A DNA stretch of 64,000 nucleotides from Azospirillum formosense (GTDB taxonomy: Bacteria > Pseudomonadota > Alphaproteobacteria > Azospirillales > Azospirillaceae): positions 992,001 to 1,056,000 of the forward strand of contig NZ_CP159402.1 of the NCBI RefSeq assembly GCF_040500525.1, in the 5' to 3' direction. The notes under the pieces are model-generated. The model ran no database searches. It saw nothing but the letters and a program-made list of their open reading frames with translations, and was not told the DNA's origin. Shown in pieces: positions 1 to 64,000 of this stretch. Every line of letters begins with the position of its first letter. Position 1 is the first letter of the stretch. The translations under genes were made by a program, and so were the position numbers.

Positions 1-90
1 ATGGCGGTTGAGAATGTGGACGGGGCGCTGGTCGGCGGCGCCGCGCTGAAGGCGGACGATTTCTGGGCGATCGCCACCAGTTGCCGCTAG
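1..90 (+). CDS. tpiA: Triose-phosphate isomerase, C-terminal fragment
   Basis: This is the last 29 codons of an open frame that enters from the left edge and stops with TAG. The residues read NVDGALVGGAALKADDF, which matches the phosphate-binding GGA loop and final helix of triose-phosphate isomerase, the glycolytic enzyme that interconverts dihydroxyacetone phosphate and glyceraldehyde 3-phosphate. The ATG at position 1 is internal to the gene and is not the true start. The neighbours secG and pyrG in the same direction fit the common alphaproteobacterial order tpiA-secG-pyrG, which strengthens the call made on so short a fragment. Confidence 0.85.
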   Translation: MAVENVDGALVGGAALKADDFWAIATSCR

Positions 91-124
91 CATATCGCGC
101 AGGACCGCGTTAAAAACAGTGGGC

Positions 125-166
125 GCGCGCCACGGGCCCTTGCCAAGGTCCGTGGCGCGCTGTTGG
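125..166 (+). terminator. Hairpin after tpiA, possible terminator
   Basis: An 11-bp perfect inverted repeat (GCGCGCCACGG at 125-135, complement at 150-160) is followed by a weak T-rich stretch (TGTTGGTTT). It sits between tpiA and secG. It may end tpiA transcripts in part, or simply be a structured spacer in a tpiA-secG transcript. The tail is poor for a classical intrinsic terminator. Confidence 0.45.
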
Positions 167-218
167 TTTGGGCGGTCCCTGCGGATCGCTCCGGGAAGGG
201 ATCAAGGGAACGGGCTGC

Positions 219-2340
<2,122 letters not shown>

Positions 2341-2349
2341 TGCGCCGAA

Positions 2350-2372
2350 CGGGGGAGGGCATTCCTCCCCCG
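2350..2372 (+). other. Hairpin directly after pyrG
   Basis: A GGGGGAGG/CCTCCCCC stem (2351-2358 with 2364-2371, plus one flanking C-G pair) begins ten bases after the pyrG stop. There is no T tract, so it is more likely a 3'-end stabilising or pausing structure than a terminator. A proper terminator follows at 2411. Confidence 0.5.
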
Positions 2373-2410
2373 CGCGTTCCGGTTCCAGGGTTCCGGTGGG
2401 TATAGTGACA

Positions 2411-2440
2411 GCGGCGGCCGAGCCAACGGCCGCCGCTTTT
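2411..2440 (+). terminator. Intrinsic terminator after pyrG
   Basis: A perfect 10-bp stem (GCGGCGGCCG at 2411-2420, complement at 2427-2436) with a 6-nt loop is followed by TTTT. It ends pyrG transcription upstream of the dienelactone hydrolase-like gene. Confidence 0.85.
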
Positions 2441-2510
2441 GCGTTATGGGCCGGGGGAAAACCAAGGGACCCCGGAGAGCCGAAGGCAAAACCAAGGGTT
2501 GGGAGACACC

Positions 2511-3209
2511 ATGACCGACATCAGCATCCCCGCCGGCGACGGCGGCAGCTTTTCCGCCTATGTGGCCAAGCCGGCGGGCGGCGGACCGGCGCCGGGACTC
2601 GTCGTCATCCAGGAGATCTTCGGGGTCAACCAGGTCATGCGCGACCTGTGCGACGGCTTCGCCGCCCAGGGCTGGCTGGCCGTCTGCCCGGACCTGTTCT
2701 GGCGGCAGGAGCCGGGCGTGCAGATCACCGACAAGACTCAGGAGGAGTGGAACCGCGCCTTCGCCCTGATGAACGGCATGGACCAGGACAAGGCGGTGGA
2801 CGACCTCAAGGCCACGCTGGCGTGGCTGCGCCAGAGCCCCGACTGCACGGGCAAGGCCGGGTCGGTCGGCTACTGCCTGGGCGGCCGGCTGGCCTTCATG
2901 ATGGCGGCGCGGTCCGATTCCGACGCCAACGTCAGCTACTACGGCGTCGGCCTCGACGGTCTGACCGGCGAGGCGGCGAGCATCACCAAGCCGCTGCTGA
3001 TGCACATCGCCGAGAAGGACCAGTTCGTCCCGGCGGAGGCCCGTGAGAAGATCCTGGCCGCGGTGAAGGGCAACCCGAACGTCACCGCCCACGTCTATCC
3101 GGGTGTGGACCACGCCTTCGCCCGCGCCGGCGGCGCTCATTTCGACGCCGAGGCGGCGGAGCTTGCCAACGGGCGCACGACAGCCTTCTTCAAGCAGCAT
3201 CTGGGTTGA
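2511..3209 (+). CDS. Dienelactone hydrolase family protein
   Basis: The protein is a 232-residue cytosolic alpha/beta hydrolase. The family signs are an early VVIQEIFGVN segment with the structural Glu, a nucleophile-elbow cysteine (Cys122 in GYCLGG) and a C-terminal histidine in VDHAF. Together these give the Cys-Asp-His arrangement of carboxymethylenebutenolidase (dienelactone hydrolase). Known members open lactones from chlorocatechol degradation, but most genomic copies, including those far from catechol genes as here, have unknown substrates. ATG 2511 follows a GGGAGACACC ribosome-binding stretch; an earlier in-frame start at 2439 overlaps the terminator and is unlikely. It lies between pyrG and kdsA without an evident functional link to either. 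Confidence 0.85.
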   Translation: MTDISIPAGDGGSFSAYVAKPAGGGPAPGLVVIQEIFGVNQVMRDLCDGFAAQGWLAVCPDLFWRQEPGVQITDKTQEEWNRAFALMNGMDQDKAVDDLKATLAWLRQSPDCTGKAGSVGYCLGGRLAFMMAARSDSDANVSYYGVGLDGLTGEAASITKPLLMHIAEKDQFVPAEAREKILAAVKGNPNVTAHVYPGVDHAFARAGGAHFDAEAAELANGRTTAFFKQHLG

Positions 3210-3311
3210 CGCCATTCCGGTTGACCGGGATCGCCGATATCTGGGAAGGAATGGGCAGCGCGAGGGGCCGTCGGCAAGAGTCCCCTCGCATTGCTTTTTG
3301 GAGAGCACGGG

Positions 3312-4139
3312 ATGACCACCGCCAAGACCGTCCAGATCGGCAACCTGACCATCGCCAACGACCGGCCCTTCACCCTGATCGCCGGACCGTGCCAGATGGA
3401 AAGCCGCGACCACGCGCTGGAGACGGCGGCGGCGCTGGTGGAGATGACCGGCGCGCTCGGCATCGGGCTGATCTACAAGTCGTCCTTCGACAAGGCCAAC
3501 CGCACCTCCATCAGCACCGCGCGCGGCCTCGGCATGGACAAGGCGCTTCCGATCTTCGCCGAGATCAAGGAGCGGTTCGGCTGCCCGGTGATCACCGACG
3601 TGCACGAGGCCGACCAGTGCTCCCCGGTGGCCGAGGTGATGGACGTTCTCCAGATCCCCGCCTTCCTGTGCCGCCAGACCGATTTGCTGATCGCCGCGGC
3701 GAAGACGGGGCGGGCGGTCAACGTCAAGAAGGGCCAGTTCCTCGCCCCCTGGGACATGAAGAACGTCGCGGCGAAGCTGGTGGCGTCGGGCAACGACAAG
3801 GTGCTGCTGTGCGAGCGCGGCGCCAGCTTCGGCTACAACACGCTGGTGTCGGACATGCGCTCCCTGCCGATCATGGCGGAGACCGGCTTCCCGGTGGTGT
3901 TCGACGCCACCCATTCGGTGCAGCAGCCGGGCGGGCAGGGCACGACCTCCGGCGGCCAGCGCGAGTTCGTTCCGGTGCTGGCCCGCGCCGCCATCGCCGT
4001 GGGCGTCGCCGCGGTCTTCATGGAAACCCACGAGAATCCGGACTGCGCGCCCAGCGACGGCCCGAACATGGTCCCGCTGAAGGAGATGCCGGCCCTGCTG
4101 GCGCGGCTCCAGGCCTTCGACCGTCTGGCGAAGGCCTGA
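3312..4139 (+). CDS. kdsA: 3-deoxy-8-phosphooctulonate (KDO-8-P) synthase
   Basis: The 275-residue enzyme condenses phosphoenolpyruvate with arabinose 5-phosphate to give KDO-8-phosphate for lipopolysaccharide inner core. The family motifs are present: [13 protein letters not shown] near the N-terminus, [17 protein letters not shown], and [11 protein letters not shown]. The sequence QTDLL after CRQ matches the synthase core. Length is normal for KdsA. ATG 3312 was chosen because a 7-residue upstream extension has no family support and a TGGAGAG ribosome-binding site precedes 3312. It indicates a Gram-negative organism with KDO-containing LPS. Confidence 0.95.
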
Positions 4140-4260
4140 CAAGAGAGCCTGACGAAAGGACAGGTCCGGGAACGGCGTGCCGGTCCCGGCGTTGCCCAAG
4201 GCACCGCGGGCGCCGCGCTTACCGGTGGAGCGCCCGCGGGTTGAGCCATGGAGCAACGCC

Positions 4261-4695
4261 ATGAAGCCGATCCGCCTGTGCGCCATCGCCGCCGTCGCCA
4301 GCCTTGGCGCGATGATCGCCGTTCCCGCCGTCGCGCAATCGACCGCGCCGTCCGCAACGCCGTCCACCGCACCCATGCCGCAGGCCAAGCCGGCCATGCC
4401 GCCGGGCCACAGCGGCGCCACCACCGCGCCGCCGATGGGCAGCGGGTCGTCGTCGACCGCAAAGGCCAAGGTCATCGACCTCAACACCGCCGGCAAGGAC
4501 GAGCTTCAGACCTTGCCGGGAATCGGCGAGGCGCGGTCCGAGGCGATCATGAAGAACCGCCCCTACCGCTCGAAGGACGAACTGGTCAGCAAGAAGATCG
4601 TCCCGCAGAACGTCTATGATGACATCAAGGGCCGGATCGCCGCAGTCGGCGGTTCCAAGACCAGCGCCTCGGCGGCGGGCACCCCGAAGAAGTGA
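4261..4695 (+). CDS. Exported helix-hairpin-helix (ComEA-like) protein
   Basis: The 144-residue protein has a clear Sec signal peptide (residues 1-26, ending AVAQ) followed by an Ala/Pro/Ser-rich linker (about 27-75). The C-terminal domain has two helix-hairpin-helix turns (DLNTAGKDELQTLPGIG, then YRSKDELVSKKIV). Such domains bind DNA backbone non-specifically, and exported versions resemble the DNA-receptor domain of ComEA used in natural transformation. No other competence genes are adjacent, so the role is open: periplasmic DNA binding is inferred from the fold only. The ATG at 4261 starts exactly at the signal peptide; an in-frame upstream extension to 4177 would bury it. Confidence 0.75.
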   Translation: MKPIRLCAIAAVASLGAMIAVPAVAQSTAPSATPSTAPMPQAKPAMPPGHSGATTAPPMGSGSSSTAKAKVIDLNTAGKDELQTLPGIGEARSEAIMKNRPYRSKDELVSKKIVPQNVYDDIKGRIAAVGGSKTSASAAGTPKK

Positions 4696-4702
4696 GCCAG
4701 TC

Positions 4703-4785
4703 CCCTCTCCCCTCCGCTCACGCTCAAACGACGTTTGGGCTGACGGGACCGGCGGGCCTGTGGCTGTCCGGAAGCGGGGAGAGGG
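4703..4785. terminator. Long inverted repeat between convergent genes
   Basis: CCCTCTCCCC (4703-4712) pairs with GGGGAGAGGG (4776-4785). Inside lies a second small hairpin (CAAACG at 4725-4730 with CGTTTG at 4732-4737). The element fills the gap between the convergent helix-hairpin-helix gene and pqqE. Its right arm contains a 16-mer (GGGAGAGGGTGGCCCG, 4777-4792) that recurs exactly at 35934, so this is probably a degenerate copy of the REP-like family described at 35920. Confidence 0.6.
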
Positions 4786-4795
4786 TGGCCCGCCC

Positions 4796-5902
4796 TTACA
4801 GGCTGAAGCTCCGGTAGGTGATCGGCGTCTCGGCCGTTCCGCCGTCCGCCGCCGCGATGTCGCCCAGCCGGCCGTGATGCTCCGACAGATCGCACACCGG
4901 GTCGGCGTTGTCGGCGTTGCCGGTCAGCGCCAGCGCCTGGCAGCGGCAGCCGCCCCAGTCGATCTCCTTCTGGTCGCAGCTCCGGCAGGGCTGCGGCATC
5001 CAGTCGGTGCCGCGGTAGCGCTGGAAGGCGGTGGAATTGGCCCAGATGTCGGCCAGCGGGCGCTCCGTCACCCGATCAAACGTCAGGCCGGGGATCGTCT
5101 CGGCGGCATGGCAGGGCAGGACCGCGCCGCTGGGCGTGACGTTCAGGAATTTGCGGCCCCAGCCGCCCATGCAGGCCTTCGGGCGCTTGGCGTAATAGTC
5201 GGGCACCACATAATCGACGACCAGCCGGCCCTTCAGCTCCGGCAGGCGGGCGCGCACCCGCTCGTCCATGCGGACCAGCTGCTCGCGGGTCGGCATCAGG
5301 GCGGCGCGGTTTTTCAGCGCCCAGCCGTAATACTGGACGTTGGCGATCTCAATGCGGCCCGCCTTCAGCTCCAGCGCCATGTCGATGAAATCGTCCACCC
5401 GGTCGATGTTGTGGCGCTGCACGATGGCGTTGACGGTCAGCGCCATGCCAACGTCGGTGACCGCGCGCGCCACCTCCAGCTTCTTCGGCTGGCCGCCGGG
5501 GAAGCCGCTGATCAGTTCGGCCTTGGCGGGCTGCGTGTCCTGGAAGCCGATCTGCACATGCTGGAGCCCGGCGTCGCGCAGCCGTTCCAGCCGCGCCCGG
5601 TCGAGCAGAACCGCCGAGGTGATCAGGTTGGCGTAGAGCCCGGCCGCGGTGGCGTGGGCGATCAGCGCCTCCAGGTCCTTGCGCGCCGTCGGCTCGCCGC
5701 CGGAAAAATGCACCTGGATGATGCCGAGGTCCGCAGCCTCGTCGAGCACGCGGCACCAGGCGGCGGTGTCCAGCTCCCGGCTGGCCGGGTCGAGCGCCAG
5801 CGGGTTGGAGCAGTAGGCGCAGCGCAGCGGGCAGCGGTGCGTCAGTTCCGCCAGCAGGGCCAGCGGCGGTTCCAGTCCGGTCGTGGCGCCACAGAAGGTC
5901 AT
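4796..5902 (-). CDS. pqqE: PQQ biosynthesis radical SAM protein PqqE
   Basis: The 368-residue radical SAM enzyme forms the carbon-carbon bond between the conserved Glu and Tyr side chains of the PqqA peptide, the first step in making the redox cofactor pyrroloquinoline quinone. The radical SAM cluster motif CxxxCxxC is Cys24, Cys28 and Cys31 (RCPLRCAYC), followed by the SAM-binding GGEPTAR segment. The C-terminal SPASM domain has the expected auxiliary cysteines (CMGG, CHAAE, CRSCD, GGCRCQ, CDLSEHH). Its ATG overlaps the pqqD stop by 4 bp (ATGA), implying translational coupling. It is the last gene of the operon and ends facing the convergent exported HhH gene. Confidence 0.96.
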   Translation of the reverse strand: MTFCGATTGLEPPLALLAELTHRCPLRCAYCSNPLALDPASRELDTAAWCRVLDEAADLGIIQVHFSGGEPTARKDLEALIAHATAAGLYANLITSAVLLDRARLERLRDAGLQHVQIGFQDTQPAKAELISGFPGGQPKKLEVARAVTDVGMALTVNAIVQRHNIDRVDDFIDMALELKAGRIEIANVQYYGWALKNRAALMPTREQLVRMDERVRARLPELKGRLVVDYVVPDYYAKRPKACMGGWGRKFLNVTPSGAVLPCHAAETIPGLTFDRVTERPLADIWANSTAFQRYRGTDWMPQPCRSCDQKEIDWGGCRCQALALTGNADNADPVCDLSEHHGRLGDIAAADGGTAETPITYRSFSL

Positions 5903-6201
5903 CGGGTCAGGAACCCTTTCGCAATCATGTCGCCCAACAACTCCAACACATCCGCGGCGATCTCGTCCCGCGACGCGTCGAATTGCGCGGCCAGCGTCCC
6001 GATGGCCGTGGCCACCGTCACCGGAGGCTGGCCCGCCTGGGATGATGCGGTGACCGCGCGCACCACCTCCAGCGCCACCTCGTCCAGGATCAGCACGCGC
6101 TCCGGCCCCAGAAGCTGCCAGTGGCCGCGCACCCGGTCCTGGCGGAGCATGACGCCGGGGGCCAGCCGGACCCGGTCCTCCTCGGTCACACCGTCCGTCA
6201 T
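5899..6201 (-). CDS. pqqD: PQQ biosynthesis peptide chaperone PqqD
   Basis: The 100-residue winged-helix RiPP recognition protein binds the PqqA precursor peptide and presents it to PqqE. Family features are the N-terminal VRLAPGVMLRQDRVRG and the VLILDEVALEVV segment. The frame can be extended upstream to 6303, but the extension overlaps pqqC in another frame. The ATG at 6201, which overlaps the pqqC stop by 4 bp exactly as the other pqq junctions do, is therefore preferred. PqqD is fused to PqqC in some organisms; here it is separate. Confidence 0.93.
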   Translation of the reverse strand: MTDGVTEEDRVRLAPGVMLRQDRVRGHWQLLGPERVLILDEVALEVVRAVTASSQAGQPPVTVATAIGTLAAQFDASRDEIAADVLELLGDMIAKGFLTR

Positions 6202-6974
6202 CGCCGGTAGACCGTCGGTTCCATGTCGTCCGGAACGAAGGCGCCGGGCGGGATCAGGGCGGGCGACACATAGGCGTGGTGCAGCGCGTCCAACTGCGCC
6301 CACAGAAGCTCCGCCTTGTGGCGCAGGGCGGCGATCACCTGTTGCTGCTGCTCCGGCGTCCGGGCGTTGTCGAGCACGTAGTCGAGCCCGAACTCGACGT
6401 CGCGCGGCGCCTCGTCCAGCCGCTTGCGGAAGTAGGACAGGGTGGCGTCGTTGGCGAAGGCGTAATAGGCCTCGAACCCGGCGATGCGCTCGCGGTGGAT
6501 GGCCGGGGCGAACAGCTCGGTCAGGGACGAGGCGACGGCCTCCAGCGTCGACTTGCTCGACACGAAGTTGACATAGGAATCGACGGCGTAGCGGGTCGCC
6601 GGCAGGATGCCCCTCAGCGAGGTGACATAGTCGCGGTCCAGACCCAGCCCGTCGGTCAGGCGCAGCCAGCGCTCGATCCCGCCGACCTTGCCTTCCTCGC
6701 GCTCCCGGCTCTCGCCGAAGCCGTCATGGTCGAGCACGCGCTGGATCCAGATGCGGCGCAGCGCCGGATCGTCCATCCGCGCCATCAAGGCCAGATCCTT
6801 TCGGGGAATGCAGACCTGATAGTAGAAGCGGTTCAGCGCCCAGGCCTGGACCTGCCCGCGCTTCAGCTTGCCGCCGTGCAGCAGTTTGTGGAAGGGGTGG
6901 AGGTCGTGGTACTGGCGCTCGCCGATGGCGCGCAACTCGCGTTCCAACTCCTCGCGCGACAGCGCTGACGTCAT
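6198..6974 (-). CDS. pqqC: Pyrroloquinoline-quinone synthase PqqC
   Basis: The 258-residue cofactorless oxidase catalyses the final ring closure and eight-electron oxidation that gives PQQ. The all-helical family sequence is recognisable: YHDLHPFHKLLHGG, ALNRFYYQ, PRKDLALMAR, the VLDHDG segment, and the Tyr/Lys-rich RYAVDSYVNFV and AYYAF stretches that form the active-site cavity. The start ATG (6974) overlaps the pqqB stop by 4 bp. The same reading frame is open far upstream through pqqB, but that part is a shadow. Length is standard for PqqC. Confidence 0.95.
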   Translation of the reverse strand: MTSALSREELERELRAIGERQYHDLHPFHKLLHGGKLKRGQVQAWALNRFYYQVCIPRKDLALMARMDDPALRRIWIQRVLDHDGFGESREREEGKVGGIERWLRLTDGLGLDRDYVTSLRGILPATRYAVDSYVNFVSSKSTLEAVASSLTELFAPAIHRERIAGFEAYYAFANDATLSYFRKRLDEAPRDVEFGLDYVLDNARTPEQQQQVIAALRHKAELLWAQLDALHHAYVSPALIPPGAFVPDDMEPTVYRR

Positions 6975-7900
6975 AGCGTGAACTCCATCCCGTCGTGGGC
7001 GATCTCCCAATCTTCGGCGGTGGCGGCGGCCCGCTCGGGCGAGTCGTCCAGCAGCGCCGGGTTGGTGTTGTTGATGTGGACGAAGACCTTGCGCCGCACG
7101 CCCAGCCCCGCGAAGGCGGCGATGGAGCCGTCCGGGCCGGACATCGCCATGTGGCCCATGCGCTGGCCGGTCTTGCTGCCGGTGCCGGCGCGGATCATTT
7201 CGTCGTCGGTCCAGGTGGTGCCGTCGAACAGCACCAGCGGCGCCCCGCGCAGCCGGTCGGCCAGCCAGCCCGGCATCGCCGAGCAGCCGGGGATGTAGAA
7301 GAACTCCCCGTCGCCGTTGCGGTCGCGGATGCGCAGCGCCACCGTGTCCTCCGCCACAGAGCCGAAGCCGGCGGCGGTCGGGTCCTCCAGATAGAGCGCG
7401 ACCTTGCCGGGCACGGCGAAGGCTTCGACCTCGAAGGGGAAGGGGGTTCCGGCGGCGTCGGCGGGCACCCAGGGCCGGTCCAGCGCCATGGCGCGGCGCG
7501 GCGCAAGCTCCGGGTTGACCACGCGGAAGACGGCGTTCGCCTCCAGCACGCCGTGCACCCGGTCGGTGGCGTAGACGGCCAACGGCTGGGATTCGCGCAG
7601 CGTCAGCAACCCCGCCACATGGTCGATGTCGGCGTTGGTCAGCACCGCCGCGGCGATGGGGCTGTGGCGCAGACCGTTTTGCGGATGCAGCGCCGGGTTG
7701 GCGAGGATCTGCCGGCCAATGTCCGGCGAGGCGTTCAGCAGAAGCCAGCGCCCGTCGCCGCCGCTGACCGCCAGCGACGACTGGGTGCGCGGACGGGCCG
7801 CCAAGTCGCCGGAGCGGGCGCGCCGGCAGCCCGCGCAGTTGCAGTTCCACTGCGGAAAACCGCCGCCCGCGGCGGAGCCAAGGACGAGAATCGTCAGCAT
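6971..7900 (-). CDS. pqqB: PQQ biosynthesis protein PqqB
   Basis: The 309-residue protein belongs to the metallo-beta-lactamase fold. It is needed for full PQQ production and acts as a hydroxylase on the tyrosine-derived intermediate in recent biochemical work. The N-terminus is typical: LTILVLGSAAGGGFPQWNC, followed by the cysteine-rich NCAGC zinc-binding stretch. An NADIDH segment stands where canonical metallo-beta-lactamases have HxHxDH, the known degenerate metal site of PqqB. It is the first of four genes overlapping by 4 bp, and lies 96 bp downstream of pqqA across a tandem repeat. Confidence 0.95.
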   Translation of the reverse strand: MLTILVLGSAAGGGFPQWNCNCAGCRRARSGDLAARPRTQSSLAVSGGDGRWLLLNASPDIGRQILANPALHPQNGLRHSPIAAAVLTNADIDHVAGLLTLRESQPLAVYATDRVHGVLEANAVFRVVNPELAPRRAMALDRPWVPADAAGTPFPFEVEAFAVPGKVALYLEDPTAAGFGSVAEDTVALRIRDRNGDGEFFYIPGCSAMPGWLADRLRGAPLVLFDGTTWTDDEMIRAGTGSKTGQRMGHMAMSGPDGSIAAFAGLGVRRKVFVHINNTNPALLDDSPERAAATAEDWEIAHDGMEFTL

Positions 7901-7913
7901 CGGGTGTCTTTCC

Positions 7914-7969
7914 GAGTCAGGCGGCCCGAATCAGGCAATCCAAATCAGGCGGTCCAAATCAGGCGGCGG
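7914..7969. repeat. Four 14-bp imperfect tandem repeats between pqqA and pqqB
   Basis: Four consecutive 14-bp units occupy 7914-7927, 7928-7941, 7942-7955 and 7956-7969. All share the core TCAGGC, and the last three share AATCAGGC. The unit length is not a multiple of three, and on the operon strand a TGA lies in each unit, so the array is non-coding. It sits in the only real intergenic space of the pqq operon, where processing or attenuation between the highly needed PqqA peptide and the enzymes would be expected. Function is unknown. Confidence 0.85.
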
Positions 7970-7996
7970 TCGTCACGCATGGCAACGGGCCGGCGC

Positions 7997-8077
7997 TCAG
8001 AGACGGGCGCAGGCGTAGGCGTTGATTTCGGTGCCGACGGGAATTTCGACGATCTGGGGCTTGCGCCAGGTCTTCAT
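7997..8077 (-). CDS. pqqA: PQQ precursor peptide PqqA
   Basis: This 26-residue peptide is the ribosomal precursor of pyrroloquinoline quinone. It reads MKTWRKPQIVEIPVGTE followed by INAYACARL. The two residues that are joined to build the cofactor, Glu17 and Tyr21, have the invariant ExxxY spacing. A strong ribosome-binding site (GGAGGA) lies 8 bases before the ATG. The gene is too short for most gene callers but its position directly upstream of pqqB and the family sequence make it secure. It is the first gene of the minus-strand operon. Confidence 0.97.
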   Translation of the reverse strand: MKTWRKPQIVEIPVGTEINAYACARL

Positions 8078-8159
8078 GGTTGGGTCCTCCGCGCTTGGAT
8101 TGGCCTTGGGGTGATTCCCAGGGGCTGTTGCCGCCCGCCGCGGGCGGCCCCGCTAGCGA

Positions 8160-9678
<1,519 letters not shown>

Positions 9679-9705
9679 CGCGCCTTCAGGAGTTCCGCCA
9701 TGGAA

Positions 9706-9740
9706 AGCCCCTTCCCGGGAGACCGGGGAGGGGCTTTTTT
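9706..9740 (+). terminator. Intrinsic terminator after eno
   Basis: A 13-bp stem (9706-9718 with 9723-9735, one G-U pair) capped by a GAGA tetraloop is followed by six T. This is a strong Rho-independent terminator 27 bases after the eno stop. Confidence 0.93.
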
Positions 9741-9898
9741 CTGTGGTCTTCCGGGGTTGCGACCGGTGCGCGGGAGATTTCCAAATCACCACCGTGCAAG
9801 GGGCGCGCGCTTCTGGTAAACAGCCGCCATAGTTTCGCCCGCTTGGGCCGGCACCCTCTCAACGACGGCTTTTTCCGCCCGGACAGGACCCCCGACGC

Positions 9899-10804
9899 AT
9901 GACCAAGACCACTTCATTCGCCGCTCTGCTGCTCGGCGGCCTGCTGTGCAGCGGTTCCGTCCTCGCGCAGACGGTTTCGCTGCAGGATCGTCTGGACCGG
10001 CTGGAGTCGGGGGTGGAGGCGCTGGGCGGGCGCGTCGAGGTGGCGCAGGCCTATCCGGGCAATTCCTACACGCGCGGGCAGACCGCCGAGATCCAGCCGT
10101 CCCTGGCCGCGGATTTCGAGGTGCGGCTGCAGAAGCTGGAGCGCGCCCTGTCGGAACTGACCGGGCGCTATGAAGAGGCGACCTATCAGATCTCGCAGAT
10201 GAAGGACCGGCTGGAGCGGGTCAACAGCGACATCGATTTCCGCCTGAAGGAGCTGGAAAGCAAGGGCGGCGGAGCGGCCAGCGATCCGTTCGGCGGTCCG
10301 GCCAAGCCCAGCGCGGCGGCTCCGGCGGCGGCCCCCAGCGCCGCCAAGGCGCCCGAGAAGGCGGCTGACAAGCCGGCGGAGAAGCAGGCCGCCGCCCTGG
10401 CGCCGCTGCCCGCCAATTCGACCCCGGAAAAGCAGTACGAGCACGCCTTCGAGCTGCTGCGCCAGTCCGACTACGACAAGGCGGAAAAGGCCTTCAGCGA
10501 CTTCCTGGCGAAGAACAAGAACCACCAGCTCGCCGGCAACGCCCAGTACTGGCTGGGTGAGACCTATTACGTCCGCAACAAGTTCCAGGACGCCGCCGTG
10601 GCCTTCGCCGAGGGCGTGCAGAAGTACCCGAAGAACAACAAGGCGGCGGACAACCTGCTGAAGCTCGGCATGTCGCTGCAGCAGCTGAACCAGAAGAAGG
10701 ACGCCTGCACGGCCTTCAACCAGCTGATCACCAAGTTCCCCGAAGCGTCGGCGAGCGTGAAGCGCCGCGCCGACACCGAGCGCCGCCGCCTGAACTGCGC
10801 CTGA
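9899..10804 (+). CDS. cpoB: Tol-Pal associated periplasmic protein CpoB (YbgF)
   Basis: The 301-residue exported protein has a signal peptide (about 1-23, ending VLAQ) and an N-terminal coiled coil (roughly 26-115, LQDRLDRLESGVEALGG and later LEERVNS-like heptads). A low-complexity Ala/Lys/Pro linker (about 118-168) leads into a C-terminal set of tetratricopeptide repeats, starting EKQYEHAFELLRQSDYDKAEKAF. CpoB links the Tol-Pal envelope machine to peptidoglycan synthesis during division. The tol-pal genes themselves are not in this window. tilS begins 8 bases downstream and ftsH follows, the usual alphaproteobacterial order pal-ybgF-tilS-ftsH. Confidence 0.9.
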   Translation: MTKTTSFAALLLGGLLCSGSVLAQTVSLQDRLDRLESGVEALGGRVEVAQAYPGNSYTRGQTAEIQPSLAADFEVRLQKLERALSELTGRYEEATYQISQMKDRLERVNSDIDFRLKELESKGGGAASDPFGGPAKPSAAAPAAAPSAAKAPEKAADKPAEKQAAALAPLPANSTPEKQYEHAFELLRQSDYDKAEKAFSDFLAKNKNHQLAGNAQYWLGETYYVRNKFQDAAVAFAEGVQKYPKNNKAADNLLKLGMSLQQLNQKKDACTAFNQLITKFPEASASVKRRADTERRRLNCA

Positions 10805-10812
10805 CGGGCGCG

Positions 10813-12159
10813 GTGAGCGAGCCCGCCCCGGCCGGGCCGATTTCGGCACCCGAATTCGCCGTCCGCATGGACCGGCTGGGCGGCTTCGAGGCGCGGCCGC
10901 GCGTGGCCGTCGGCGTGTCCGGCGGGGCGGACAGCCTCGGGCTGGCCTTGCTCGTCCAGACTTGGGCGGCGGAGCGGGGCGGGGATGCCCTCGCGCTGAT
11001 CGTCGATCATGGCCTTCGCGCGGAATCCGCGGCGGAGGCCGCCCGTGTGGGCGGCTGGCTGCAGGCCCGCGGCATCGCCCATGCCATTCTGCGTTGGGAC
11101 GGCGAGAAGCCGGCGACCGGCATCCAGGAGGCGGCCCGCGCCGCGCGCCACCGTCTGCTGTCCGAGCGCTGCCGGGAGGAGGGCATCCTCCATCTGGCGC
11201 TCGCCCACCACCGCGACGATCAGGCGGAGACGGTGCTTCTGCGCTTCGCCCGCGGCTCCGGAATCGACGGGCTGGCTGGCATGGCGCCGGTGCGCGCGGG
11301 CGGCGCGGCGCGGGTGATCCGGCCGCTGCTGGACCTCTCCCATGACCGGCTGGTGGCGACCTGCCGCGCCTTCGGCCAGGAGTGGATCGAGGACCCCTCC
11401 AACCGCAACCCGCGCTTCGCCCGCGCCCGCCTGCGCGCGGCGGGGGAGGCGCTGGCCGCCGAGGGGCTGGACGCGCCGCGTCTGGCCGACCTCGCGCGCC
11501 GGGCCGCCCGCGCCCGCAACGCGCTGGAGGCGGGAACCGCCGCCCTGCTGGCCGAGGCCGTGGAGGTCCATCCCGAGGGGTGGCTGCGGTTGGATCCGAC
11601 TCCTCTCCTGGGCGCGCCGGAGGAGATCGGCCTGCGCGCGCTGGCCCGCTGCATCGCCGCCATCGGCGGCGCCGCCTATCCGCCGAGGGACGAGGCGGCG
11701 GAGCGTCTGCTCGCCGACATCGCGGGGGGACGCTTCCGGGGGCGCACGCTGGGCGGCTGCCGAATCGTGCCGCTGCGGGGACTTCTGATGATCGCGCGGG
11801 AACCGGTCGGGGTGACCGAATGGCTGGACCTTACCCCTGGCGGGGAAGTCTGGTGGGATCGCCGATTCGCCGTTCGGCTGGGGCCGGGGGCGAATGGGGC
11901 GGTCAGCGTGGCGAAATTGGGGCGGGACGGGTGGCAAACGGTGCGGTCCGCAGGCCCGGATTCGGGCCGCATCGCCCTGCCCGAACCGGTCCGCGAGACG
12001 CTGCCGGCGCTGTGGGACGGAAACGGGCTGGCGGTGGTGCCGCATCTGGGCTTCAGGCGGCCCGGATTCCCCCTTTCGGCGGTCGCTTTGCACGCGCCCG
12101 GGGTGGTGTTGGCCGGCCCAGCTTTTCCGGTTGTTTCGGACCGTGTCGGCATTATTTAA
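10813..12159 (+). CDS. tilS: tRNA(Ile)-lysidine synthetase
   Basis: The 448-residue ATP-dependent enzyme puts lysine on the wobble cytidine of the CAU-anticodon isoleucine tRNA, changing both amino-acid identity and codon recognition from AUG to AUA. The N-type ATP pyrophosphatase PP-loop is GVSGGADS (residues 34-41), followed by VDHGLR, the AHHRDDQAET motif and the RPLLDLSHDRL and EDPSNRN stretches typical of TilS. The start is a GTG at 10813, 8 bases after cpoB; an alternative ATG lies at 10867 just before the conserved domain. The product is a little longer than the E. coli enzyme, in the variable C-terminal region. Confidence 0.93.
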   Translation: MSEPAPAGPISAPEFAVRMDRLGGFEARPRVAVGVSGGADSLGLALLVQTWAAERGGDALALIVDHGLRAESAAEAARVGGWLQARGIAHAILRWDGEKPATGIQEAARAARHRLLSERCREEGILHLALAHHRDDQAETVLLRFARGSGIDGLAGMAPVRAGGAARVIRPLLDLSHDRLVATCRAFGQEWIEDPSNRNPRFARARLRAAGEALAAEGLDAPRLADLARRAARARNALEAGTAALLAEAVEVHPEGWLRLDPTPLLGAPEEIGLRALARCIAAIGGAAYPPRDEAAERLLADIAGGRFRGRTLGGCRIVPLRGLLMIAREPVGVTEWLDLTPGGEVWWDRRFAVRLGPGANGAVSVAKLGRDGWQTVRSAGPDSGRIALPEPVRETLPALWDGNGLAVVPHLGFRRPGFPLSAVALHAPGVVLAGPAFPVVSDRVGII

Positions 12160-12243
12160 TCTGGGAACGTGCCCGTAAGCCCGGGAGGGGTGGCTCCGCA
12201 TCGGCCTACCTTTCCGCGCAGGGTTCGCAGAAAGGCTTTCGAC

Positions 12244-14181
<1,938 letters not shown>

Positions 14182-14220
14182 TCTCCGGCATCCGATCCGC
14201 ACCGCTGCTTCGTTCAGAGA

Positions 14221-14255
14221 AACCGGCGCTCCGCAAGGGGCGCCGGTTTTTCTTT
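14221..14255 (+). terminator. Intrinsic terminator after ftsH
   Basis: AACCGGCG (14221-14228) pairs with CGCCGGTT (14241-14248) and two further pairs extend the stem, followed by a TTTTCTTT tail. It ends the cpoB-tilS-ftsH transcription unit. Confidence 0.85.
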
Positions 14256-14380
14256 GCCGGCCGCTTCCCCGGCGTTTTCCGAGGCATCTTCCGGCTGTAC
14301 GTGCGTCCCGTACGTCTTGGCGGAACCGACCGGCGGGGCCATCGTGTTGAACAGGGTCGCCTCCACCGAAAGCGCCGCCG

Positions 14381-15172
14381 ATGCTGTTCCTGCCCATCTA
14401 CGACGACAACCCGACGCGGCGGACGCCGGTCGTCACCATGGCGCTGATCGCGCTGTGCGTGATGGTGTTCCTGTGGCAGCTCTCGCTGGGCGCGCGGGGC
14501 GGAAACCTCGCCGTCTATTCCTTCGGCCTCGTCCCGGCGGTGCTGTTCGGCTATGCGGACCTGCCGGAACCGTTGCGGGTCGTTCCGCCCTGGATGTCCA
14601 TCATCACCTCGATGTTCATGCATGGTGGCTTCCTGCACCTCGCCGGCAACATGCTGTACCTCTGGATCTTCGGCAACAACGTCGAGGACAGCATGGGGCG
14701 GGGCCGCTTCGTGGTCTTCTACCTGCTGTGCGGAACGGCGGCGGCGCTCGCCCAGAGCTTCGCGGCCCCGACCTCCCAGGTGCCGATGGTGGGGGCGAGC
14801 GGGGCCATCGGCGGGGTGCTCGGCGCCTATCTGGTGCTGCACCCGCGGGCCAATGTCGGCGTCTTCTTCTGGTTCATCATCATCGTGCGCGTCATCAGCG
14901 TCCCGGCGGTGCTGGTTCTGGGCTTCTGGTTCGTCGGCCAGATCCTGAGCGGAGTCACCACCCCGACCTCCGACGACAGCGGCGGGGTGGCCTTCTGGGC
15001 GCATGTGGGCGGGTTCGTCATGGGGGCGGCGCTGATCCCCTTCTTCAAGCGCCCCGAGGTGCGGTTGCTGGAGCCGCCGCACAGCCGCGCCTTCGCGGTC
15101 GTGCCGCCCGGCACCCGGCTGCGCCGTGGCAGCGTGCCGGAAGCCGGTGACCGCCACCGTCCCTTTCGCTAA
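14381..15172 (+). CDS. Rhomboid family intramembrane serine protease
   Basis: The 263-residue polytopic protein has at least six hydrophobic segments. The catalytic dyad is visible: Ser140 in the GASGA motif and His208 in FWAHVGGF. The oxyanion-side HLAGNMLYL motif (Asn90) is in place, as is a hydrophobic first helix (TMALIALCVMVFLW). Rhomboid proteases cut transmembrane helices within the bilayer. The unusually large extra-membrane loop between the first two helices is normal for the family. It follows ftsH but is separated by a terminator, so co-transcription is not implied. Substrates are unknown. Confidence 0.92.
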   Translation: MLFLPIYDDNPTRRTPVVTMALIALCVMVFLWQLSLGARGGNLAVYSFGLVPAVLFGYADLPEPLRVVPPWMSIITSMFMHGGFLHLAGNMLYLWIFGNNVEDSMGRGRFVVFYLLCGTAAALAQSFAAPTSQVPMVGASGAIGGVLGAYLVLHPRANVGVFFWFIIIVRVISVPAVLVLGFWFVGQILSGVTTPTSDDSGGVAFWAHVGGFVMGAALIPFFKRPEVRLLEPPHSRAFAVVPPGTRLRRGSVPEAGDRHRPFR

Positions 15173-15279
15173 ACGATAGAGAAAAACTATTGATGTGTTC
15201 GGATCGTTCGATTGGACCTTTCGCCGCTCGGCACGCATGCTGAGGCTGCACAAAAACGGCGGCGTTCGGGAGTTCCACG

Positions 15280-15504
15280 ATGACCAAGACCTTCAGCTTT
15301 GCCTGCATCCACTTCACGGTGGCTTTCACGGTCGGCTATCTGATGACCGGCAGCATCGCGGTGGGTGGCGCGCTGGCGCTGGTGGAGCCGCTGTGCAACA
15401 CGGTGGCCTATCACCTGCACGAGCGGGCCTGGGCGGCCCATGAGCGGCGCAAGGTGCTGGCGGCCGAGGCGGAGCCGGCGGAAGGGGCCGCCGTTCCTGC
15501 TTGA
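15280..15504 (+). CDS. DUF2061 small membrane protein
   Basis: The 74-residue protein has two predicted membrane segments (FACIHFTVAFTVGYLMTG and IAVGGALALVEPLCNTVAY) and a charged C-terminal tail (HERAWAAHERR). This matches the DUF2061 family of predicted membrane proteins, whose function is unknown. The GGAG ribosome-binding site lies 7 bases before the ATG. It ends at a bidirectional hairpin facing the peroxiredoxin gene. Confidence 0.8.
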   Translation: MTKTFSFACIHFTVAFTVGYLMTGSIAVGGALALVEPLCNTVAYHLHERAWAAHERRKVLAAEAEPAEGAAVPA

Positions 15505-15514
15505 AAGGAGCGGT

Positions 15515-15548
15515 AAAACCCCTCTCCTGTGGAACAACAGGAGAGGGG
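15515..15548. terminator. Terminator between DUF2061 gene and peroxiredoxin
   Basis: A perfect 12-bp stem (15519-15530 with 15537-15548, 6-nt loop) separates two convergent genes. AAAA precedes the left arm, so on the minus strand it ends in TTTT and serves mainly the peroxiredoxin gene; on the plus strand it is a hairpin without a T tail. Confidence 0.8.
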
Positions 15549-15561
15549 CAGTCGGAGAGGC

Positions 15562-16092
15562 TCAACGCGACCGCAGGTAGGCCAGCACCGCTTCCGGAGC
15601 GGATTCGCCGTAGGGGTCGCCGCCCTCGCCGGCGTCGTTGATGCCCGGCTCCTCGAACAATTTCTCGATCACGCCGTCGGTCACCACCATGGCGTAGCGC
15701 CAGCTCCGCATGCCGAAACCGACATGGTCCTTGTTGATCAGCATGCCCATGCGCCGGGTGAAATGGCCGGAGCCGTCGGGGATCAGCTTGACGTTCTTCA
15801 CGCCGAGATGCTTGCCCCACTGGAACATCACGAAGGCGTCGTTGACGCTGAGGCAATAAACCTCATCGACGCCCAGGTCGCGGAACTCGGGATAGAGCGC
15901 GTCGTAGGTCGGCACCTGCTGGTTGGAGCAGGTCGGGGTGAAGGCGCCCGGCAAGGAAAAGACGACGACGCGCTTGCCGGCGAACAGGTCGTCGCTGCTG
16001 ACGTCCTGCCAGCGGAACGGGTTGGGGCCGCCGACGCTTTCGTCGCGCACGCGGGTCTTGAACACGACCGAGGGGACTTTGCGTCCTTCCAT
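15562..16092 (-). CDS. Prx5-type peroxiredoxin
   Basis: The 176-residue thiol peroxidase belongs to the peroxiredoxin 5 group. The peroxidatic cysteine is Cys55 in the motif PGAFTPTCS, and downstream features include SVNDAFVM and the FGMRSWRYAMVV segment. These enzymes reduce hydrogen peroxide and organic hydroperoxides using glutaredoxin, thioredoxin or glutathione as donor; no fused glutaredoxin domain is present here. The ATG at 16092 follows CGGAGACCCTC, with a usable GGAG. It is a single-gene unit ending at the terminator at 15515. Confidence 0.92.
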   Translation of the reverse strand: MEGRKVPSVVFKTRVRDESVGGPNPFRWQDVSSDDLFAGKRVVVFSLPGAFTPTCSNQQVPTYDALYPEFRDLGVDEVYCLSVNDAFVMFQWGKHLGVKNVKLIPDGSGHFTRRMGMLINKDHVGFGMRSWRYAMVVTDGVIEKLFEEPGINDAGEGGDPYGESAPEAVLAYLRSR

Positions 16093-16213
16093 GAGGGTCT
16101 CCGGATCGAAGGGAAGCGGTTGGTGTGGGATGGCCTGAAGCTTAGCCCTTCAACGGATTGACGAAAACCGGCCGGAGCCGCCTGCGCGGTCTTGTCTCAG
16201 CCGGCTTCGTGGA

Positions 16214-17740
16214 TCAGGGGAGAAGCGCCTCCGCGAAGGGGCGGAAGGCGCCCTCCGTCACCAGCCGTTTCGCCGCCGCGATGTCCGGTGCCATCGCACG
16301 GTCTTCCGTCCACACCGCCACGCGGGCGCGCAGCAGCCCCCGAGCGCGCTCCAGCGCGGGGGAGGAGGCCAGCGGCGCCCGCAGGTCGATCCCCTGGGCC
16401 GCGGCCAGAAGCTCCACCGCGACGATCCCCGCCAAATTGTCGGCCATGTCCGTCAGGCGGCGGGCGGCGTGGGTCGCCATGCTCACATGGTCCTCCTGGT
16501 TGGCCGAGGTGGGCAGGCTGTCCACGCTGGCCGGGTGGGCCATCTGCTTGTTCTCGCTGGCCAGCGCCGCCGCAGTGACCTGGGCGATCATGAAGCCGCT
16601 GTTCAGCCCGCCATCGGCCACCAGGAAGGGCGGCAGGCCCGACAGGTGGGTGTCCATCAGCAACGCGATCCGCCGTTCCGACAGCGCCCCCGTCTCGGCG
16701 ATGGACAGGGCCAGCACGTCAGCGGCCATCGCCACCGGCTCGGCGTGGAAATTGCCGCCCGACAGGATGTCGCCGCTGTCCGGGAAGACCAGCGGGTTGT
16801 CGGAGACGGCGTTGGCCTCGCGCTCCAGCACGCCCGCGGCGAAGCGCAGATGGTCGAGCACCGCGCCCATCACCTGGGGCTGGCAGCGCAGGCTGTAGGG
16901 GTCCTGCACCGTCTCGTGCCCCTCCCGGTGGGAGTCGCGGATGCCGCTGCCCTGGAGGAGGGAGCGGTAGACGGCGGCCACGTCGCGCTGACCCGGCTGG
17001 CCGCGCAGCTCGTGGATGCGGGCGTCAAAGGGGCCGTCGCTGCCGAGGGCGGCATCGACGCTGAGGGCCCCGGCGACCAGGGCGGCGGCGAAGCCGTCCT
17101 CCGCGGCGACCAGCCCGGCCAGACCCAGCGCGGTGGACACCTGGGTGCCGTTCAGCAGGGCCAGGCCCTCCTTGGCTTCCAGCGTCAGCGGCGCCAGCCC
17201 GGCGCGGGCCAGCGCCTCGGCGGCGGGCAGCCGCTCGCCGTCCACGTCGGCCTCGCCCTCGCCGATCAGGACGCCGGTCAGGTGGGCCAGCGGCGCCAGA
17301 TCGCCGGACGCCCCGACCGACCCCTTGGCCGGCACCACCGGCAGGACACCCCCGTTGTAAAGCGCCAGCAGCGCCTCGATCACCGCCATGCGCACGCCGG
17401 AATGGCCGCGCGCCAGCGCGTTGACCTTCAGCGCCAGGATCAGCCGGACGACGCCCGGCGGCAGGTCCGGTCCGGTGCCGGCGCTGTGCGACAGGACCAG
17501 CCGCCGCTGCAGCTCCCGCACCTGATCCGGAGGAATGCGCTTCTTCGCCAGCAGGCCGAAGCCGGTGTTGACGCCATAGACCGCGCGCTCCCCGCCCGCT
17601 GCCTCCGCCACCGTGCGGGCCGAGGCGTCAATGGCGGCGCGGCAGCCGGGCGTCAGGGCCAGGACCGGCGGGTCGCGCAGGATGCGGCGCAGGTCGGGCA
17701 GGGCGAGACGGCCGGGGTCGATGGTCAAGGTGTCGGTCAT
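16214..17740 (-). CDS. hutH: Histidine ammonia-lyase
   Basis: The 508-residue enzyme converts L-histidine to urocanate and ammonia, the first step of histidine use as carbon and nitrogen source. The self-forming electrophile MIO is made from Ala144-Ser145-Gly146 in [11 protein letters not shown]. Other family motifs are YGVNTGFG near residue 55, VQDPYSLRC, and the NPLVF and [10 protein letters not shown] stretches. ATG 17740 was chosen over an upstream TTG (17755) because AAGGAA stands 6 bases before it. No other hut genes are in the window, so the pathway is split or elsewhere. Confidence 0.95.
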
Positions 17741-17871
17741 GCGGCGTTCCTTCAAGCGGGGCGGCGCGAAACGGGGTGAACAGGGCTGTCCTTCACATGA
17801 GGCGTCCTTGTCGTTTGCGCAAAGGGGGTGGTTTTCAGTGGCATTCCTGTGATGTCCCTCAATCTTCAGAT

Positions 17872-17884
17872 TTCATTTACCAAA
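17872..17884. promoter_or_regulatory. Shared 13-base motif upstream of the secretion ABC gene
   Basis: TTCATTTACCAAA lies 70 bases before the ABC gene start and is identical to 21761-21773 upstream of the receiver gene. In so GC-rich a chromosome an identical A/T-rich 13-mer in two neighbouring control regions suggests a common operator. It could also affect hutH, which diverges from the same gap. Confidence 0.45.
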
Positions 17885-17953
17885 AACGCGCCAACTGACC
17901 TCGCCTGCATCCAGTGGGCACTGCCGCAAACGGTGACAATTGGAGGGCTGTAA

Positions 17954-19690
17954 ATGCCTCGCCTGTTTTCTCGCGGGTCTGAAAAGACCAATAAAGACAT
18001 GGCTCACGGGGGACGCTATTTCACCCGGGTACTCGTTGGTGCATTTGTCTTCAGCGCCACCATCAATCTTCTGATGTTGGCGATGCCGCTTTATTCACTT
18101 CAGGTCTTCAGCCGGGCCATTCCGTCCGGAAACATCGACACGCTGGTCATGCTGACGGTCATCGTCGTGATGGCCCTGACGCTGAGCGCCGCCATGGAAA
18201 CGGTGCGGGCGCGCATCCTGGCCCGCGCGGGCAACGCGCTGGAGGTCACCTGGCGCCGCCGGCTGACCGCCGACGTGCTGGACGCCTCGGGCCGCGGCCG
18301 CCCGGACACCGCCCCGGTCAGCGACCTCATGGAGGTCAAGGGCGCGATGAGCCGCCCGTCGCTGCCGGCCCTGATGGATCTGCCCTGGGTGCCGCTGTAC
18401 GTCATCGGCATCTACCTGATCCACCCGCTGCTCGCCGTGATCCTGGTCGCCGCGATGGTCATCATGACGGCGCTGGGTTATCTGAGCAACTGGGCGGTGC
18501 GCCACTTCGCCGAGGACAGCAAGGCCCCGGCCAGCCGTTCGCAGCGCCTGTTCGACTCCCTGCTGTCGCGGTCGGAAACGGTGCGCGGCCTGCGCATGGG
18601 GCCGAGCGCGCTGGATGCCGTGGCCCGCGACGCCATGACCACCTCCGCCCTGCAGGGCCGCTCGACCGAGCGCGCCGCCGCCATCGGCGCCTTCACCAAG
18701 TGGGTCCGCATGGTCATCCAGATCGCGGTGACCGGCGTCGGCGCCCTGCTGGTGATCGAGCAGCACCTGTCCTTCGGCGGCATGATCGCCACCTCCATGC
18801 TGGTCGGCCGCGCCCTCGCCCCGGTCGAGCAGACCGCCGGCGCCTGGGGCCAGATCCAGAAGTCCTACCAGGCCTTCCGCCGCCTGTTCCCGCTGCTCAA
18901 GCGCCTGTCGCTCGAGCCGGAGCGCCCGATGATCCCGGTGGAGCGCGAGCGCCTGACCGTCGAGAACCTCCTGTTCGTCTCCCCCCGCGACCAGAAGCCG
19001 ATCCTGCGCAGCGTCACGCTGGCGGTCGAGCCGGGCCAGACGGTGTGCATCGCCGGCCCCAACCGCTCCGGCAAGTCGGTCCTGGCCCGTCTGCTGGCCG
19101 GCGTGGCGATGCCGTCGGCCGGCACCGTGCGGCTGGGCGGTCTGGCCGTCGCCTCGCTGAACCCGGAAACCCCGGAGCAGGGCATCGGCTACATGGCGCA
19201 GGGCGCCGATCTGCTGCCCGGCACCATCGCCGAGAACATCGCCCGCTTCACCGAGACGACGCGGGAGAAGGTCGAGGACGCCGCCAAGCGCGCCGGCATC
19301 CATTCCTGGATCGAGAGCCTGCCCGGCGGCTATGACACCGAAGTGACCGACCCGCTGTTCCCGATCACCGGCGCCTCGGCCCGCCTGATCGCCCTGGCCC
19401 GCGCCGGCTACGGCCGCCCGTCGCTGATGGTTCTCGACGAGCCGTCGGCCGGCATGGACGAGATCGGCCATAAGGCGGTGCGCGAGTTCATCGTCGAGGC
19501 CAAGAACCGCGGCGTCACCACCATCGTGCTGACCCACTCCCCGGCCTTCGTCGACATCTCCGACAAGACCTTCGTTCTGAAGAACGGCATGGCGGTCGAA
19601 CTGCCGCAACGCCAGCAGGAGCAGCAGGGTCCGAACTGGAGCCGCCTGCGCAACATCGGCCCGGCGCCGGTGCAGAGCGCCGCCGGCTGA
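17954..19690 (+). CDS. Type I secretion-like ABC transporter with atypical NBD
   Basis: The 578-residue protein has a membrane domain (about residues 25-310) like the PrtD/AprD class of type I secretion exporters, then a nucleotide-binding domain. Walker A is GPNRSGKS (368-375), the Q-loop is GYMAQ, Walker B is MVLDEP (Asp495, Glu496) and the H-loop His is His528. The signature motif, normally LSGGQ, reads ITGAS (471-475), and the D-loop reads SAGMD. No N-terminal peptidase domain is present. The HlyD-type gene follows 55 bases on, so the pair probably forms an inner-membrane export complex. No substrate or TolC-type gene is nearby. The ATG follows TGGAGGG. Confidence 0.82.
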   Translation: MPRLFSRGSEKTNKDMAHGGRYFTRVLVGAFVFSATINLLMLAMPLYSLQVFSRAIPSGNIDTLVMLTVIVVMALTLSAAMETVRARILARAGNALEVTWRRRLTADVLDASGRGRPDTAPVSDLMEVKGAMSRPSLPALMDLPWVPLYVIGIYLIHPLLAVILVAAMVIMTALGYLSNWAVRHFAEDSKAPASRSQRLFDSLLSRSETVRGLRMGPSALDAVARDAMTTSALQGRSTERAAAIGAFTKWVRMVIQIAVTGVGALLVIEQHLSFGGMIATSMLVGRALAPVEQTAGAWGQIQKSYQAFRRLFPLLKRLSLEPERPMIPVERERLTVENLLFVSPRDQKPILRSVTLAVEPGQTVCIAGPNRSGKSVLARLLAGVAMPSAGTVRLGGLAVASLNPETPEQGIGYMAQGADLLPGTIAENIARFTETTREKVEDAAKRAGIHSWIESLPGGYDTEVTDPLFPITGASARLIALARAGYGRPSLMVLDEPSAGMDEIGHKAVREFIVEAKNRGVTTIVLTHSPAFVDISDKTFVLKNGMAVELPQRQQEQQGPNWSRLRNIGPAPVQSAAG

Positions 19691-19745
19691 CGCCGGAATG
19701 TCCAGACCAGCACCCAGCACTTCCGGCGATCAAGGACCGATTGTT

Positions 19746-21107
19746 ATGACCGACACCACCATGAACACCTACAAGACGAAGACCATGACGTCGATCGGCG
19801 CGCTGCGCGCGCTGGTTCCCGACACCCGGGTCAGCGGGCTTCTGGCCGGCGGCTTCATGGTGCTGGCGGTGGGCTTCGGCGGGATGACCGCCTGGGCCGC
19901 GCTCGCCCCGCTTCACAGCGCCGTCATGGCCTCCGGCGCTCTGGCCCCGGAGACCGGCCGCAAGATCGTGAAGCACACCGAGACCGCCCAGATCGAGGAG
20001 ATCCTCGTCAAGGAAGGCGACACGGTGAAGGCCGGTCAGGTCCTGATGCGGCTGGACAGCACGGAGGCGGCGACCCGGCTCCAGGTGCTCAGCACCTCCT
20101 GGCTGGAGACCCAGGCGCTGGAAGCGCGGCTGACCGCCGAGCTGTTCGAGCAGCCCACCATCGAGTGGCCGGAGGAGCTGCTGCGCCGCCGCGGCACCGA
20201 CCGCACGGTCGAGAAGCTGATGGGCAACCAGGAGACGCTGTTCCAGGTCCGCCGCAACCAGCTCGACACCGAGGCCAAGCTGACCAAGGAGCGCGTCGCC
20301 ACGCTGCGCGAGGAGGGCAAGAGCCTTCAGGAGCAGCGCAAGTTCCTGGCCCGCGAGATCCAGCTCATCGAGGACGATCTGCGCATCACCCAGGGCCTGC
20401 TGTCCCGCGGCAACGCCACCCGCACCAAGCTGGTCGAGCAGCAGAAGGAGGAGGCGCAGCTCAAGGGCCGCGACCGCGAGCTTGAGGCCCGCATCGCCCA
20501 GGCCAACCAGGCCGCCGTGGACGCCGAGGGCGAGCTTCTGCGCCGGCGCAACGACTTCCGCGAGAAGGTCCTGGTCGATCTGGAGAAGTCCCGCGGCGAC
20601 GTCATCCGCCTCGCCGAGCAGATCCGCGACGCCGCCAACCGGCTGGAGACCCGCGCGATCAAGGCTCCGGACGCCGGAACCGTCGTGATGCACAGCCATT
20701 GGGCCGCCGGCGGCACGATCACCGCCAACGAGCCGATCCTGGACATCATCCCGGACGGCCGCGCCCTGCTGGCCGAGGTGAAGGTCCAGCCGAAGGACAT
20801 CAAGTCGCTGACCGTCGATCTGCCGGTGAAGGTGCAGCTGACCGCCTATGACAGCCGCGTCGTCGGCTCGCTGGACGGCACGGTGACCTACGTCTCGGCC
20901 GACCGCGTGATGGACCCGATCACCCGGCAGGAATCCTACATCGCGCGGATCAAGCTGAAGGACAGCGACTCCCATCAGGTCCACAACCTGACCATCAAGC
21001 CGGGCATGCCGGTGGAGGCGCGCATCCTGCTGTCCGCCCGCACCCCGCTCGACTATCTGGTGCAGCCGCTGTCGCACTCCTACGTCAAGGCGTTCATCCA
21101 GGAGTAA
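19746..21107 (+). CDS. HlyD-family membrane fusion protein
   Basis: The 453-residue periplasmic adaptor of a type I secretion system has one N-terminal membrane anchor (about residues 33-55). A first lipoyl half-domain (residues about 60-105, TAQIEEILVKEGDTVKAGQ) is followed by a long alpha-hairpin with heptads (about 110-290) and a second lipoyl/beta-barrel region (RAIKAP-like start, DAGTVV). It ends in a C-terminal barrel (PVEARILLSARTPLDYLVQPL). It would link the preceding ABC protein to an outer-membrane TolC-like channel encoded elsewhere. ATG 19746 follows AAGGA; an upstream in-frame ATG (19698) is less likely. A terminator lies 46 bases after the stop. Confidence 0.9.
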   Translation: MTDTTMNTYKTKTMTSIGALRALVPDTRVSGLLAGGFMVLAVGFGGMTAWAALAPLHSAVMASGALAPETGRKIVKHTETAQIEEILVKEGDTVKAGQVLMRLDSTEAATRLQVLSTSWLETQALEARLTAELFEQPTIEWPEELLRRRGTDRTVEKLMGNQETLFQVRRNQLDTEAKLTKERVATLREEGKSLQEQRKFLAREIQLIEDDLRITQGLLSRGNATRTKLVEQQKEEAQLKGRDRELEARIAQANQAAVDAEGELLRRRNDFREKVLVDLEKSRGDVIRLAEQIRDAANRLETRAIKAPDAGTVVMHSHWAAGGTITANEPILDIIPDGRALLAEVKVQPKDIKSLTVDLPVKVQLTAYDSRVVGSLDGTVTYVSADRVMDPITRQESYIARIKLKDSDSHQVHNLTIKPGMPVEARILLSARTPLDYLVQPLSHSYVKAFIQE

Positions 21108-21153
21108 CGGCCGGGCCGGAGGGCGTCACGCTCCGCGATGGTTCGGAAAAGGA

Positions 21154-21185
21154 AAGGGCGGCTTCCCACAGGGGAGGCCGCCCTT
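21154..21185. terminator. Bidirectional terminator between HlyD and receiver genes
   Basis: A 14-bp stem (21154-21167 with 21172-21185, one G-U pair, 4-nt loop) separates convergent genes. The plus-strand tail is CCTTGTTT and the minus-strand tail is CCTTTTCC, so it may serve both directions. Confidence 0.75.
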
Positions 21186-21210
21186 CCTTGTTTGGCGAAG
21201 CGGGACGGTG

Positions 21211-21717
21211 TCAGCCGCGCGGGCCGTGCAGGCGCCGCGCCGCGAGGTCCAGCGCGAGCTTCAATTGGGCCAGAGAATAGGGTTTGTTGACGACGCCCAG
21301 CGGGTAGGTCTCGGTGATGCGGGCCATGATCGCGTGGTTGGCGTAGCCGGACAGGAAGATCGAGCGGATGCCGTAGTTGGCGCGCAGGCGCCGCGCCGCC
21401 TCGATCCCGTCGCCGCCGGCCAGACGGACGTCCATCAGCGCGACGTCGGGGCGCTCGCGGCCGGCGATGGCCACCGCCTCCTCCTCGGTGCGGGCGGTGC
21501 CGCAGACGATGTGGCCGAGGTCCATGGCGGCCATGCCCACCGCCTCGGCGGCGAGGGTCTCGTCCTCCACGATCAGCAACCGCAGCGGACGGACCGCCGC
21601 CTGGGTGCCGCGCCGGGATGTCTCGGTCCGGTCGGTCTGGGCGGCCGGGCCGCAGCGGTGCCGCCATTCCAGGCTGGACGCCGGTCGTGCCAGCATATCC
21701 ACATCGTCCCGTGTCAT
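21211..21717 (-). CDS. Stand-alone response regulator receiver protein
   Basis: The 168-residue protein has an N-terminal tail of about 42 residues and a CheY-like receiver with no output domain. The acidic pocket is VEDE, the phosphoacceptor Asp is in ALMDVRLAGGDG, the Thr/Ser position is FLSGYA, and the conserved Lys is in VNKPYS. Single-domain receivers act as phosphate sinks or relay components. No partner kinase is adjacent. Three starts are possible (GTG 21726, ATG 21723, ATG 21717). ATG 21717 has the best spacing from an AGGGG stretch. Its upstream region carries the TTGGTAAA dyad shared in part with the secretion ABC gene. Confidence 0.82.
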   Translation of the reverse strand: MTRDDVDMLARPASSLEWRHRCGPAAQTDRTETSRRGTQAAVRPLRLLIVEDETLAAEAVGMAAMDLGHIVCGTARTEEEAVAIAGRERPDVALMDVRLAGGDGIEAARRLRANYGIRSIFLSGYANHAIMARITETYPLGVVNKPYSLAQLKLALDLAARRLHGPRG

Positions 21718-21750
21718 GACCATCACCCCTATGCGTCGCCGCAGGTGTTA

Positions 21751-21772
21751 TTGGTAAAGATTCATTTACCAA
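21751..21772. promoter_or_regulatory. Dyad operator candidate upstream of the receiver gene
   Basis: TTGGTAAA (21751-21758) and TTTACCAA (21765-21772) form a perfect 8-bp inverted repeat around a 6-base spacer, 34 bases before the receiver gene start. Its right half lies within the 13-mer that recurs at 17872. The geometry fits a dimeric repressor or activator site. Confidence 0.5.
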
Positions 21773-21907
21773 ATAAAGTGGTAGCCTCACCCATTTTGGA
21801 GTTCAAGGAAAATCGGTGTGACGTGGGTGCGTTCGGACGAGGTGCGACCTTCCCGCAACAGCGGAGCGACGGTGCCAGGGCGCCAGCGGCGTGGCGACAG
21901 CGGAAGG

Positions 21908-22642
21908 TCAGCGTTTGGGCCGGCTCAGCCAGTCCACGTTGCCGCTGCGGGGAGCGCTGCCGTTGACGCCGGGCCCGCTCTTGCGCCCGGACAGGGGAGA
22001 GAGCCAGGAGGGAGCCGGCGGCGCGTCGGGCGTGGGCTCCGGTGCTGCGGGGCGCTGTGGCGCCGGGGCTGGGGCGCGCGGCACGAAGGGCGAGAAAACG
22101 GGCGCCGGCGGTGGCGGCGGGGGTGGCTCCTCGCGCGCCGGTTCGGAGGCGAAGGGCGGGGCCGGCTCGTCGGACGGCGGCGGCGCGTAGGTTCGGGGGG
22201 CGGTCTGGGGCGCGGCCGGCGACGCGGTCTGCGGGGAGGGCGGCGGTGCAGCCGGCGTCCCGGTGGAGGGCTGGGGGCGCGGATCGGCGACGGTCCGCGT
22301 GGGGCGGTCGTCATCGTCCACCGGGCCGGTCTGGGTGTTGATCCGCCGGGCCTCGTCGCGGATGGTCAGCAGGGTGGAGACAGCGAACTGGAGCAGCGGC
22401 GCCATCGTCTCGGAGTTCGCCAACTCCTCCGCCGTCAGGGCGGCGAAGCGCTGGCGCACCTGCTCCACCGCGTCCTCGATGCTGTCGCGCAGGGCGCCGG
22501 TGTCCTGGAGGACCCGTTCCAGATCCTCCCGGAGGGCCGATATCTCGCAGGCCTGACGCAGCTCGTGGAAGCCGATGGGCGTCCCCGGCGTCCGCCCGGA
22601 GTCGGCGGTCCGCTGATCCTGCGATCGGAAATCATAGGGCAT
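21908..22642 (-). CDS. Hypothetical protein with proline-rich C-terminal half
   Basis: The family is not recognised. The 244-residue product has a charged helical first half (about 1-110) containing HELRQACEISALREDLERVLQDTG-type helices with weak heptad character. The second half is Pro/Ala-rich and low in complexity (about 115-225), and ends in a short basic tail (DWLSRPKR). No signal peptide or membrane segment is visible. ATG 22642 is preferred to a TTG at 22672. It is divergent from the HTH-ATPase gene and lies between it and the receiver gene, so it may belong to the same accessory unit. The extended proline segment suggests a protein-binding linker; this is inference. Confidence 0.6.
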   Translation of the reverse strand: MPYDFRSQDQRTADSGRTPGTPIGFHELRQACEISALREDLERVLQDTGALRDSIEDAVEQVRQRFAALTAEELANSETMAPLLQFAVSTLLTIRDEARRINTQTGPVDDDDRPTRTVADPRPQPSTGTPAAPPPSPQTASPAAPQTAPRTYAPPPSDEPAPPFASEPAREEPPPPPPPAPVFSPFVPRAPAPAPQRPAAPEPTPDAPPAPSWLSPLSGRKSGPGVNGSAPRSGNVDWLSRPKR

Positions 22643-22852
22643 CTTCGCCAAACGCCGGGCCCTATCCTGCAATCCAGGCGGAGACCAAGGAAGGTTGCCG
22701 CGTCACAGGTTTAATGCGGTTGAACATGGTTGGAAACCGTTTGCGCACCCCAATCGCTTGTACTATTTTTTCCGCACCGGGGGGAACGGAATCCTGCGGT
22801 ATCACAAATCCTACCCACCCCTCCCCAGAACCACGCATGCCGGGTACTCACG

Positions 22853-24343
22853 GTGTCGATTGATCGCGCGGAACTGGAACGGCTTCTTGCCGATCGTCCG
22901 ACTGCAAACCGCTCGGCCATGCAGGCTGTCCGCGAAAGCTACGCCGACATCGGCCTGATGCGCGAGCGTGGCCTGTCCTGGGCGGACATCTCGGATGTGC
23001 TGGCGAAGCTGGGTGTCACCGCCCGCGACAACCAGCCGATTTCGCCCGTCACCCTGCGCTCCGCCTTCTTCCTCGTGGGGAACGAGGAACGCGACGGTGG
23101 CGCGGACGGGGCGGTGGCGGGCGAGACGACCCCGCGTGAAACGCTGGACGCGGTGCACCGCGCCGCTCTCGCCGCGGGCCGGCCGGACGACGCCGAGGAT
23201 GCGTCGGAAACTCCGGCGTTGGCCGAACCGGAAGCGGCTGCACTAGAAGCAACGGAACCCGAAGCCGTCGAACCCGACGCTGTCGAACCCGACATGGCGG
23301 ACGGAGCGGCCGATGGCCCGCCGGACGCCGACGTGCCGGAACCCCCGCCTGTTTCCGAACCGGAGCCGATGCCCGTTTCCGAACCGCCGTCCGCCGGTGC
23401 GCCGGAGGAGCCGACTCCGGCCCCGGCTCCGGAGGTCTCTCCCATGCAGGCTCCGATTCTCAAAGCTCCGGACCTCAACGTTTCAACACCTCAAAATTCG
23501 ACATCGAACAGACTCTGGAAAGGCGACCGCATGCTGGGCACCATCTTCGTTCTCAACGACCGCGGTGGCGTCGGCAAGACGCTGCTGTCCCATCACCTGA
23601 TGGCGACCGCCATGCTCGAAGGCCTTCAACTCAAGGTCGTCGAGTATGAAGTCAACGAGCGCCTGAACCGTCTGTTCGGTCCGGAGGTGGTGGAGCACCG
23701 CCGCATCACCCAGGACTTCATGAACATGATGGGCTCGGGCGACGGCTTCTACGAGTTCTGGGACCAGATCGGTCCGGAACTGCAGCGCGGCGGCCGCCTC
23801 TACGACTTCGGTGGCAACATCTCCCAGTGGTTCTTCAACTGGGCCGAGGTGTCGGGCTTCGACTACTATGTCGGCGAGGGCGAGCGGCTGACCTTCATGG
23901 TGCCGGTCACCGTCGATCTGGCCTCGCTGTCCACCGGCATGAACACGCTGGAGCGCATCGCCACCATCGCCCCGAAGGCCAAGCGCGTCCTGGTCGAGAA
24001 CGGCTTCTCCGGACCGTTCTCGCAGCTCGACGACAGCCAGTACGCCCGCCGCAAGGCGGAGATGGTGGAGCGCGAGGGCGTGGAGGTCATCTCCATGGCC
24101 CCCTGCACGGCTCCGGCCTGGGCGCGCCTGACCGGCCACCGCATCGACGAGGTGGCGCAGATGACCCGCGAGGATCTGGTGAAGCTGGGCATGACCCCGC
24201 CGGTCGCCTCCCGCTCGCTGATCATCATCCACGAGTGGCTGCGCACGATGCGGCAGGCGCTGTCGCCCTACCTGCGCGACGCCTTCAACCAGTCCGCCGC
24301 CCCGGCCGCCACCAAGACCGGCGCCCGTCAGGGCGCGCTCTGA
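22853..24343 (+). CDS. HTH domain fused to ParA/StbB-like ATPase
   Basis: The 496-residue protein has three parts. Residues about 22-74 form a helix-turn-helix-like unit (VRESYADIGLMRERGLSWADISDVL), resembling the small DNA-binding domain of plasmid TraK-type proteins. Residues 75-222 are an acidic, Pro/Ala/Glu-rich linker with EPEAVEPDAVEPD repeats. The C-terminal part is a P-loop ATPase with RGGVGKT (237-243), similar in outline to StbB/TraL/ParA proteins, with Arg in place of the signature Lys of the deviant Walker A. The start is uncertain: GTG 22853 is used here. ATG 23531, after GGAAAGG, could start a shorter ATPase-only form of about 270 residues. Confidence 0.65.
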   Translation: MSIDRAELERLLADRPTANRSAMQAVRESYADIGLMRERGLSWADISDVLAKLGVTARDNQPISPVTLRSAFFLVGNEERDGGADGAVAGETTPRETLDAVHRAALAAGRPDDAEDASETPALAEPEAAALEATEPEAVEPDAVEPDMADGAADGPPDADVPEPPPVSEPEPMPVSEPPSAGAPEEPTPAPAPEVSPMQAPILKAPDLNVSTPQNSTSNRLWKGDRMLGTIFVLNDRGGVGKTLLSHHLMATAMLEGLQLKVVEYEVNERLNRLFGPEVVEHRRITQDFMNMMGSGDGFYEFWDQIGPELQRGGRLYDFGGNISQWFFNWAEVSGFDYYVGEGERLTFMVPVTVDLASLSTGMNTLERIATIAPKAKRVLVENGFSGPFSQLDDSQYARRKAEMVEREGVEVISMAPCTAPAWARLTGHRIDEVAQMTREDLVKLGMTPPVASRSLIIIHEWLRTMRQALSPYLRDAFNQSAAPAATKTGARQGAL

Positions 24344-24369
24344 CAGGACCGCGCATCTCCAGCATGCGG

Positions 24370-24402
24370 AAACGGGGGCCTTCGCGGCCCCCGTTTCTTT
24401 TT
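24370..24402 (+). terminator. Intrinsic terminator after the HTH-ATPase gene
   Basis: An 11-bp perfect stem (AAACGGGGGCC at 24370-24380 with its complement at 24386-24396) closes a 5-nt loop and is followed by CTTTTT. It also faces the convergent esterase gene. Confidence 0.9.
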
Positions 24403-24416
24403 GCCGTCCGGCTGGT

Positions 24417-25196
24417 TCAGGCGAAGGCCTCGACCAGGGCCGCGAACTCCTGCGGGCGTTCGGCGTGCAGCCAGTGGCCGGCGCCCTCGATCATCTCGAT
24501 GGTGGCCTTGGGGAAGTGGCGGCGGATGGCGGCGTGGTTCTCCGGCACGATGTAGTCGGACCGGGTGCCGCCGATGAACAGGGTGGGGCCGTCGTACCGG
24601 GCGTTGCCCAGATCCGGGAAGCCGATCAGATCGGCCATGCGGGCGCCGATGGCGTCGAGGTTGATCCGCCAGTGAAACGACCCCTGCTCGAGAACGAGAT
24701 TCTGCAGCAGGAAGGAGCGCAGGGGGGCTTCCGGCACCGCGTCCACAAGCTGCGCCTCGACCTCCGAGCGGCGGGTGCAGCCGTCCAGCCTGGCCTGCTT
24801 CATGGCCGCCACGAAGGGGGCGTGGGTGTGGGTGTAGGCGACCGGCGCGATGTCCGCCACCGCCAGCCGCTCAACCCGGTCGGGATGGGTCAGCGCCAGA
24901 GCCATCGCCACCTTGCCGCCCATGGAGTGGCCGACCACCGACGCCCGCGCGAAGCCGCGGTCGTCGAGGAAGCGCAGCACGTCCGCGGCCATCGCCGGGT
25001 AGGTCATCTCGTCCGACCAGGGGGCGCCGCCGTGGTTGCGCAGGTCCAGCGCGTAGACCCGGTGCCGCTCCGCGAAGCGCTTCGCCAGGGTCTGCCAGTT
25101 GCGCGCGGACCCGAACAGGCCGTGCAGGACCAGCAGGGGGGTGCCGCCGTTCGCTTCGCCGGCTTCCAGATAGGTGAGGGGAAGACCCTGGGCCAT
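24417..25196 (-). CDS. Alpha/beta-fold hydrolase (YbfF-like esterase)
   Basis: The 259-residue cytosolic protein opens with the oxyanion segment LLVLHGLFGSARNW. Its nucleophile elbow is GHSMGG, followed by a catalytic Asp region (LFIGGTRSDYI) and a final His in EGAGHWLHAERP. The sequence pattern matches the YbfF/ABHD11 group of esterases, which act on short-chain acyl esters in vitro; the natural substrate is not known. The frame stays open far upstream, but ATG 25196 is where family similarity begins, and the murJ gene diverges from the same gap. Confidence 0.85.
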   Translation of the reverse strand: MAQGLPLTYLEAGEANGGTPLLVLHGLFGSARNWQTLAKRFAERHRVYALDLRNHGGAPWSDEMTYPAMAADVLRFLDDRGFARASVVGHSMGGKVAMALALTHPDRVERLAVADIAPVAYTHTHAPFVAAMKQARLDGCTRRSEVEAQLVDAVPEAPLRSFLLQNLVLEQGSFHWRINLDAIGARMADLIGFPDLGNARYDGPTLFIGGTRSDYIVPENHAAIRRHFPKATIEMIEGAGHWLHAERPQEFAALVEAFA

Positions 25197-25367
25197 GGAC
25201 GTTCCGCTTGTCTGAAGGTGGGGGATGGGACAATGGGTGGGCGGCGATCCTAGCAGACCGTTTCCGCCCGCCGCCTTCAAATTCCACACGGGCTGGCATG
25301 CCGAAAGGCGTGACGCGGGCGGGGAAAACGCTAGGATGGCGCCGCCCATCAGAGGACCCGTACCACC

Positions 25368-26918
25368 GTGCTCCGCAACATCCTGTCCGTCGGCGGGCTG
25401 ACGCTGGTCAGCCGCGTCCTTGGCTTCCTGCGCGACGTCCTGACCGCCGCGCTGCTCGGCGCCGGGCCGGTGGCCGACGCCTTCTTCGTGGCGTTCCGGC
25501 TGCCCAACCATTTCCGCGCCCTGTTCGCCGAGGGGGCCTTCAACTCGGCCTTCGTGCCGCTGTTCTCCGCCAAGCTGGTACAGGACGGGCAGGCCGCCGC
25601 CAAGCGCTTCGCCGAGGAGGTGATGAGCCTGCTGCTGGCGGTGCAGCTTCTGTTCCTGGCCGGCATCCTGGCGATCATGCCGCAATTCATGACCGTCTTC
25701 GCGCCGGGCTTCTCCGACGAGCCGGAGAAGTTCCGGCTGGCCGTGCTGTTCACCAGCATCACCTTCCCGTACCTGCTGTTCATCTCGCTGGAATCGCTGC
25801 TCGCCGGCGTGCTCAACAGCATGGGCCGGTTCGGGGCGGCGGCGGCGGCGCCGATCCTGCTCAACCTCTGCCTGATCGCGGCGATGGTGCTGGCCGCGCC
25901 GCTGATGCCGACGGTGGGCCACGCCCTGTCCTGGGGCGTCTTTGCAGCCGGGCTGGCGCAGTTCCTCTATCTCTATTGGGAAGCCAGCCGCGCCGGGATG
26001 GGGCTGCGTCTGGCCCTGCCGCGTTTCACGCCCGATGTGAAGCGGTTCCTGACCGTGCTGGGGCCGGCAGCGCTGGGGTCCGGCCTGACGCAGATCAACC
26101 TGTTCGTCGACACGCTGATCGCCTCGCTGCTGCCGACCGGGGCGGTGTCCTACCTCTACTATGCGGACCGGCTGAACCAGCTGCCGCTGGGCGTCATCGG
26201 GATCGCGGTCGGCACCGTTCTGCTTCCGGAAATGGCCCGGCGCATCAAGGGCGGCGACGAGCCGGGCGCGGTGGAGAGCCAGAACCGGGCGGTGGAGCTG
26301 TCGCTGGTGCTGACCCTGCCGGCGGCGGCGGCCTTCCTGGTCGCCGGCCTGCCCATCGTGTCGGTGCTGTTCCAGCACGGCGCCTTCGGCCCGACCGACG
26401 CGGCGCAGTCCGCCGCGACCCTGCAGGCCTACGCGCTGGGCCTGCCGGCCTTCGTGGTGATCCGCAGCCTCGTCAACGGCTTCTACGCCCGGCACGACAC
26501 GGCGACCCCGGTGCGGGTGGCGCTGGCCGCGACGGCGGTCAACGTGGCGCTGAAGCTGGCCCTGATGGGGCCGCTGGCCCAGGTCGGGCTGGCGGTGGCG
26601 ACCTCCGTCGCCGCCTGGGTCAACGCCGGCCTGCTGGCGTGGTTGCTGACCCGGCGCGGGCTGTTCAAGGCCGACGCCCGGCTGCTGCGCAACCTGCCGC
26701 GCATGGCCATCGCGGCGCTCGCCATGGGCGGCACGCTGTGGCTGGTGCAGACCCAGCTCTCGCCCTGGCTGACCGCCCATGGGCTGTTCGAGCGGCTGGG
26801 TGGGCTGGTGCTGCTGGGCCTTGCCGGCCTGTTGGTCTACGCGGTGCTGGCGGTCGCGCTGGGCCTGCTGCGCCGGTCGGACCTCGGGCGGTTCCGCCGG
26901 CGCCGCAAGAGCGGCTAA
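25368..26918 (+). CDS. murJ: Lipid II flippase MurJ
   Basis: The 516-residue inner-membrane protein moves the peptidoglycan precursor lipid II across the membrane. About fourteen hydrophobic segments are visible. The MviN/MurJ family signature at the N-terminus is clear: SRVLGFLRDVLTAALLGAGPVADAFFVAFRLPNHFRALFAEGAF. Later family stretches include AAPILLNL and YYADRLNQLPLGVIGIAVGTVLLPEM. It begins with GTG (25368), close to the family's usual start. It converges on the rhodanese gene with a gap of three bases and no visible terminator. Confidence 0.96.
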   Translation: MLRNILSVGGLTLVSRVLGFLRDVLTAALLGAGPVADAFFVAFRLPNHFRALFAEGAFNSAFVPLFSAKLVQDGQAAAKRFAEEVMSLLLAVQLLFLAGILAIMPQFMTVFAPGFSDEPEKFRLAVLFTSITFPYLLFISLESLLAGVLNSMGRFGAAAAAPILLNLCLIAAMVLAAPLMPTVGHALSWGVFAAGLAQFLYLYWEASRAGMGLRLALPRFTPDVKRFLTVLGPAALGSGLTQINLFVDTLIASLLPTGAVSYLYYADRLNQLPLGVIGIAVGTVLLPEMARRIKGGDEPGAVESQNRAVELSLVLTLPAAAAFLVAGLPIVSVLFQHGAFGPTDAAQSAATLQAYALGLPAFVVIRSLVNGFYARHDTATPVRVALAATAVNVALKLALMGPLAQVGLAVATSVAAWVNAGLLAWLLTRRGLFKADARLLRNLPRMAIAALAMGGTLWLVQTQLSPWLTAHGLFERLGGLVLLGLAGLLVYAVLAVALGLLRRSDLGRFRRRRKSG

Positions 26919-26921
26919 CGC

Positions 26922-27764
26922 CTAAGCCGCCGGCCCGTTCTTGACGGGACGGGCCGGGTCGGCGGTCCATTCCGACATCGACCCGTCGTAGAGGCGGACC
27001 CCGTCGATCCCCGCCACCTCGCTCAGCGCGAACCAGGACACCGAGGCGAGGTGGCCGGTGTTGCAGAAGGTGATCGTCGCGTCTCCCGTCCCGGCCTGAT
27101 CCGCCAGCGCCTTCACCGCGTCGGCGGTGAGGAAGCGCTTCTCGGCGGCGGAGTAGAGGGCGCCGTTCTCGATCAGCACCGCCCCCGGCAGCGTGCCCGG
27201 AACGCGGGCCTGCGGGCTCTTGGCCTTGCCCTCGAACTGCTCGGCGGAGCGGGAGTCCAGAAGCGGAACGGAGCCGCCGGCCACCGCCGCCGCGACCACG
27301 GGCAGGGGCGCGCGCAGGTCCTCGCGGGGCGCCGCGGTGAAGGTGGTGGCGGGGCGGGTGGCGGCGGCCGTGGCGACGGGCTGGCCGGCCTCGCTCCAGG
27401 CGGCGAAGCCGCCGTCCAGCACCGACACGCGGTCATGGCCCAGCGTCTTGAGGGTCCAGTAGACGCGCGTCGCGTTCCCCATGTCGGCGGCGCTCAGGCC
27501 GCTGGCGACCAGGACGACGTGGTCCCCGTTGCCGATGCCCAGCCCGCCGATCAACCTTTCCAGAACGTCCGCGTCGGGCAGCAGGCCCGGGACGCCGTCC
27601 ACCGTCGCCCGCCAGCCGGCCTTGGCGTAGTCGGAATGGATCGAGCCGGGGATGAAGCCACCCGAGGGCGGCGTGCGCACATCGAGGATCACGAGGTCCG
27701 GGCGGGTGAGGGCGCCCTTCAACCAGGCGCTGTCGACCAGCGGGCGGTGGGAATCGGTGGTCAT
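26922..27764 (-). CDS. Two-domain rhodanese sulfurtransferase
   Basis: The 280-residue protein carries two rhodanese domains. The first (about 1-130) contains VILDVRTPPSGGFIPGSI but lacks a catalytic cysteine. The second (about 150-275) carries the active Cys234 in TFCNTGHLAS. This matches the thiosulfate/3-mercaptopyruvate sulfurtransferase type, which moves sulfane sulfur to cyanide or other thiol acceptors. A loop of Cys-x-x-x-x-x-x type is as expected, but the donor cannot be told from sequence. ATG 27764 is at the family's usual start; the longer frame to 28085 lacks similarity. It appears to be a single-gene unit. Confidence 0.9.
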   Translation of the reverse strand: MTTDSHRPLVDSAWLKGALTRPDLVILDVRTPPSGGFIPGSIHSDYAKAGWRATVDGVPGLLPDADVLERLIGGLGIGNGDHVVLVASGLSAADMGNATRVYWTLKTLGHDRVSVLDGGFAAWSEAGQPVATAAATRPATTFTAAPREDLRAPLPVVAAAVAGGSVPLLDSRSAEQFEGKAKSPQARVPGTLPGAVLIENGALYSAAEKRFLTADAVKALADQAGTGDATITFCNTGHLASVSWFALSEVAGIDGVRLYDGSMSEWTADPARPVKNGPAA

Positions 27765-27972
27765 GGCTCTGCCTTCGCGGCTGGTTTCACGTCGGGGTTT
27801 CACGTCGGGCGGGCAGGGTATCAACACAAGGCGGCGCAGGAAAACCAAATCTGCGCTGTTGATTCCCATCCTTGTCGCAGGCCCTCGCGACGGTCGCCGT
27901 TGCCCCGGCGCGCCCGGTGCGGTAACTCTAGTCGGTTGACGGGTCCGGTGACCCGGGGTGAAGGAGTGCGGC

Positions 27973-28275
27973 ATGGCCAACATCGACGATCTGCTGGGCG
28001 CCGGCTCGTCCGACGACATGAGCAGCGACGCCTTCGCCATCGGCGACGCGCCGGTCGAGATCAAGGTGGTCATCGGCACCGCCATGCTGCGTGTCCGCGA
28101 CCTGCTGAAGCTGGGCCGCGGCGCCGTCGTGGAGCTGGACCGGCACCTGAAGGACCCGACCGACGTCTATGTGGAGGGTGTGCTCGTCGCCCGCGGCGAG
28201 GTGGTCATCGTGGACGACAAGATCGGCGTCACCCTGACCGACTTCGTGAAATCCAGCCGCGAGTGGAAGCGCTAA
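27973..28275 (+). CDS. fliN: Flagellar motor switch protein FliN
   Basis: The 100-residue protein is one SpoA (surface presentation of antigens) domain of the FliN/FliY family: VEIKVVIGTAMLRVRDLLKLGRGAVVELDRHLKDPTDVYVEGVLVARGEVV. FliN forms the lower C-ring and binds phosphorylated CheY to set rotation direction. Only a short acidic N-terminal stretch (DDLLGAGSSDDMSSD) precedes the domain. It is the only flagellar gene in the window, so it seems separated from the main flagellar clusters, or belongs to one of several sets. AAGGAGTG seven bases before the ATG is a good ribosome-binding site. Confidence 0.9.
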   Translation: MANIDDLLGAGSSDDMSSDAFAIGDAPVEIKVVIGTAMLRVRDLLKLGRGAVVELDRHLKDPTDVYVEGVLVARGEVVIVDDKIGVTLTDFVKSSREWKR

Positions 28276-28309
28276 GGTTCTGGCGCTTCGATGCGCTTGC
28301 GCAATGACA

Positions 28310-28348
28310 TGTTCCGGAAGCGAAACGACTTGTTGCGCTCCCGGAACA
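28310..28348. other. Inverted repeat between fliN and the DUF2312 gene
   Basis: TGTTCCGG (28310-28317) and CCGGAACA (28341-28348) form a perfect 8-bp stem, with four more inner pairs after a one-base mismatch. It lies between convergent genes and has no T tract on either side. It is probably a 3'-end structure rather than a classical terminator. Confidence 0.55.
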
Positions 28349-28382
28349 ATCATGATGCGGCTTCGCAACGATCCTTAAATCG

Positions 28383-28664
28383 TCACTCGGCCGGCTCGGG
28401 GACCACGATGTCCAGCGGCGTGCCGGTGGCGTGGGCGTAGAGCATCAGGTCGTTCAGCAGTTCGGCCTCCTGCTCGCCGGCGTCCTTGCGGCGGATGGCG
28501 ACCAGCTTGTCGAGCGCCTTGATGTTGAAGCCGGCGGATTTGACCTCGCTGCGCAAATCCTTCAGGTCGGCCTTCAGGCCGTCGATCTCGTCCATCAACC
28601 GCTCCATGCGGTCGGCGAACTGCTTCAGCTGGTCGGCGGCGGTGGTGTTGAAACCGGTCGTCAC
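28383..28664 (-). CDS. DUF2312 protein
   Basis: The 93-residue protein is helical and charged: QLKQFADRMERLMDEIDGLKADLKDLRSEVKSAGFNIKALDKLVAIRRKD. This matches the DUF2312 family (formerly GapR-like), whose members include GapR, a nucleoid-associated protein of alphaproteobacteria that binds overtwisted DNA and aids replication. The similarity to GapR is by family pattern only, and a nucleoid role is inferred. GTG 28664 is chosen because AAGGAG is 11 bases upstream and family members begin near here; the frame extends to 28772 but the extra residues are low complexity. Confidence 0.8.
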   Translation of the reverse strand: MTTGFNTTAADQLKQFADRMERLMDEIDGLKADLKDLRSEVKSAGFNIKALDKLVAIRRKDAGEQEAELLNDLMLYAHATGTPLDIVVPEPAE

Positions 28665-28849
28665 GACGGAACCATCTCCTTCAGGAACGGGAACCCCGCC
28701 GCCTTCGGCACCCTGCCGGGCCGCGGGGGGAGGCGCTGTTAGCACAGCTCGCGGCGCTTTGTCCGGGGACAACGCGCTGGCTTGACGCGGCGTGGCCGGC
28801 AGTGCTTTCGTGGCTGCGGCCGTCCCTGCGGCGCTGGAGAGCGAACACG

Positions 28850-30082
28850 ATGTCCGACCTGCCGCCGCTTGGCACCCCGCGCCTCTTCTCGAATCCGCGC
28901 GCCGACACGGACCAGCCCTACGGGCCCGCCGAACGGGCGATCCTGAGCCGCGCCGCCTTCCAGGACGCGATGACCGAGATCGGCGCCTGGCCGGGCTACG
29001 CCCCGACCCCGCTGCGCTCGCTGGGCGGGCTGGCCCGCGCCGCCGGCATCGACCGCGTCTGGTACAAGGACGAGAGCAGCCGCTTCAACCTGCACAGCTT
29101 CAAGGCGCTGGGCGGCGCCTACGCCGTGCTGCGCCTGCTGGTGCGCGAGGTGCAGGCCCGCGTGCCCGGCGTGCCGGTGACCGCGCTGGATCTGGTGGTC
29201 GGGCGCTACGCCAAGGTGACCCGCGGCATCACCGTGACCACGGCGACCGACGGCAACCACGGCCGCTCCGTCGCCTGGGGGGCGCAGGTGTTCGGCTGCG
29301 GCTGCGTCATCTACATTCCCGGCAACTGCTCCCAGGGGCGGCAGCAGGCGATCGAATCCTTCGACGCCCGCGTCGTCCGCGTCGCCGGCAACTACGACGA
29401 CGCGGTGCGGCAGGCCGCGGCGGACGCGCGGGAGCATGGCCGGCACGTCGTCTCCGACACCTCCTACACCGGCTACATGGACATCCCCCGCGACGTGATG
29501 CAGGGCTACACCGTGATGGTGGAGGAGGCGATCGGCCAGCTTCCGGCCAGCGAGCGCCCGACCCATGTCTTCGTGCAGGGCGGGGTGGGGGCCTTGCCGG
29601 CCGCCGTCTGCGGCCATCTGTGGGAAAGCTGGGGCCGCCAGCGCCCGCGCTTCGTGGTGGTGGAACCGCACGCCGCCGACTGCCTGTACCAGAGCGCCGT
29701 CAACGGCCGTCCGACGCCGTCCAAGGGTGACCTGGAGACGCTGATGGCCGGGCTGGCCTGCGGCGAGGTGTCCCTGCTGGCCTGGGCCATTCTTGAGCGC
29801 GGGGCCGACGATTTCCTGACCATCCCCGACGGCGCAGCGGTGGCGACGATGCGCCTGCTGGCCGAGGGGCGTCACGGTGGGCGGCCCATCGTGGGCGGGG
29901 AGTCCGGCGTGGCCGGTCTGGCCGGCCTGCTCTGCGCCGCGGCGGACCCGGCGACCCGTGCCAGCCTGGGCCTCGCCCCGGACGCCCGCGTTCTGGTCTT
30001 CGGATCGGAGGGGGCGACCGACCCCGAGGTCTATGAGGCCCTGGTGGGCCGCAATCCGGACGCGGTGCTGGTGGGCGCCTGA
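28850..30082 (+). CDS. Diaminopropionate ammonia-lyase-like PLP enzyme
   Basis: The 410-residue fold-type II PLP enzyme contains the lysine-bearing segment RFNLHSFKALGGAYA and the long TDGNHGRSVAWGAQVFGC phosphate-loop region. The later motif QGGVGALPAAV is typical of diaminopropionate ammonia-lyase, which splits 2,3-diaminopropionate to pyruvate and ammonia. The family also covers threonine-deaminase-like enzymes, so the substrate is a family-based inference. ATG 28850 follows CTGGAGAGCG; a longer start at 28802 adds basic residues with no similarity. An aminotransferase follows in the same direction 125 bases later, suggesting amino-acid catabolism. Confidence 0.85.
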   Translation: MSDLPPLGTPRLFSNPRADTDQPYGPAERAILSRAAFQDAMTEIGAWPGYAPTPLRSLGGLARAAGIDRVWYKDESSRFNLHSFKALGGAYAVLRLLVREVQARVPGVPVTALDLVVGRYAKVTRGITVTTATDGNHGRSVAWGAQVFGCGCVIYIPGNCSQGRQQAIESFDARVVRVAGNYDDAVRQAAADAREHGRHVVSDTSYTGYMDIPRDVMQGYTVMVEEAIGQLPASERPTHVFVQGGVGALPAAVCGHLWESWGRQRPRFVVVEPHAADCLYQSAVNGRPTPSKGDLETLMAGLACGEVSLLAWAILERGADDFLTIPDGAAVATMRLLAEGRHGGRPIVGGESGVAGLAGLLCAAADPATRASLGLAPDARVLVFGSEGATDPEVYEALVGRNPDAVLVGA

Positions 30083-30207
30083 CCCGGGCTTGGCCCCGCG
30101 GGCCCTGCCATGCGCGTTCCCCTGTTCTGGTCCCTTGCGCAAGCCCGGCGGGGCGGTCCACCATGGCGCCCCATGAAAATCGGACCCCGCAGACTGGACA
30201 TCAGGGA

Positions 30208-31389
30208 ATGGACCGCAGAGACGTCAACCCGCTCGTCGCCGCCACCGAGGCCCCGCCCATCGCCGAGGCGTGGCGCTGGGTGGAAGGCCGCAGCTTTCCG
30301 GCGGACAAGCCGCTGATCGACCTCTGTCAGGCGGTGCCCGGCTATCCGCCCGCCGACGCGCTGACCGCCCATCTGGCGGAGCAGGTGCGGGCGCCGGACA
30401 CCGCGCGCTACACCGCCATCGACGGCATCCCGCCGCTGACCGCCGCGCTGGCCCGGCGCACCGGGTCGCTCTACGGCGCGGAGGTCGCGGCCGGCGAGGT
30501 GCTGATCACCGCCGGCTGCAACCAAGCCTTCGCGGTGGCGGTGATGGGGCTGGCGCGGGCGGGCGACAACGTGATCCTGCCCGCCCCCTGGTACTTCAAC
30601 CACAAGATGACGCTGGACATGCTGGGCATCGAGGCCCGGCCGCTGGCGCTGCGCGAGGAGAACGGGCTGATCCCCGATCCGGCGGAGGCCGAGCGCCTGA
30701 TCGACGCCGGCACCCGCGCGCTGGTGCTGATCTCCCCCAACAACCCGACCGGCGCCATCGCCGCGCCCGAGGCCATCGCCGCCCTCTATGAGCTGTGCGA
30801 GCGGCGCGGCGTCAAATTGCTGCTCGACGAGACCTACCGCGACTTTCCGGACTGGGAGGGGCGGGCGCCGCATGGGCTGTTCCAGCGGCCCGGCTGGCGG
30901 CGCACCCTGGTCCAGCTCTACAGCTTCTCCAAGGTCTACAGCCTCGCCGGCTACCGGGTCGGCGCGGTGATCGCCGACGCCGGCCTGCTGTCCCAGGCGC
31001 GCAAGGTGATGGATTGCCTCGCCATCTGCGCCCCGCATGTCGGGCAGAAGGCGGCGCTGTTCGGGCTGGAGAATCTCGACGGCTGGGTGGCGGAGAAGCG
31101 TGGCGACATCCTGGCCCGCGTCCACGCCTTCCAATCGGCGATGGAGGCCAGCGGCACCGCATACCGCATCGCCAGCATCGGGGCCTATTTCGCCTATGTC
31201 CGGCATCCCTTCGCCGGCAAGCGCGCCCACGAGGTCGCCGAGGGGCTGGCCCGCGATCACAACATCCTGTGCCTGCCCGGTTCCATGTTCGGTCCCGGCC
31301 AGGACGATTACCTGCGCTTCGCCTTTGCCAACGTGGACGCGGCGGTCATGCCGGAGATCGCGCGGCGCCTCGTTGAAAGCGAAGTGTAA
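30208..31389 (+). CDS. Class I/II PLP-dependent aminotransferase
   Basis: The 393-residue fold-type I enzyme shows the usual order of features: YTAIDGIPPLTAAL, the NQAFAVAVMGLARAGDNV ring, the SPNNPTG motif, LLLDETYRD with the conserved Asp, and the Schiff-base lysine in YSFSKVYSLAGYRVG. A final Arg near the C-terminus (RFAFANV) would bind the alpha-carboxylate. The specific amino acid cannot be set from sequence. ATG 30208 follows CAGGGA; the upstream frame to 30163 has no similarity. It probably works with the preceding ammonia-lyase-like enzyme, which it follows without a visible terminator. Confidence 0.88.
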   Translation: MDRRDVNPLVAATEAPPIAEAWRWVEGRSFPADKPLIDLCQAVPGYPPADALTAHLAEQVRAPDTARYTAIDGIPPLTAALARRTGSLYGAEVAAGEVLITAGCNQAFAVAVMGLARAGDNVILPAPWYFNHKMTLDMLGIEARPLALREENGLIPDPAEAERLIDAGTRALVLISPNNPTGAIAAPEAIAALYELCERRGVKLLLDETYRDFPDWEGRAPHGLFQRPGWRRTLVQLYSFSKVYSLAGYRVGAVIADAGLLSQARKVMDCLAICAPHVGQKAALFGLENLDGWVAEKRGDILARVHAFQSAMEASGTAYRIASIGAYFAYVRHPFAGKRAHEVAEGLARDHNILCLPGSMFGPGQDDYLRFAFANVDAAVMPEIARRLVESEV

Positions 31390-31395
31390 CGAACG

Positions 31396-32061
31396 TCAGC
31401 GGATCAGGTGGGTGACGATGTTGGCGCCCACCGCCGCCAGATGGTCGGCGTTGTCGCGGTAGTCGAGGCTGCCGGAGAAACCGCCGGCGGCCCGCACCCG
31501 CTCGATCCAGGCGGGGGCGGCGCCAAGCGCGACCAGACGCTTCACCATCTGGTCGGTGGAGCGCAGCGTCATGCGGCCGTTCTCGGCCAGACGCGGGGCG
31601 TGCACCATGAACTCCGCGGTCGGCGCGGCGTAGCGCGGGTAGCCGGCCAGATAGAGGCCGACGCACATGCTCTCGCAGGACTGCCCGCCGGCCACGCGGG
31701 TGGCGACGGCACGCCCCGCCTGCCGTTCCGCCAGCATCAGGTCGATCATGCGGTAGCCCGCGGTCGTGAAGCCGCCGGGGCTCGACAGTTCGACCACCAC
31801 CGGCTGGCCGGCCGGCACGCTGCGCAGCGCGTCGGAGAAGCGCTGCTCCACGGCCGGGGTGATGATGCCGTCGAGCCGCAGCGTCGTGGAGTCCGTCTGA
31901 TCGACCCGGATCAGCGTGGCGTCGGGGAAGTCGGAGGCGGCGGGCGTCGGCGCCGGGTTCGGACGGTTCACCGACAGGCTGTCGGCGGTCGCGGCCCCCG
32001 ACGAGCCGACGGCCAGCAGCAGCCCCAGAACCATCATGCGTGCAGTCGCGCGAACCGGCAT
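31396..32061 (-). CDS. Exported ClpP/crotonase-fold-like protein
   Basis: The 221-residue protein has a signal peptide (about 1-27, ending ATADS). The rest resembles the ClpP/crotonase fold of periplasmic proteins: VVVELSSPGGFTTAGYRMIDLML, then GGQSCESMCVGLYLAG, in which Ser of SCESMC is a candidate nucleophile position, and an AEFMVHAPRL segment. Such proteins occur in Alphaproteobacteria with unassigned function. A real peptidase role is not shown by the sequence. ATG 32061 was chosen because AAGGAGG stands 5 bases before it, one of the best ribosome-binding sites of the window. It diverges from the exported esterase gene, whose start lies 131 bases away. Confidence 0.7.
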   Translation of the reverse strand: MPVRATARMMVLGLLLAVGSSGAATADSLSVNRPNPAPTPAASDFPDATLIRVDQTDSTTLRLDGIITPAVEQRFSDALRSVPAGQPVVVELSSPGGFTTAGYRMIDLMLAERQAGRAVATRVAGGQSCESMCVGLYLAGYPRYAAPTAEFMVHAPRLAENGRMTLRSTDQMVKRLVALGAAPAWIERVRAAGGFSGSLDYRDNADHLAAVGANIVTHLIR

Positions 32062-32192
32062 TGAAACCTCCTTGCTCTGGGAAGGAGGGTGCCGGGAAAT
32101 GCTTGCGTGATGGTTAACGACAAGCCTGCCCAAAGGTGCAACGTCCCTCGCCGCAGGCTGTTTATGGAGGAAGGCGATCGTTCGGGCTGTGA

Positions 32193-33068
32193 ATGGCGAA
32201 ACAATTTTGCGCATTTTGCGCTGCGGCCTTGCTGATTCTGTGGGGCTTCCAGGGCTTATCGGCGGAATTGGTTAATAATGTGGCGCCGCAGCGCTTGTCG
32301 CGCGGCTGCGGAGCGCCGCCCCCGGCGACGGCGCCCGACCATGTAACTTTGGACGGGGCGGCGCGCGGCCTGATCGTGGCCGTGCCGGAGGGCTACGGCC
32401 CCGACCGTCCGCACAGCCTCGTCGTCGCCTTCCACGGGCGGACCAACAGCAACGCCGAGGTGCGGCGCTACTTCGGCCTGGAGGGACAGGCGGCGGAGCC
32501 GACGATCGTCGTCTATCCCGCCAGCCTGAAGGATTCCCGCGGCTTGAACGTCTGGTCCGACCCCGGCGACCCGCCGGACCGGCTGCGCGATTTCCGGCTG
32601 TTCGACGCCGTTCTGGAAAGCGTGGCGGCGTCCTATTGCCTGGACCTGGGCCGGGTGTTCGTTGTCGGCCATTCGCTGGGCGGGTCTTTCGCCAACAGCC
32701 TCGCCTGCGCGCGGGGCGGGGTGATCCGCGGCCTGGCCAGCGTCGGCGGCGGGTCCGCGCGGCCCAAGGATTGCGGAGGGCCGGTCGCCGCCATGGTCCT
32801 GCACAACCCGCGCGATGAGCAGGTGCCGCTGTCCGAAGCCCTGCGCCTGCGCCGCTCCCTGCTGGCCCAGGACGGACTGCCGACGGGCAGCGAGCCGGAC
32901 GAGCCGCACCGCTTCAACTGCCGGCGCTACGGCACCGAGGGCGAGGAAAACCCGGTGCTGTGGTGCCCGCTGGCCGACGACCGCACCCGCAACGGGCGCT
33001 TCTACCCGCATCAATGGCCGCAAGGGGTGGGGGCGGCGATCATGGCCTTCTTCGCGCGGCTGGACTGA
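32193..33068 (+). CDS. Exported esterase, PHB depolymerase / feruloyl esterase family
   Basis: The 291-residue protein has a signal peptide (about 1-24, ending LSAE) and an alpha/beta hydrolase domain. The nucleophile elbow is GHSLGGSFANSLAC. Upstream, VVAFHGRTNSNAEVRRY and IVVYPASLKDSRG match the LpqC family of polyhydroxybutyrate depolymerase/feruloyl esterase-like enzymes. The catalytic Asp is likely in NPRDEQVP. The substrate is not settled. Six or more cysteines (SYCLDL, LACARG, KDCGG, FNCRR, LWCPL) suggest disulphides, in keeping with export. It is divergent from the ClpP-like exported protein. Confidence 0.8.
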   Translation: MAKQFCAFCAAALLILWGFQGLSAELVNNVAPQRLSRGCGAPPPATAPDHVTLDGAARGLIVAVPEGYGPDRPHSLVVAFHGRTNSNAEVRRYFGLEGQAAEPTIVVYPASLKDSRGLNVWSDPGDPPDRLRDFRLFDAVLESVAASYCLDLGRVFVVGHSLGGSFANSLACARGGVIRGLASVGGGSARPKDCGGPVAAMVLHNPRDEQVPLSEALRLRRSLLAQDGLPTGSEPDEPHRFNCRRYGTEGEENPVLWCPLADDRTRNGRFYPHQWPQGVGAAIMAFFARLD

Positions 33069-33170
33069 TGCTCGCCGTCCGCGACAACGATTGTTGGCGG
33101 CACCCATTGCCGAGGCCGCCTCATTCCGCCAAGATGCCGTGAAAACGACCATCAGGGATGGAACGCATTG

Positions 33171-34025
33171 ATGTCAGACAGCGCCGCCGTGGCGGCCGCC
33201 CTGCGGACGGAGGGGGCGGACAAGGCCGCGCTCCGCCTGGACGGCGTGACCTGCACCTTTCCATCGCCCGACGGGCGCGGGCAGACCTACACGGCGGTCC
33301 AGGGTGTGACCCTGTCGGTCGCCGCGGGGGAATTCGTGTCCATCGTCGGGCCCACCGGCAGCGGCAAATCGACGATCCTGAACGTGGCGGCGGGACTTCT
33401 CGCCCCCAGCGCGGGGCGCGCCCTGACCTTCGGGGAGCCGGTCGACGGCATCAATCCGCACGCCGGCTACATGTTCCAGGCCGACGCGCTGATGCCCTGG
33501 AAATCCGCGCTGGAGAATGTGGCCGCCGGGCTGGAGTTCCGCGGCGTGCCGCGGCGCGAAGCGGAGGAGCGGGCGCGCCCCTGGCTGGCCCGCGTCGGGC
33601 TGGACCGCTTCGGCGACCGCTATCCCCACCAGCTCTCCGGCGGCATGCGCAAGCGGGTCGCGCTGGCCCAGACGCTGATCGTCGATCCGAAGATCGTGCT
33701 GATGGACGAGCCCTTCTCGGCGCTCGACATCCAGACGCGGCAGTTGATGGAGAACGAACTGCTCGACCTGTGGTCGGCGGACCGCAAGTCGGTGGTCTTC
33801 ATCACCCACGACCTGGAGGAGGCGATCTCCATGTCCGACCGGGTGCTGGTGCTGTCCGCCGGCCCCGGCGCCCGCCTGATCGGCGAGTACCGGGTGGACC
33901 TGGAGCGCCCGCGTGACGTGGCGGAGATCCGCATGACGCCGCGCTTCCTTGACCTGCACCGGGAGATCTGGGGGCAGCTGCGCGAGGAAGTGCTGAAGGG
34001 CTACGCCCAAACCAAACTGAAATGA
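33171..34025 (+). CDS. NitT/TauT-type ABC transporter ATPase
   Basis: The 284-residue protein is the ATPase of an import system for nitrate, taurine, sulfonate or related anions. Walker A is GPTGSGKST (60-68), the signature is LSGGM in YPHQLSGGMRKRVALAQ, Walker B is VLMDEPFSALD and the H-loop is FITHDLEEA. All are canonical. A TTG stands just before; the ATG at 33171 is used. The permease gene begins 24 bases later and the binding protein follows, in the order ATPase-permease-binding protein. The substrate cannot be told from sequence. Confidence 0.93.
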   Translation: MSDSAAVAAALRTEGADKAALRLDGVTCTFPSPDGRGQTYTAVQGVTLSVAAGEFVSIVGPTGSGKSTILNVAAGLLAPSAGRALTFGEPVDGINPHAGYMFQADALMPWKSALENVAAGLEFRGVPRREAEERARPWLARVGLDRFGDRYPHQLSGGMRKRVALAQTLIVDPKIVLMDEPFSALDIQTRQLMENELLDLWSADRKSVVFITHDLEEAISMSDRVLVLSAGPGARLIGEYRVDLERPRDVAEIRMTPRFLDLHREIWGQLREEVLKGYAQTKLK

Positions 34026-34049
34026 CGTCCAAGCCGACGTGAGGACCCC

Positions 34050-34859
34050 ATGGCCGTGGCCCGTGTGAAACGCCTGCCGAGCCGCCCGGTGATCCTGCTG
34101 CTGCAGGTGGCCGTGCTGATCGGTTTCTTCCTGATCTGGCACGTCCTGACCGCGACGAAGATCCTGAGCCCCTTCTTCTTCGGCACGCCGCTGGCGGTGC
34201 TGGAACGCACCTGGAGCGACTTCGCCTCCGGCGTGATCTGGTACCATCTGGGAATCACGCTTCTTGAGACCGCGCTGGCCTTCGTCATCGGCACGGTGGC
34301 TGGAATCGCCTTTGGTTTCTGGTTCGCCCGCGCGCCCTTGGTCTCCATCGTGTTCGACCCCTACATCAAGGCGGTCAACGCGCTGCCCCGCGTGGTGCTG
34401 GCGCCGATCTTCGCGCTGTGGCTGGGTCTCGGCATCTGGTCGAAGGTGGCGCTCGGGGTGACGCTGGTCTTCTTCATCGTCTTCTTCAACGTCTACCAGG
34501 GCGTGAAGGAGGTCAGCCCGGTCGTGCTCGCCAACGCGAAGATGCTGGGGGCGAGCAACCGGCACCTGTTCCGGCACGTCTATCTGCCGTCCGCCCTGTC
34601 CTGGGTCTTCTCCAGCCTGCACACCGCGGTCGGCTTCGCCATGGTCGGCGCGGTGGTGGGCGAGTATCTCGGCTCCGCCGCCGGCCTCGGCTACCGCATC
34701 CATCAGGCGGAGGGGGTGTTCGACACCGTCGGCGTCTTCTCCGGCATGCTGGTGCTGACGATCTTCGTCGTGGTGATCGACGCCGTGGTGACCGTCATCG
34801 AGAAACGCCTTCTGCACTGGCGCCCGCAGGAGGCGCAGACGACCAACGCGCAGGGATGA
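34050..34859 (+). CDS. NitT/TauT-type ABC transporter permease
   Basis: The 269-residue inner-membrane permease has about six hydrophobic segments, starting LLLQVAVLIGFFLIWHVL. It carries the binding-protein-dependent transport loop (EAA-type) SNRHLFRHVYLPSALSWVFSSLHT, which contacts the ATPase. Its N-terminus is preceded by GAGG. It belongs to the same operon as the ATPase (24-base gap) and the substrate-binding protein (34-base gap). Confidence 0.92.
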   Translation: MAVARVKRLPSRPVILLLQVAVLIGFFLIWHVLTATKILSPFFFGTPLAVLERTWSDFASGVIWYHLGITLLETALAFVIGTVAGIAFGFWFARAPLVSIVFDPYIKAVNALPRVVLAPIFALWLGLGIWSKVALGVTLVFFIVFFNVYQGVKEVSPVVLANAKMLGASNRHLFRHVYLPSALSWVFSSLHTAVGFAMVGAVVGEYLGSAAGLGYRIHQAEGVFDTVGVFSGMLVLTIFVVVIDAVVTVIEKRLLHWRPQEAQTTNAQG

Positions 34860-34893
34860 CCGCGCCATAGCAAAGAAATTCGGGAGGGAAGCC

Positions 34894-35913
34894 ATGCGTA
34901 TGAAAAGCGTGATCGCCGCCGCGGCGGTGGTCCTGGCCTTCGGGATCGGCGGGGCGAACGCCCAGCAGGTCGAGAAGAAGGACCTGAAGCTGGCGGTCGG
35001 CGGCAAGCCGCTGCTCTACTACCTGCCGCTGACGGTGGCGGAGCGGCTCGGCTACTTCAAGGAGGCCGGGCTGAACGTCGAGATCAACGACTTCGGCGGC
35101 GGCGCCAAGAGCCTCCAGGCGCTGGTCGGCGGCTCGGCGGACATCGTCACGGGCGCGTTCGACCACACGGTGCAGATGCAGGCCAAGGGCCAGCCGATCA
35201 CCGCGGTCGCCTTGCTGGGCCGCTATCCGGGAATCGTTCTGGCCGCGGTCAACAAGGCCGGTTCGATCAAGTCGGTCAAGGAGTTGAAGGGCAAGAAGAT
35301 CGGCGTGACCGCTCCCGGCTCCTCCACCAACTTCATGGTCAACTATCTGCTGACCCAGAACGGCATGACCCCGGAGGACGTGTCCTTCATCGGCGTCGGC
35401 GGCGGCCCCAGCGCGGTGGCCGCGGTGAAGCGCGGCGAGATCGACGCCATCGCCAACCTTGATCCGGTGATCAGCCAGCTGGAGGCCGACGGCGACGTCA
35501 CCACCATCGCCGACACCCGGACGGAGAAGGGCACGCTGGACACCTACGGCGGGCCGTACCCGGCGGCGGTGCTCTACACCACGCCGGACTTCATCAAGGA
35601 GAATCCGAAGACCACCCAGGCGCTGGTCGACGTCTTCGTGCGGACGCTGAAGTGGCTGGACCAGGCCAAGACCGAGGACGTCCTGAAGGTCCTGCCGCCG
35701 GAATACTTCCTCGGCAACCAGACGCTCTACGCCCAGGCCTTCGAGCATTCGAAGCCGACCTATTCGCCCGACGGCCGCTTCTCCCAGGAGGGGCCGGAGG
35801 CCGCCTACAAGGTGCTGAAGGCCTTCGACAAGGCGGTGGCCGCGACGGACATCGACCTGTCCAAGACCTACACGAACGCCTATGTCGAGGATTCGCTGAA
35901 GCGCATCAAGTGA
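34894..35913 (+). CDS. NitT/TauT-type ABC substrate-binding protein
   Basis: The 339-residue periplasmic receptor has a signal peptide (about 1-23, ending NAQQ). The core follows the NMT1/SsuA-like pattern: VAERLGYFKEAGLNVEINDFGGG, LVGGSADIVTGAFDHTVQM, then APGSSTNFMVNYLL and AAVKRGEIDAIANLDPV. It delivers substrate to the permease. No ligand residues allow a clear choice between nitrate, sulfonate and pyrimidine-like ligands. GGGAGGG before the ATG is a strong ribosome-binding site, which fits the high amount of binding protein needed. A REP-like element follows the stop. Confidence 0.92.
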   Translation: MRMKSVIAAAAVVLAFGIGGANAQQVEKKDLKLAVGGKPLLYYLPLTVAERLGYFKEAGLNVEINDFGGGAKSLQALVGGSADIVTGAFDHTVQMQAKGQPITAVALLGRYPGIVLAAVNKAGSIKSVKELKGKKIGVTAPGSSTNFMVNYLLTQNGMTPEDVSFIGVGGGPSAVAAVKRGEIDAIANLDPVISQLEADGDVTTIADTRTEKGTLDTYGGPYPAAVLYTTPDFIKENPKTTQALVDVFVRTLKWLDQAKTEDVLKVLPPEYFLGNQTLYAQAFEHSKPTYSPDGRFSQEGPEAAYKVLKAFDKAVAATDIDLSKTYTNAYVEDSLKRIK

Positions 35914-35919
35914 GTTGTT

Positions 35920-36057
35920 CCCTCTCCCGTCCCGGGAGAGGGTGGCCCGAAGGGCCGGGTGAGGGTCGCTCAAGGATTGAGGCTCTGATTCTTGACGGTA
36001 CCCTCACCCTCCCACCGCTTCGTGGCGGGTCCCTCCCTCTCCCGGGGCGGGAGAGGG
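35920..36057. repeat. Composite REP/BIME-like hairpin element
   Basis: This intergenic element has mirror-image units. The left unit has a 10-bp stem (35920-35929 with 35933-35942) and a 5-bp stem (GGCCC 35944-35948, GGGCC 35952-35956). The right unit has a 10-bp stem (36035-36044 with 36048-36057). A further 10-bp stem joins the halves (35957-35966 with 36000-36009). A 16-mer at 35934-35949 is also present at 4777-4792. The arrangement resembles enterobacterial BIMEs and may protect or terminate the ABC operon transcript. Confidence 0.75.
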
Positions 36058-36151
36058 GAGACAGGTGCGACACTCCGTCACCGGCACCCCCGGTCTCCGC
36101 GCCGGTAGACTGGACCTAATTCGTCCTGTTTCGATGCGGAGCACCAACCCC

Positions 36152-36583
36152 ATGGCGGAAGTGATCTTCTACGGTCTGTCCGGCTGCACGGCGAACGCCA
36201 AGCAGAAGCTGCAGCTCCAGGCCGCCGGCCACACGCTGGTGGAGCGCGATCTGGCCGCGGAGCCCCTCACCGCCGAAACCCTGCGCCCCTTCTTCGGGGA
36301 CCGTCCGGTCGAGGACTGGTTCAACCGCCGCGCCGCCGCCGTGAAGACCGGCGCCGTGAAGCCCGACGAGCTGGACGAGGAGTCGGCGCTGGCTGCCCTG
36401 CTGGCCGACCGCGACCTGATCCGCCGCCCGCTGCTCCAGGTCGGGGCGGACCGCAAGGCCGGGTTCGACCCCAACGCGCTGCACGCCTGGATCGGCCTGA
36501 CCGCGTCCGGCGAAAGCTGCGACGACAAGCATTCGCGCGGCGTCTGCGACCATGGCCATCACCATTTCCCGAAGCAGGGCTGA
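36152..36583 (+). CDS. NifO-like ArsC/Spx-family protein
   Basis: The 143-residue protein has the thioredoxin-like ArsC/Spx fold. The opening VIFYGLSGCTANAKQKLQLQAAGHTLVERDLAAEP, the RPFFGDRPVEDWFNRRAAAVK block and the FDPNALHAWIGL segment match the nitrogenase-associated NifO family. The C-terminus adds a Cys/His-rich tail (SCDDKHSRGVCDHGHHH) that could bind a metal. Family members are found with nif genes, but no nif genes lie in this window. ATG 36152 follows GCGGAGC; earlier in-frame starts reach into the repeat. A role in nitrogen fixation is inference by family only. Confidence 0.75.
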   Translation: MAEVIFYGLSGCTANAKQKLQLQAAGHTLVERDLAAEPLTAETLRPFFGDRPVEDWFNRRAAAVKTGAVKPDELDEESALAALLADRDLIRRPLLQVGADRKAGFDPNALHAWIGLTASGESCDDKHSRGVCDHGHHHFPKQG

Positions 36584-36616
36584 GCGCGGAATCAACTGGC
36601 GGGAGGACCGGGGGGA

Positions 36617-38716
36617 GTGGTTGAATGCCGGGCTATGGACCGGCCCGACCAAGAGCTTGCGGAACTCCTCTCCAGCCTGGGCGCGCGCCTCTCCGCCGCG
36701 CCGCCCGGTGCCTTGGCGCATCTCCGCGAACCGTTGCGGGCGCTGCGCGACCGGCTGTCCACCGTCCTGGATGACCCGACGTCATGCCAGCCTCCGGAGG
36801 ACGGCGAGACGCATTTCCGTGCCTTGCTGTCCGACGCCATCGGCTGCGTGTCCGAAGGCTTCGTGCTGTTCGGCGCCGACGGGCGGCTGGTGCTGTGCAA
36901 CGACCGGTACCGCGCCGCCTACCCGCTGCTGTCCGACCACCTGGTTCCCGGCGTCCGCTTCGCCGACCTGCTGCGGGTCGCGGTGGAGCGGGGGGCCGCC
37001 GGCGACGATCTGGGCGACCCGTCCGACTGGATCGCCGAGCGGCTGAGCCGTCATATCCGCAGCGGGCCGCCGACCGACCACCAACTCGGCGACGGGCGCT
37101 GGTACCGCATCAGCGAACACGCCACGCGCTTCGGCGGCGTGGTCAAGATCCTCACCGACATCACCGAGCTGAAGCGGCACGAGGAGGCGCTGGCCGACAG
37201 CGAGGCGCGCTACCGCCGGCTGGTGGAGATGGCGCCCTACGGCATCCTGATCTGGGACGGGCTGCGGCTGCGCTTCGCCAACCGCTCCGCCGCGCTGATC
37301 CTGGGCAGCGGCGATCCCGAGGCCATGCTGCGCATCCCGCTGGTCGAGGCGACGGAGTTCGACGGGATTCAACGCCTGTTCGACTGGCTGCCCCCGCCCG
37401 GCGGCGGGCTGGAGGCGCCCCCGCCGGTCGAGGCCCGCTTCCTCACCGCGCAGGGCGCCCTGCGCGAGCTGGAGGTCGGCATCCACCCCTTCGCGGTTGA
37501 GGGGGAGGCGGCGTGGTTCCTCGTCCTCATCGACATCACCGGGCGCAAGCAGGCGGAGCGCGCCATCCAGCAGGCGCAGAAGATGCAGGCCATCGGCCAG
37601 CTGGCCGGCGGCATCGCCCACGAGTTCAACAACATGCTGACGGCCATCGGCGGCTTCGCCCAGATGGCCCGCCGCGCTCCGCAGGACCGGCCGCGGGTCG
37701 AGCAGTGCCTGACCGAGATCGTCAAGGCGACCGACCGCGCCTCCGGCCTGACCGCCCAGCTTCTCAGCTTCGGGCGGCCCGGCCAGACCGACGCGGCGCG
37801 TCCCGTGCGCGTCGGCGCGGTGATCGACGATCTGCGCCGCTTCCTCGGCCCCACGCTGGGCGAGCGCCACCCGCTGCGGACCGAAGGCGCCGGGGGCGGG
37901 GCGGTGGTGACCATCGACCCGGCCCTGCTGCACCAGTCGCTGCTCAACCTCGTGCTCAACGCCCGCGACGCCATGCCGGAGGGCGGGCCGATCACCATCG
38001 CGGTGGAGCGGCCGGACGGTCTCGGAGTCACCATCACCGTCGCCGACACCGGTTGCGGCATCGACCCGGCGGTGATCGACCGCATCTTCGAACCCTTCTT
38101 CACCACCAAGGAGCCGGGAGCCGGAACCGGGCTGGGGCTGGCGCTGGTCTATTCCACGGTGGCGCGGGCCGGCGGCACGGTCGAGGTGGACAGCGAGCCG
38201 GGGCGCGGCACCGTTTTCACGCTCCGCTTCCCGGCGGAGGACGCCGCGGAGCCGCAGGAGGCGGACGCCCCCGGCCTGGACGCCTTTGGTCTTGATGGCC
38301 CCGCCTTCCTCGACGCGGAGGATGGGGAACCGGAGGGGCTTTCGATGGCCGCCACCGTCCTTCTGGTCGAGGACGAGGCGCAGGTGCGCGACTTCATCCG
38401 CCTGACGCTGGAGGACATGGGCATGCGGGTGGTCTGCGCCGCCGACGGCAGCGAGGCCCTGCGCGCCTACGCCGACCATGGCGGGGCCTTCGACCTGCTG
38501 GTGTCCGACCTCGTGATGCCGCAGTTCGGCGGGGCGTCGGTGGCGCGCGCGCTGCGCCGGGAGAATCCGGACCTGCCGGCCGTCCTGATGTCCGGCTACC
38601 CGCCGGAGACGGAAAGCCTGGACGACCTGTTGGCGGAAGGATGCCGCACCGTCTTCCTGCGCAAGCCGATCAACCCGGACGAACTGGCCGACACCATCCA
38701 CGCGCTGCTGATCTGA
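36617..38716 (+). CDS. PAS hybrid histidine kinase, pair 1
   Basis: The 699-residue soluble protein has two PAS domains (about 70-190 and 193-315). The kinase core follows: phosphoacceptor His335 in [12 protein letters not shown]-box in LNLVLNARDAM, and G-boxes DTGCGID and GAGTGLGLAL. A C-terminal receiver holds phosphoacceptor Asp631 in VSDLVMP. The linker before the receiver is acidic. No membrane segment is seen, so the signal is probably cytosolic. The GTG start at 36617 follows GGAGGA; ATG 36635 is an alternative. The response regulator gene starts 13 bases later. The second pair downstream encodes a clear paralogue of this kinase. Confidence 0.85.
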   Translation: MVECRAMDRPDQELAELLSSLGARLSAAPPGALAHLREPLRALRDRLSTVLDDPTSCQPPEDGETHFRALLSDAIGCVSEGFVLFGADGRLVLCNDRYRAAYPLLSDHLVPGVRFADLLRVAVERGAAGDDLGDPSDWIAERLSRHIRSGPPTDHQLGDGRWYRISEHATRFGGVVKILTDITELKRHEEALADSEARYRRLVEMAPYGILIWDGLRLRFANRSAALILGSGDPEAMLRIPLVEATEFDGIQRLFDWLPPPGGGLEAPPPVEARFLTAQGALRELEVGIHPFAVEGEAAWFLVLIDITGRKQAERAIQQAQKMQAIGQLAGGIAHEFNNMLTAIGGFAQMARRAPQDRPRVEQCLTEIVKATDRASGLTAQLLSFGRPGQTDAARPVRVGAVIDDLRRFLGPTLGERHPLRTEGAGGGAVVTIDPALLHQSLLNLVLNARDAMPEGGPITIAVERPDGLGVTITVADTGCGIDPAVIDRIFEPFFTTKEPGAGTGLGLALVYSTVARAGGTVEVDSEPGRGTVFTLRFPAEDAAEPQEADAPGLDAFGLDGPAFLDAEDGEPEGLSMAATVLLVEDEAQVRDFIRLTLEDMGMRVVCAADGSEALRAYADHGGAFDLLVSDLVMPQFGGASVARALRRENPDLPAVLMSGYPPETESLDDLLAEGCRTVFLRKPINPDELADTIHALLI

Positions 38717-38729
38717 TGGCGGGGCATCG

Positions 38730-40682
38730 ATGAGCGCCGCTCCACCATCCTCAACCCTGTCGACCGACGGCATTCCCATCGGCGTTTACGACGTCGACGC
38801 GCTCCTTGGCGAGCTGAGCGGCGACGCCCCGGTGGAATCGCCGGAGTCCGCCGTCTGCGTCCGCGTCGAGGAGATCTTCGCCCCCGCCGCGCGATTCCTG
38901 ATCGCGGAGGAGCTGGCGGAGTTCCTGGAGGCGCGCGGCATCACGCCCACCGAGTTCCTGCACAAGGTGGAGCCGCAGCGCTCCTTCCTCGACTGGCCGC
39001 GCCGCGCCCAGGTGCTGGAGCGGGTGGCCCAGCGGCAGGCCCGCCCCGGACGCCGGTCGCCCGCCATGCGGCTGGAGGAGCTGAAGCGGCTGGAGCAGGA
39101 GGTGCTGGCCGTCACCGCCCGGCGCGCCCACGGCGGCACGGCTCTGGCCATCGACGCCAAGCAGTTCGCCGCAACGGTCGCCCAGACCATGGCGCGGACG
39201 CCGGGTTTCCCCGGGCGCCACACCATCGATTGCTGGCTGTCCGCCTGGCTGGGGGAAGGGCGCAACCACGAGCTTCGGCTGGTGCGGATCCTGTCGCTCG
39301 ACGGCGACGGGCTGTCCGGCGAGGGCATCGCCATCCTCGACCAGATCGTCGGGGAAATGCTGGCCAACGGGCTGGTGGTCGAGGCGCTGTTCGGCTGGGC
39401 GGACGGGCTGCGCGGCGTGCTGGACGCCATGGCGATGGTCTGGCGTGGCGAGGCGCCGTCGCACCCCGACGCCCCGGCGGTCCTGCACCGCCTGTCCGCC
39501 TTCGTCGCCCGTCATCAGGCGCGCGCCGCCCGGCTGGGGCTGGAGGCGGGGGTTCACCACGCCCTGCTGGGGGATGCGCCGCTGTCCGGCGGCAAGGCGG
39601 AGCCGAACAGCGTGGCGGCGGTGCTGGACGAGCTGTCGGCGATCAGCCTCCTCGCCGCGCGCCTGACGGTGAAGGGCGGGGTGATCGGCGGGGAGCGCAC
39701 GACCCGGCTGATCGACCGGCGGGTGGCGCTTCTGCTGTCCGGCGCGCGGCTGGAGGCGGTGCTGCACGCCAAGAGCCACTACGCGCGCATTGTCGATCTG
39801 CTGGCCTTCGAGGGGGCGGTGTCGGGGGAGCGCAGCCGGCGCATGATCGTCGCCCATCTGCGCCGCCATCTCGAGGCCCGCGACTTCACCCAGCGCCTGT
39901 TCGAGACGGCCCGCACGCCGCGCGCCCGCATCAAGGCGCTGGCCGACTTGCAGCGGCGCGTGCAACGCTCGACCCTGCCGGACGGGCTGCGCGAGCGCTA
40001 CGTCCGCATGCTCGACGAGATCCAGAACACCTTCCTGCGCACCAACAAGGTCTTCGCCCGCATCGCCAAGGACCGGCCTCCCCAAGTCGACGAGGTCATG
40101 GAATTCGCCAGCCTGCTCGCCGAGGGCGCCTTCACCGAGGGGAAATGCGTGGCGGCGGCGCGCGAGCTGGTCGGGCACCATGTCCGCTCCACCGCCTTCC
40201 TGCGCGGCTACCTCGCCCGCTGCAAGGACGCGACGGAGCAGCGGGCCGAGCGCTTCGCGCGGTTCTTCGCGACGCTGGCCGAGGCGGGCCTGCCGATGCG
40301 CGCCATGAACACGCTGCGCGTCCTGCTGGCCGACGACGAGCCGGCCGCGCGCGGCTATGTCGAGATGATCCTGCGCGACCTCGGCATCACCGACCTCACC
40401 ATCGCCCAGGACGGGCGCGAGGCGCTGACCCGATTCGAGGAGCGGCAGGGCGCCTTCGACCTGATCGTCTGCGACTGGAAGATGCCGCGCCTGTCCGGGC
40501 TGGAGTTCCTGAAGCTGGTCCGCGCGGTGCGGCCCGACATGCCCTTCCTGATGGTCACGGCGCTCGCCACCATCATCGCGGTCGAGGAGGCGATGGCCCA
40601 CGACGTCACCGCCTACATCGCCAAACCCTTTTCTCCCGAACAGCTCGAGGAGAAGATCCTGGTTCTGGTGAACCGGCGCTGA
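38730..40682 (+). CDS. Receiver protein with long helical N-terminal region, pair 1
   Basis: The family of residues 1-525 is not recognised. This part is mainly helical, with the motif TPTEFLH near residue 75 and DEIQNTFLRTNKVF near residue 430, both repeated in the pair-2 regulator. The C-terminal receiver (about 526-650) has the acidic pair in LLADDEPA, phosphoacceptor Asp582 in VCDWKMP, and Lys in YIAKPFSPEQ. No DNA-binding domain is visible. The regulator follows its hybrid kinase by 13 bases, so they probably act together. The receiver is at the C-terminal end, opposite to usual transcription factors. Confidence 0.8.
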   Translation: MSAAPPSSTLSTDGIPIGVYDVDALLGELSGDAPVESPESAVCVRVEEIFAPAARFLIAEELAEFLEARGITPTEFLHKVEPQRSFLDWPRRAQVLERVAQRQARPGRRSPAMRLEELKRLEQEVLAVTARRAHGGTALAIDAKQFAATVAQTMARTPGFPGRHTIDCWLSAWLGEGRNHELRLVRILSLDGDGLSGEGIAILDQIVGEMLANGLVVEALFGWADGLRGVLDAMAMVWRGEAPSHPDAPAVLHRLSAFVARHQARAARLGLEAGVHHALLGDAPLSGGKAEPNSVAAVLDELSAISLLAARLTVKGGVIGGERTTRLIDRRVALLLSGARLEAVLHAKSHYARIVDLLAFEGAVSGERSRRMIVAHLRRHLEARDFTQRLFETARTPRARIKALADLQRRVQRSTLPDGLRERYVRMLDEIQNTFLRTNKVFARIAKDRPPQVDEVMEFASLLAEGAFTEGKCVAAARELVGHHVRSTAFLRGYLARCKDATEQRAERFARFFATLAEAGLPMRAMNTLRVLLADDEPAARGYVEMILRDLGITDLTIAQDGREALTRFEERQGAFDLIVCDWKMPRLSGLEFLKLVRAVRPDMPFLMVTALATIIAVEEAMAHDVTAYIAKPFSPEQLEEKILVLVNRR

Positions 40683-40806
40683 GCGGTGGAAATCCTATGC
40701 TCACGGTGGAATCCGTTCGTATGAAGGCGAACAACGAAACCGGCTGTTAACGGCTCGCCTCCTATTACGGGTCTATGCGCATCGCGCCTTTCGCGGTGGT
40801 ACACCC

Positions 40807-43452
40807 ATGAGGATGGAGCGGGGCTCCGTGGATCTTTCCGGCCGGGGCGGGCTGCCCCCCACCGACACCGACCTTGACGTGCGTGCCGGCCGGCTGGCCG
40901 GGGAAGCCGCGCCGCGCCGTGGGCCGGGCGGGCTGACCGACCTGCTGTTCCTCATGCTCGGCGCCGCCGGCCTGCTGGCCGTGATGATGCCGGAGGAGGG
41001 GCGCGACCGGCTGATGCTGCCGCTCGGCGTGATGACGCTGGCGATGGCGGCGCTGGCCGTGCTGTCGGTGCGCCGCGCCCGCGCCGCGGCGGCGGCGTTG
41101 GACCGCTCCGCCCGCCTGCTGCGGGCCGCCAACGAGGAACTGGCCGCCAGCCGCCAGCGCTTCCGCGATTTCGCCGAGGCCGCGTCCGACTGGTTCTGGG
41201 AGAGTGCCCCCGACCACCGTTACACCTACGTGTCCGAACGGCTGCCGGAGATCCTCGGCGGCGATCCGGCGCCGGTGTTCGGCGATTCGCTGCTCGACCT
41301 CGGCGCGCTGGTCGAGGACACCGACACCTGGCTGGACCATCTGGCCGACATCGAGGCCGGGCGGGCCTTCCGCGACCTGGAGGTCACGCTGCGCGACGGG
41401 GCGGGCGACACCCGCGTCTTCCGCATCAGCGCCCAGCCCTTCACCGACGCGGACGGGCGGTTCGCCGGCTACCGCGGCACCGGCATCGAGACGACCGCCG
41501 AGACGCTGGCCCTGGTCGAGGCGCGCTTCATGCAGTCGGTGGTGCACGACGCGCTGTCCAGCATCTCTGAGGGCTTCGTGCTGTTCAGCCCGGACGACCG
41601 GCTGATCTTCTGCAACGAGCGCTACCGCAGCGCCTACCCGAATCTGGCCGACGTGCTGGTGCCCGGCACCGCCTTCGAGGACATCCTGCGCGCCGGCGCC
41701 GAACGCGGGGGCTACGAGGGCGACGACCGCGAGATGGCCGACTGGATCGCCGAGCGGATGAAGCGCCACCTGCTGCACACCGATCCGGTGGACGGCCGCC
41801 TGTCCGACGGACGCTGGTACCGCATCAGCGAGCACGCCACCGGTTCCGGCGGCATCGTCAAGATCCTGATGGACATCACCGAGCTGAAGCGGCGGGAGGA
41901 GCAGCTCGCCGGCCAGACGGAGCGGCTGGAGGCCACCGTCAGCGCGCTCAGCGAGAGCGAGAAGCGCTACCGCCAGCTGGTCGAGCTGGCGCCCTACGGC
42001 ATCGTCATCTGGGACCGCCGGGCCATCCGCTTCGGCAACGCCGCGGCGGCGTCCATCCTGGGGGTCGACGGCAGCGGCGGGCTGGAGGGGGTTGACCTCA
42101 ACCGCTTCATCGTCGAGGCGGATACGGTGACGGCGCGGCTGGGGCTGGGCGCGGAGGGCGACCAGCAGAGGGTCGAATGCGCGATCGCCCGCCCGTCGGG
42201 CGAGCAGCGTCATGTGGAGATCGGCGCCTTTCCCGCGGTCTACCAGCGGGAGCCGGCGGTTCTGCTGGTGCTGAACGACGTGACCGAGCGCCGCCGCGCC
42301 GAGGCGGAGCTGCAGAAGTCGCAGAAGATGGAGGCGGTGGGCCGCATGGCCGGCGGCATCGCCCACGAATTCAACAACATGCTGACCGCCATCGGCGGAT
42401 TCGCCCGGCTGGCCGAACGGGCGCCGGACGATCCGGGGCGCGTCACCACCTGCGTGCGGGAGATCGCCAAGGCGTCCGACCGGGCCGCCGCGCTGACCGC
42501 CCAGCTTCTCGACTTCTCGCGCCGACGCCCCTCGGACGAGAGGGAGGTGGTGGCGCTGGCGCCGCTGGTGCGCGACCTGAAGGTCTTCCTGAAGCCGCTG
42601 ATGAGCGCCGGCATCGATCTGGACATCCGCATCGGGGATGGGGACGCCCACGCCGTCGCCAACCCGGTGATGCTGAACCAAGCCATCCTCAACCTCGCCC
42701 TCAACGCGCGCGACGCCATGCCGGACGGCGGACGGCTGACCATCGCGCTGGACAGCGTGCTGCCGGACGGGGCCTTCTTCGGGCGGCACGGCGCGCTGGC
42801 GCACGGGCGCTACGCCGTGATCCGGGTCATCGACGAGGGCTGCGGCGTGCCGGAGGCGGTGCGCGACCGCATCTGGGAACCCTTTTTCACCACCAAGGAG
42901 CCGGGCAAGGGCACCGGCCTCGGCCTGTGGATGGTCTACGGCACCGCCCGGCAGGCCGGCGGCGCCGCCGAGATGGAGGCCGGGCCGGACGGGCGCGGCA
43001 GCGTCTTCTCCATCCATCTGCCCGCCGTTCCCGCCCCCGTTCCGGCCGTTTCGCTGGCGGGCGGGCTGGGGCTGGGCGAGGACGAGGGGGCCGCCATCCT
43101 GCTGGTGGACGACGAGGATTCCGTGCGCACCTATGTCCGGCTGGCGCTGGAGGAGGCCGGCTGCACGGTGACGGAGGCGGTGGACGGGCTGGACGCGCTG
43201 GAGCGCTGGGACGAATGCGGCGGGCTGTTCGACGCCGTGGTGTCCGACATGTCCATGCCGCGCATGAACGGCCTTGAGCTGAGCCGCGCCTTGGCGGAGC
43301 GCAACCCCGACCTGCGCATCCTCTTCCTGACGGGCTACGCGTCCCATGAGACGGCGGCGGACATGACGGCACAGCCGGGCCGCCGGATCGTCATGAAGCC
43401 AGTGGCTCCGGACCGCCTGATCGAGGCGGTGCGTGAGCTGCTGGCCGAATGA
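40807..43452 (+). CDS. Membrane PAS hybrid histidine kinase, pair 2
   Basis: The 881-residue protein starts with two predicted membrane helices (about 42-62 and 70-90) with hardly any periplasmic loop. Three PAS domains follow (about 115-235, 248-365 and 380-495). The kinase core has His520 in [12 protein letters not shown]-box in [11 protein letters not shown], and G-boxes EGCGVP and GKGTGLGL. The C-terminal receiver has Asp814 in VSDMSMP. The second and third PAS domains are near copies of those in the pair-1 kinase. It starts at ATG 40807, with a second ATG six bases on. Compared with its paralogue it has gained the membrane anchor and one PAS domain. Confidence 0.85.
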
Positions 43453-43466
43453 GACGGGAGTCGGGA

Positions 43467-45347
43467 ATGGCTTCGGACCAGCGCAACACGGACGGCGGCC
43501 GGGAAACCGACGCCGACGGCGGAATCGACACAGCGGTCTGCCGGACCCCGGAGGACTTCTACACCCCGCAGGGCCGCGACAGCATCGGCCGGCATTGCCA
43601 GCGCTATTTCGACGAGAACGCGCTGACCCCGACCGAGCTTCTGCACTCCCCCCGCCACCAGCAGAGCCTGTCCAACATCCCGACCTTCGTCGCCATCCTG
43701 CAGCAGGCGGAACGGGCGATGGACCGCAAGGGCGCGCTGACCGCCCTGGTCAACGAGGTCGCCCGCGTGACCCGCGAGCGGCTGAAGGACGCCCAGCCGC
43801 CGGACCTGACGCCGGCCAGCTACGCCGCGACGGCGGAACGGCTGATCGCCGCCCGCGACGCCTTCACCGGGCGCTTCATGGTCGACGCGGCGCTGACCAC
43901 GCATCTGTACCAGGGCCGCAGCTTCGCCGAGAAGGCGCGGCTCCTGCTGGAACTGGCGGACGGTCTGGAGGACGCCGACGCGCTGGCGCCGCTCGACCGG
44001 CTGCTCGGCGAGATCCTGCGCAGCGACACCGGCACCGCCTCCTGCTCGATGGACGCGCCCTTCGTGGACCGGGTGGACATGATCGTGTCGCTGATCGCCG
44101 GCGACAAGCCGCTGTCCGACGAGGCGCCGCCGGTCTTCCGGGGGCTGGAGACGCTGGTGCGCCGCACGGCCATGCCGGTGCTGAGCGACAGCCTGATCTT
44201 CGCGCTGCGCCGCGAATTGTCGAAGCCCGACCGCTTCACCATCACCAGCGCCGGCGACCTGTTCGGGGTGGAGGCGGTGCAGCGGGAGATCATGGCGCTG
44301 AGCCAGGTGTCGCAGCGGCTGCGCACGGGAGAGGGCTATTTCGGCGGCGCCCGGACGGAGGCGGCGCTCCAGCGGCGCAGCGCTCTGCTCGTCAACGAGG
44401 ACACGCTGCCCGAGATCACCAAGGGCCGGACGCTGATGCAGAAGCTCCGCATCCTGTTCGTCCTGCAGAGGATGCCCCTGTCGCCGAGCGCCGAGCGGGC
44501 GGTGAACGGCTACCTGACGCAGTTCTTCGACGGGCGGGATTTCGCCGGGCGCCTGCTCGACTGCTGGAAGGAGAAGACCGAGAAGCTGAAGGGGCTGGCC
44601 GAGGTGCAGAAGCTCGTGCTCGACAGCGCCTTCGCCGAGGACGCCCGCGAGCACATGGCCGGGCAGATCGACGAGATCCAGAACGCCTTCATCCGCACCC
44701 AGCGCCTGCTGAGCCCCCTCCAGGGCAAGGACGAGCCGAACCCCGACATGGTGCTGGAGATGGTGCGGCTGGCCGGCGACGGCGCCTTCTGCCGCGGCAA
44801 GAGCCGGGCGGCGGTCGCCAAGGCGCTGTACCGGCAGGTGCACCGGCCGCGCTTCGTGCGCTCCTTCCTGCTGGGCGCCACGGGCGGCAAGGAGCGCTCG
44901 GCCCGCGCCTCCTGGATGCGTGGGGCCCTGGGGGTGATCGGGGTGCCCTTCATCGACCTCGGCGCCATCCGCGTCCTGGTCGTCGACGACGAGGACGGGC
45001 CGCGTCACTTCGTCGAATCGGTGCTGCGCGACCTCGGCATCGGCCACATCGACACGGCGGCGGACGGGCAGGAGGCGCTGCTCCGGCTGGCCGGGGACGG
45101 GGCATACGACCTGATCGTCTGCGACTGGATGATGCCGAAGGCCAGCGGCCTGGACGTGCTGCGCCGCGTCCGCGAGGTGCGGCGCGATCTGCCCTTCCTG
45201 ATGGTGACGGCGCTCGCCACGCTGAAGGCGGTGGAGCGGGCGCTGGCCCACAATGTCAGCGCCTACATCGCCAAGCCCTTCACCCCGGAGCAGCTCGAGG
45301 AAAAGGTCTTTCTCGTCCTGACGCAAAAATCGGCCCCCGGCGCCTGA
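43467..45347 (+). CDS. Receiver protein with long helical N-terminal region, pair 2
   Basis: The 626-residue protein is a paralogue of the pair-1 regulator. It shares TPTELLH near the N-terminus, DEIQNAFIRTQRLL near residue 410, and the end of the receiver (AYIAKPFTPEQLEEK). The receiver (about 500-620) has Asp553 in VCDWMMP and VDDED as acidic pocket. The N-terminal 490 residues have no known domain and look helical. ATG 43467 is preferred to 43449 because GGGAG lies 6 bases before it and the first ATG overlaps the kinase stop. The kinase ends 14 bases before, so this is the second kinase-regulator module. Confidence 0.8.
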   Translation: MASDQRNTDGGRETDADGGIDTAVCRTPEDFYTPQGRDSIGRHCQRYFDENALTPTELLHSPRHQQSLSNIPTFVAILQQAERAMDRKGALTALVNEVARVTRERLKDAQPPDLTPASYAATAERLIAARDAFTGRFMVDAALTTHLYQGRSFAEKARLLLELADGLEDADALAPLDRLLGEILRSDTGTASCSMDAPFVDRVDMIVSLIAGDKPLSDEAPPVFRGLETLVRRTAMPVLSDSLIFALRRELSKPDRFTITSAGDLFGVEAVQREIMALSQVSQRLRTGEGYFGGARTEAALQRRSALLVNEDTLPEITKGRTLMQKLRILFVLQRMPLSPSAERAVNGYLTQFFDGRDFAGRLLDCWKEKTEKLKGLAEVQKLVLDSAFAEDAREHMAGQIDEIQNAFIRTQRLLSPLQGKDEPNPDMVLEMVRLAGDGAFCRGKSRAAVAKALYRQVHRPRFVRSFLLGATGGKERSARASWMRGALGVIGVPFIDLGAIRVLVVDDEDGPRHFVESVLRDLGIGHIDTAADGQEALLRLAGDGAYDLIVCDWMMPKASGLDVLRRVREVRRDLPFLMVTALATLKAVERALAHNVSAYIAKPFTPEQLEEKVFLVLTQKSAPGA

Positions 45348-45579
45348 GAGGAGCAACCAAAGCTGGCTGCGGCATTCTTTTCTGTCTCCTGTGGGTTATC
45401 AATTTTTCGGCTGGGATACCAAAACAATCTCAACGGTTGCTCTGATGTTGTTGGACTTTCTTTGCGGTGAATTGAGTAAAACTATTAATAAATGAGTCAC
45501 GATTGCTTCGATAGCATTCCGGCAAAGAAACGGCCCGCGCGCCACCGCCCGTCGGCGCGGATTTGTCGGAAGGGTTGTC
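45348..45579. promoter_or_regulatory. AT-rich upstream region of the chemoreceptor gene
   Basis: This 232-bp gap is clearly richer in A/T than its surroundings, above all 45420-45520 (for example AAACTATTAATAAATGAG). It probably holds the promoter of the chemoreceptor gene. A TTGGAC (45451-45456) and a TTGCGG (45462-45467) stand before TATTAA (45483-45488), but none has ideal spacing, so no single promoter is assigned. Confidence 0.4.
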
Positions 45580-47265
45580 ATGTTCGATAATGTGTCCATC
45601 CGCTCGAAGCTCTGGGGACTGGTGGCTTTGGCGAGCGTCGCGTCGGCGGCCGTCGTCGGGGCCGGCCTCTGGCTGAATTACCAGCGCATGCATGCGGACC
45701 GCGTCCAGTCCCTGCGCTTCATGGTGGAGGCCGCCCACAGCATGGCCGCCGCCTACGAGGCGGAGGCCGCCGCCGGGCAGATCACGCGGGAGGAGGCGCA
45801 GGCCCGTTTCAAGCGGTCGCTTCTCGGCATGCGCTACGGCGGGCAGGAGTATCTGTTCGCGATCACGCTGGACGGCTTCGGCTTCGCCCACCCCAGCCCG
45901 AAGCTGATGGGGCAGAACGTGTCCGGCGTGAAGGACACCAAGGGCGCGCCGATCCTGATGGACATGGCCCGGATCGCCAAGGCCTCGGGGGAAGGCACCT
46001 ACGGCTATTACTGGAACGTCGCCCCGAACAGCGACGAGACCGCCGCCAAGCTGTCCTACATCAAGGTCTTCCAGCCCTGGGGCATCTACATCGGGACGGG
46101 CGTCTTCATCGACGACATCCGCGGTGCCTTCCTGGGCACGCTGTGGACCGTTCTGGTGGTAGCCGGTCTTCTGGCGGTGCCGGCGGTCGCCCTGATCGCG
46201 CTGGTCGGCGTGCGGCTCAGCGCCACGATCCGCAGCCTCAGCGCCCGCATGCACGCGCTGGCGGACGGCGATCTCTCGGTCTCCTTTCCCGAGGCGAACC
46301 GCCGCGACGAGATCGGCGCCATGGCCGGCGCCGCCCGCGTGTTCCTGGGCAACGCCGCGGAGAAGAAGCGCCTGGAGGCCGATCAGGCCGCGGCGCTGCG
46401 CCGCTCGGAGGAGGACAAGCGCCGCACCCTCGCCGGTCTCGCTGAACGGTTCGAGCGGAGCGTCGGCGAGGTGATGAAGTCGGTGTCGCACGAAACCGAG
46501 GCGATGGAGCGCGAGGCCCAGGAGATGACCCGCGCCGCCGGGCAGACCGACCGGCTGGCCGGGGCGGTGGCGTCGGCGACGGAGCAGACCTCGGCCAACG
46601 TGCAGACGGTCGCGGTCGCGACGGAGCAACTGTCGGGCTCGGTGGGGGAGATCAGCCGCCGGGTCGCCGACGCCTCGCGGATCGCGCGCGAGGCCGCCAC
46701 CGCGTCGGAGCGCGCCACCGGCAAGGTGACCGGGCTGGCCGAGGCGGTCGGGCGGATCGGCACCGTGGTCAGCCTGATCAACGACATCGCGGCGCAGACC
46801 AATCTGCTGGCGCTCAACGCCACCATCGAGGCGGCGCGCGCCGGCGAGGCCGGCAAGGGTTTCGCGGTGGTCGCCGGCGAGGTGAAGAGCCTCGCCAGCC
46901 AGACCGCCAAGGCGACCGAGGAAATCGCCGCCCAGGTCGCCGGCGTCCAGTCCGCGACCGGCGAGGCGGTGGCGGAGATCGGCGGGGTGGCGCGGGTGAT
47001 CGAGCAGGTGAACGGCATCGCCACCATCATCGCGTCGGCGGTGGAGGAGCAGGGGGCGGCGACCCAGGCGATCAGCCGCAACGTGCAGCAGGCCGCCGAG
47101 GTCACCCGCGATGTGGCGCGCGACATCTCCGGCGTGACCGCCGCCGCCGGGCAATGCGGGAAGATGGCCTACGCCGTGCTGGAGGCATCCCGGCAACTGG
47201 CCCAGCAGTCGGAGACCCTGAACGGCGAGATCGGCGGATTCCTCGGCACCCTGCGCACGCAGTGA
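45580..47265 (+). CDS. Methyl-accepting chemotaxis protein, single-Cache type
   Basis: The 561-residue receptor has an N-terminal membrane helix (about 12-32), a periplasmic domain of single-Cache type (about 35-185, with [22 protein letters not shown] and YYWNVAP), and a second membrane helix (about 190-212). A HAMP domain and a cytoplasmic signalling domain follow. The hairpin tip [33 protein letters not shown] is well conserved and would bind CheA and CheW. Single-Cache domains often bind small organic acids; the ligand is unknown. It follows the two kinase-regulator pairs after an AT-rich gap, in the same direction. Confidence 0.93.
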
Positions 47266-47287
47266 ACGGTGGGGCGCCGGCGGGCCG

Positions 47288-48163
47288 TCAGTCGGCGGCG
47301 GCGCGCACCCCCAGATCCGGGGGCGCCGCTGGAACCGTCGCCTTCGGCGCCGGCTTTTCCCGCTCCGGCTTCTCCAGAACGGTCGTCTCCACCCAGTCCG
47401 CGACGTGGCGGGCGACCGCTTCCCAGCCGGGTTCGAGCATCATGCTGTGCCCCATCTCCGGGAAGAAGACCGGCTCCGTCCGGAAGGCGCGGGCGGTGGC
47501 CTCGACCTGATCCTTGGGGATCAGCCGGTCCTCCTCCGCGCCCAGAACGGCCACGCGGACGCCGCGGGCCGGCAGCAGCGGGAAGGGAATCCAGCCGCCG
47601 ATGTCGAGAAGCACGCGCTGCGATTCCTCCTGCATCCGCGGCTCATAGCGCTTGGCCAGTTCCAGCGGCACGCGGTCGGAGAACATGGCGCGGCGCACCG
47701 CCTCCGCTTCGATCCCGTTGGAGAAGGTCATCAGCATGCCCATCTGCTGGAACACGTAGGGATCGCTCCAGGCCAGCCGCAACGAGGACTCCAGCAGGCC
47801 GTGCGGCGGAGCGGAGGCCATCAGCACCGCCCCCGGGAAGCGGCGCCGGGTCATGGCCCGCTGAACCACCATGCCCCCCATGGAGTGGCCGATCAGCACC
47901 GGCGGCGCCGAGCAGGAGGCCACGGCGGTCAGCACGTCCTCCACGTAATCGGCGATGCCGAAGCTGTTCAGCCGGTCCCGTCCCGCGCTCCCGCCATGGC
48001 CGCGCAGGGAGACGGCGTGCGCCTCCCATCCCTGCTCGGCGAACCAAGGCAGGAAATGCTCGTCCCAGATCCAGCCGGCGCAGAAGGCGCCATGGACGAA
48101 CAGCAGGGGCACGGGCTTCACCGGACCCGCGGGGCGGCGGCTGAGGATTTCGAGCTGGGGCAT
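47288..48163 (-). CDS. Alpha/beta hydrolase
   Basis: The 291-residue protein has an alpha/beta hydrolase fold with LLFVHGAFCAGWIWDEHFLPWF at the oxyanion strand, nucleophile elbow GHSMGG, an acidic residue in GAEEDRLIP, and a catalytic His in PEMGHSMMLEP. A cap region sits between about 130 and 200. The C-terminal tail (EKPEREKPAPKATVP) is low complexity and not part of the fold. ATG 48163 was chosen for similarity; an in-frame ATG at 48217 would add 18 residues. The substrate is unknown. The neighbouring minus-strand hydrolase gene ends in the same direction 77 bases upstream. Confidence 0.8.
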   Translation of the reverse strand: MPQLEILSRRPAGPVKPVPLLFVHGAFCAGWIWDEHFLPWFAEQGWEAHAVSLRGHGGSAGRDRLNSFGIADYVEDVLTAVASCSAPPVLIGHSMGGMVVQRAMTRRRFPGAVLMASAPPHGLLESSLRLAWSDPYVFQQMGMLMTFSNGIEAEAVRRAMFSDRVPLELAKRYEPRMQEESQRVLLDIGGWIPFPLLPARGVRVAVLGAEEDRLIPKDQVEATARAFRTEPVFFPEMGHSMMLEPGWEAVARHVADWVETTVLEKPEREKPAPKATVPAAPPDLGVRAAAD

Positions 48164-48239
48164 GGGCGGTCCGATCCGGATGCTGCGGTGCGGGAAGAAG
48201 CCAGAGGTAGCCCGCATCGGTCCCGCTGTCGACCCGCGC

Positions 48240-48887
48240 TCAGCCGTTGGCAGCCTTGAGCAGATGGGTGGCGAACCAGGACCGCGCGGAGTCGGCCACC
48301 TGATCCAGTTTCCCCGTCTCCTCGAACAGGCGTCCGGCCCCCGGCACGACCTCCAGCGCCTTGGTGCAGTGCAACCGGGCGAAAGCGTCGTTGTTGAGGT
48401 CCAGCGCCGGAGCGTCCTTGCCGCCGACCACCAGCAGGGTGGGGGCGGCGACGGCGTTCAGCCACTCCTCCGCTAGATCGGGGCGCCCGCCGCGGCAGAC
48501 CACGGCGCCGATCCCGTCATGCTCCGCGGCGCGCCCCGCCGCGATCAGCGCCGACGCCGCCCCGGACCCGGCGCCGAAGAAGCCGATGGGCTTGCGCTCC
48601 ACCGCGGTGGTCGCGCGCAGATGGCGGACGGCCAGCAGCAGCCGCTCGGACTGGCGGTGGACGTCGAACTGGTTGGCCGGGTCGGCCTTTTCCTCCTCGG
48701 TCAGCAGGTCCATCAACAGCGTGGCGAATCCCGCCTCGCGCAGGCGGGCGGCGACGCGGACGTTGCGCGGGCTCGTCCGCCCGCTGGAGGTGCCGTGGGC
48801 GAAGACCACCGCCGCCTCGAAACCGGCGGCGGGTGTCCCGAATTGCCCCGCAAGGCCGAGCGGTGGAATGTAGAGCGTCGTCTCCAT
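48240..48887 (-). CDS. Dienelactone hydrolase-like alpha/beta hydrolase
   Basis: The 215-residue protein resembles the dienelactone hydrolase-like proteins often found next to phosphoribosyltransferases: VVFAHGTSSGRTSPRN, LLMDLLTEEEKAD, and a nucleophile-elbow segment GFFGAGSGAASAL. In place of the usual GxSxG it has GAGSG, so Ser of GSG is the candidate nucleophile. A catalytic Asp lies in VVGGKDAPALD. The final His is not obvious (GRLFEE occupies the usual position after PGAG). Activity is therefore uncertain. The ATG follows GGGGGAAAGG, a good ribosome-binding site. Confidence 0.72.
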   Translation of the reverse strand: METTLYIPPLGLAGQFGTPAAGFEAAVVFAHGTSSGRTSPRNVRVAARLREAGFATLLMDLLTEEEKADPANQFDVHRQSERLLLAVRHLRATTAVERKPIGFFGAGSGAASALIAAGRAAEHDGIGAVVCRGGRPDLAEEWLNAVAAPTLLVVGGKDAPALDLNNDAFARLHCTKALEVVPGAGRLFEETGKLDQVADSARSWFATHLLKAANG

Positions 48888-49052
48888 GCGCCTTTCCCCC
48901 TTTCGTTGGGCCTTGCCCCGATGAGGTGCCCGGCCGGTGGCTTAACAGGCCGGGTGGTCGGTCCGTGCCCGATGGCCTACACTGGCGATCAGTGGCGATC
49001 CCGGACCGAATCCAGAGATCGCTATCGTTCCCCGGTAAAGGGAGACCCACCT

Positions 49053-49544
49053 TTGTCAGACGAAGCCCCGCCCAACGCGCCGCCCGCCGTCCCGGTCCTC
49101 GACCCCGCCGCCGTCGGGGCGAAGCTCGGCGCCACCGACTATCCGGAACCGTTCCGCGCGGCGGTCGCCGGGCGCCTGCGCAAGCGGCTGGGCAATCCGC
49201 TGGGGATCACCAGCTTCGGCGTCAACCTGACCCGGCTGGAGCCGGGCGCCGCCTCGGCCCTGCGGCACTGGCACACCCGCCAGGACGAGTTCGTCTATGT
49301 GCTGGACGGCGAGCTGACCCTGGTCACCGACGCCAGCGAGACGATCCTGCGTCCCGGCATGTGCGCCGGCTTCCCGGCCGGCAAGCCCGACGGGCACCAG
49401 CTCGTCAACCGCTCCGACGAGCCGGCGACCTATCTGGAGGTCGGCGACCGCACCGCCGGTGACGAGGCGCATTACCCGGACGAGGATCTGCGCTACGACA
49501 GCGCGACGGATCGCTTCACGCACCGCGACGGCACCCCCTGGTGA
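49053..49544 (+). CDS. Cupin domain protein
   Basis: The 163-residue protein has one cupin domain. The first motif is LEPGAASALRHWHTRQDEFVYVLDGELTLV, with His, His and Glu ligands for a metal, and the second motif is PAGKPDGHQLVNRSDEPATYLEVG. Such single-cupin proteins include sugar isomerase-like, dioxygenase-like and storage types; this one cannot be assigned. The start is a TTG at 49053, with AAGGGAG upstream; no ATG fits, since the earlier frame overlaps the divergent hydrolase gene. It appears to be a single gene. Confidence 0.78.
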   Translation: MSDEAPPNAPPAVPVLDPAAVGAKLGATDYPEPFRAAVAGRLRKRLGNPLGITSFGVNLTRLEPGAASALRHWHTRQDEFVYVLDGELTLVTDASETILRPGMCAGFPAGKPDGHQLVNRSDEPATYLEVGDRTAGDEAHYPDEDLRYDSATDRFTHRDGTPW

Positions 49545-49608
49545 GAGAGCGGGCTGGCGAGGGAGCGGGCCGGCGAGAGGAGCGGGGCTCGGTCGCCGAC
49601 CCCATCCG

Positions 49609-51075
49609 TCAGGGCACCGCCCGCGCGCCGAGGAAGGCCGGCTCCGCCAGAGGGTAGGCGGACCGCCGCAGCCGGGCGATGTGCCCCGCGGCCCGGGCGC
49701 ATTGATTGCGCAGCTCGGGCACCGCGGTCATCTCCCAGAAGGGCGGGCGGCTGACCGGGCCGAGCGCGAACAGCCGGTCCGACGCCTGCCCGTCCTCGCC
49801 GATCAGGGCGCCGTCCTCCGTGACGTCCAGCCCCAGCCGCAGCGGGTCGGGCCGCGCCAGACCGCGCGTCAGCAGGGCCTTGACCAGGGGATGGCCGATC
49901 CGGCCGAAGTCGCACTCGGTGCCGGTGGCGTTGACGATGGCCCCCACCTTGCGGGTCCAGACGGTTCCCTCCGCCCCGCGGGCGCGGACGGTCGCCTCCA
50001 CCCCGTCCGGCGCGAGCGCCAGCGTCTGCAGACGGCCGGCGCGGATGGCCAGCCGCCCGTTGGCGCAGAGCGCGGCGATGCGGCCGGCCACCTCCGGCGC
50101 GATCCGGTGGCGATGGACCTCCCAATAGGGGCGGACGTGGCGCAGGAAGCGCCGCCGCTCCTCGATCGGCAGGTGGCTCCAGATCAAGTGATGGTAGGGG
50201 CGCAGCGCGTCGAAGGCCGACCGCCAGTCGAACCCCGTCTCCCGCGCGCGACGGACGTCGGCCTTCAGGGCGATCATCACGTCCAGAACGGTGCGCGGCA
50301 TCACCTGCGGGTGGATGAAGCTTTTGAAGGGCCGGGTCTCCTCGTGTGTCTGTGGCAGCAGGCCGCGGCGCGACAGAGCGACGATGGGGCCGCGGTGCCC
50401 CTGGTCCTCCAGCGACAGCACGGTGTCCACCATGGTCAGCCCGGTGCCGAGGATCAGCACGGGCGCGTCGGGTGCGATGGTGGCCAGCGCCGGCCAGTCC
50501 CAGGGCGAGCCCACATAGCGGCTGGACGCGTAGACCTCGGGGGCCGGGACGGGCGGCGGCGAGGGGGCGAAGTTGCCGACGCAGAGAACCGCCGTGTCCA
50601 CCGACAGGCTGGTGCCGTTGCCCAGCCGCAGCCGGGTGCCCCGCGCGTCCGACGCGACGTCCACCGCCTCCGCCTGCGACACGGTGAGCGAGACGTGGGG
50701 CGGGGCGGCGGCCACGGCCTCGCGCAGGACGTCCCGGATGTAGGCGCCGTAGCGGGCGCGGGAGACGAAGGCGTGGCCGCTGGGCGGAACCGCTCCACTC
50801 CCGTCGCCTCGCGCCTCATCGTCCTGGGCCCACAGCCAGCGCAGGAAGTGCCGAGGGTCGTCCGGATAGGCGCTCATGTTGTAGGCGCGCACGTTCAGCA
50901 GATGCGCGGCGTTGGGCGTGGAGTAGGCGAGCCCGGCGCCGAGGCTGGGCGTGCGTTCGATCAGGTGCAGGCTGGTCGGCTCATCGGCGCAGCGCAACAG
51001 ATGCGCGGCGAGGACGCTGCCGGTGAAGCCGGCCCCGATGATGGCGATGCGGCGTTTCGAAGGGCGTGCTGACAA
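49609..51075 (-). CDS. FAD/NAD(P)-binding protein
   Basis: The 488-residue protein has an N-terminal dinucleotide-binding fold (IAIIGAGFTGSVLAAHLL), a second nucleotide-binding motif in the middle (VLILGTGLTMVDTVLSL), and GLAYSTPNAAHLLNVRAYNMSAYPDDP near residue 47. These match the NAD-binding-9 / HI0933-like FAD/NAD(P)-binding group found in bacteria; the oxidation substrate is not known. The start is a TTG at 51075, with GAGGAG 8 bases upstream. It diverges from the small ribbon-helix-helix-like gene and shares its 230-base upstream gap. Confidence 0.78.
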   Translation of the reverse strand: MSARPSKRRIAIIGAGFTGSVLAAHLLRCADEPTSLHLIERTPSLGAGLAYSTPNAAHLLNVRAYNMSAYPDDPRHFLRWLWAQDDEARGDGSGAVPPSGHAFVSRARYGAYIRDVLREAVAAAPPHVSLTVSQAEAVDVASDARGTRLRLGNGTSLSVDTAVLCVGNFAPSPPPVPAPEVYASSRYVGSPWDWPALATIAPDAPVLILGTGLTMVDTVLSLEDQGHRGPIVALSRRGLLPQTHEETRPFKSFIHPQVMPRTVLDVMIALKADVRRARETGFDWRSAFDALRPYHHLIWSHLPIEERRRFLRHVRPYWEVHRHRIAPEVAGRIAALCANGRLAIRAGRLQTLALAPDGVEATVRARGAEGTVWTRKVGAIVNATGTECDFGRIGHPLVKALLTRGLARPDPLRLGLDVTEDGALIGEDGQASDRLFALGPVSRPPFWEMTAVPELRNQCARAAGHIARLRRSAYPLAEPAFLGARAVP

Positions 51076-51305
51076 CGTCGTCGCTCCTCTGCTCTGGCCG
51101 TGCGAAGGGGGGCGGTGATCCGGTGCCAGGGGTATTTCCCGCGCCGGATGGCCCAGCCGGCCACTCTTCGGTGCAGGATTGGACAGGTCAACCGCTATTC
51201 CGGCGTAGGAGAAACCCCTGGCACCGCCGTGGGATTTATGGTTAACAAGAAATTAACGATAACCGGGGATGGTTTCGCACCTTCGAACCATGTACGGCAG
51301 GACCG

Positions 51306-51593
51306 ATGCGCGACCACCCCTTCCGACCCGCAACAACCATTCCGTCCCATGCCAATCCGGGGCCGTCGGACCGCCGTGAACCCGACGTGCAACTGGCCGC
51401 CATGGTGCCGCAGAGCGTCAAGCGCGCCGTCCGCCGCCGCGCCGAGGAGGAGGGAACGACCGTCCGCAGCGTCCTTCTGCGCGCTCTGAAGCATGCCGGG
51501 ATCGCCGAGGTGGACGAGGCGGAGATCGCCGACCGCCGCATCGCCGCCGGCGCCGAACGCTCCGGCGCCTGGAAGGCCACGCGTACCCGTTGA
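51306..51593 (+). CDS. Small ribbon-helix-helix-like protein
   Basis: The 95-residue product has a disordered, basic N-terminus (about 1-28). The next section fits a ribbon-helix-helix fold: strand VQLAAMV, helix SVKRAVRRRAEEEG, and helix TVRSVLLRALKHAG. This points to a CopG/Arc-like DNA-binding protein. The C-terminal stretch is basic. No antitoxin partner is visible, and the gene is followed directly by the large sensor kinase (58-base gap). AGGA lies close before the ATG. Its upstream gap has an AT-rich segment (51238-51263) with repeated TTAAC. Confidence 0.6.
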   Translation: MRDHPFRPATTIPSHANPGPSDRREPDVQLAAMVPQSVKRAVRRRAEEEGTTVRSVLLRALKHAGIAEVDEAEIADRRIAAGAERSGAWKATRTR

Positions 51594-51651
51594 CGGGACG
51601 GTCGCCCATCGCGCACGGTCACACGGAGCCATTTTCCGAAAGCCGTCCTGT

Positions 51652-54600
51652 ATGAGCCTTCTTCACCGCCTGCTGCTTCTTGTCCTCGTGGCGATGATTC
51701 CGGCGGCCGTCATCGAGGTGAAGAACGAACTTTCCCTGCGCGCCGCGCGGGAGGCGGAGGTGGGGCGGGATGCCCTGCACCTCGCCGCGCTGTTCGAGGC
51801 GGAGCAGCACCGCATGATCGACGGGCTGCGGCAGGTGCTGAACACGCTGGTCAAGGCCGACCCGGCGCGGGCACCCGGCTCGCCGGCCTGCCAGGCGTTG
51901 ATGGACGACCTGCGCGCGTCCTATCCCGGTCATCTCGGCATCGTGATCGCCGGGCTGGACGGGGTGGTGCGCTGCGCGACCGATCGCGCCTCGCTGGGGA
52001 TTTCCATCGCCGACCGCGAATATTTCCGCGACGCGCTGGACAGCGGCCGGATGACGCTGGGCGAGCATGTTCTCCAGCGGACCGACGGACACTCCGCCAT
52101 GCCCGTCGCTCTGGCCTTCCAGGACGCGGAGGGGCGGCCGGCCGGCGTCGTGACGGCGATGACCGACGTCTCCTGGATCGCCGATTTCCTGTCCAAGCGG
52201 CCGCTGCCCGACAACGCGCGGATCACGCTGCTGGACCGCCACGACCGGGTGGTCGCCCAGGTGCCGTCCCAGCCTGATCAAGACCGGCCGAACCAGTCTG
52301 TGTCGAACCGGACTGGCGACGTTCCGCCTCCGGCAATCACCGCGCTGCTGTCCCGCGATGCCCCCGGCGTCGCCGAGGTGACCGGGGCGGACGGGCGGCC
52401 ATGGATCATCGCCTATCGGCCGACCGGCCGGAGCATGGACGGCATCGGGGTCGTGGTCAGCCTGGACAAGGGCGAGGCGCTGGGGCCGATCCGCGGCGCG
52501 ATGGTTCAGGCGATGACCGGCATCGCCATGGTGCTGCTTCTGACGCTGCTCTCCGTCTGGTGGGGGGCCAGCCGGTTCCTGCGGCGGCCGGTGGCGGCCC
52601 TGGTCGCGACGGCGGAGCGCTGGAAGGGCGGCGACCTGACGGCGCGCAGCGGCGTGGCCGACCAGTCGTCCGAACTCGGCACGCTGGCCCGCGCCTTCGA
52701 CGGCATGGCCGAGGAACTGGCCCGCCAGCAGCAGGTGCGGGAGCAGGCCAGCGCGCTGGCCCATAAGACGGCCGCCGTTCTGGGCAGCAACACCGACGGG
52801 GTGTTCGAGGTGGACCGCCACTGGCGCATCACCTTCATGAACGAGCGCGCCCGGGCTCTGATCGCCGGGGGGCGCGACCTGGTCGGCCAGGATTTCTGGG
52901 ACGTCTTTCCCGAGGTGTCCGCCAGCGTGTTCGGGGAGAACTACCGCCGCGCCATGCGGGATCAGACGCCGGTCGAGTTCGAGGAATACAGCGCCTCCTG
53001 CGAGGCCTGGTTCGCCGTGCGCGCCTTTCCGTCGCCGGACGGGCTGGCCGTCTTCTTCCAGAACACCACCGCCCGCAAATGGGGGGAAGCGGCGCTGACC
53101 TCCGCCAACCGGGAAAAGAGCGCGTTGCTGGCGCAATTGAACAGCCTGCTGCAGAACGCGCCGGTCGGTTTCGCCTTCTTCGACCGCGATCGCCGCTACA
53201 TCCGCATCAACGAGCAGCTGGCCGATTGCAACGGCATCCTGGCCGAGGCCCACATGGGCCGCACTCTGGCCGACCTGCTTCCCGTCGTGGGCGCCAGCGT
53301 CAATCCGATGATCGACCGGGTGTTCGACACCGGCGAGCCGATCCCCTACCGGGAGATCGTGGGCGAGACGCCCAGGGAGCCGGGCGTGACACGCCATTGG
53401 CTGACCGCCCTGTTCCCCGTCCACGAGGATATGGAGGTCGCGGCGGTCGGCGCCGTCGTGATGGAGGTCACCGATTTGCGCCGGGCCGAGATGGCGCGCC
53501 GCCAGAGCGACGAACGGTTCCGGTCGGTCTTCGAACTGGCCGCTGTGGGCATCGAGCGGGTGGGCTTGGATGGCCGTATCCTCGACGTCAACGCCAAGAT
53601 CTGCGACATCGTCGGCTACCCGCGGGAGGAACTGCTGACGCGGACCTTCCGCGACATCACCGATCCGGAGGATCTGCCGGCGGAGGAACAGCTGATCGAG
53701 CGGTTGCTGTCCGGTGAGCTGGCCAGCTACGCCCTGGAAAAGCGCTACCGCCGCAAGGACGGCGGAGCGGTGTGGGTGCGGGTGACCTCGTCGCTCGCCC
53801 GGATCACCGGCACGGAGCCGGCCTACCGAATCACCGTCGCCGAGGACATCACCGAGCGAAAGGCGATGGAGGCCGCGCTGCGCTCCGCCCGCGACGAGGC
53901 GGAACGCGCCAACCTCGCCAAGTCGAAGTTCCTGGCGGCGGCCAGCCACGACCTGCGCCAGCCGCTCCAGTCGCTGTTCTTCTTCTCCGCCGCCCTGTCG
54001 GCCCATGTCGGCTCGGGCGGGGGCGCCAAGATCCTGACCCATCTGGAGCAGGGTCTGGACGCGCTGAAGGGGCTTCTCGACAGCCTGCTCGACGTGTCGC
54101 GCCTCGACGCCGGGGTGGTGACGCCGGTGCTCGAGGACTTCGACGTGGCGGAGGTGCTGGACCCGATCCGCGCCGCCTACGCGCCGGTGGCCGCCGGCAA
54201 GGGCATCGGCTGGCAGGTCGAGGTCGCCGGCGGGCGGGTGCGCAGCGACCGCACGCTGCTGGGCCGGCTGCTGCGCAATCTGGTGGAGAACGCCATCCGC
54301 TACACCGAGAGCGGGCTGGTCCGGGTGCAGTGCCGGCCGGACGGGCGGTTCCTGTCCATCATCGTCCAGGACACCGGCATGGGCATTCCCGACGATCATC
54401 TGGAGCGGATCTTCGAGGAGTTCCATCAGGTCGGCAACCCGGAGCGGGACCGCAACCAGGGGCTCGGGCTCGGCCTTGCCATCGTCCGGCGGCTGTCGCG
54501 GCTGCTCGACCATCCGGTGGAGGTGCGCTCGGCGGTGGGCAGGGGGTCGGCCTTCCGGGTGCTGGTGCCGCTGGGCGAAACGGTGGTGCCCGCCGCCGCG

Positions 54601-55011
54601 GGGCCGGGAAACGAGGCGCCGGGGATGGGGCAGGGCCGCCTCGCCGTTCTGGTGGACGATGACGCCATCGTGTTGATGGGGCTTCAGCTGATCCTGACGG
54701 AATGGGGGTACGCCGTGCTGGCGGCGGGGAGCGCCGACCAGGCCATGGAGCGGCTGGCCGCCCAGACGCGTGTTCCCGACATCGTGATCGCCGATTACCG
54801 GCTGCGCGAGGGGCGGATCGGGACCGAGGTGATCCTGCGCGTGCGCGAGCGCTACGGCGCCGGAGTTCCGGGGGTGATCCTGACCGGGGAGACCGGGCCG
54901 GATTGCCTGCTGGACGCCACCGCCCACGGGCTGACGGTGATCCACAAGCCGGTGACCCCCCGCGAACTGGCGGTCGCGGTGGACCAGCAGCTGAAGGTCG
55001 TGCCGTCGTGA
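51652..55011 (+). CDS. Multi-PAS hybrid histidine kinase
   Basis: The 1119-residue protein has a first membrane helix (about 2-20), a periplasmic Cache-like sensor (about 25-285), a second helix (about 290-308), a HAMP domain (310-365) and three PAS regions (about 375-480, 500-610 and 620-745). The kinase core follows, with phosphoacceptor His766 in AAASHDLRQPL, N-box in LRNLVENAIRY, and G-boxes DTGMGIP and GLGLGL. A C-terminal receiver has Asp1048 in VIADYRLREG. The His-box differs from the two kinases at 36-43 kb, so it is not part of that duplication. No partner regulator is adjacent. ATG 51652 starts at the membrane helix. Confidence 0.88.
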   Translation: MSLLHRLLLLVLVAMIPAAVIEVKNELSLRAAREAEVGRDALHLAALFEAEQHRMIDGLRQVLNTLVKADPARAPGSPACQALMDDLRASYPGHLGIVIAGLDGVVRCATDRASLGISIADREYFRDALDSGRMTLGEHVLQRTDGHSAMPVALAFQDAEGRPAGVVTAMTDVSWIADFLSKRPLPDNARITLLDRHDRVVAQVPSQPDQDRPNQSVSNRTGDVPPPAITALLSRDAPGVAEVTGADGRPWIIAYRPTGRSMDGIGVVVSLDKGEALGPIRGAMVQAMTGIAMVLLLTLLSVWWGASRFLRRPVAALVATAERWKGGDLTARSGVADQSSELGTLARAFDGMAEELARQQQVREQASALAHKTAAVLGSNTDGVFEVDRHWRITFMNERARALIAGGRDLVGQDFWDVFPEVSASVFGENYRRAMRDQTPVEFEEYSASCEAWFAVRAFPSPDGLAVFFQNTTARKWGEAALTSANREKSALLAQLNSLLQNAPVGFAFFDRDRRYIRINEQLADCNGILAEAHMGRTLADLLPVVGASVNPMIDRVFDTGEPIPYREIVGETPREPGVTRHWLTALFPVHEDMEVAAVGAVVMEVTDLRRAEMARRQSDERFRSVFELAAVGIERVGLDGRILDVNAKICDIVGYPREELLTRTFRDITDPEDLPAEEQLIERLLSGELASYALEKRYRRKDGGAVWVRVTSSLARITGTEPAYRITVAEDITERKAMEAALRSARDEAERANLAKSKFLAAASHDLRQPLQSLFFFSAALSAHVGSGGGAKILTHLEQGLDALKGLLDSLLDVSRLDAGVVTPVLEDFDVAEVLDPIRAAYAPVAAGKGIGWQVEVAGGRVRSDRTLLGRLLRNLVENAIRYTESGLVRVQCRPDGRFLSIIVQDTGMGIPDDHLERIFEEFHQVGNPERDRNQGLGLGLAIVRRLSRLLDHPVEVRSAVGRGSAFRVLVPLGETVVPAAAGPGNEAPGMGQGRLAVLVDDDAIVLMGLQLILTEWGYAVLAAGSADQAMERLAAQTRVPDIVIADYRLREGRIGTEVILRVRERYGAGVPGVILTGETGPDCLLDATAHGLTVIHKPVTPRELAVAVDQQLKVVPS

Positions 55012-55027
55012 GACGGGCGCCGCGGCC

Positions 55028-55555
55028 TTATCGCGTGAGGCCCCAGCGCCGGTACCACGCGTTCAGGTCCCGCGCGGAGTCGATCCGGATCTTCGGCAGG
55101 TCGGCCTGATCGAAAGTGCGCAGGTTCCTCGCGCGGTTTCTCGGCGTGGCGACGGCGATGTGCCGGATCATCTCCCACTTGATGCTGTCGCGGCGGCCCT
55201 CCAGCGCGCCGCGCCGCTCCCGCTCGAACAGGGTTCGGCGGAAGTAGCGCAGCAGGCTGAGCGGCATGGGCACATCCAGGTAGATCAGGCCCGTCGCCCG
55301 CCGGAAACGCTGCGGGATGCAGCGCGAGTAGTTTCCCTCCATGACCCAGCGCTCGCCCGCGATGGCTTCGTCGTGCAAGGCAACGAATTCCTCGGTCGGC
55401 CGGGGTTGCCAATCCGTGTTGGGGGCGTGGTACAGCCGGTCGAGATGGACGACGGGAAAGCCGCTCCGCCGCGCGATCGCCTCGGCAAGGGTGGATTTGC
55501 CGCTGTTGGACGGCCCGAGGATGCAAATGCGTTGGCCGAGGTCGGAAAGCTGCAT
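55028..55555 (-). CDS. P-loop kinase-like protein (FlaR/adenylate kinase type)
   Basis: The 175-residue protein has a Walker A motif at the N-terminus (GPSNSGKST) followed by HLDRLYHAPNTDW. This is the pattern of the small FlaR-like or shikimate/adenylate kinase-like AAA proteins: a Walker B-like IYLDVP and arginines in a lid-like region (RYFRRTLFERERR). The substrate is unknown; the fold suggests phosphate transfer to a small molecule. The ATG at 55555 follows GGAAAG. Its end lies 16 bases from the large kinase stop, convergent. Confidence 0.75.
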   Translation of the reverse strand: MQLSDLGQRICILGPSNSGKSTLAEAIARRSGFPVVHLDRLYHAPNTDWQPRPTEEFVALHDEAIAGERWVMEGNYSRCIPQRFRRATGLIYLDVPMPLSLLRYFRRTLFERERRGALEGRRDSIKWEMIRHIAVATPRNRARNLRTFDQADLPKIRIDSARDLNAWYRRWGLTR

Positions 55556-55674
55556 GGATTGATACCGTTACGAGACAAAGCCCGGTCGGGCCGCGAAAAG
55601 CGCGGCGATCCTAGCGGGCCTCGGCGCGCCGCGACACCCCACCCATGCGGTACGCCGTCGGTGTCGTCCGGCGG

Positions 55675-55959
55675 TCACTCCGCCTGGGCGAGCTCCTTGG
55701 CAGCCGGGCGGGGGGCGAGGGCGGCGCGGCCGGCGTCGGTCAGGCGGCAGACCAGCCAGTCGGGCTTCAGCGGGTTGTGGAACCAGCGCTCCGCCCAGCC
55801 GGACTTCAGGCAGCTTTCGATGGTCTGGCGCTTGACGCGCTGGCCGTCGGTGTCGAACAGGGGCAGCTTGCCGCCGGGCTGGTCCAGGCCGTTGCGCAGC
55901 CACGCCGCCTGCGCCTCGGTGGGGCGGCGTCGGGATGTGCTGCGTCGGGGTGCGGCCAT
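55675..55959 (-). CDS. Hypothetical winged-helix-like small protein
   Basis: The 94-residue product is not recognised. It starts with a basic tail (about 1-15), then a helical section (EAQAAWLRNGLDQPGGKLPLFD), then IESCLKSGWAERWFHNPLKPDWLVCRLTDAGRAAL. The last part resembles the recognition helix and wing of small winged-helix proteins. A DNA-binding function is inference. The GAGG ribosome-binding site stands 8 bases before the ATG. It is divergent from cutA with a 92-base gap. Confidence 0.6.
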   Translation of the reverse strand: MAAPRRSTSRRRPTEAQAAWLRNGLDQPGGKLPLFDTDGQRVKRQTIESCLKSGWAERWFHNPLKPDWLVCRLTDAGRAALAPRPAAKELAQAE

Positions 55960-56051
55960 GGTTCGTCGCCTCGGAGGATGTTGCGGCCCGGCTGTTGCGC
56001 CCTGGCGGCCTGTGGCAAGATTCGGGCACTCTACATCGAAAGGGTTCGGTC

Positions 56052-56366
56052 ATGGAATTCGTCTTCGCCTACATCACCGCCGGATCGCGGGACGAGGCCC
56101 GGCGCATCGGCCGCGCGCTGGTCGAGGAACGGCTGGCCGCCTGCGCCAACATTTTCGATGGCATGACCTCCATCTACCGCTGGCAGGACGCCATCGAGGA
56201 AGCCGGGGAGACGGTGCTGATCGCCAAGACGCGGGCGGAGCTGTTCGAGCCGCTGGCCGCGCGGGTGCGGGAGTTGCACAGCTACGAGGTCCCTTGCGTG
56301 GTGGAGCTGACGGTGGGGCGCGGCAACCCCGGCTATCTGGACTGGCTGCGCGACGCGACCGCCTGA
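56052..56366 (+). CDS. cutA: Divalent cation tolerance protein CutA
   Basis: The 104-residue protein matches CutA: VFAYITAGSRDEARRIGRALVEERLAACANIFDGMTSIYRWQDAIEEAGETVLIAKTR and the SYEVPCVVEL segment. CutA forms PII-like trimers and is linked to copper tolerance in E. coli, though its biochemical role is not clear. Length is normal. ATG 56052 follows AAAGGG; the frame extends upstream to 55935 without similarity. The MFS gene begins 121 bases later in the same direction. Confidence 0.93.
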   Translation: MEFVFAYITAGSRDEARRIGRALVEERLAACANIFDGMTSIYRWQDAIEEAGETVLIAKTRAELFEPLAARVRELHSYEVPCVVELTVGRGNPGYLDWLRDATA

Positions 56367-56487
56367 CTCCCGGTCCGGATCGCCGCATGCCCGCCATGTC
56401 GGCGGCGCATTGGACCCTCTCCGACCCGCGTGCCAGTTTCGCAAGGGTTGCTTTCAATCGCAAATCATCCGGATGCGGAGAATTTCC

Positions 56488-57702
56488 ATGACCGACACAT
56501 CGGCGCGGCTGTCGATCGGCTTTTCCTGGATCGGCCACGCGCTGATGCACATCGTGTCGGCCCTGTTCCTGACCGTCGTCCTGGCGCTGGAACGGGAATG
56601 GAAGCTGCCCTATGACGAGCTGATCCGGCTGTGGACGCTGGGCGCGCTGATGATCGGCGTCGGCGCGCCGCTGGCCGGATGGCTGGGCGACCGTTGGAGC
56701 GAATGCCGGATGATGGCGGTCTTCTTCCTGCTGACCGGGGCGGGGACCATCGCCTGCGGCCTGACGGACGGCCCGGAAGCGTTGCTGTGGGCGCTGGCGG
56801 TGCTCGGGCTCGGCTCCTCCATCTACCACCCGGTGGGCATGGCCTGGATGGTCAAGAACGCCACCAACCGCGGCAAGGCGCTGGGCTACCAGGGCATTTT
56901 CGGCACCATCGGCATCGCCTCGGCGGCGGTGGTGGCCGGCGGCCTGACGGAATGGCTGGGCTGGCGCTCCGCCTTCCTGATCCCGGGGGCGGTCTGTCTG
57001 GGGCTGGGCGTCGTGCTGGCCCTGCTGATCGCGCTGGGCAAGGTCGAGGATCGCCAGGGCGACGTGAAGCCGATCCCCAAGGCGTCGCGCGGCGACGTCA
57101 TCCGCGCCTTCTTCGTGCTGTCGGTGACGATGGTCTGCGCCGGGCTGATGTTCAACGCCATGCAGGTGGTGCTGCCCAAGCTGTTCGAGGCGCGGCTGAG
57201 CGATCTGCTGGGCGGCAGCACGCTGGGCGTCGGCGGCGTGGTGACGGCGGTCTATCTGTTCGCCGCCCTGCCGCAGCTCATCGGCGGGCATCTGGCGGAC
57301 AAGTACCCGCTGAAGCGCATCTACACCCTGTGCCTGCTGGTCCAGGTGCCGATGATGGCGGCGGTGGCGGTCCTGGCCGATCTGCCGCTGGTCGGTGCCG
57401 CGGCGCTGGTCGTCGTCGCCTCGCAGGTGCAGATCCCGGCGGAGAATCTTCTGCTCGCCCGCTACACGCCGGAGAAGCACCGCGGGTTGGCCTATGGCGC
57501 CAAGTTCATCCTGTCCTTCGGCGCCGGCCCGCTGGCCGTGCAGCTCGTCGCGCTGGTCTATGAGCGGACGGGCGAGTTCGTCATGCTCTACGTCACGCTG
57601 TCGGTGCTGGCGCTTGTCGCCTTCGCGGCGGCGCTTCTGCTGCCGCGCGACCGCGACGTTCCGGCCAAGCCCGCCGCGGCCCCGATGGCGGCGGCGGAGT
57701 AA
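56488..57702 (+). CDS. Major facilitator superfamily transporter
   Basis: The 404-residue inner-membrane transporter has about twelve hydrophobic segments. The first loop carries the MFS signature in the form GWLGDRWSECR, with GSSIYHPVGMAWMV later, which resembles the fosmidomycin-resistance (Fsr) branch. The substrate is unknown and export of a drug or metabolite is only suggested by the branch. GGAG stands before the ATG. It converges on the SPOR lipoprotein gene with a four-base gap. Confidence 0.85.
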   Translation: MTDTSARLSIGFSWIGHALMHIVSALFLTVVLALEREWKLPYDELIRLWTLGALMIGVGAPLAGWLGDRWSECRMMAVFFLLTGAGTIACGLTDGPEALLWALAVLGLGSSIYHPVGMAWMVKNATNRGKALGYQGIFGTIGIASAAVVAGGLTEWLGWRSAFLIPGAVCLGLGVVLALLIALGKVEDRQGDVKPIPKASRGDVIRAFFVLSVTMVCAGLMFNAMQVVLPKLFEARLSDLLGGSTLGVGGVVTAVYLFAALPQLIGGHLADKYPLKRIYTLCLLVQVPMMAAVAVLADLPLVGAAALVVVASQVQIPAENLLLARYTPEKHRGLAYGAKFILSFGAGPLAVQLVALVYERTGEFVMLYVTLSVLALVAFAAALLLPRDRDVPAKPAAAPMAAAE

Positions 57703-57706
57703 CGGT

Positions 57707-58369
57707 TCACATCCGGCCCGGCGGGCCGGGGTAGGGCGCGTCGCCGGGCAGGTCGGCCACCACCGTGCGTCCCGTCCAGGTGAGAAGCCAGGCGTCGCCG
57801 ACCCCGGCGGCGCGGATCTCGGCCAGACGGCGCAGGGCGGTCGGGCGATCCTCCGGCGGCAGGACGAGGCGGTGGATGCGGCGGCCATGCACGTCGGCCG
57901 CCACGATGCCGGCCTCCGGATGGCCGATCCGCGCGCGCTGCGCCTCCGCCTGTCCACGCTTGGAAAAGCTGCCCGCCACCACAAGGAAGCGCCGTTCGGC
58001 GGGGCGCGGCATCGGCGGCAGAGCGGCGATCTCCACCTCCGCCGTCACGGGAAGCGGCGCCGGCGGTGGCGGGGCGGGGAGCGGCGGCGCATCGGTTTCC
58101 GGAAGGGGCACCGGCACGCTCTCGGCGCTGCGGGCCACCGGCACGATCACCGGCTTGCAGACATAGCCCCAGGTCAGAACGCGGAAGGTCGCGCAATCCT
58201 GCTGCAGCATGGCCGACAGCATGTGGTCGGTGCTGCTCTTGCTGGTGCCGACATACAGCATCCCGTCCACCGCGAAGGACGCGGCGGTCATCGCCACCGG
58301 CGCCCCCGCGCAGCCGCCCAACCCCACCAGCGCGGCCGCCGCCACTCCCCGCCTGAGCCGTCCGCTCAT
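57707..58369 (-). CDS. SPOR-domain lipoprotein
   Basis: The 220-residue product has a lipoprotein signal peptide with lipobox LGGC (Cys about residue 20). A Pro/Ala-rich linker (about 95-125) is followed by a C-terminal SPOR-like domain (FLVVAGSFSKRGQAEAQRARI to LLTWTGRTVVAD). SPOR domains bind glycan strands stripped of peptide stems, usually at the division septum. ATG 58369 gives the correct short signal peptide; a longer start at 58405 puts extra charged residues before it. The protein is thus probably an outer-membrane lipoprotein with peptidoglycan-binding activity. Confidence 0.78.
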   Translation of the reverse strand: MSGRLRRGVAAAALVGLGGCAGAPVAMTAASFAVDGMLYVGTSKSSTDHMLSAMLQQDCATFRVLTWGYVCKPVIVPVARSAESVPVPLPETDAPPLPAPPPPAPLPVTAEVEIAALPPMPRPAERRFLVVAGSFSKRGQAEAQRARIGHPEAGIVAADVHGRRIHRLVLPPEDRPTALRRLAEIRAAGVGDAWLLTWTGRTVVADLPGDAPYPGPPGRM

Positions 58370-58544
58370 GCCCCGTTTCCCCGCCCTGTTCGCGTCCCCA
58401 CCCATCCTGTGTCAGGGTCGGTGCTATGACCAGCGGAGGTCAATGGAACGGCCAGCGCTCATCCGTTCGCGCCATGCCTACCTCTTGCGTGGTGTCCCTC
58501 CGCCCGCCAAGCCTTGCGCGGCGGCGGACGGAGGGACGCCGGCG

Positions 58545-59831
58545 TCAGGCGGACAGCGCGCGGTCGAGGTCGGCGATGATGTCCTCCACGCTCTCCAGCC
58601 CGATGGACAGGCGCAGCACGTCCGGACCGGCGCCCGCCTGGGCCTGGGCCTCCGGCGAGAGCTGGCGGTGCGTGGTCGAGGAGGGGTGGATGATCAGCGA
58701 CCGGCTGTCGCCGATGTTGGCGAGGTGGCTGAGGAGCTGGACGTTCTCCACCACCTTCACACCGGCGTCAAAGCCGCCCTTGACGCCGAAGGTCAGCACG
58801 GCGCCGGCCCCCTTGGGCAGGTACTTCTTGGCCAGCGCGTTGTACTTGGAGGACTCCAGCCCGGCGTAGCTGACCCAGCCCACCGCCGGGTGGCTCTCCA
58901 GGAACTGCGCGACCTTCAGCGCGCTGTCGCTGTGGCGCTGCATGCGCAGCGGCAGCGTCTCGATGCCGTTCAGCGTCAGGAAGGCGTTCAGCGGCGCCTG
59001 GCTCGGCCCGAGGTCACGGAGACCGACGGCGTGGCCGTGGATGGTGAAGGCCAGATGCCCGAAGGTCTCCTGGAACTTCAGCCCGTGATAGCCGGCGTCC
59101 GGCTCCGACAGGGCGGGGAACTTGCCCGACTTGCCCCAGTCGAAGGTGCCGCTGTCGATGACCACGCCGCCGACCGAGGTGCCGTTGCCGGACAGGAACT
59201 TCGTGGTCGAATGCACGACCAGCGTGGCGCCCCACTGGATCGGGTTGATCAGGTACGGGGTCGCCAGCGTGTTGTCGACGATCAGCGGAATGCCGGCCTC
59301 GTCGGCGATCCTGGCGATGGCCTCAAGGTCGGTGACCACGCCGCCGGGGTTGGCGAGGCTTTCCACGAAGATGGCCTTGGTCTTCGCGGTGATGGCGGCG
59401 CGGACGTTCTCCGGCTGGTCGGTGTCCACGAAGATGGACTTCCAGCCGAAGGCGCGCGGGAAGCTGGTGCCGAGCTGGTTGAGCGTGCCGCCGTAGAGCT
59501 TGCGCGAGGCGACGATCTCGTCGCCCGGCTCCATCAGCGGGAACAGGGCGAGCAGCTGCGCGGCGTGCCCGGAGGAGGTGGCCGTGGCCCCCGCGCCGCC
59601 TTCCAGGTTGGCGAGCCGCTCCTCCAGCACCGACACGGTCGGGTTGGTCAGGCGGGAGTAGATGAAGCCGACCTTCTGGAGGTTGAACAGCGAGGCCGCG
59701 TCGTCCACGTCGTCGAAGACGAAGCTGGTGGTCTGGTAGATCGGCGTCTGGCGCGCCCCGGTGGCGGGGTCGGGGGCGGCGCCGGCGTGGATGGCGCGGG
59801 TCTCGAAACCGAAGGACTTCTGCTCGCTCAT
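58545..59831 (-). CDS. metY: O-acetylhomoserine aminocarboxypropyltransferase (sulfhydrylase)
   Basis: The 428-residue PLP enzyme of the Cys/Met metabolism family makes homocysteine from O-acetylhomoserine and sulfide. Motifs are FETRAIHAGAAPDPATGARQTPIYQTTSF, YSRLTNPT, the PLP lysine in STTKFLSGNGTSVGG, and SRSLIIHPSSTTHRQL. The 428-residue length and the long insert (DSGTFDWGKSGKFPALSEPD) are typical of MetY rather than cystathionine synthase. AGAGGAAG before the ATG is a good ribosome-binding site. It follows the CoA-binding gene by 18 bases on the minus strand, which suggests co-transcription with it and the enoyl-CoA hydratase. Confidence 0.92.
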   Translation of the reverse strand: MSEQKSFGFETRAIHAGAAPDPATGARQTPIYQTTSFVFDDVDDAASLFNLQKVGFIYSRLTNPTVSVLEERLANLEGGAGATATSSGHAAQLLALFPLMEPGDEIVASRKLYGGTLNQLGTSFPRAFGWKSIFVDTDQPENVRAAITAKTKAIFVESLANPGGVVTDLEAIARIADEAGIPLIVDNTLATPYLINPIQWGATLVVHSTTKFLSGNGTSVGGVVIDSGTFDWGKSGKFPALSEPDAGYHGLKFQETFGHLAFTIHGHAVGLRDLGPSQAPLNAFLTLNGIETLPLRMQRHSDSALKVAQFLESHPAVGWVSYAGLESSKYNALAKKYLPKGAGAVLTFGVKGGFDAGVKVVENVQLLSHLANIGDSRSLIIHPSSTTHRQLSPEAQAQAGAGPDVLRLSIGLESVEDIIADLDRALSA

Positions 59832-59849
59832 GATGGCTTCCTCTGCTTT

Positions 59850-60368
59850 TTACATCAGTTTTTTGAAGGATTTGGCCGGTGCGGCCTTCTTGGACGTCAG
59901 GATGTTGGAATTGACGCCGATGCGCCCGATCTCGTGGAACAGGCGCTGAAGCTCGATCTTGGGGCAGCGGTTCATGACCACGGTCAGCCCCGCCGCCTCG
60001 GCCCGCGCCGCCGCCTCGTCGTTGCGCACGCCGAGCTGCATCCACACCACCTTGGCGCCGATGGCGATGGCCTCGTCCGTGACGCCTGCGGCGGCGGTGG
60101 CGTTGCGGAAGACGTCCACCATGTCCGGCGGCTCCGGCAGCTCGGACAGGCTGGCGTAGACCCGCTCGCCGAGGATGGTCTGGCCGGCCAGCTTCGGGTT
60201 GACGGGGATGACGCGGTAGCCCTTGTCGCGCAGATACTTCAGCACGATGAAGCTGGCCTTCACCGGGTCGTTCGACGCGCCGACCAGGGCGATGGTCTTC
60301 ACCCGGTCCAAGACCTGGCGGATGAAGTCGTCGCTGTAGCCGTCGTGCGAGGGGGCGGGGCCGCTCAT
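59850..60368 (-). CDS. CoA-binding domain protein
   Basis: The 172-residue protein is one CoA-binding Rossmann-like domain: VKTIALVGASNDPVKASFIVLKYLRDKGYRVIPVNPKLAGQTILGERVYASLSELPEPPDMVDVFRNA. The last part (WMQLGVRNDEAAARAEAAGLTVVMNRCPKIE) carries the Asn-Arg-Cys-Pro motif common in the YccU-like group. The biochemical role is unknown. Its ATG overlaps the enoyl-CoA hydratase stop by 4 bases (ATGA). In many bacteria it is next to a MetY-like gene, as here. Confidence 0.88.
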   Translation of the reverse strand: MSGPAPSHDGYSDDFIRQVLDRVKTIALVGASNDPVKASFIVLKYLRDKGYRVIPVNPKLAGQTILGERVYASLSELPEPPDMVDVFRNATAAAGVTDEAIAIGAKVVWMQLGVRNDEAAARAEAAGLTVVMNRCPKIELQRLFHEIGRIGVNSNILTSKKAAPAKSFKKLM

Positions 60369-61171
60369 TGGCCGCACCACACCGCCGGGCGCTTCTGCAG
60401 GAAGGCATCGATGCCCTCCTCGGCGTCGCGGGCCAGCATGTTCTCGGTCATCACGCGGGCGGCGTAGGCGTAGGCCTCCTCCACGTCCAATTCGACCTGG
60501 CGGTAAAAGGCCTCCTTGCCGATGGCGAGCGTCAGCGGCGACTTCGCGGCGATCTTGCCCGCGGCCTCCGCCACCACGGCGTCGAGCCGGTCGCCGGGCA
60601 CCGAGCGGTTAACGAGACCGATGCGCGCCGCCTCGTCGGCGCCGATCAGGTCGCCGAGCAGCAGCATCTCCATGGCCGCCTTGCGCCCCACGGCGCGGCT
60701 CAGCGCCACCATGGGGGTCGAGCAGAACAGGCCGATGTTCACGCCCGGCGTGGCGAATCGCGCCGTGTCGGCGCAATAGGCGAGGTCGCAGGTGGCGACG
60801 AGCTGGCACCCCGCCGCCGTGGCGATGCCGTGGACCTTGGCGATCACCGGCTGGCGGAGGCGGCTGACCGTCAGCATCAGTTTGGAGCACTGGACGAACA
60901 GCGATTCATAGGCCGCGCGGTCCGGATTGGCGCGCATCTCCTTCAGGTCGTGCCCGGCGCAGAAGGCCGGCCCGGCCCCGGCCAGCACCACGGCGCGGAC
61001 CGAGGAATCCTCGTGGATGGCGTCCAGCTGGGCTTGCAGCGCGCCCATCAGTCCGACGGACAGGGCGTTGCGCGCCTGCGGGCGGTTCAGCGTCAGGGTG
61101 GCGACTCCGTCACGGTCCTCGCGGAGAACCAGCGGCGCCTCGGCGCCGATCGAGGGTGGGGTGTCCTTCAT
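60365..61171 (-). CDS. Enoyl-CoA hydratase/isomerase family protein
   Basis: The 268-residue crotonase-fold protein has the oxyanion-hole segments AGAGPAFCAGHDLKEMRANPD and HGIATAAGCQLVATCDLAY. The residues at the usual Glu positions are not both clear: CQLVATC replaces the typical first Glu. This resembles the ECHDC3-like group, whose catalytic activity is uncertain. ATG 61171 was chosen for similarity and a GGAGGA about 10 bases upstream; the longer frame to 61261 is unsupported. It is the first gene of a likely three-gene unit with the CoA-binding protein and metY. Confidence 0.85.
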   Translation of the reverse strand: MKDTPPSIGAEAPLVLREDRDGVATLTLNRPQARNALSVGLMGALQAQLDAIHEDSSVRAVVLAGAGPAFCAGHDLKEMRANPDRAAYESLFVQCSKLMLTVSRLRQPVIAKVHGIATAAGCQLVATCDLAYCADTARFATPGVNIGLFCSTPMVALSRAVGRKAAMEMLLLGDLIGADEAARIGLVNRSVPGDRLDAVVAEAAGKIAAKSPLTLAIGKEAFYRQVELDVEEAYAYAARVMTENMLARDAEEGIDAFLQKRPAVWCGQ

Positions 61172-61418
61172 CGCTGTCCAATCCTCCCGGATGTTTTGAT
61201 CGTTGGCGGGAACAGTACCCCGACCGCCCCCGCCACGGAACCGGGCGTGTGGTGCGTTCATCTAACGGCGGCAAGGCGGACAACTCAACCTATTTGTTTA
61301 TTTGGCTTGTAGATTTTTGATTCGGTCGCTCGATAAGATGGTGTGAAATATCCGCCGCCGAGATGCGCTTGGCGGGCCGGACGATGTCCGCCATGATTGC
61401 GCATCCATAAGAAAAGCC

Positions 61419-61901
61419 ATGGGTGAGGGAATGAGCGCGCCGGTCGTGTCCGCCGAGGAACTGGAAGCCCTGATTCGCGAGGGTGTGCCGCTCGTCGGCA
61501 ATTACGGGATCACCATCGAGCAGCTCGGCGCCGGGACCGTGCGCATGAAGCTGCCCTACAACGACAGCTTCGTCCGTCCCGGCGGCACGGTGACCGGGCC
61601 GGCGATGTTCGGACTGGCCGACGTGGCGCTCTATGCCGCCGTCCTCAGCCTGATCGGGCGGGTGGAACTGGCGGTGACCACCAGCATGACCATCAACTTC
61701 CTGCGCCGCCCGGCGCCGGTTGCCATCACCGCCGACTGCCGGATCCTGAAGATGGGCAAGCGGCTGGCCTACGGCGAGGTCCTGCTGTTCTCCGAGGGCG
61801 ATCCGGAGCCCGTCGCCCACGCCACCGGCACCTATTCGATTCCGCCGCACGACCCGGTGACGCTAGCGGTATCCGGATACCACGATCCGGAGAGTGCCTG
61901 A
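61419..61901 (+). CDS. PaaI-family acyl-CoA thioesterase
   Basis: The 160-residue protein has the hotdog fold: MKLPYNDSFVRPGGTVTGPAMFGLADVALYAAVL, then VTTSMTINFLRRP and RLAYGEVLLFSE. Its active-site positions are the Asn of PYNDSF and the Gly-Pro-Ala helix start (FGLADVA), as in PaaI-type thioesterases, which cleave phenylacetyl-CoA or similar thioesters. The true substrate is unknown. It begins at ATG 61419; another ATG lies at 61431. It precedes rplM, as in many alphaproteobacteria, but a strong promoter separates the two. Its last codons include a perfect 14-bp palindrome (61868-61881). Confidence 0.85.
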   Translation: MGEGMSAPVVSAEELEALIREGVPLVGNYGITIEQLGAGTVRMKLPYNDSFVRPGGTVTGPAMFGLADVALYAAVLSLIGRVELAVTTSMTINFLRRPAPVAITADCRILKMGKRLAYGEVLLFSEGDPEPVAHATGTYSIPPHDPVTLAVSGYHDPESA

Positions 61902-62097
61902 AAACATCAATGATATCAACGGCTTTGCTTTCACGGTAAAATGATACCGCGATCCTAGATCGTTGATACAAAACGAATATTTTTCCGTTGACAGAGTCCC
62001 CGTGCGCTGCGTACAACACCGGCCGCTTCGGCGCCCCGGGGATTGAACGTCCAGTTTCGGTGGCCCGCCGATCCACGTTTAGTCAACGAGTGTGGCG
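61902..62097 (+). promoter_or_regulatory. rplM-rpsI promoter and structured upstream region
   Basis: A clear sigma-70 promoter is at TTGACA (61988-61993), with an 18-base spacer and TACAAC (62012-62017). The distance to the rplM start is about 80 bases. Before it lie three nested or adjacent dyads: TATCAACG (61914-61921) with CGTTGATA (61961-61968), CGGTA (61934-61938) with TACCG (61945-61949), and CGATC (61950-61954) with GATCG (61958-61962). These may end the thioesterase transcript or control the ribosomal-protein promoter. Confidence 0.7.
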
Positions 62098-62562
62098 ATG
62101 AAGACCTTCAATCTGAAGCCGACCGACATCGAGAAGAAGTGGTACGTCGTCGATGCCGACGGCCTCGTTCTCGGCCGGCTTGCCAGCATCCTGGCGAACA
62201 TCCTGCGCGGCAAGAACAAGCCGACCTTCACCCCGCACATGGATTGCGGCGACCATGTCGTCGTGATCAACGCGGAGAAGGTCAAGCTGACCGGCAACAA
62301 GCGCCAGGACGACATCTTCTACTGGCACACCGGTTATCCGGGCGGCATCAAGGGCCGTTCCAAGGGCCAGATCCTGGACGGCAAGTACCCGGAGCGCGTG
62401 ATCGAGAAGGCCGTGGAGCGCATGGTTCCGCGCGGTCCGCTCGGCCGCAAGGTGATGACCCACCTGAAGGTCTACAAGGGCGCCGCCCACCCGCACGAGG
62501 CGCAGCAGCCGGTCGCTCTCGACGTTGCGGCCATGAACCCGAAGAATAAGCGGAGCGCGTAA
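62098..62562 (+). CDS. rplM: Large ribosomal subunit protein L13
   Basis: The 154-residue protein of the 50S subunit shows all L13 family sequences: [47 protein letters not shown], and [41 protein letters not shown]. Length is slightly longer than in E. coli because of a C-terminal extension ([24 protein letters not shown]), usual for alphaproteobacteria. ATG 62098 was chosen; a GTG six bases earlier (62092) is possible. rpsI follows after four bases, the normal operon. Confidence 0.98.
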
Positions 62563-62566
62563 TCCA

Positions 62567-63049
62567 ATGGCTCAGGTTACCACCACCCTTTCCGGCCTGA
62601 AGGACATCGCTGCCGCTCCGGCCGCCGCCTCCGCCGAAGTGGTCGCCCCGAAGCTGGACGCCCAGGGCCGCGCCTACGCCACCGGCAAGCGCAAGGACGC
62701 CGTCGCCCGCGTGTGGATCAAGCCGGGCTCCGGCAAGATCGTCATCAACGGCCGCGACCAGGAAGTCTACTTCGCCCGCCCCGTGCTGCGCATGATGATT
62801 GCCCAGCCGTTCGGCATCACCGACCGCGCCGACCAGTTCGACGTGATGGTCACGGTGGCCGGCGGTGGTCTGTCCGGCCAGGCCGGCGCGGTCCGTCACG
62901 GCATCTCCAAGGCGCTGACCTACTTCGAGCCGGCGCTCCGTCCGCCGCTGAAGGCCGCCGGCTTCCTGACCCGCGACGCCCGCGTCGTCGAGCGTAAGAA
63001 GTACGGCAAGGCCAAGGCCCGCCGCAGCTTCCAGTTCTCGAAGCGCTAA
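62567..63049 (+). CDS. rpsI: Small ribosomal subunit protein S9
   Basis: The 160-residue protein of the 30S subunit includes the S9 signatures [34 protein letters not shown] and [27 protein letters not shown], whose basic tail reaches the P-site tRNA. It has an N-terminal extension of about 30 residues ([18 protein letters not shown]) compared with E. coli, as in many alphaproteobacteria. It shares one transcript with rplM. A terminator lies downstream at 63086. Confidence 0.98.
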
Positions 63050-63085
63050 AGCCTACCGCGGACCCGCGTTACTGCTGTACAAGCG

Positions 63086-63120
63086 AGGGGCGTCCCGACG
63101 GGGCGCCTCTTTCTTGTTTC
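63086..63120 (+). terminator. Intrinsic terminator after rpsI
   Basis: A stem of eleven pairs (63086-63096 with 63100-63110, two G-U pairs) and a 3-base loop is followed by TTCTTGTTTC. It ends the rplM-rpsI unit before argC. Confidence 0.8.
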
Positions 63121-63184
63121 AGGTCTGTTTCACTCGTCTTCACCGTTCCGTGCCCATCCCCGTGCGTCAAAAGGAACAGCGTCC

Positions 63185-64000
63185 ATGGCCAACAGCACTT
63201 CCCCCATCCGCGTCGGCATTCTCGGTGCGTCCGGTTACACCGGCGCCGAGCTGGTGCGCATGCTTCTCCGCCATCCCGGCGTGGAGATCTGCGCGCTGAC
63301 GGCCGAGCGACAGGCGGGGAAGCCCATGGCGGAGGTGTTCCCGCATCTGGGCCAGTTCAACCTGCCCGGCCTCGTGAAGATCGAGGAGGTCGCCTGGGAC
63401 AAGCTGGACGCCGTCTTCTGCGCCCTGCCGCACGGCACGACGCAGGAGGTCATCGCCGGCCTGCCGCGCCACATCAAGGTGGTGGACCTGTCCGCCGATT
63501 TCCGCCTGTCCGATCCCGCCGAATACGCCACCTGGTACGGGCATGAACACCGCGCCGTTGACCTCCAGAAGGAGGTCGCCTACGGCCTGACCGAGTTCAA
63601 CCGTCAGGGCGTGCGCAAGGCGCGCGTGGTCGCCAACCCCGGCTGCTACCCCACCTGCTCGCTGCTGGCCCTGCTGCCGCTGCTGATGGACGAGATGATC
63701 GAGCCGGGCGGCATCGTCATCGACGCCAAGTCGGGCGTCTCCGGCGCCGGGCGCGACGCCAAGCAGCAGAACCTCTTCACCGAGGTGTCGGAGGGCTTCA
63801 ACGCCTACGGCGTCGGCCATCACCGCCACATGCCGGAGATCGAGCAGGAGCTGCGGCTGGCCGCCGGGCGCCCGGTGACGGTCAGCTTCACCCCGCACCT
63901 CGTCCCGATGAACCGCGGCATGATGGCAACGATCTACGTCCGCATGGCCGACGGGGTCACCGCCGACGACCTGCGCGCCACCCTGACGGCGCGCTACGAA
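63185..64000 (+). CDS. argC: N-acetyl-gamma-glutamyl-phosphate reductase, 5' part
   Basis: The frame is open to the right edge, so 272 codons are present and the gene is incomplete. The enzyme reduces N-acetylglutamyl phosphate in arginine synthesis. It has the N-terminal NADP-binding motif ILGASGYTGAELVRML, the active-site cysteine in ANPGCYPT, and the GAGRDAKQQN loop typical of the short ArgC class. The late VPMNRGM segment is also normal. ATG 63185 follows AAAAGGAACAGCGTCC. rplM-rpsI-argC is a known alphaproteobacterial gene order. Confidence 0.95.
   Translation, partial: MANSTSPIRVGILGASGYTGAELVRMLLRHPGVEICALTAERQAGKPMAEVFPHLGQFNLPGLVKIEEVAWDKLDAVFCALPHGTTQEVIAGLPRHIKVVDLSADFRLSDPAEYATWYGHEHRAVDLQKEVAYGLTEFNRQGVRKARVVANPGCYPTCSLLALLPLLMDEMIEPGGIVIDAKSGVSGAGRDAKQQNLFTEVSEGFNAYGVGHHRHMPEIEQELRLAAGRPVTVSFTPHLVPMNRGMMATIYVRMADGVTADDLRATLTARYE

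What the first reader, a model, noticed from the sequence alone, without database searches (positions are those of the whole stretch)
36617..45347. Duplicated module: hybrid PAS kinase plus regulator with a roughly 500-residue unknown helical region
Two kinase-regulator pairs stand head to tail. The kinases share PAS domains and the His-box [11 protein letters not shown]. The regulators share TPTE(F/L)LH, DEIQN(T/A)F and an almost identical receiver end (AYIAKPF). The regulators have the receiver at the C-terminus and no DNA-binding domain, so the N-terminal helical region is the likely output or input. That region does not match any family I can name. Gene duplication with later gain of membrane helices and one PAS domain in kinase 2 is the simplest history.
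Basis: partly seen in the sequence, partly recalled or inferred. Interest (0 to 1): 0.7.

Follow-up and report, generated by a model that had tools for sequence, protein, structure and literature searches.

The report
Kinase-regulator pairs with undescribed helical domain
An Azospirillum chromosome carries two old sister pairs of signalling proteins, each a sensor kinase and a partner made of a known switch domain plus a large helical domain that matched no family in the libraries searched; the partner probably acts by binding other proteins rather than DNA, and forms of the helical domain without the switch occur in many related bacteria.

Summary
Confirmed: 36617-45347 holds two head-to-tail pairs, each a PAS hybrid histidine kinase (HK) and a regulator (REG) with a C-terminal CheY-like receiver and a ~470-residue N-terminal domain (DOM). 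REG1/REG2 are 33% identical, HK1/HK2 45-50%.

New here: (1) DOM reached no curated cut-off in Pfam or NCBIfam and matched no PDB sequence credibly. AlphaFold2 gives a confident all-helical domain; its profile holds internal repeats. (2) DOM is a wider alphaproteobacterial family (82 of 82 Azospirillaceae genomes; 83 of 385 sampled Alphaproteobacteria), usually without a receiver, once seen fused to a Ser/Thr kinase. (3) HK and REG are inherited as a unit: of 45 Azospirillum genomes, HK1 and REG1 occur in the same 18, HK2 and REG2 in the same 44; the last has neither pair. (4) Five relatives outside the genus have kinases with N-terminal membrane segments, so HK1 more likely lost its anchor than HK2 gained one.

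Most likely mechanism (inferred): receiver phosphorylation gates a helical protein-interaction scaffold. Bolder: REG mimics receiver-less DOM proteins and competes for their partner (PhyR-like logic).

New variant of a known kind; function untested; fold of DOM alone could not be searched.

The parts
36617..38716 (+). HK1: hybrid histidine kinase, 699 aa (GTG start; an ATG lies at 36635), no N-terminal membrane segment
36848..37186 (+). HK1 PAS_7 (residues 78-190)
   Evidence: E 1.1e-17
37205..37339 (+). HK1 PAS_8 (residues 197-241)
37595..37783 (+). HK1 HisKA (residues 327-389; His 335)
37916..38239 (+). HK1 HATPase_c (residues 434-541)
38357..38698 (+). HK1 receiver (residues 581-694; Asp 631)
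38730..40682 (+). REG1: helical domain plus C-terminal receiver, 650 aa
38841..40283 (+). REG1 helical domain (DOM, residues 38-518)
   Evidence: profile match; AlphaFold2
40320..40658 (+). REG1 receiver (residues 531-643; Asp 582, Thr 610, Lys 632)
40807..43452 (+). HK2: hybrid histidine kinase, 881 aa
40933..40989 (+). HK2 hydrophobic segment 1 (residues 43-61)
   Evidence: Kyte-Doolittle 2.09
41014..41070 (+). HK2 hydrophobic segment 2 (residues 70-88)
   Evidence: Kyte-Doolittle 2.16
41206..41502 (+). HK2 PAS_4 (residues 134-232), no counterpart in HK1
41554..41901 (+). HK2 PAS_7 (residues 250-365)
41965..42288 (+). HK2 PAS_8/PAS_9 region (residues 387-494)
42340..42528 (+). HK2 HisKA (residues 512-574; His 520)
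42664..43026 (+). HK2 HATPase_c (residues 620-740)
43096..43434 (+). HK2 receiver (residues 764-876; Asp 814)
43449..45347 (+). REG2: helical domain plus C-terminal receiver, 632 aa (likelier start at 43467)
43521..44930 (+). REG2 helical domain (DOM, residues 25-494)
   Evidence: profile match; AlphaFold2
44973..45308 (+). REG2 receiver (residues 509-620; Asp 559, Thr 587, Lys 609)
   Evidence: Asp 559, Thr 587 and Lys 609 invariant in the 36 rows

Best explanation
The region encodes two ancient paralogous two-component modules. In each, a PAS-domain hybrid histidine kinase senses a signal (HK2 probably at the membrane, HK1 probably in the cytosol) and passes phosphate to the intact C-terminal receiver of its partner REG. 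REG carries no DNA-binding or known enzymatic domain; its output is a ~470-residue all-helical domain (DOM) with internal repeats, which most likely works as a protein-interaction scaffold whose contacts are gated by receiver phosphorylation. DOM belongs to a wider alphaproteobacterial family most of whose found members have no receiver; the REGs are the receiver-bearing branch. Shown by computation: gene content, paralogy, unit inheritance of HK and REG, intact receiver residues, all-helical prediction, the breadth of the family. Inferred: phosphotransfer HK to REG, scaffold function, gating.
For: Domains and absence of any other domain above cut-off in REG. HK1 and REG1 in the same 18 of 45 genus genomes, HK2 and REG2 in the same 44 of 45 (REG2 of G030 in two contig pieces), match ends of partners under 160 bases apart on one contig and strand; G040 lacks all four. 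34 of 36 DOM-receiver loci have the kinase directly upstream. Receiver Asp, Thr and Lys invariant in 36 REG rows. AlphaFold2: mean pLDDT 86.8 and 86.5, DOM all helix except a short hairpin. Internal repeats: best off-diagonal HHalign score 54.2 against at most 19.7 in 25 column shuffles and 28.0 against the reversed profile. A DOM fused to a Ser/Thr kinase in the same genome. Some receiver-less DOM genes lie in signalling clusters (L221, L225, L209/L210).
Against: No phosphotransfer, partner or phenotype is known. Both kinases are hybrids without an Hpt domain above cut-off, so phosphate may go elsewhere or through another protein. Most receiver-less DOM genes sit beside housekeeping-looking genes, which does not point to signalling. 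Helical repeats need not mean a scaffold. The fold of DOM alone was not searched: structure hits were filled by the receiver.
Confidence: 0.58

Rival explanations
1. Mimicry and partner switch: DOM of REG resembles the receiver-less DOM proteins of the same cell and, when phosphorylated, competes for or sequesters their partner, the logic of PhyR (C-terminal receiver, N-terminal mimic).
For: Six DOM copies in this genome, two with receivers, three with a common N-terminal module, one with a Ser/Thr kinase. Full-length homology of REG DOM and receiver-less DOM. Receiver at the C-terminus.
Against: No partner of any DOM protein is known; identity between REG DOM and receiver-less DOM is only about 20-24%, so partner surfaces may have diverged.
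Confidence: 0.18
2. DOM is an input: a ligand- or protein-sensing domain that controls phosphorylation of the attached receiver, which itself is the output (a CheY-like signal).
For: The receiver is CheY-like (35-39% identity and 1.3-1.7 A rmsd to CheY structures). DOM lies N-terminal, as sensor domains often do; it also precedes a Ser/Thr kinase.
Against: The attached kinase partner already has PAS sensors; no pocket or ligand evidence was sought.
Confidence: 0.14
3. DOM supplies the missing histidine phosphotransfer (Hpt-like) step of the hybrid kinases.
For: Both kinases have a receiver but no Hpt domain above cut-off; DOM is helical.
Against: No Hpt match in Pfam. The best conserved His of REG (H66 of TPTELLH) is 'nearly invariant' among REGs but is Tyr or Asn in several receiver-less members.
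Confidence: 0.04
4. Adaptor for regulated proteolysis or for a pole or motor complex, in the manner recalled for RssB or CpdR: a special case of the scaffold reading.
For: A response regulator without DNA-binding domain and with a large interaction-type domain; no direct evidence.
Against: No similarity above cut-off to RssB or CpdR outside the receiver.
Confidence: 0.06

Closest known systems
CckA-type hybrid histidine kinases (NCBIfam NF046020, NF046026)
   Same: PAS domains, HisKA with IAHEFNN box, HATPase_c, C-terminal receiver; best NCBIfam matches of HK1 and HK2
   Different: 289.9 and 311.1 bits against a cut-off of 1000; partner is an adjacent DOM-receiver protein
PhyR, the general-stress response regulator (recalled)
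   Same: Receiver at the C-terminus, no DNA-binding output, N-terminal helical region
   Different: PhyR has a short sigma-like domain; here ~470 residues with no sigma-family hit above cut-off in Pfam or NCBIfam
CheY
   Same: Receiver sequence and fold, 'AKPF...LEEK' end
   Different: CheY is the receiver alone
'Unclassified' response regulators of the Azospirillum survey (PMC4618731: abstract, passages and sections 18-19 seen)
   Same: Azospirillum response regulators with no known output: 2-10 per strain in its Table 5
   Different: The seen text does not describe this domain or this pair; supplementary tables were not available, so I cannot say how its authors classed these genes

Membership tests
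Hybrid histidine kinase (HK1, HK2) | HisKA + HATPase_c + receiver in one chain, each above cut-off | tested here: met
Hybrid histidine kinase (HK1, HK2) | Phosphorylatable His and receiver Asp present | tested here: met
   H335/D631 and H520/D814 by motif position; activity not tested
CckA (NCBIfam equivalogs) | Score above the curated cut-off of 1000 bits | tested here: not met
   best 289.9 (HK1) and 311.1 (HK2) bits
Response regulator (REG1, REG2) | Receiver domain with acidic pair, Asp, Thr, Lys | tested here: met
PhyR | C-terminal receiver | tested here: met
PhyR | N-terminal sigma-factor-like domain | tested here: not met
   no sigma family in the Pfam scan of REG1 and REG2 up to E 1. 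Of the 24 DOM rows scanned in NCBIfam, 2 gave a sub-threshold sigma-related hit, best E 0.0031; treated as chance
PhyR | Phosphorylation-dependent binding of an anti-sigma factor (NepR) | not testable with these tools
   needs biochemistry
Hpt phosphotransfer proteins | Hpt domain with conserved His | tested here: not met
   no Hpt match; H66 not conserved in receiver-less members
Known helical-repeat families (TPR, HEAT, ARM) | Sequence match to a repeat family | tested here: not met
   no repeat family among the Pfam hits up to E 1 for 24 DOM rows
Known helical-repeat families (TPR, HEAT, ARM) | Fold match of the domain alone | tested here: inconclusive

The most novel reading that the evidence does not exclude
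REG proteins are phosphorylation-controlled mimics of a widespread receiver-less helical-repeat protein of Alphaproteobacteria: kinase input makes REG bind, or release, the same partner as the receiver-less DOM proteins, a partner switch with PhyR-like logic but an unrelated fold and target, run in some Azospirillum by two kinases, one at the membrane and one in the cytosol, whose phosphotransfer segments are so alike that they may feed both regulators.
Probability: 0.18. Interest if true: 0.72.

Novelty: new variant of a known kind. Interest (0 to 1): 0.43.

Why it matters
Response regulators are classed by output domain. Here a ~470-residue helical output reached no curated cut-off in the family libraries tested, was found in all 82 Azospirillaceae genomes searched and in 83 of 385 sampled Alphaproteobacteria, and is tied to a specific hybrid kinase by unit inheritance. 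It gives a concrete start on a widespread family annotated 'hypothetical protein' where I saw an annotation (one plasmid record), and Azospirillum brasilense, a harmless plant-growth bacterium, is a tractable host for testing it.

Tried and rejected
Gain of membrane helices in HK2: rejected in favour of loss in HK1 (the hydrophobicity screen is crude: of 30 HK2 sequences 16 show two N-terminal segments, 12 one, 2 none). Duplication inside the genus versus before it: not decided (the HK tree puts HK1 with the outside kinases at 95/80, the REG tree is unresolved, 83/77; AU tests do not reject one Azospirillum clade). Hpt in DOM, sigma-like domain in DOM: no support. Weak sub-threshold leads not followed: DncV_C on REG2 residues 55-112 (E 0.036, 14.4 of 28.4 bits; PADLOC oligonucleotide cyclase on the same stretch, E 0.021); NCBIfam hits with best E 0.0031 in 2 of 24 rows.

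This says nothing about whether the fold is new. Finding a pathway from neighbours of receiver-less DOM genes: conserved neighbours look like housekeeping genes (names by eye, not by call: glmM, folP, serC, serA, thiD, polA, rlmB), no function follows. HK next to receiver-less DOM: of 59 flanked loci (L031-L050, L177-L196, L209-L228 without L222) a single-sequence screen flagged a kinase in 2 (L194, L226), neither directly adjacent; the screen is insensitive, as it missed the L221 kinase that Pfam shows. Plasmid search with REG2 gave 83 records, none covering 80% of the query; the rows listed matched the receiver part. Literature: searches (no papers); listings only except PMC4618731 (abstract, passages, sections 18-19) and PMC8789113 (passages). 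None of what I saw describes this domain; PMC holds open-licence papers only.

Rows dropped before counts: 38 of the 74 loci (L134-L171) matched by the receiver region and were not counted as REG; 8 near-identical rows were left out of the HK tree; 36 rows were chosen for A4. Genome counts are lower bounds where few candidates were scored per genome (4, 3).
Full report
WHAT IS THERE. HK1 (36617-38716) and HK2 (40807-43452) are hybrid histidine kinases with PAS domains, HisKA, HATPase_c and a receiver; REG1 (38730-40682) and REG2 (43449-45347) have a C-terminal receiver and, before it, a long stretch that reached no Pfam cut-off. Gaps are 13 bases (HK1-REG1), 124 (REG1-HK2) and an overlap of 4 (HK2-REG2, if REG2 starts at 43449). 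M7 of REG2 (43467) is invariant in 36 relatives and is the likelier start.

PARALOGY. REG1 and REG2 align over 614 columns at 33%, HK1 and HK2 over 666 at 45%. Searched with HK2, the genome gives HK1 as the best other match at 50%, then kinases at 35-41%, most over the catalytic core. In a tree with eight other hybrid kinases of this genome, HK1-type (8 rows, 100/100) and HK2-type (26 rows, 100/99) fall in one 39-row group (100/100) together with five kinases from outside the genus. REG1-type (7 rows) and REG2-type (24 rows) are each 100/100 and all 36 REG rows are separated from ten DOM rows without receiver at 99/99. Whether the duplication lies inside Azospirillum or before it is open: the HK tree groups HK1 with the outside kinases (95/80), the REG tree is unresolved (83/77), and holding the Azospirillum rows together is not rejected (AU p 0.283 and 0.121).

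UNIT INHERITANCE. In 45 Azospirillum genomes, HK1-type matches (66% identity or more) occur in 18 and REG1-type matches (54% or more) in the same 18; HK2-type in 44; REG2-type in 43 at the threshold plus G030, where one search shows it in two contig pieces; G040 has none of the four. By the listed coordinates partner matches end under 160 bases apart on one contig and strand. In 17 of the 18 genomes with both pairs they lie on one contig; in G017 they are on different contigs. The loci give the same picture with names: 34 of 36 loci with a DOM-receiver gene (L098-L133) have the kinase directly upstream; the exceptions are L130, a contig that begins inside the gene, and L131, where the kinase is on the other strand. 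Single pairs occur in Caenispirillum (L126), Insolitispirillum (L127), Rhodospirillaceae bacterium BRH_c57 (L128) and a Rhodospirillum MAG (L132). Shared ancestry inflates such counts, but HK and REG of a pair were missing together wherever one was missing.

MEMBRANE ANCHOR. HK2 has two N-terminal hydrophobic segments (residues 43-61 and 70-88), HK1 none; all five outside kinases have two; of 30 HK2-type sequences 16 show two, 12 one and 2 none; of HK1-type only the window's and L129's are complete and neither has one at the N-terminus. Loss in HK1 is therefore simpler than gain in HK2.

THE HELICAL DOMAIN. A profile of 24 rows (A2) finds DOM in 82 of 82 Azospirillaceae genomes and in 83 of 385 genomes drawn from the class (four candidates scored each, so a lower bound). 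In a draw of 398 genomes of the phylum 20 matched, all of them of the same class (how many of the 398 lie outside the class was not shown). This genome has six copies (78 of 78 candidates scored): REG1, REG2, one with a C-terminal Ser/Thr kinase (L048, Pkinase E 1.1e-30), and three with a separate N-terminal module of about 80 residues (the third match is weak, E 0.002). That module too has no Pfam match. In the class draw only 2 of 385 genomes, both Azospirillum, gave a match running through DOM and receiver; 25 others matched one part only (three candidates scored each). Matches of DOM to known families: none above a Pfam or NCBIfam cut-off for 24 rows, none in PHROGs for 4 proteins, one meaningless PDB sequence hit at E 1.9. 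In PADLOC the kinase part of L048 matches kinases of defence systems, as any Ser/Thr kinase might; DOM parts gave one hit at E 0.021.

STRUCTURE. AlphaFold2 on alignments of 36 and 34 sequences gives mean pLDDT 86.8 and 86.5, pTM 0.69 and 0.67; both models show DOM as about 28 helices with one short hairpin at the conserved GG motif, then the receiver. The DOM profile aligned to itself gives off-diagonal matches (best 54.2) far above 25 column-shuffled profiles (at most 19.7) and above the reversed profile (28.0), so it contains diverged internal repeats. That it is a solenoid is my inference. The receiver matches CheY in sequence and structure. A search with DOM alone could not be made.

CONTEXT OF DOM WITHOUT RECEIVER. 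Conserved neighbours look like housekeeping genes (names by eye). A minority lies in signalling surroundings: L221 has a kinase with HAMP, HisKA, HATPase_c, receiver and Hpt, then a single receiver, a small protein and a short DOM protein; L225 has a GAF-HD protein next door; in L209 and L210 DOM is followed by a receiver protein of about 240 residues, and in L210 preceded by a MarR protein.

HOW IT MOST LIKELY WORKS. Shown: the parts, their co-inheritance, intact phosphorylation residues. Inferred: a signal on the PAS domains sets HK autophosphorylation; phosphate reaches the REG receiver directly or by way of the kinase's own receiver and an Hpt protein; the receiver then changes what DOM binds. 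The region after the phospho-His is identical in HK1 and HK2 for 14 residues, so cross-talk is plausible. The boldest reading is that REG imitates receiver-less DOM proteins.

VERDICT. Real, well conserved, and a new variant of a known kind: a two-component pair with an undescribed helical output. The biology is untested.

Noticed in passing
L048 4806-7799 (this genome, second contig): DOM fused to a C-terminal Ser/Thr protein kinase; seven plasmid records of Azospirillum cover at least 80% of it at 80-90% identity.
   Followed up: partly
L125 1282-3234; G002:C5:274249-276198: REG1 is broken in two frames in A. brasilense BR 11026 and a match with one in-frame TAG is seen in G002; intact copies exist in other strains.
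   Followed up: no
L129 4081-6369: The HK1 frame of A. halopraeferens begins with a LysR-type helix-turn-helix (HTH_1, residues 16-71); could be a fusion or a frame running in from a gene remnant.
   Followed up: no
L221 2626-7167: A kinase with receiver and Hpt, a single receiver, a 147-residue protein without Pfam match and a short DOM protein stand in a row.
   Followed up: partly
window 36065-36583: An ArsC-like small protein (by eye) directly upstream of the module has relatives at the same place upstream of HK2 in L104 and L105, where HK1-REG1 is absent.
   Followed up: no
window 45580-47265: A probable methyl-accepting chemotaxis protein (by eye) follows REG2 here and in the A. brasilense, A. 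tabaci, A. isscasi and OGB3 loci, but was not called in the other Azospirillum loci.
   Followed up: no
   Followed up: no
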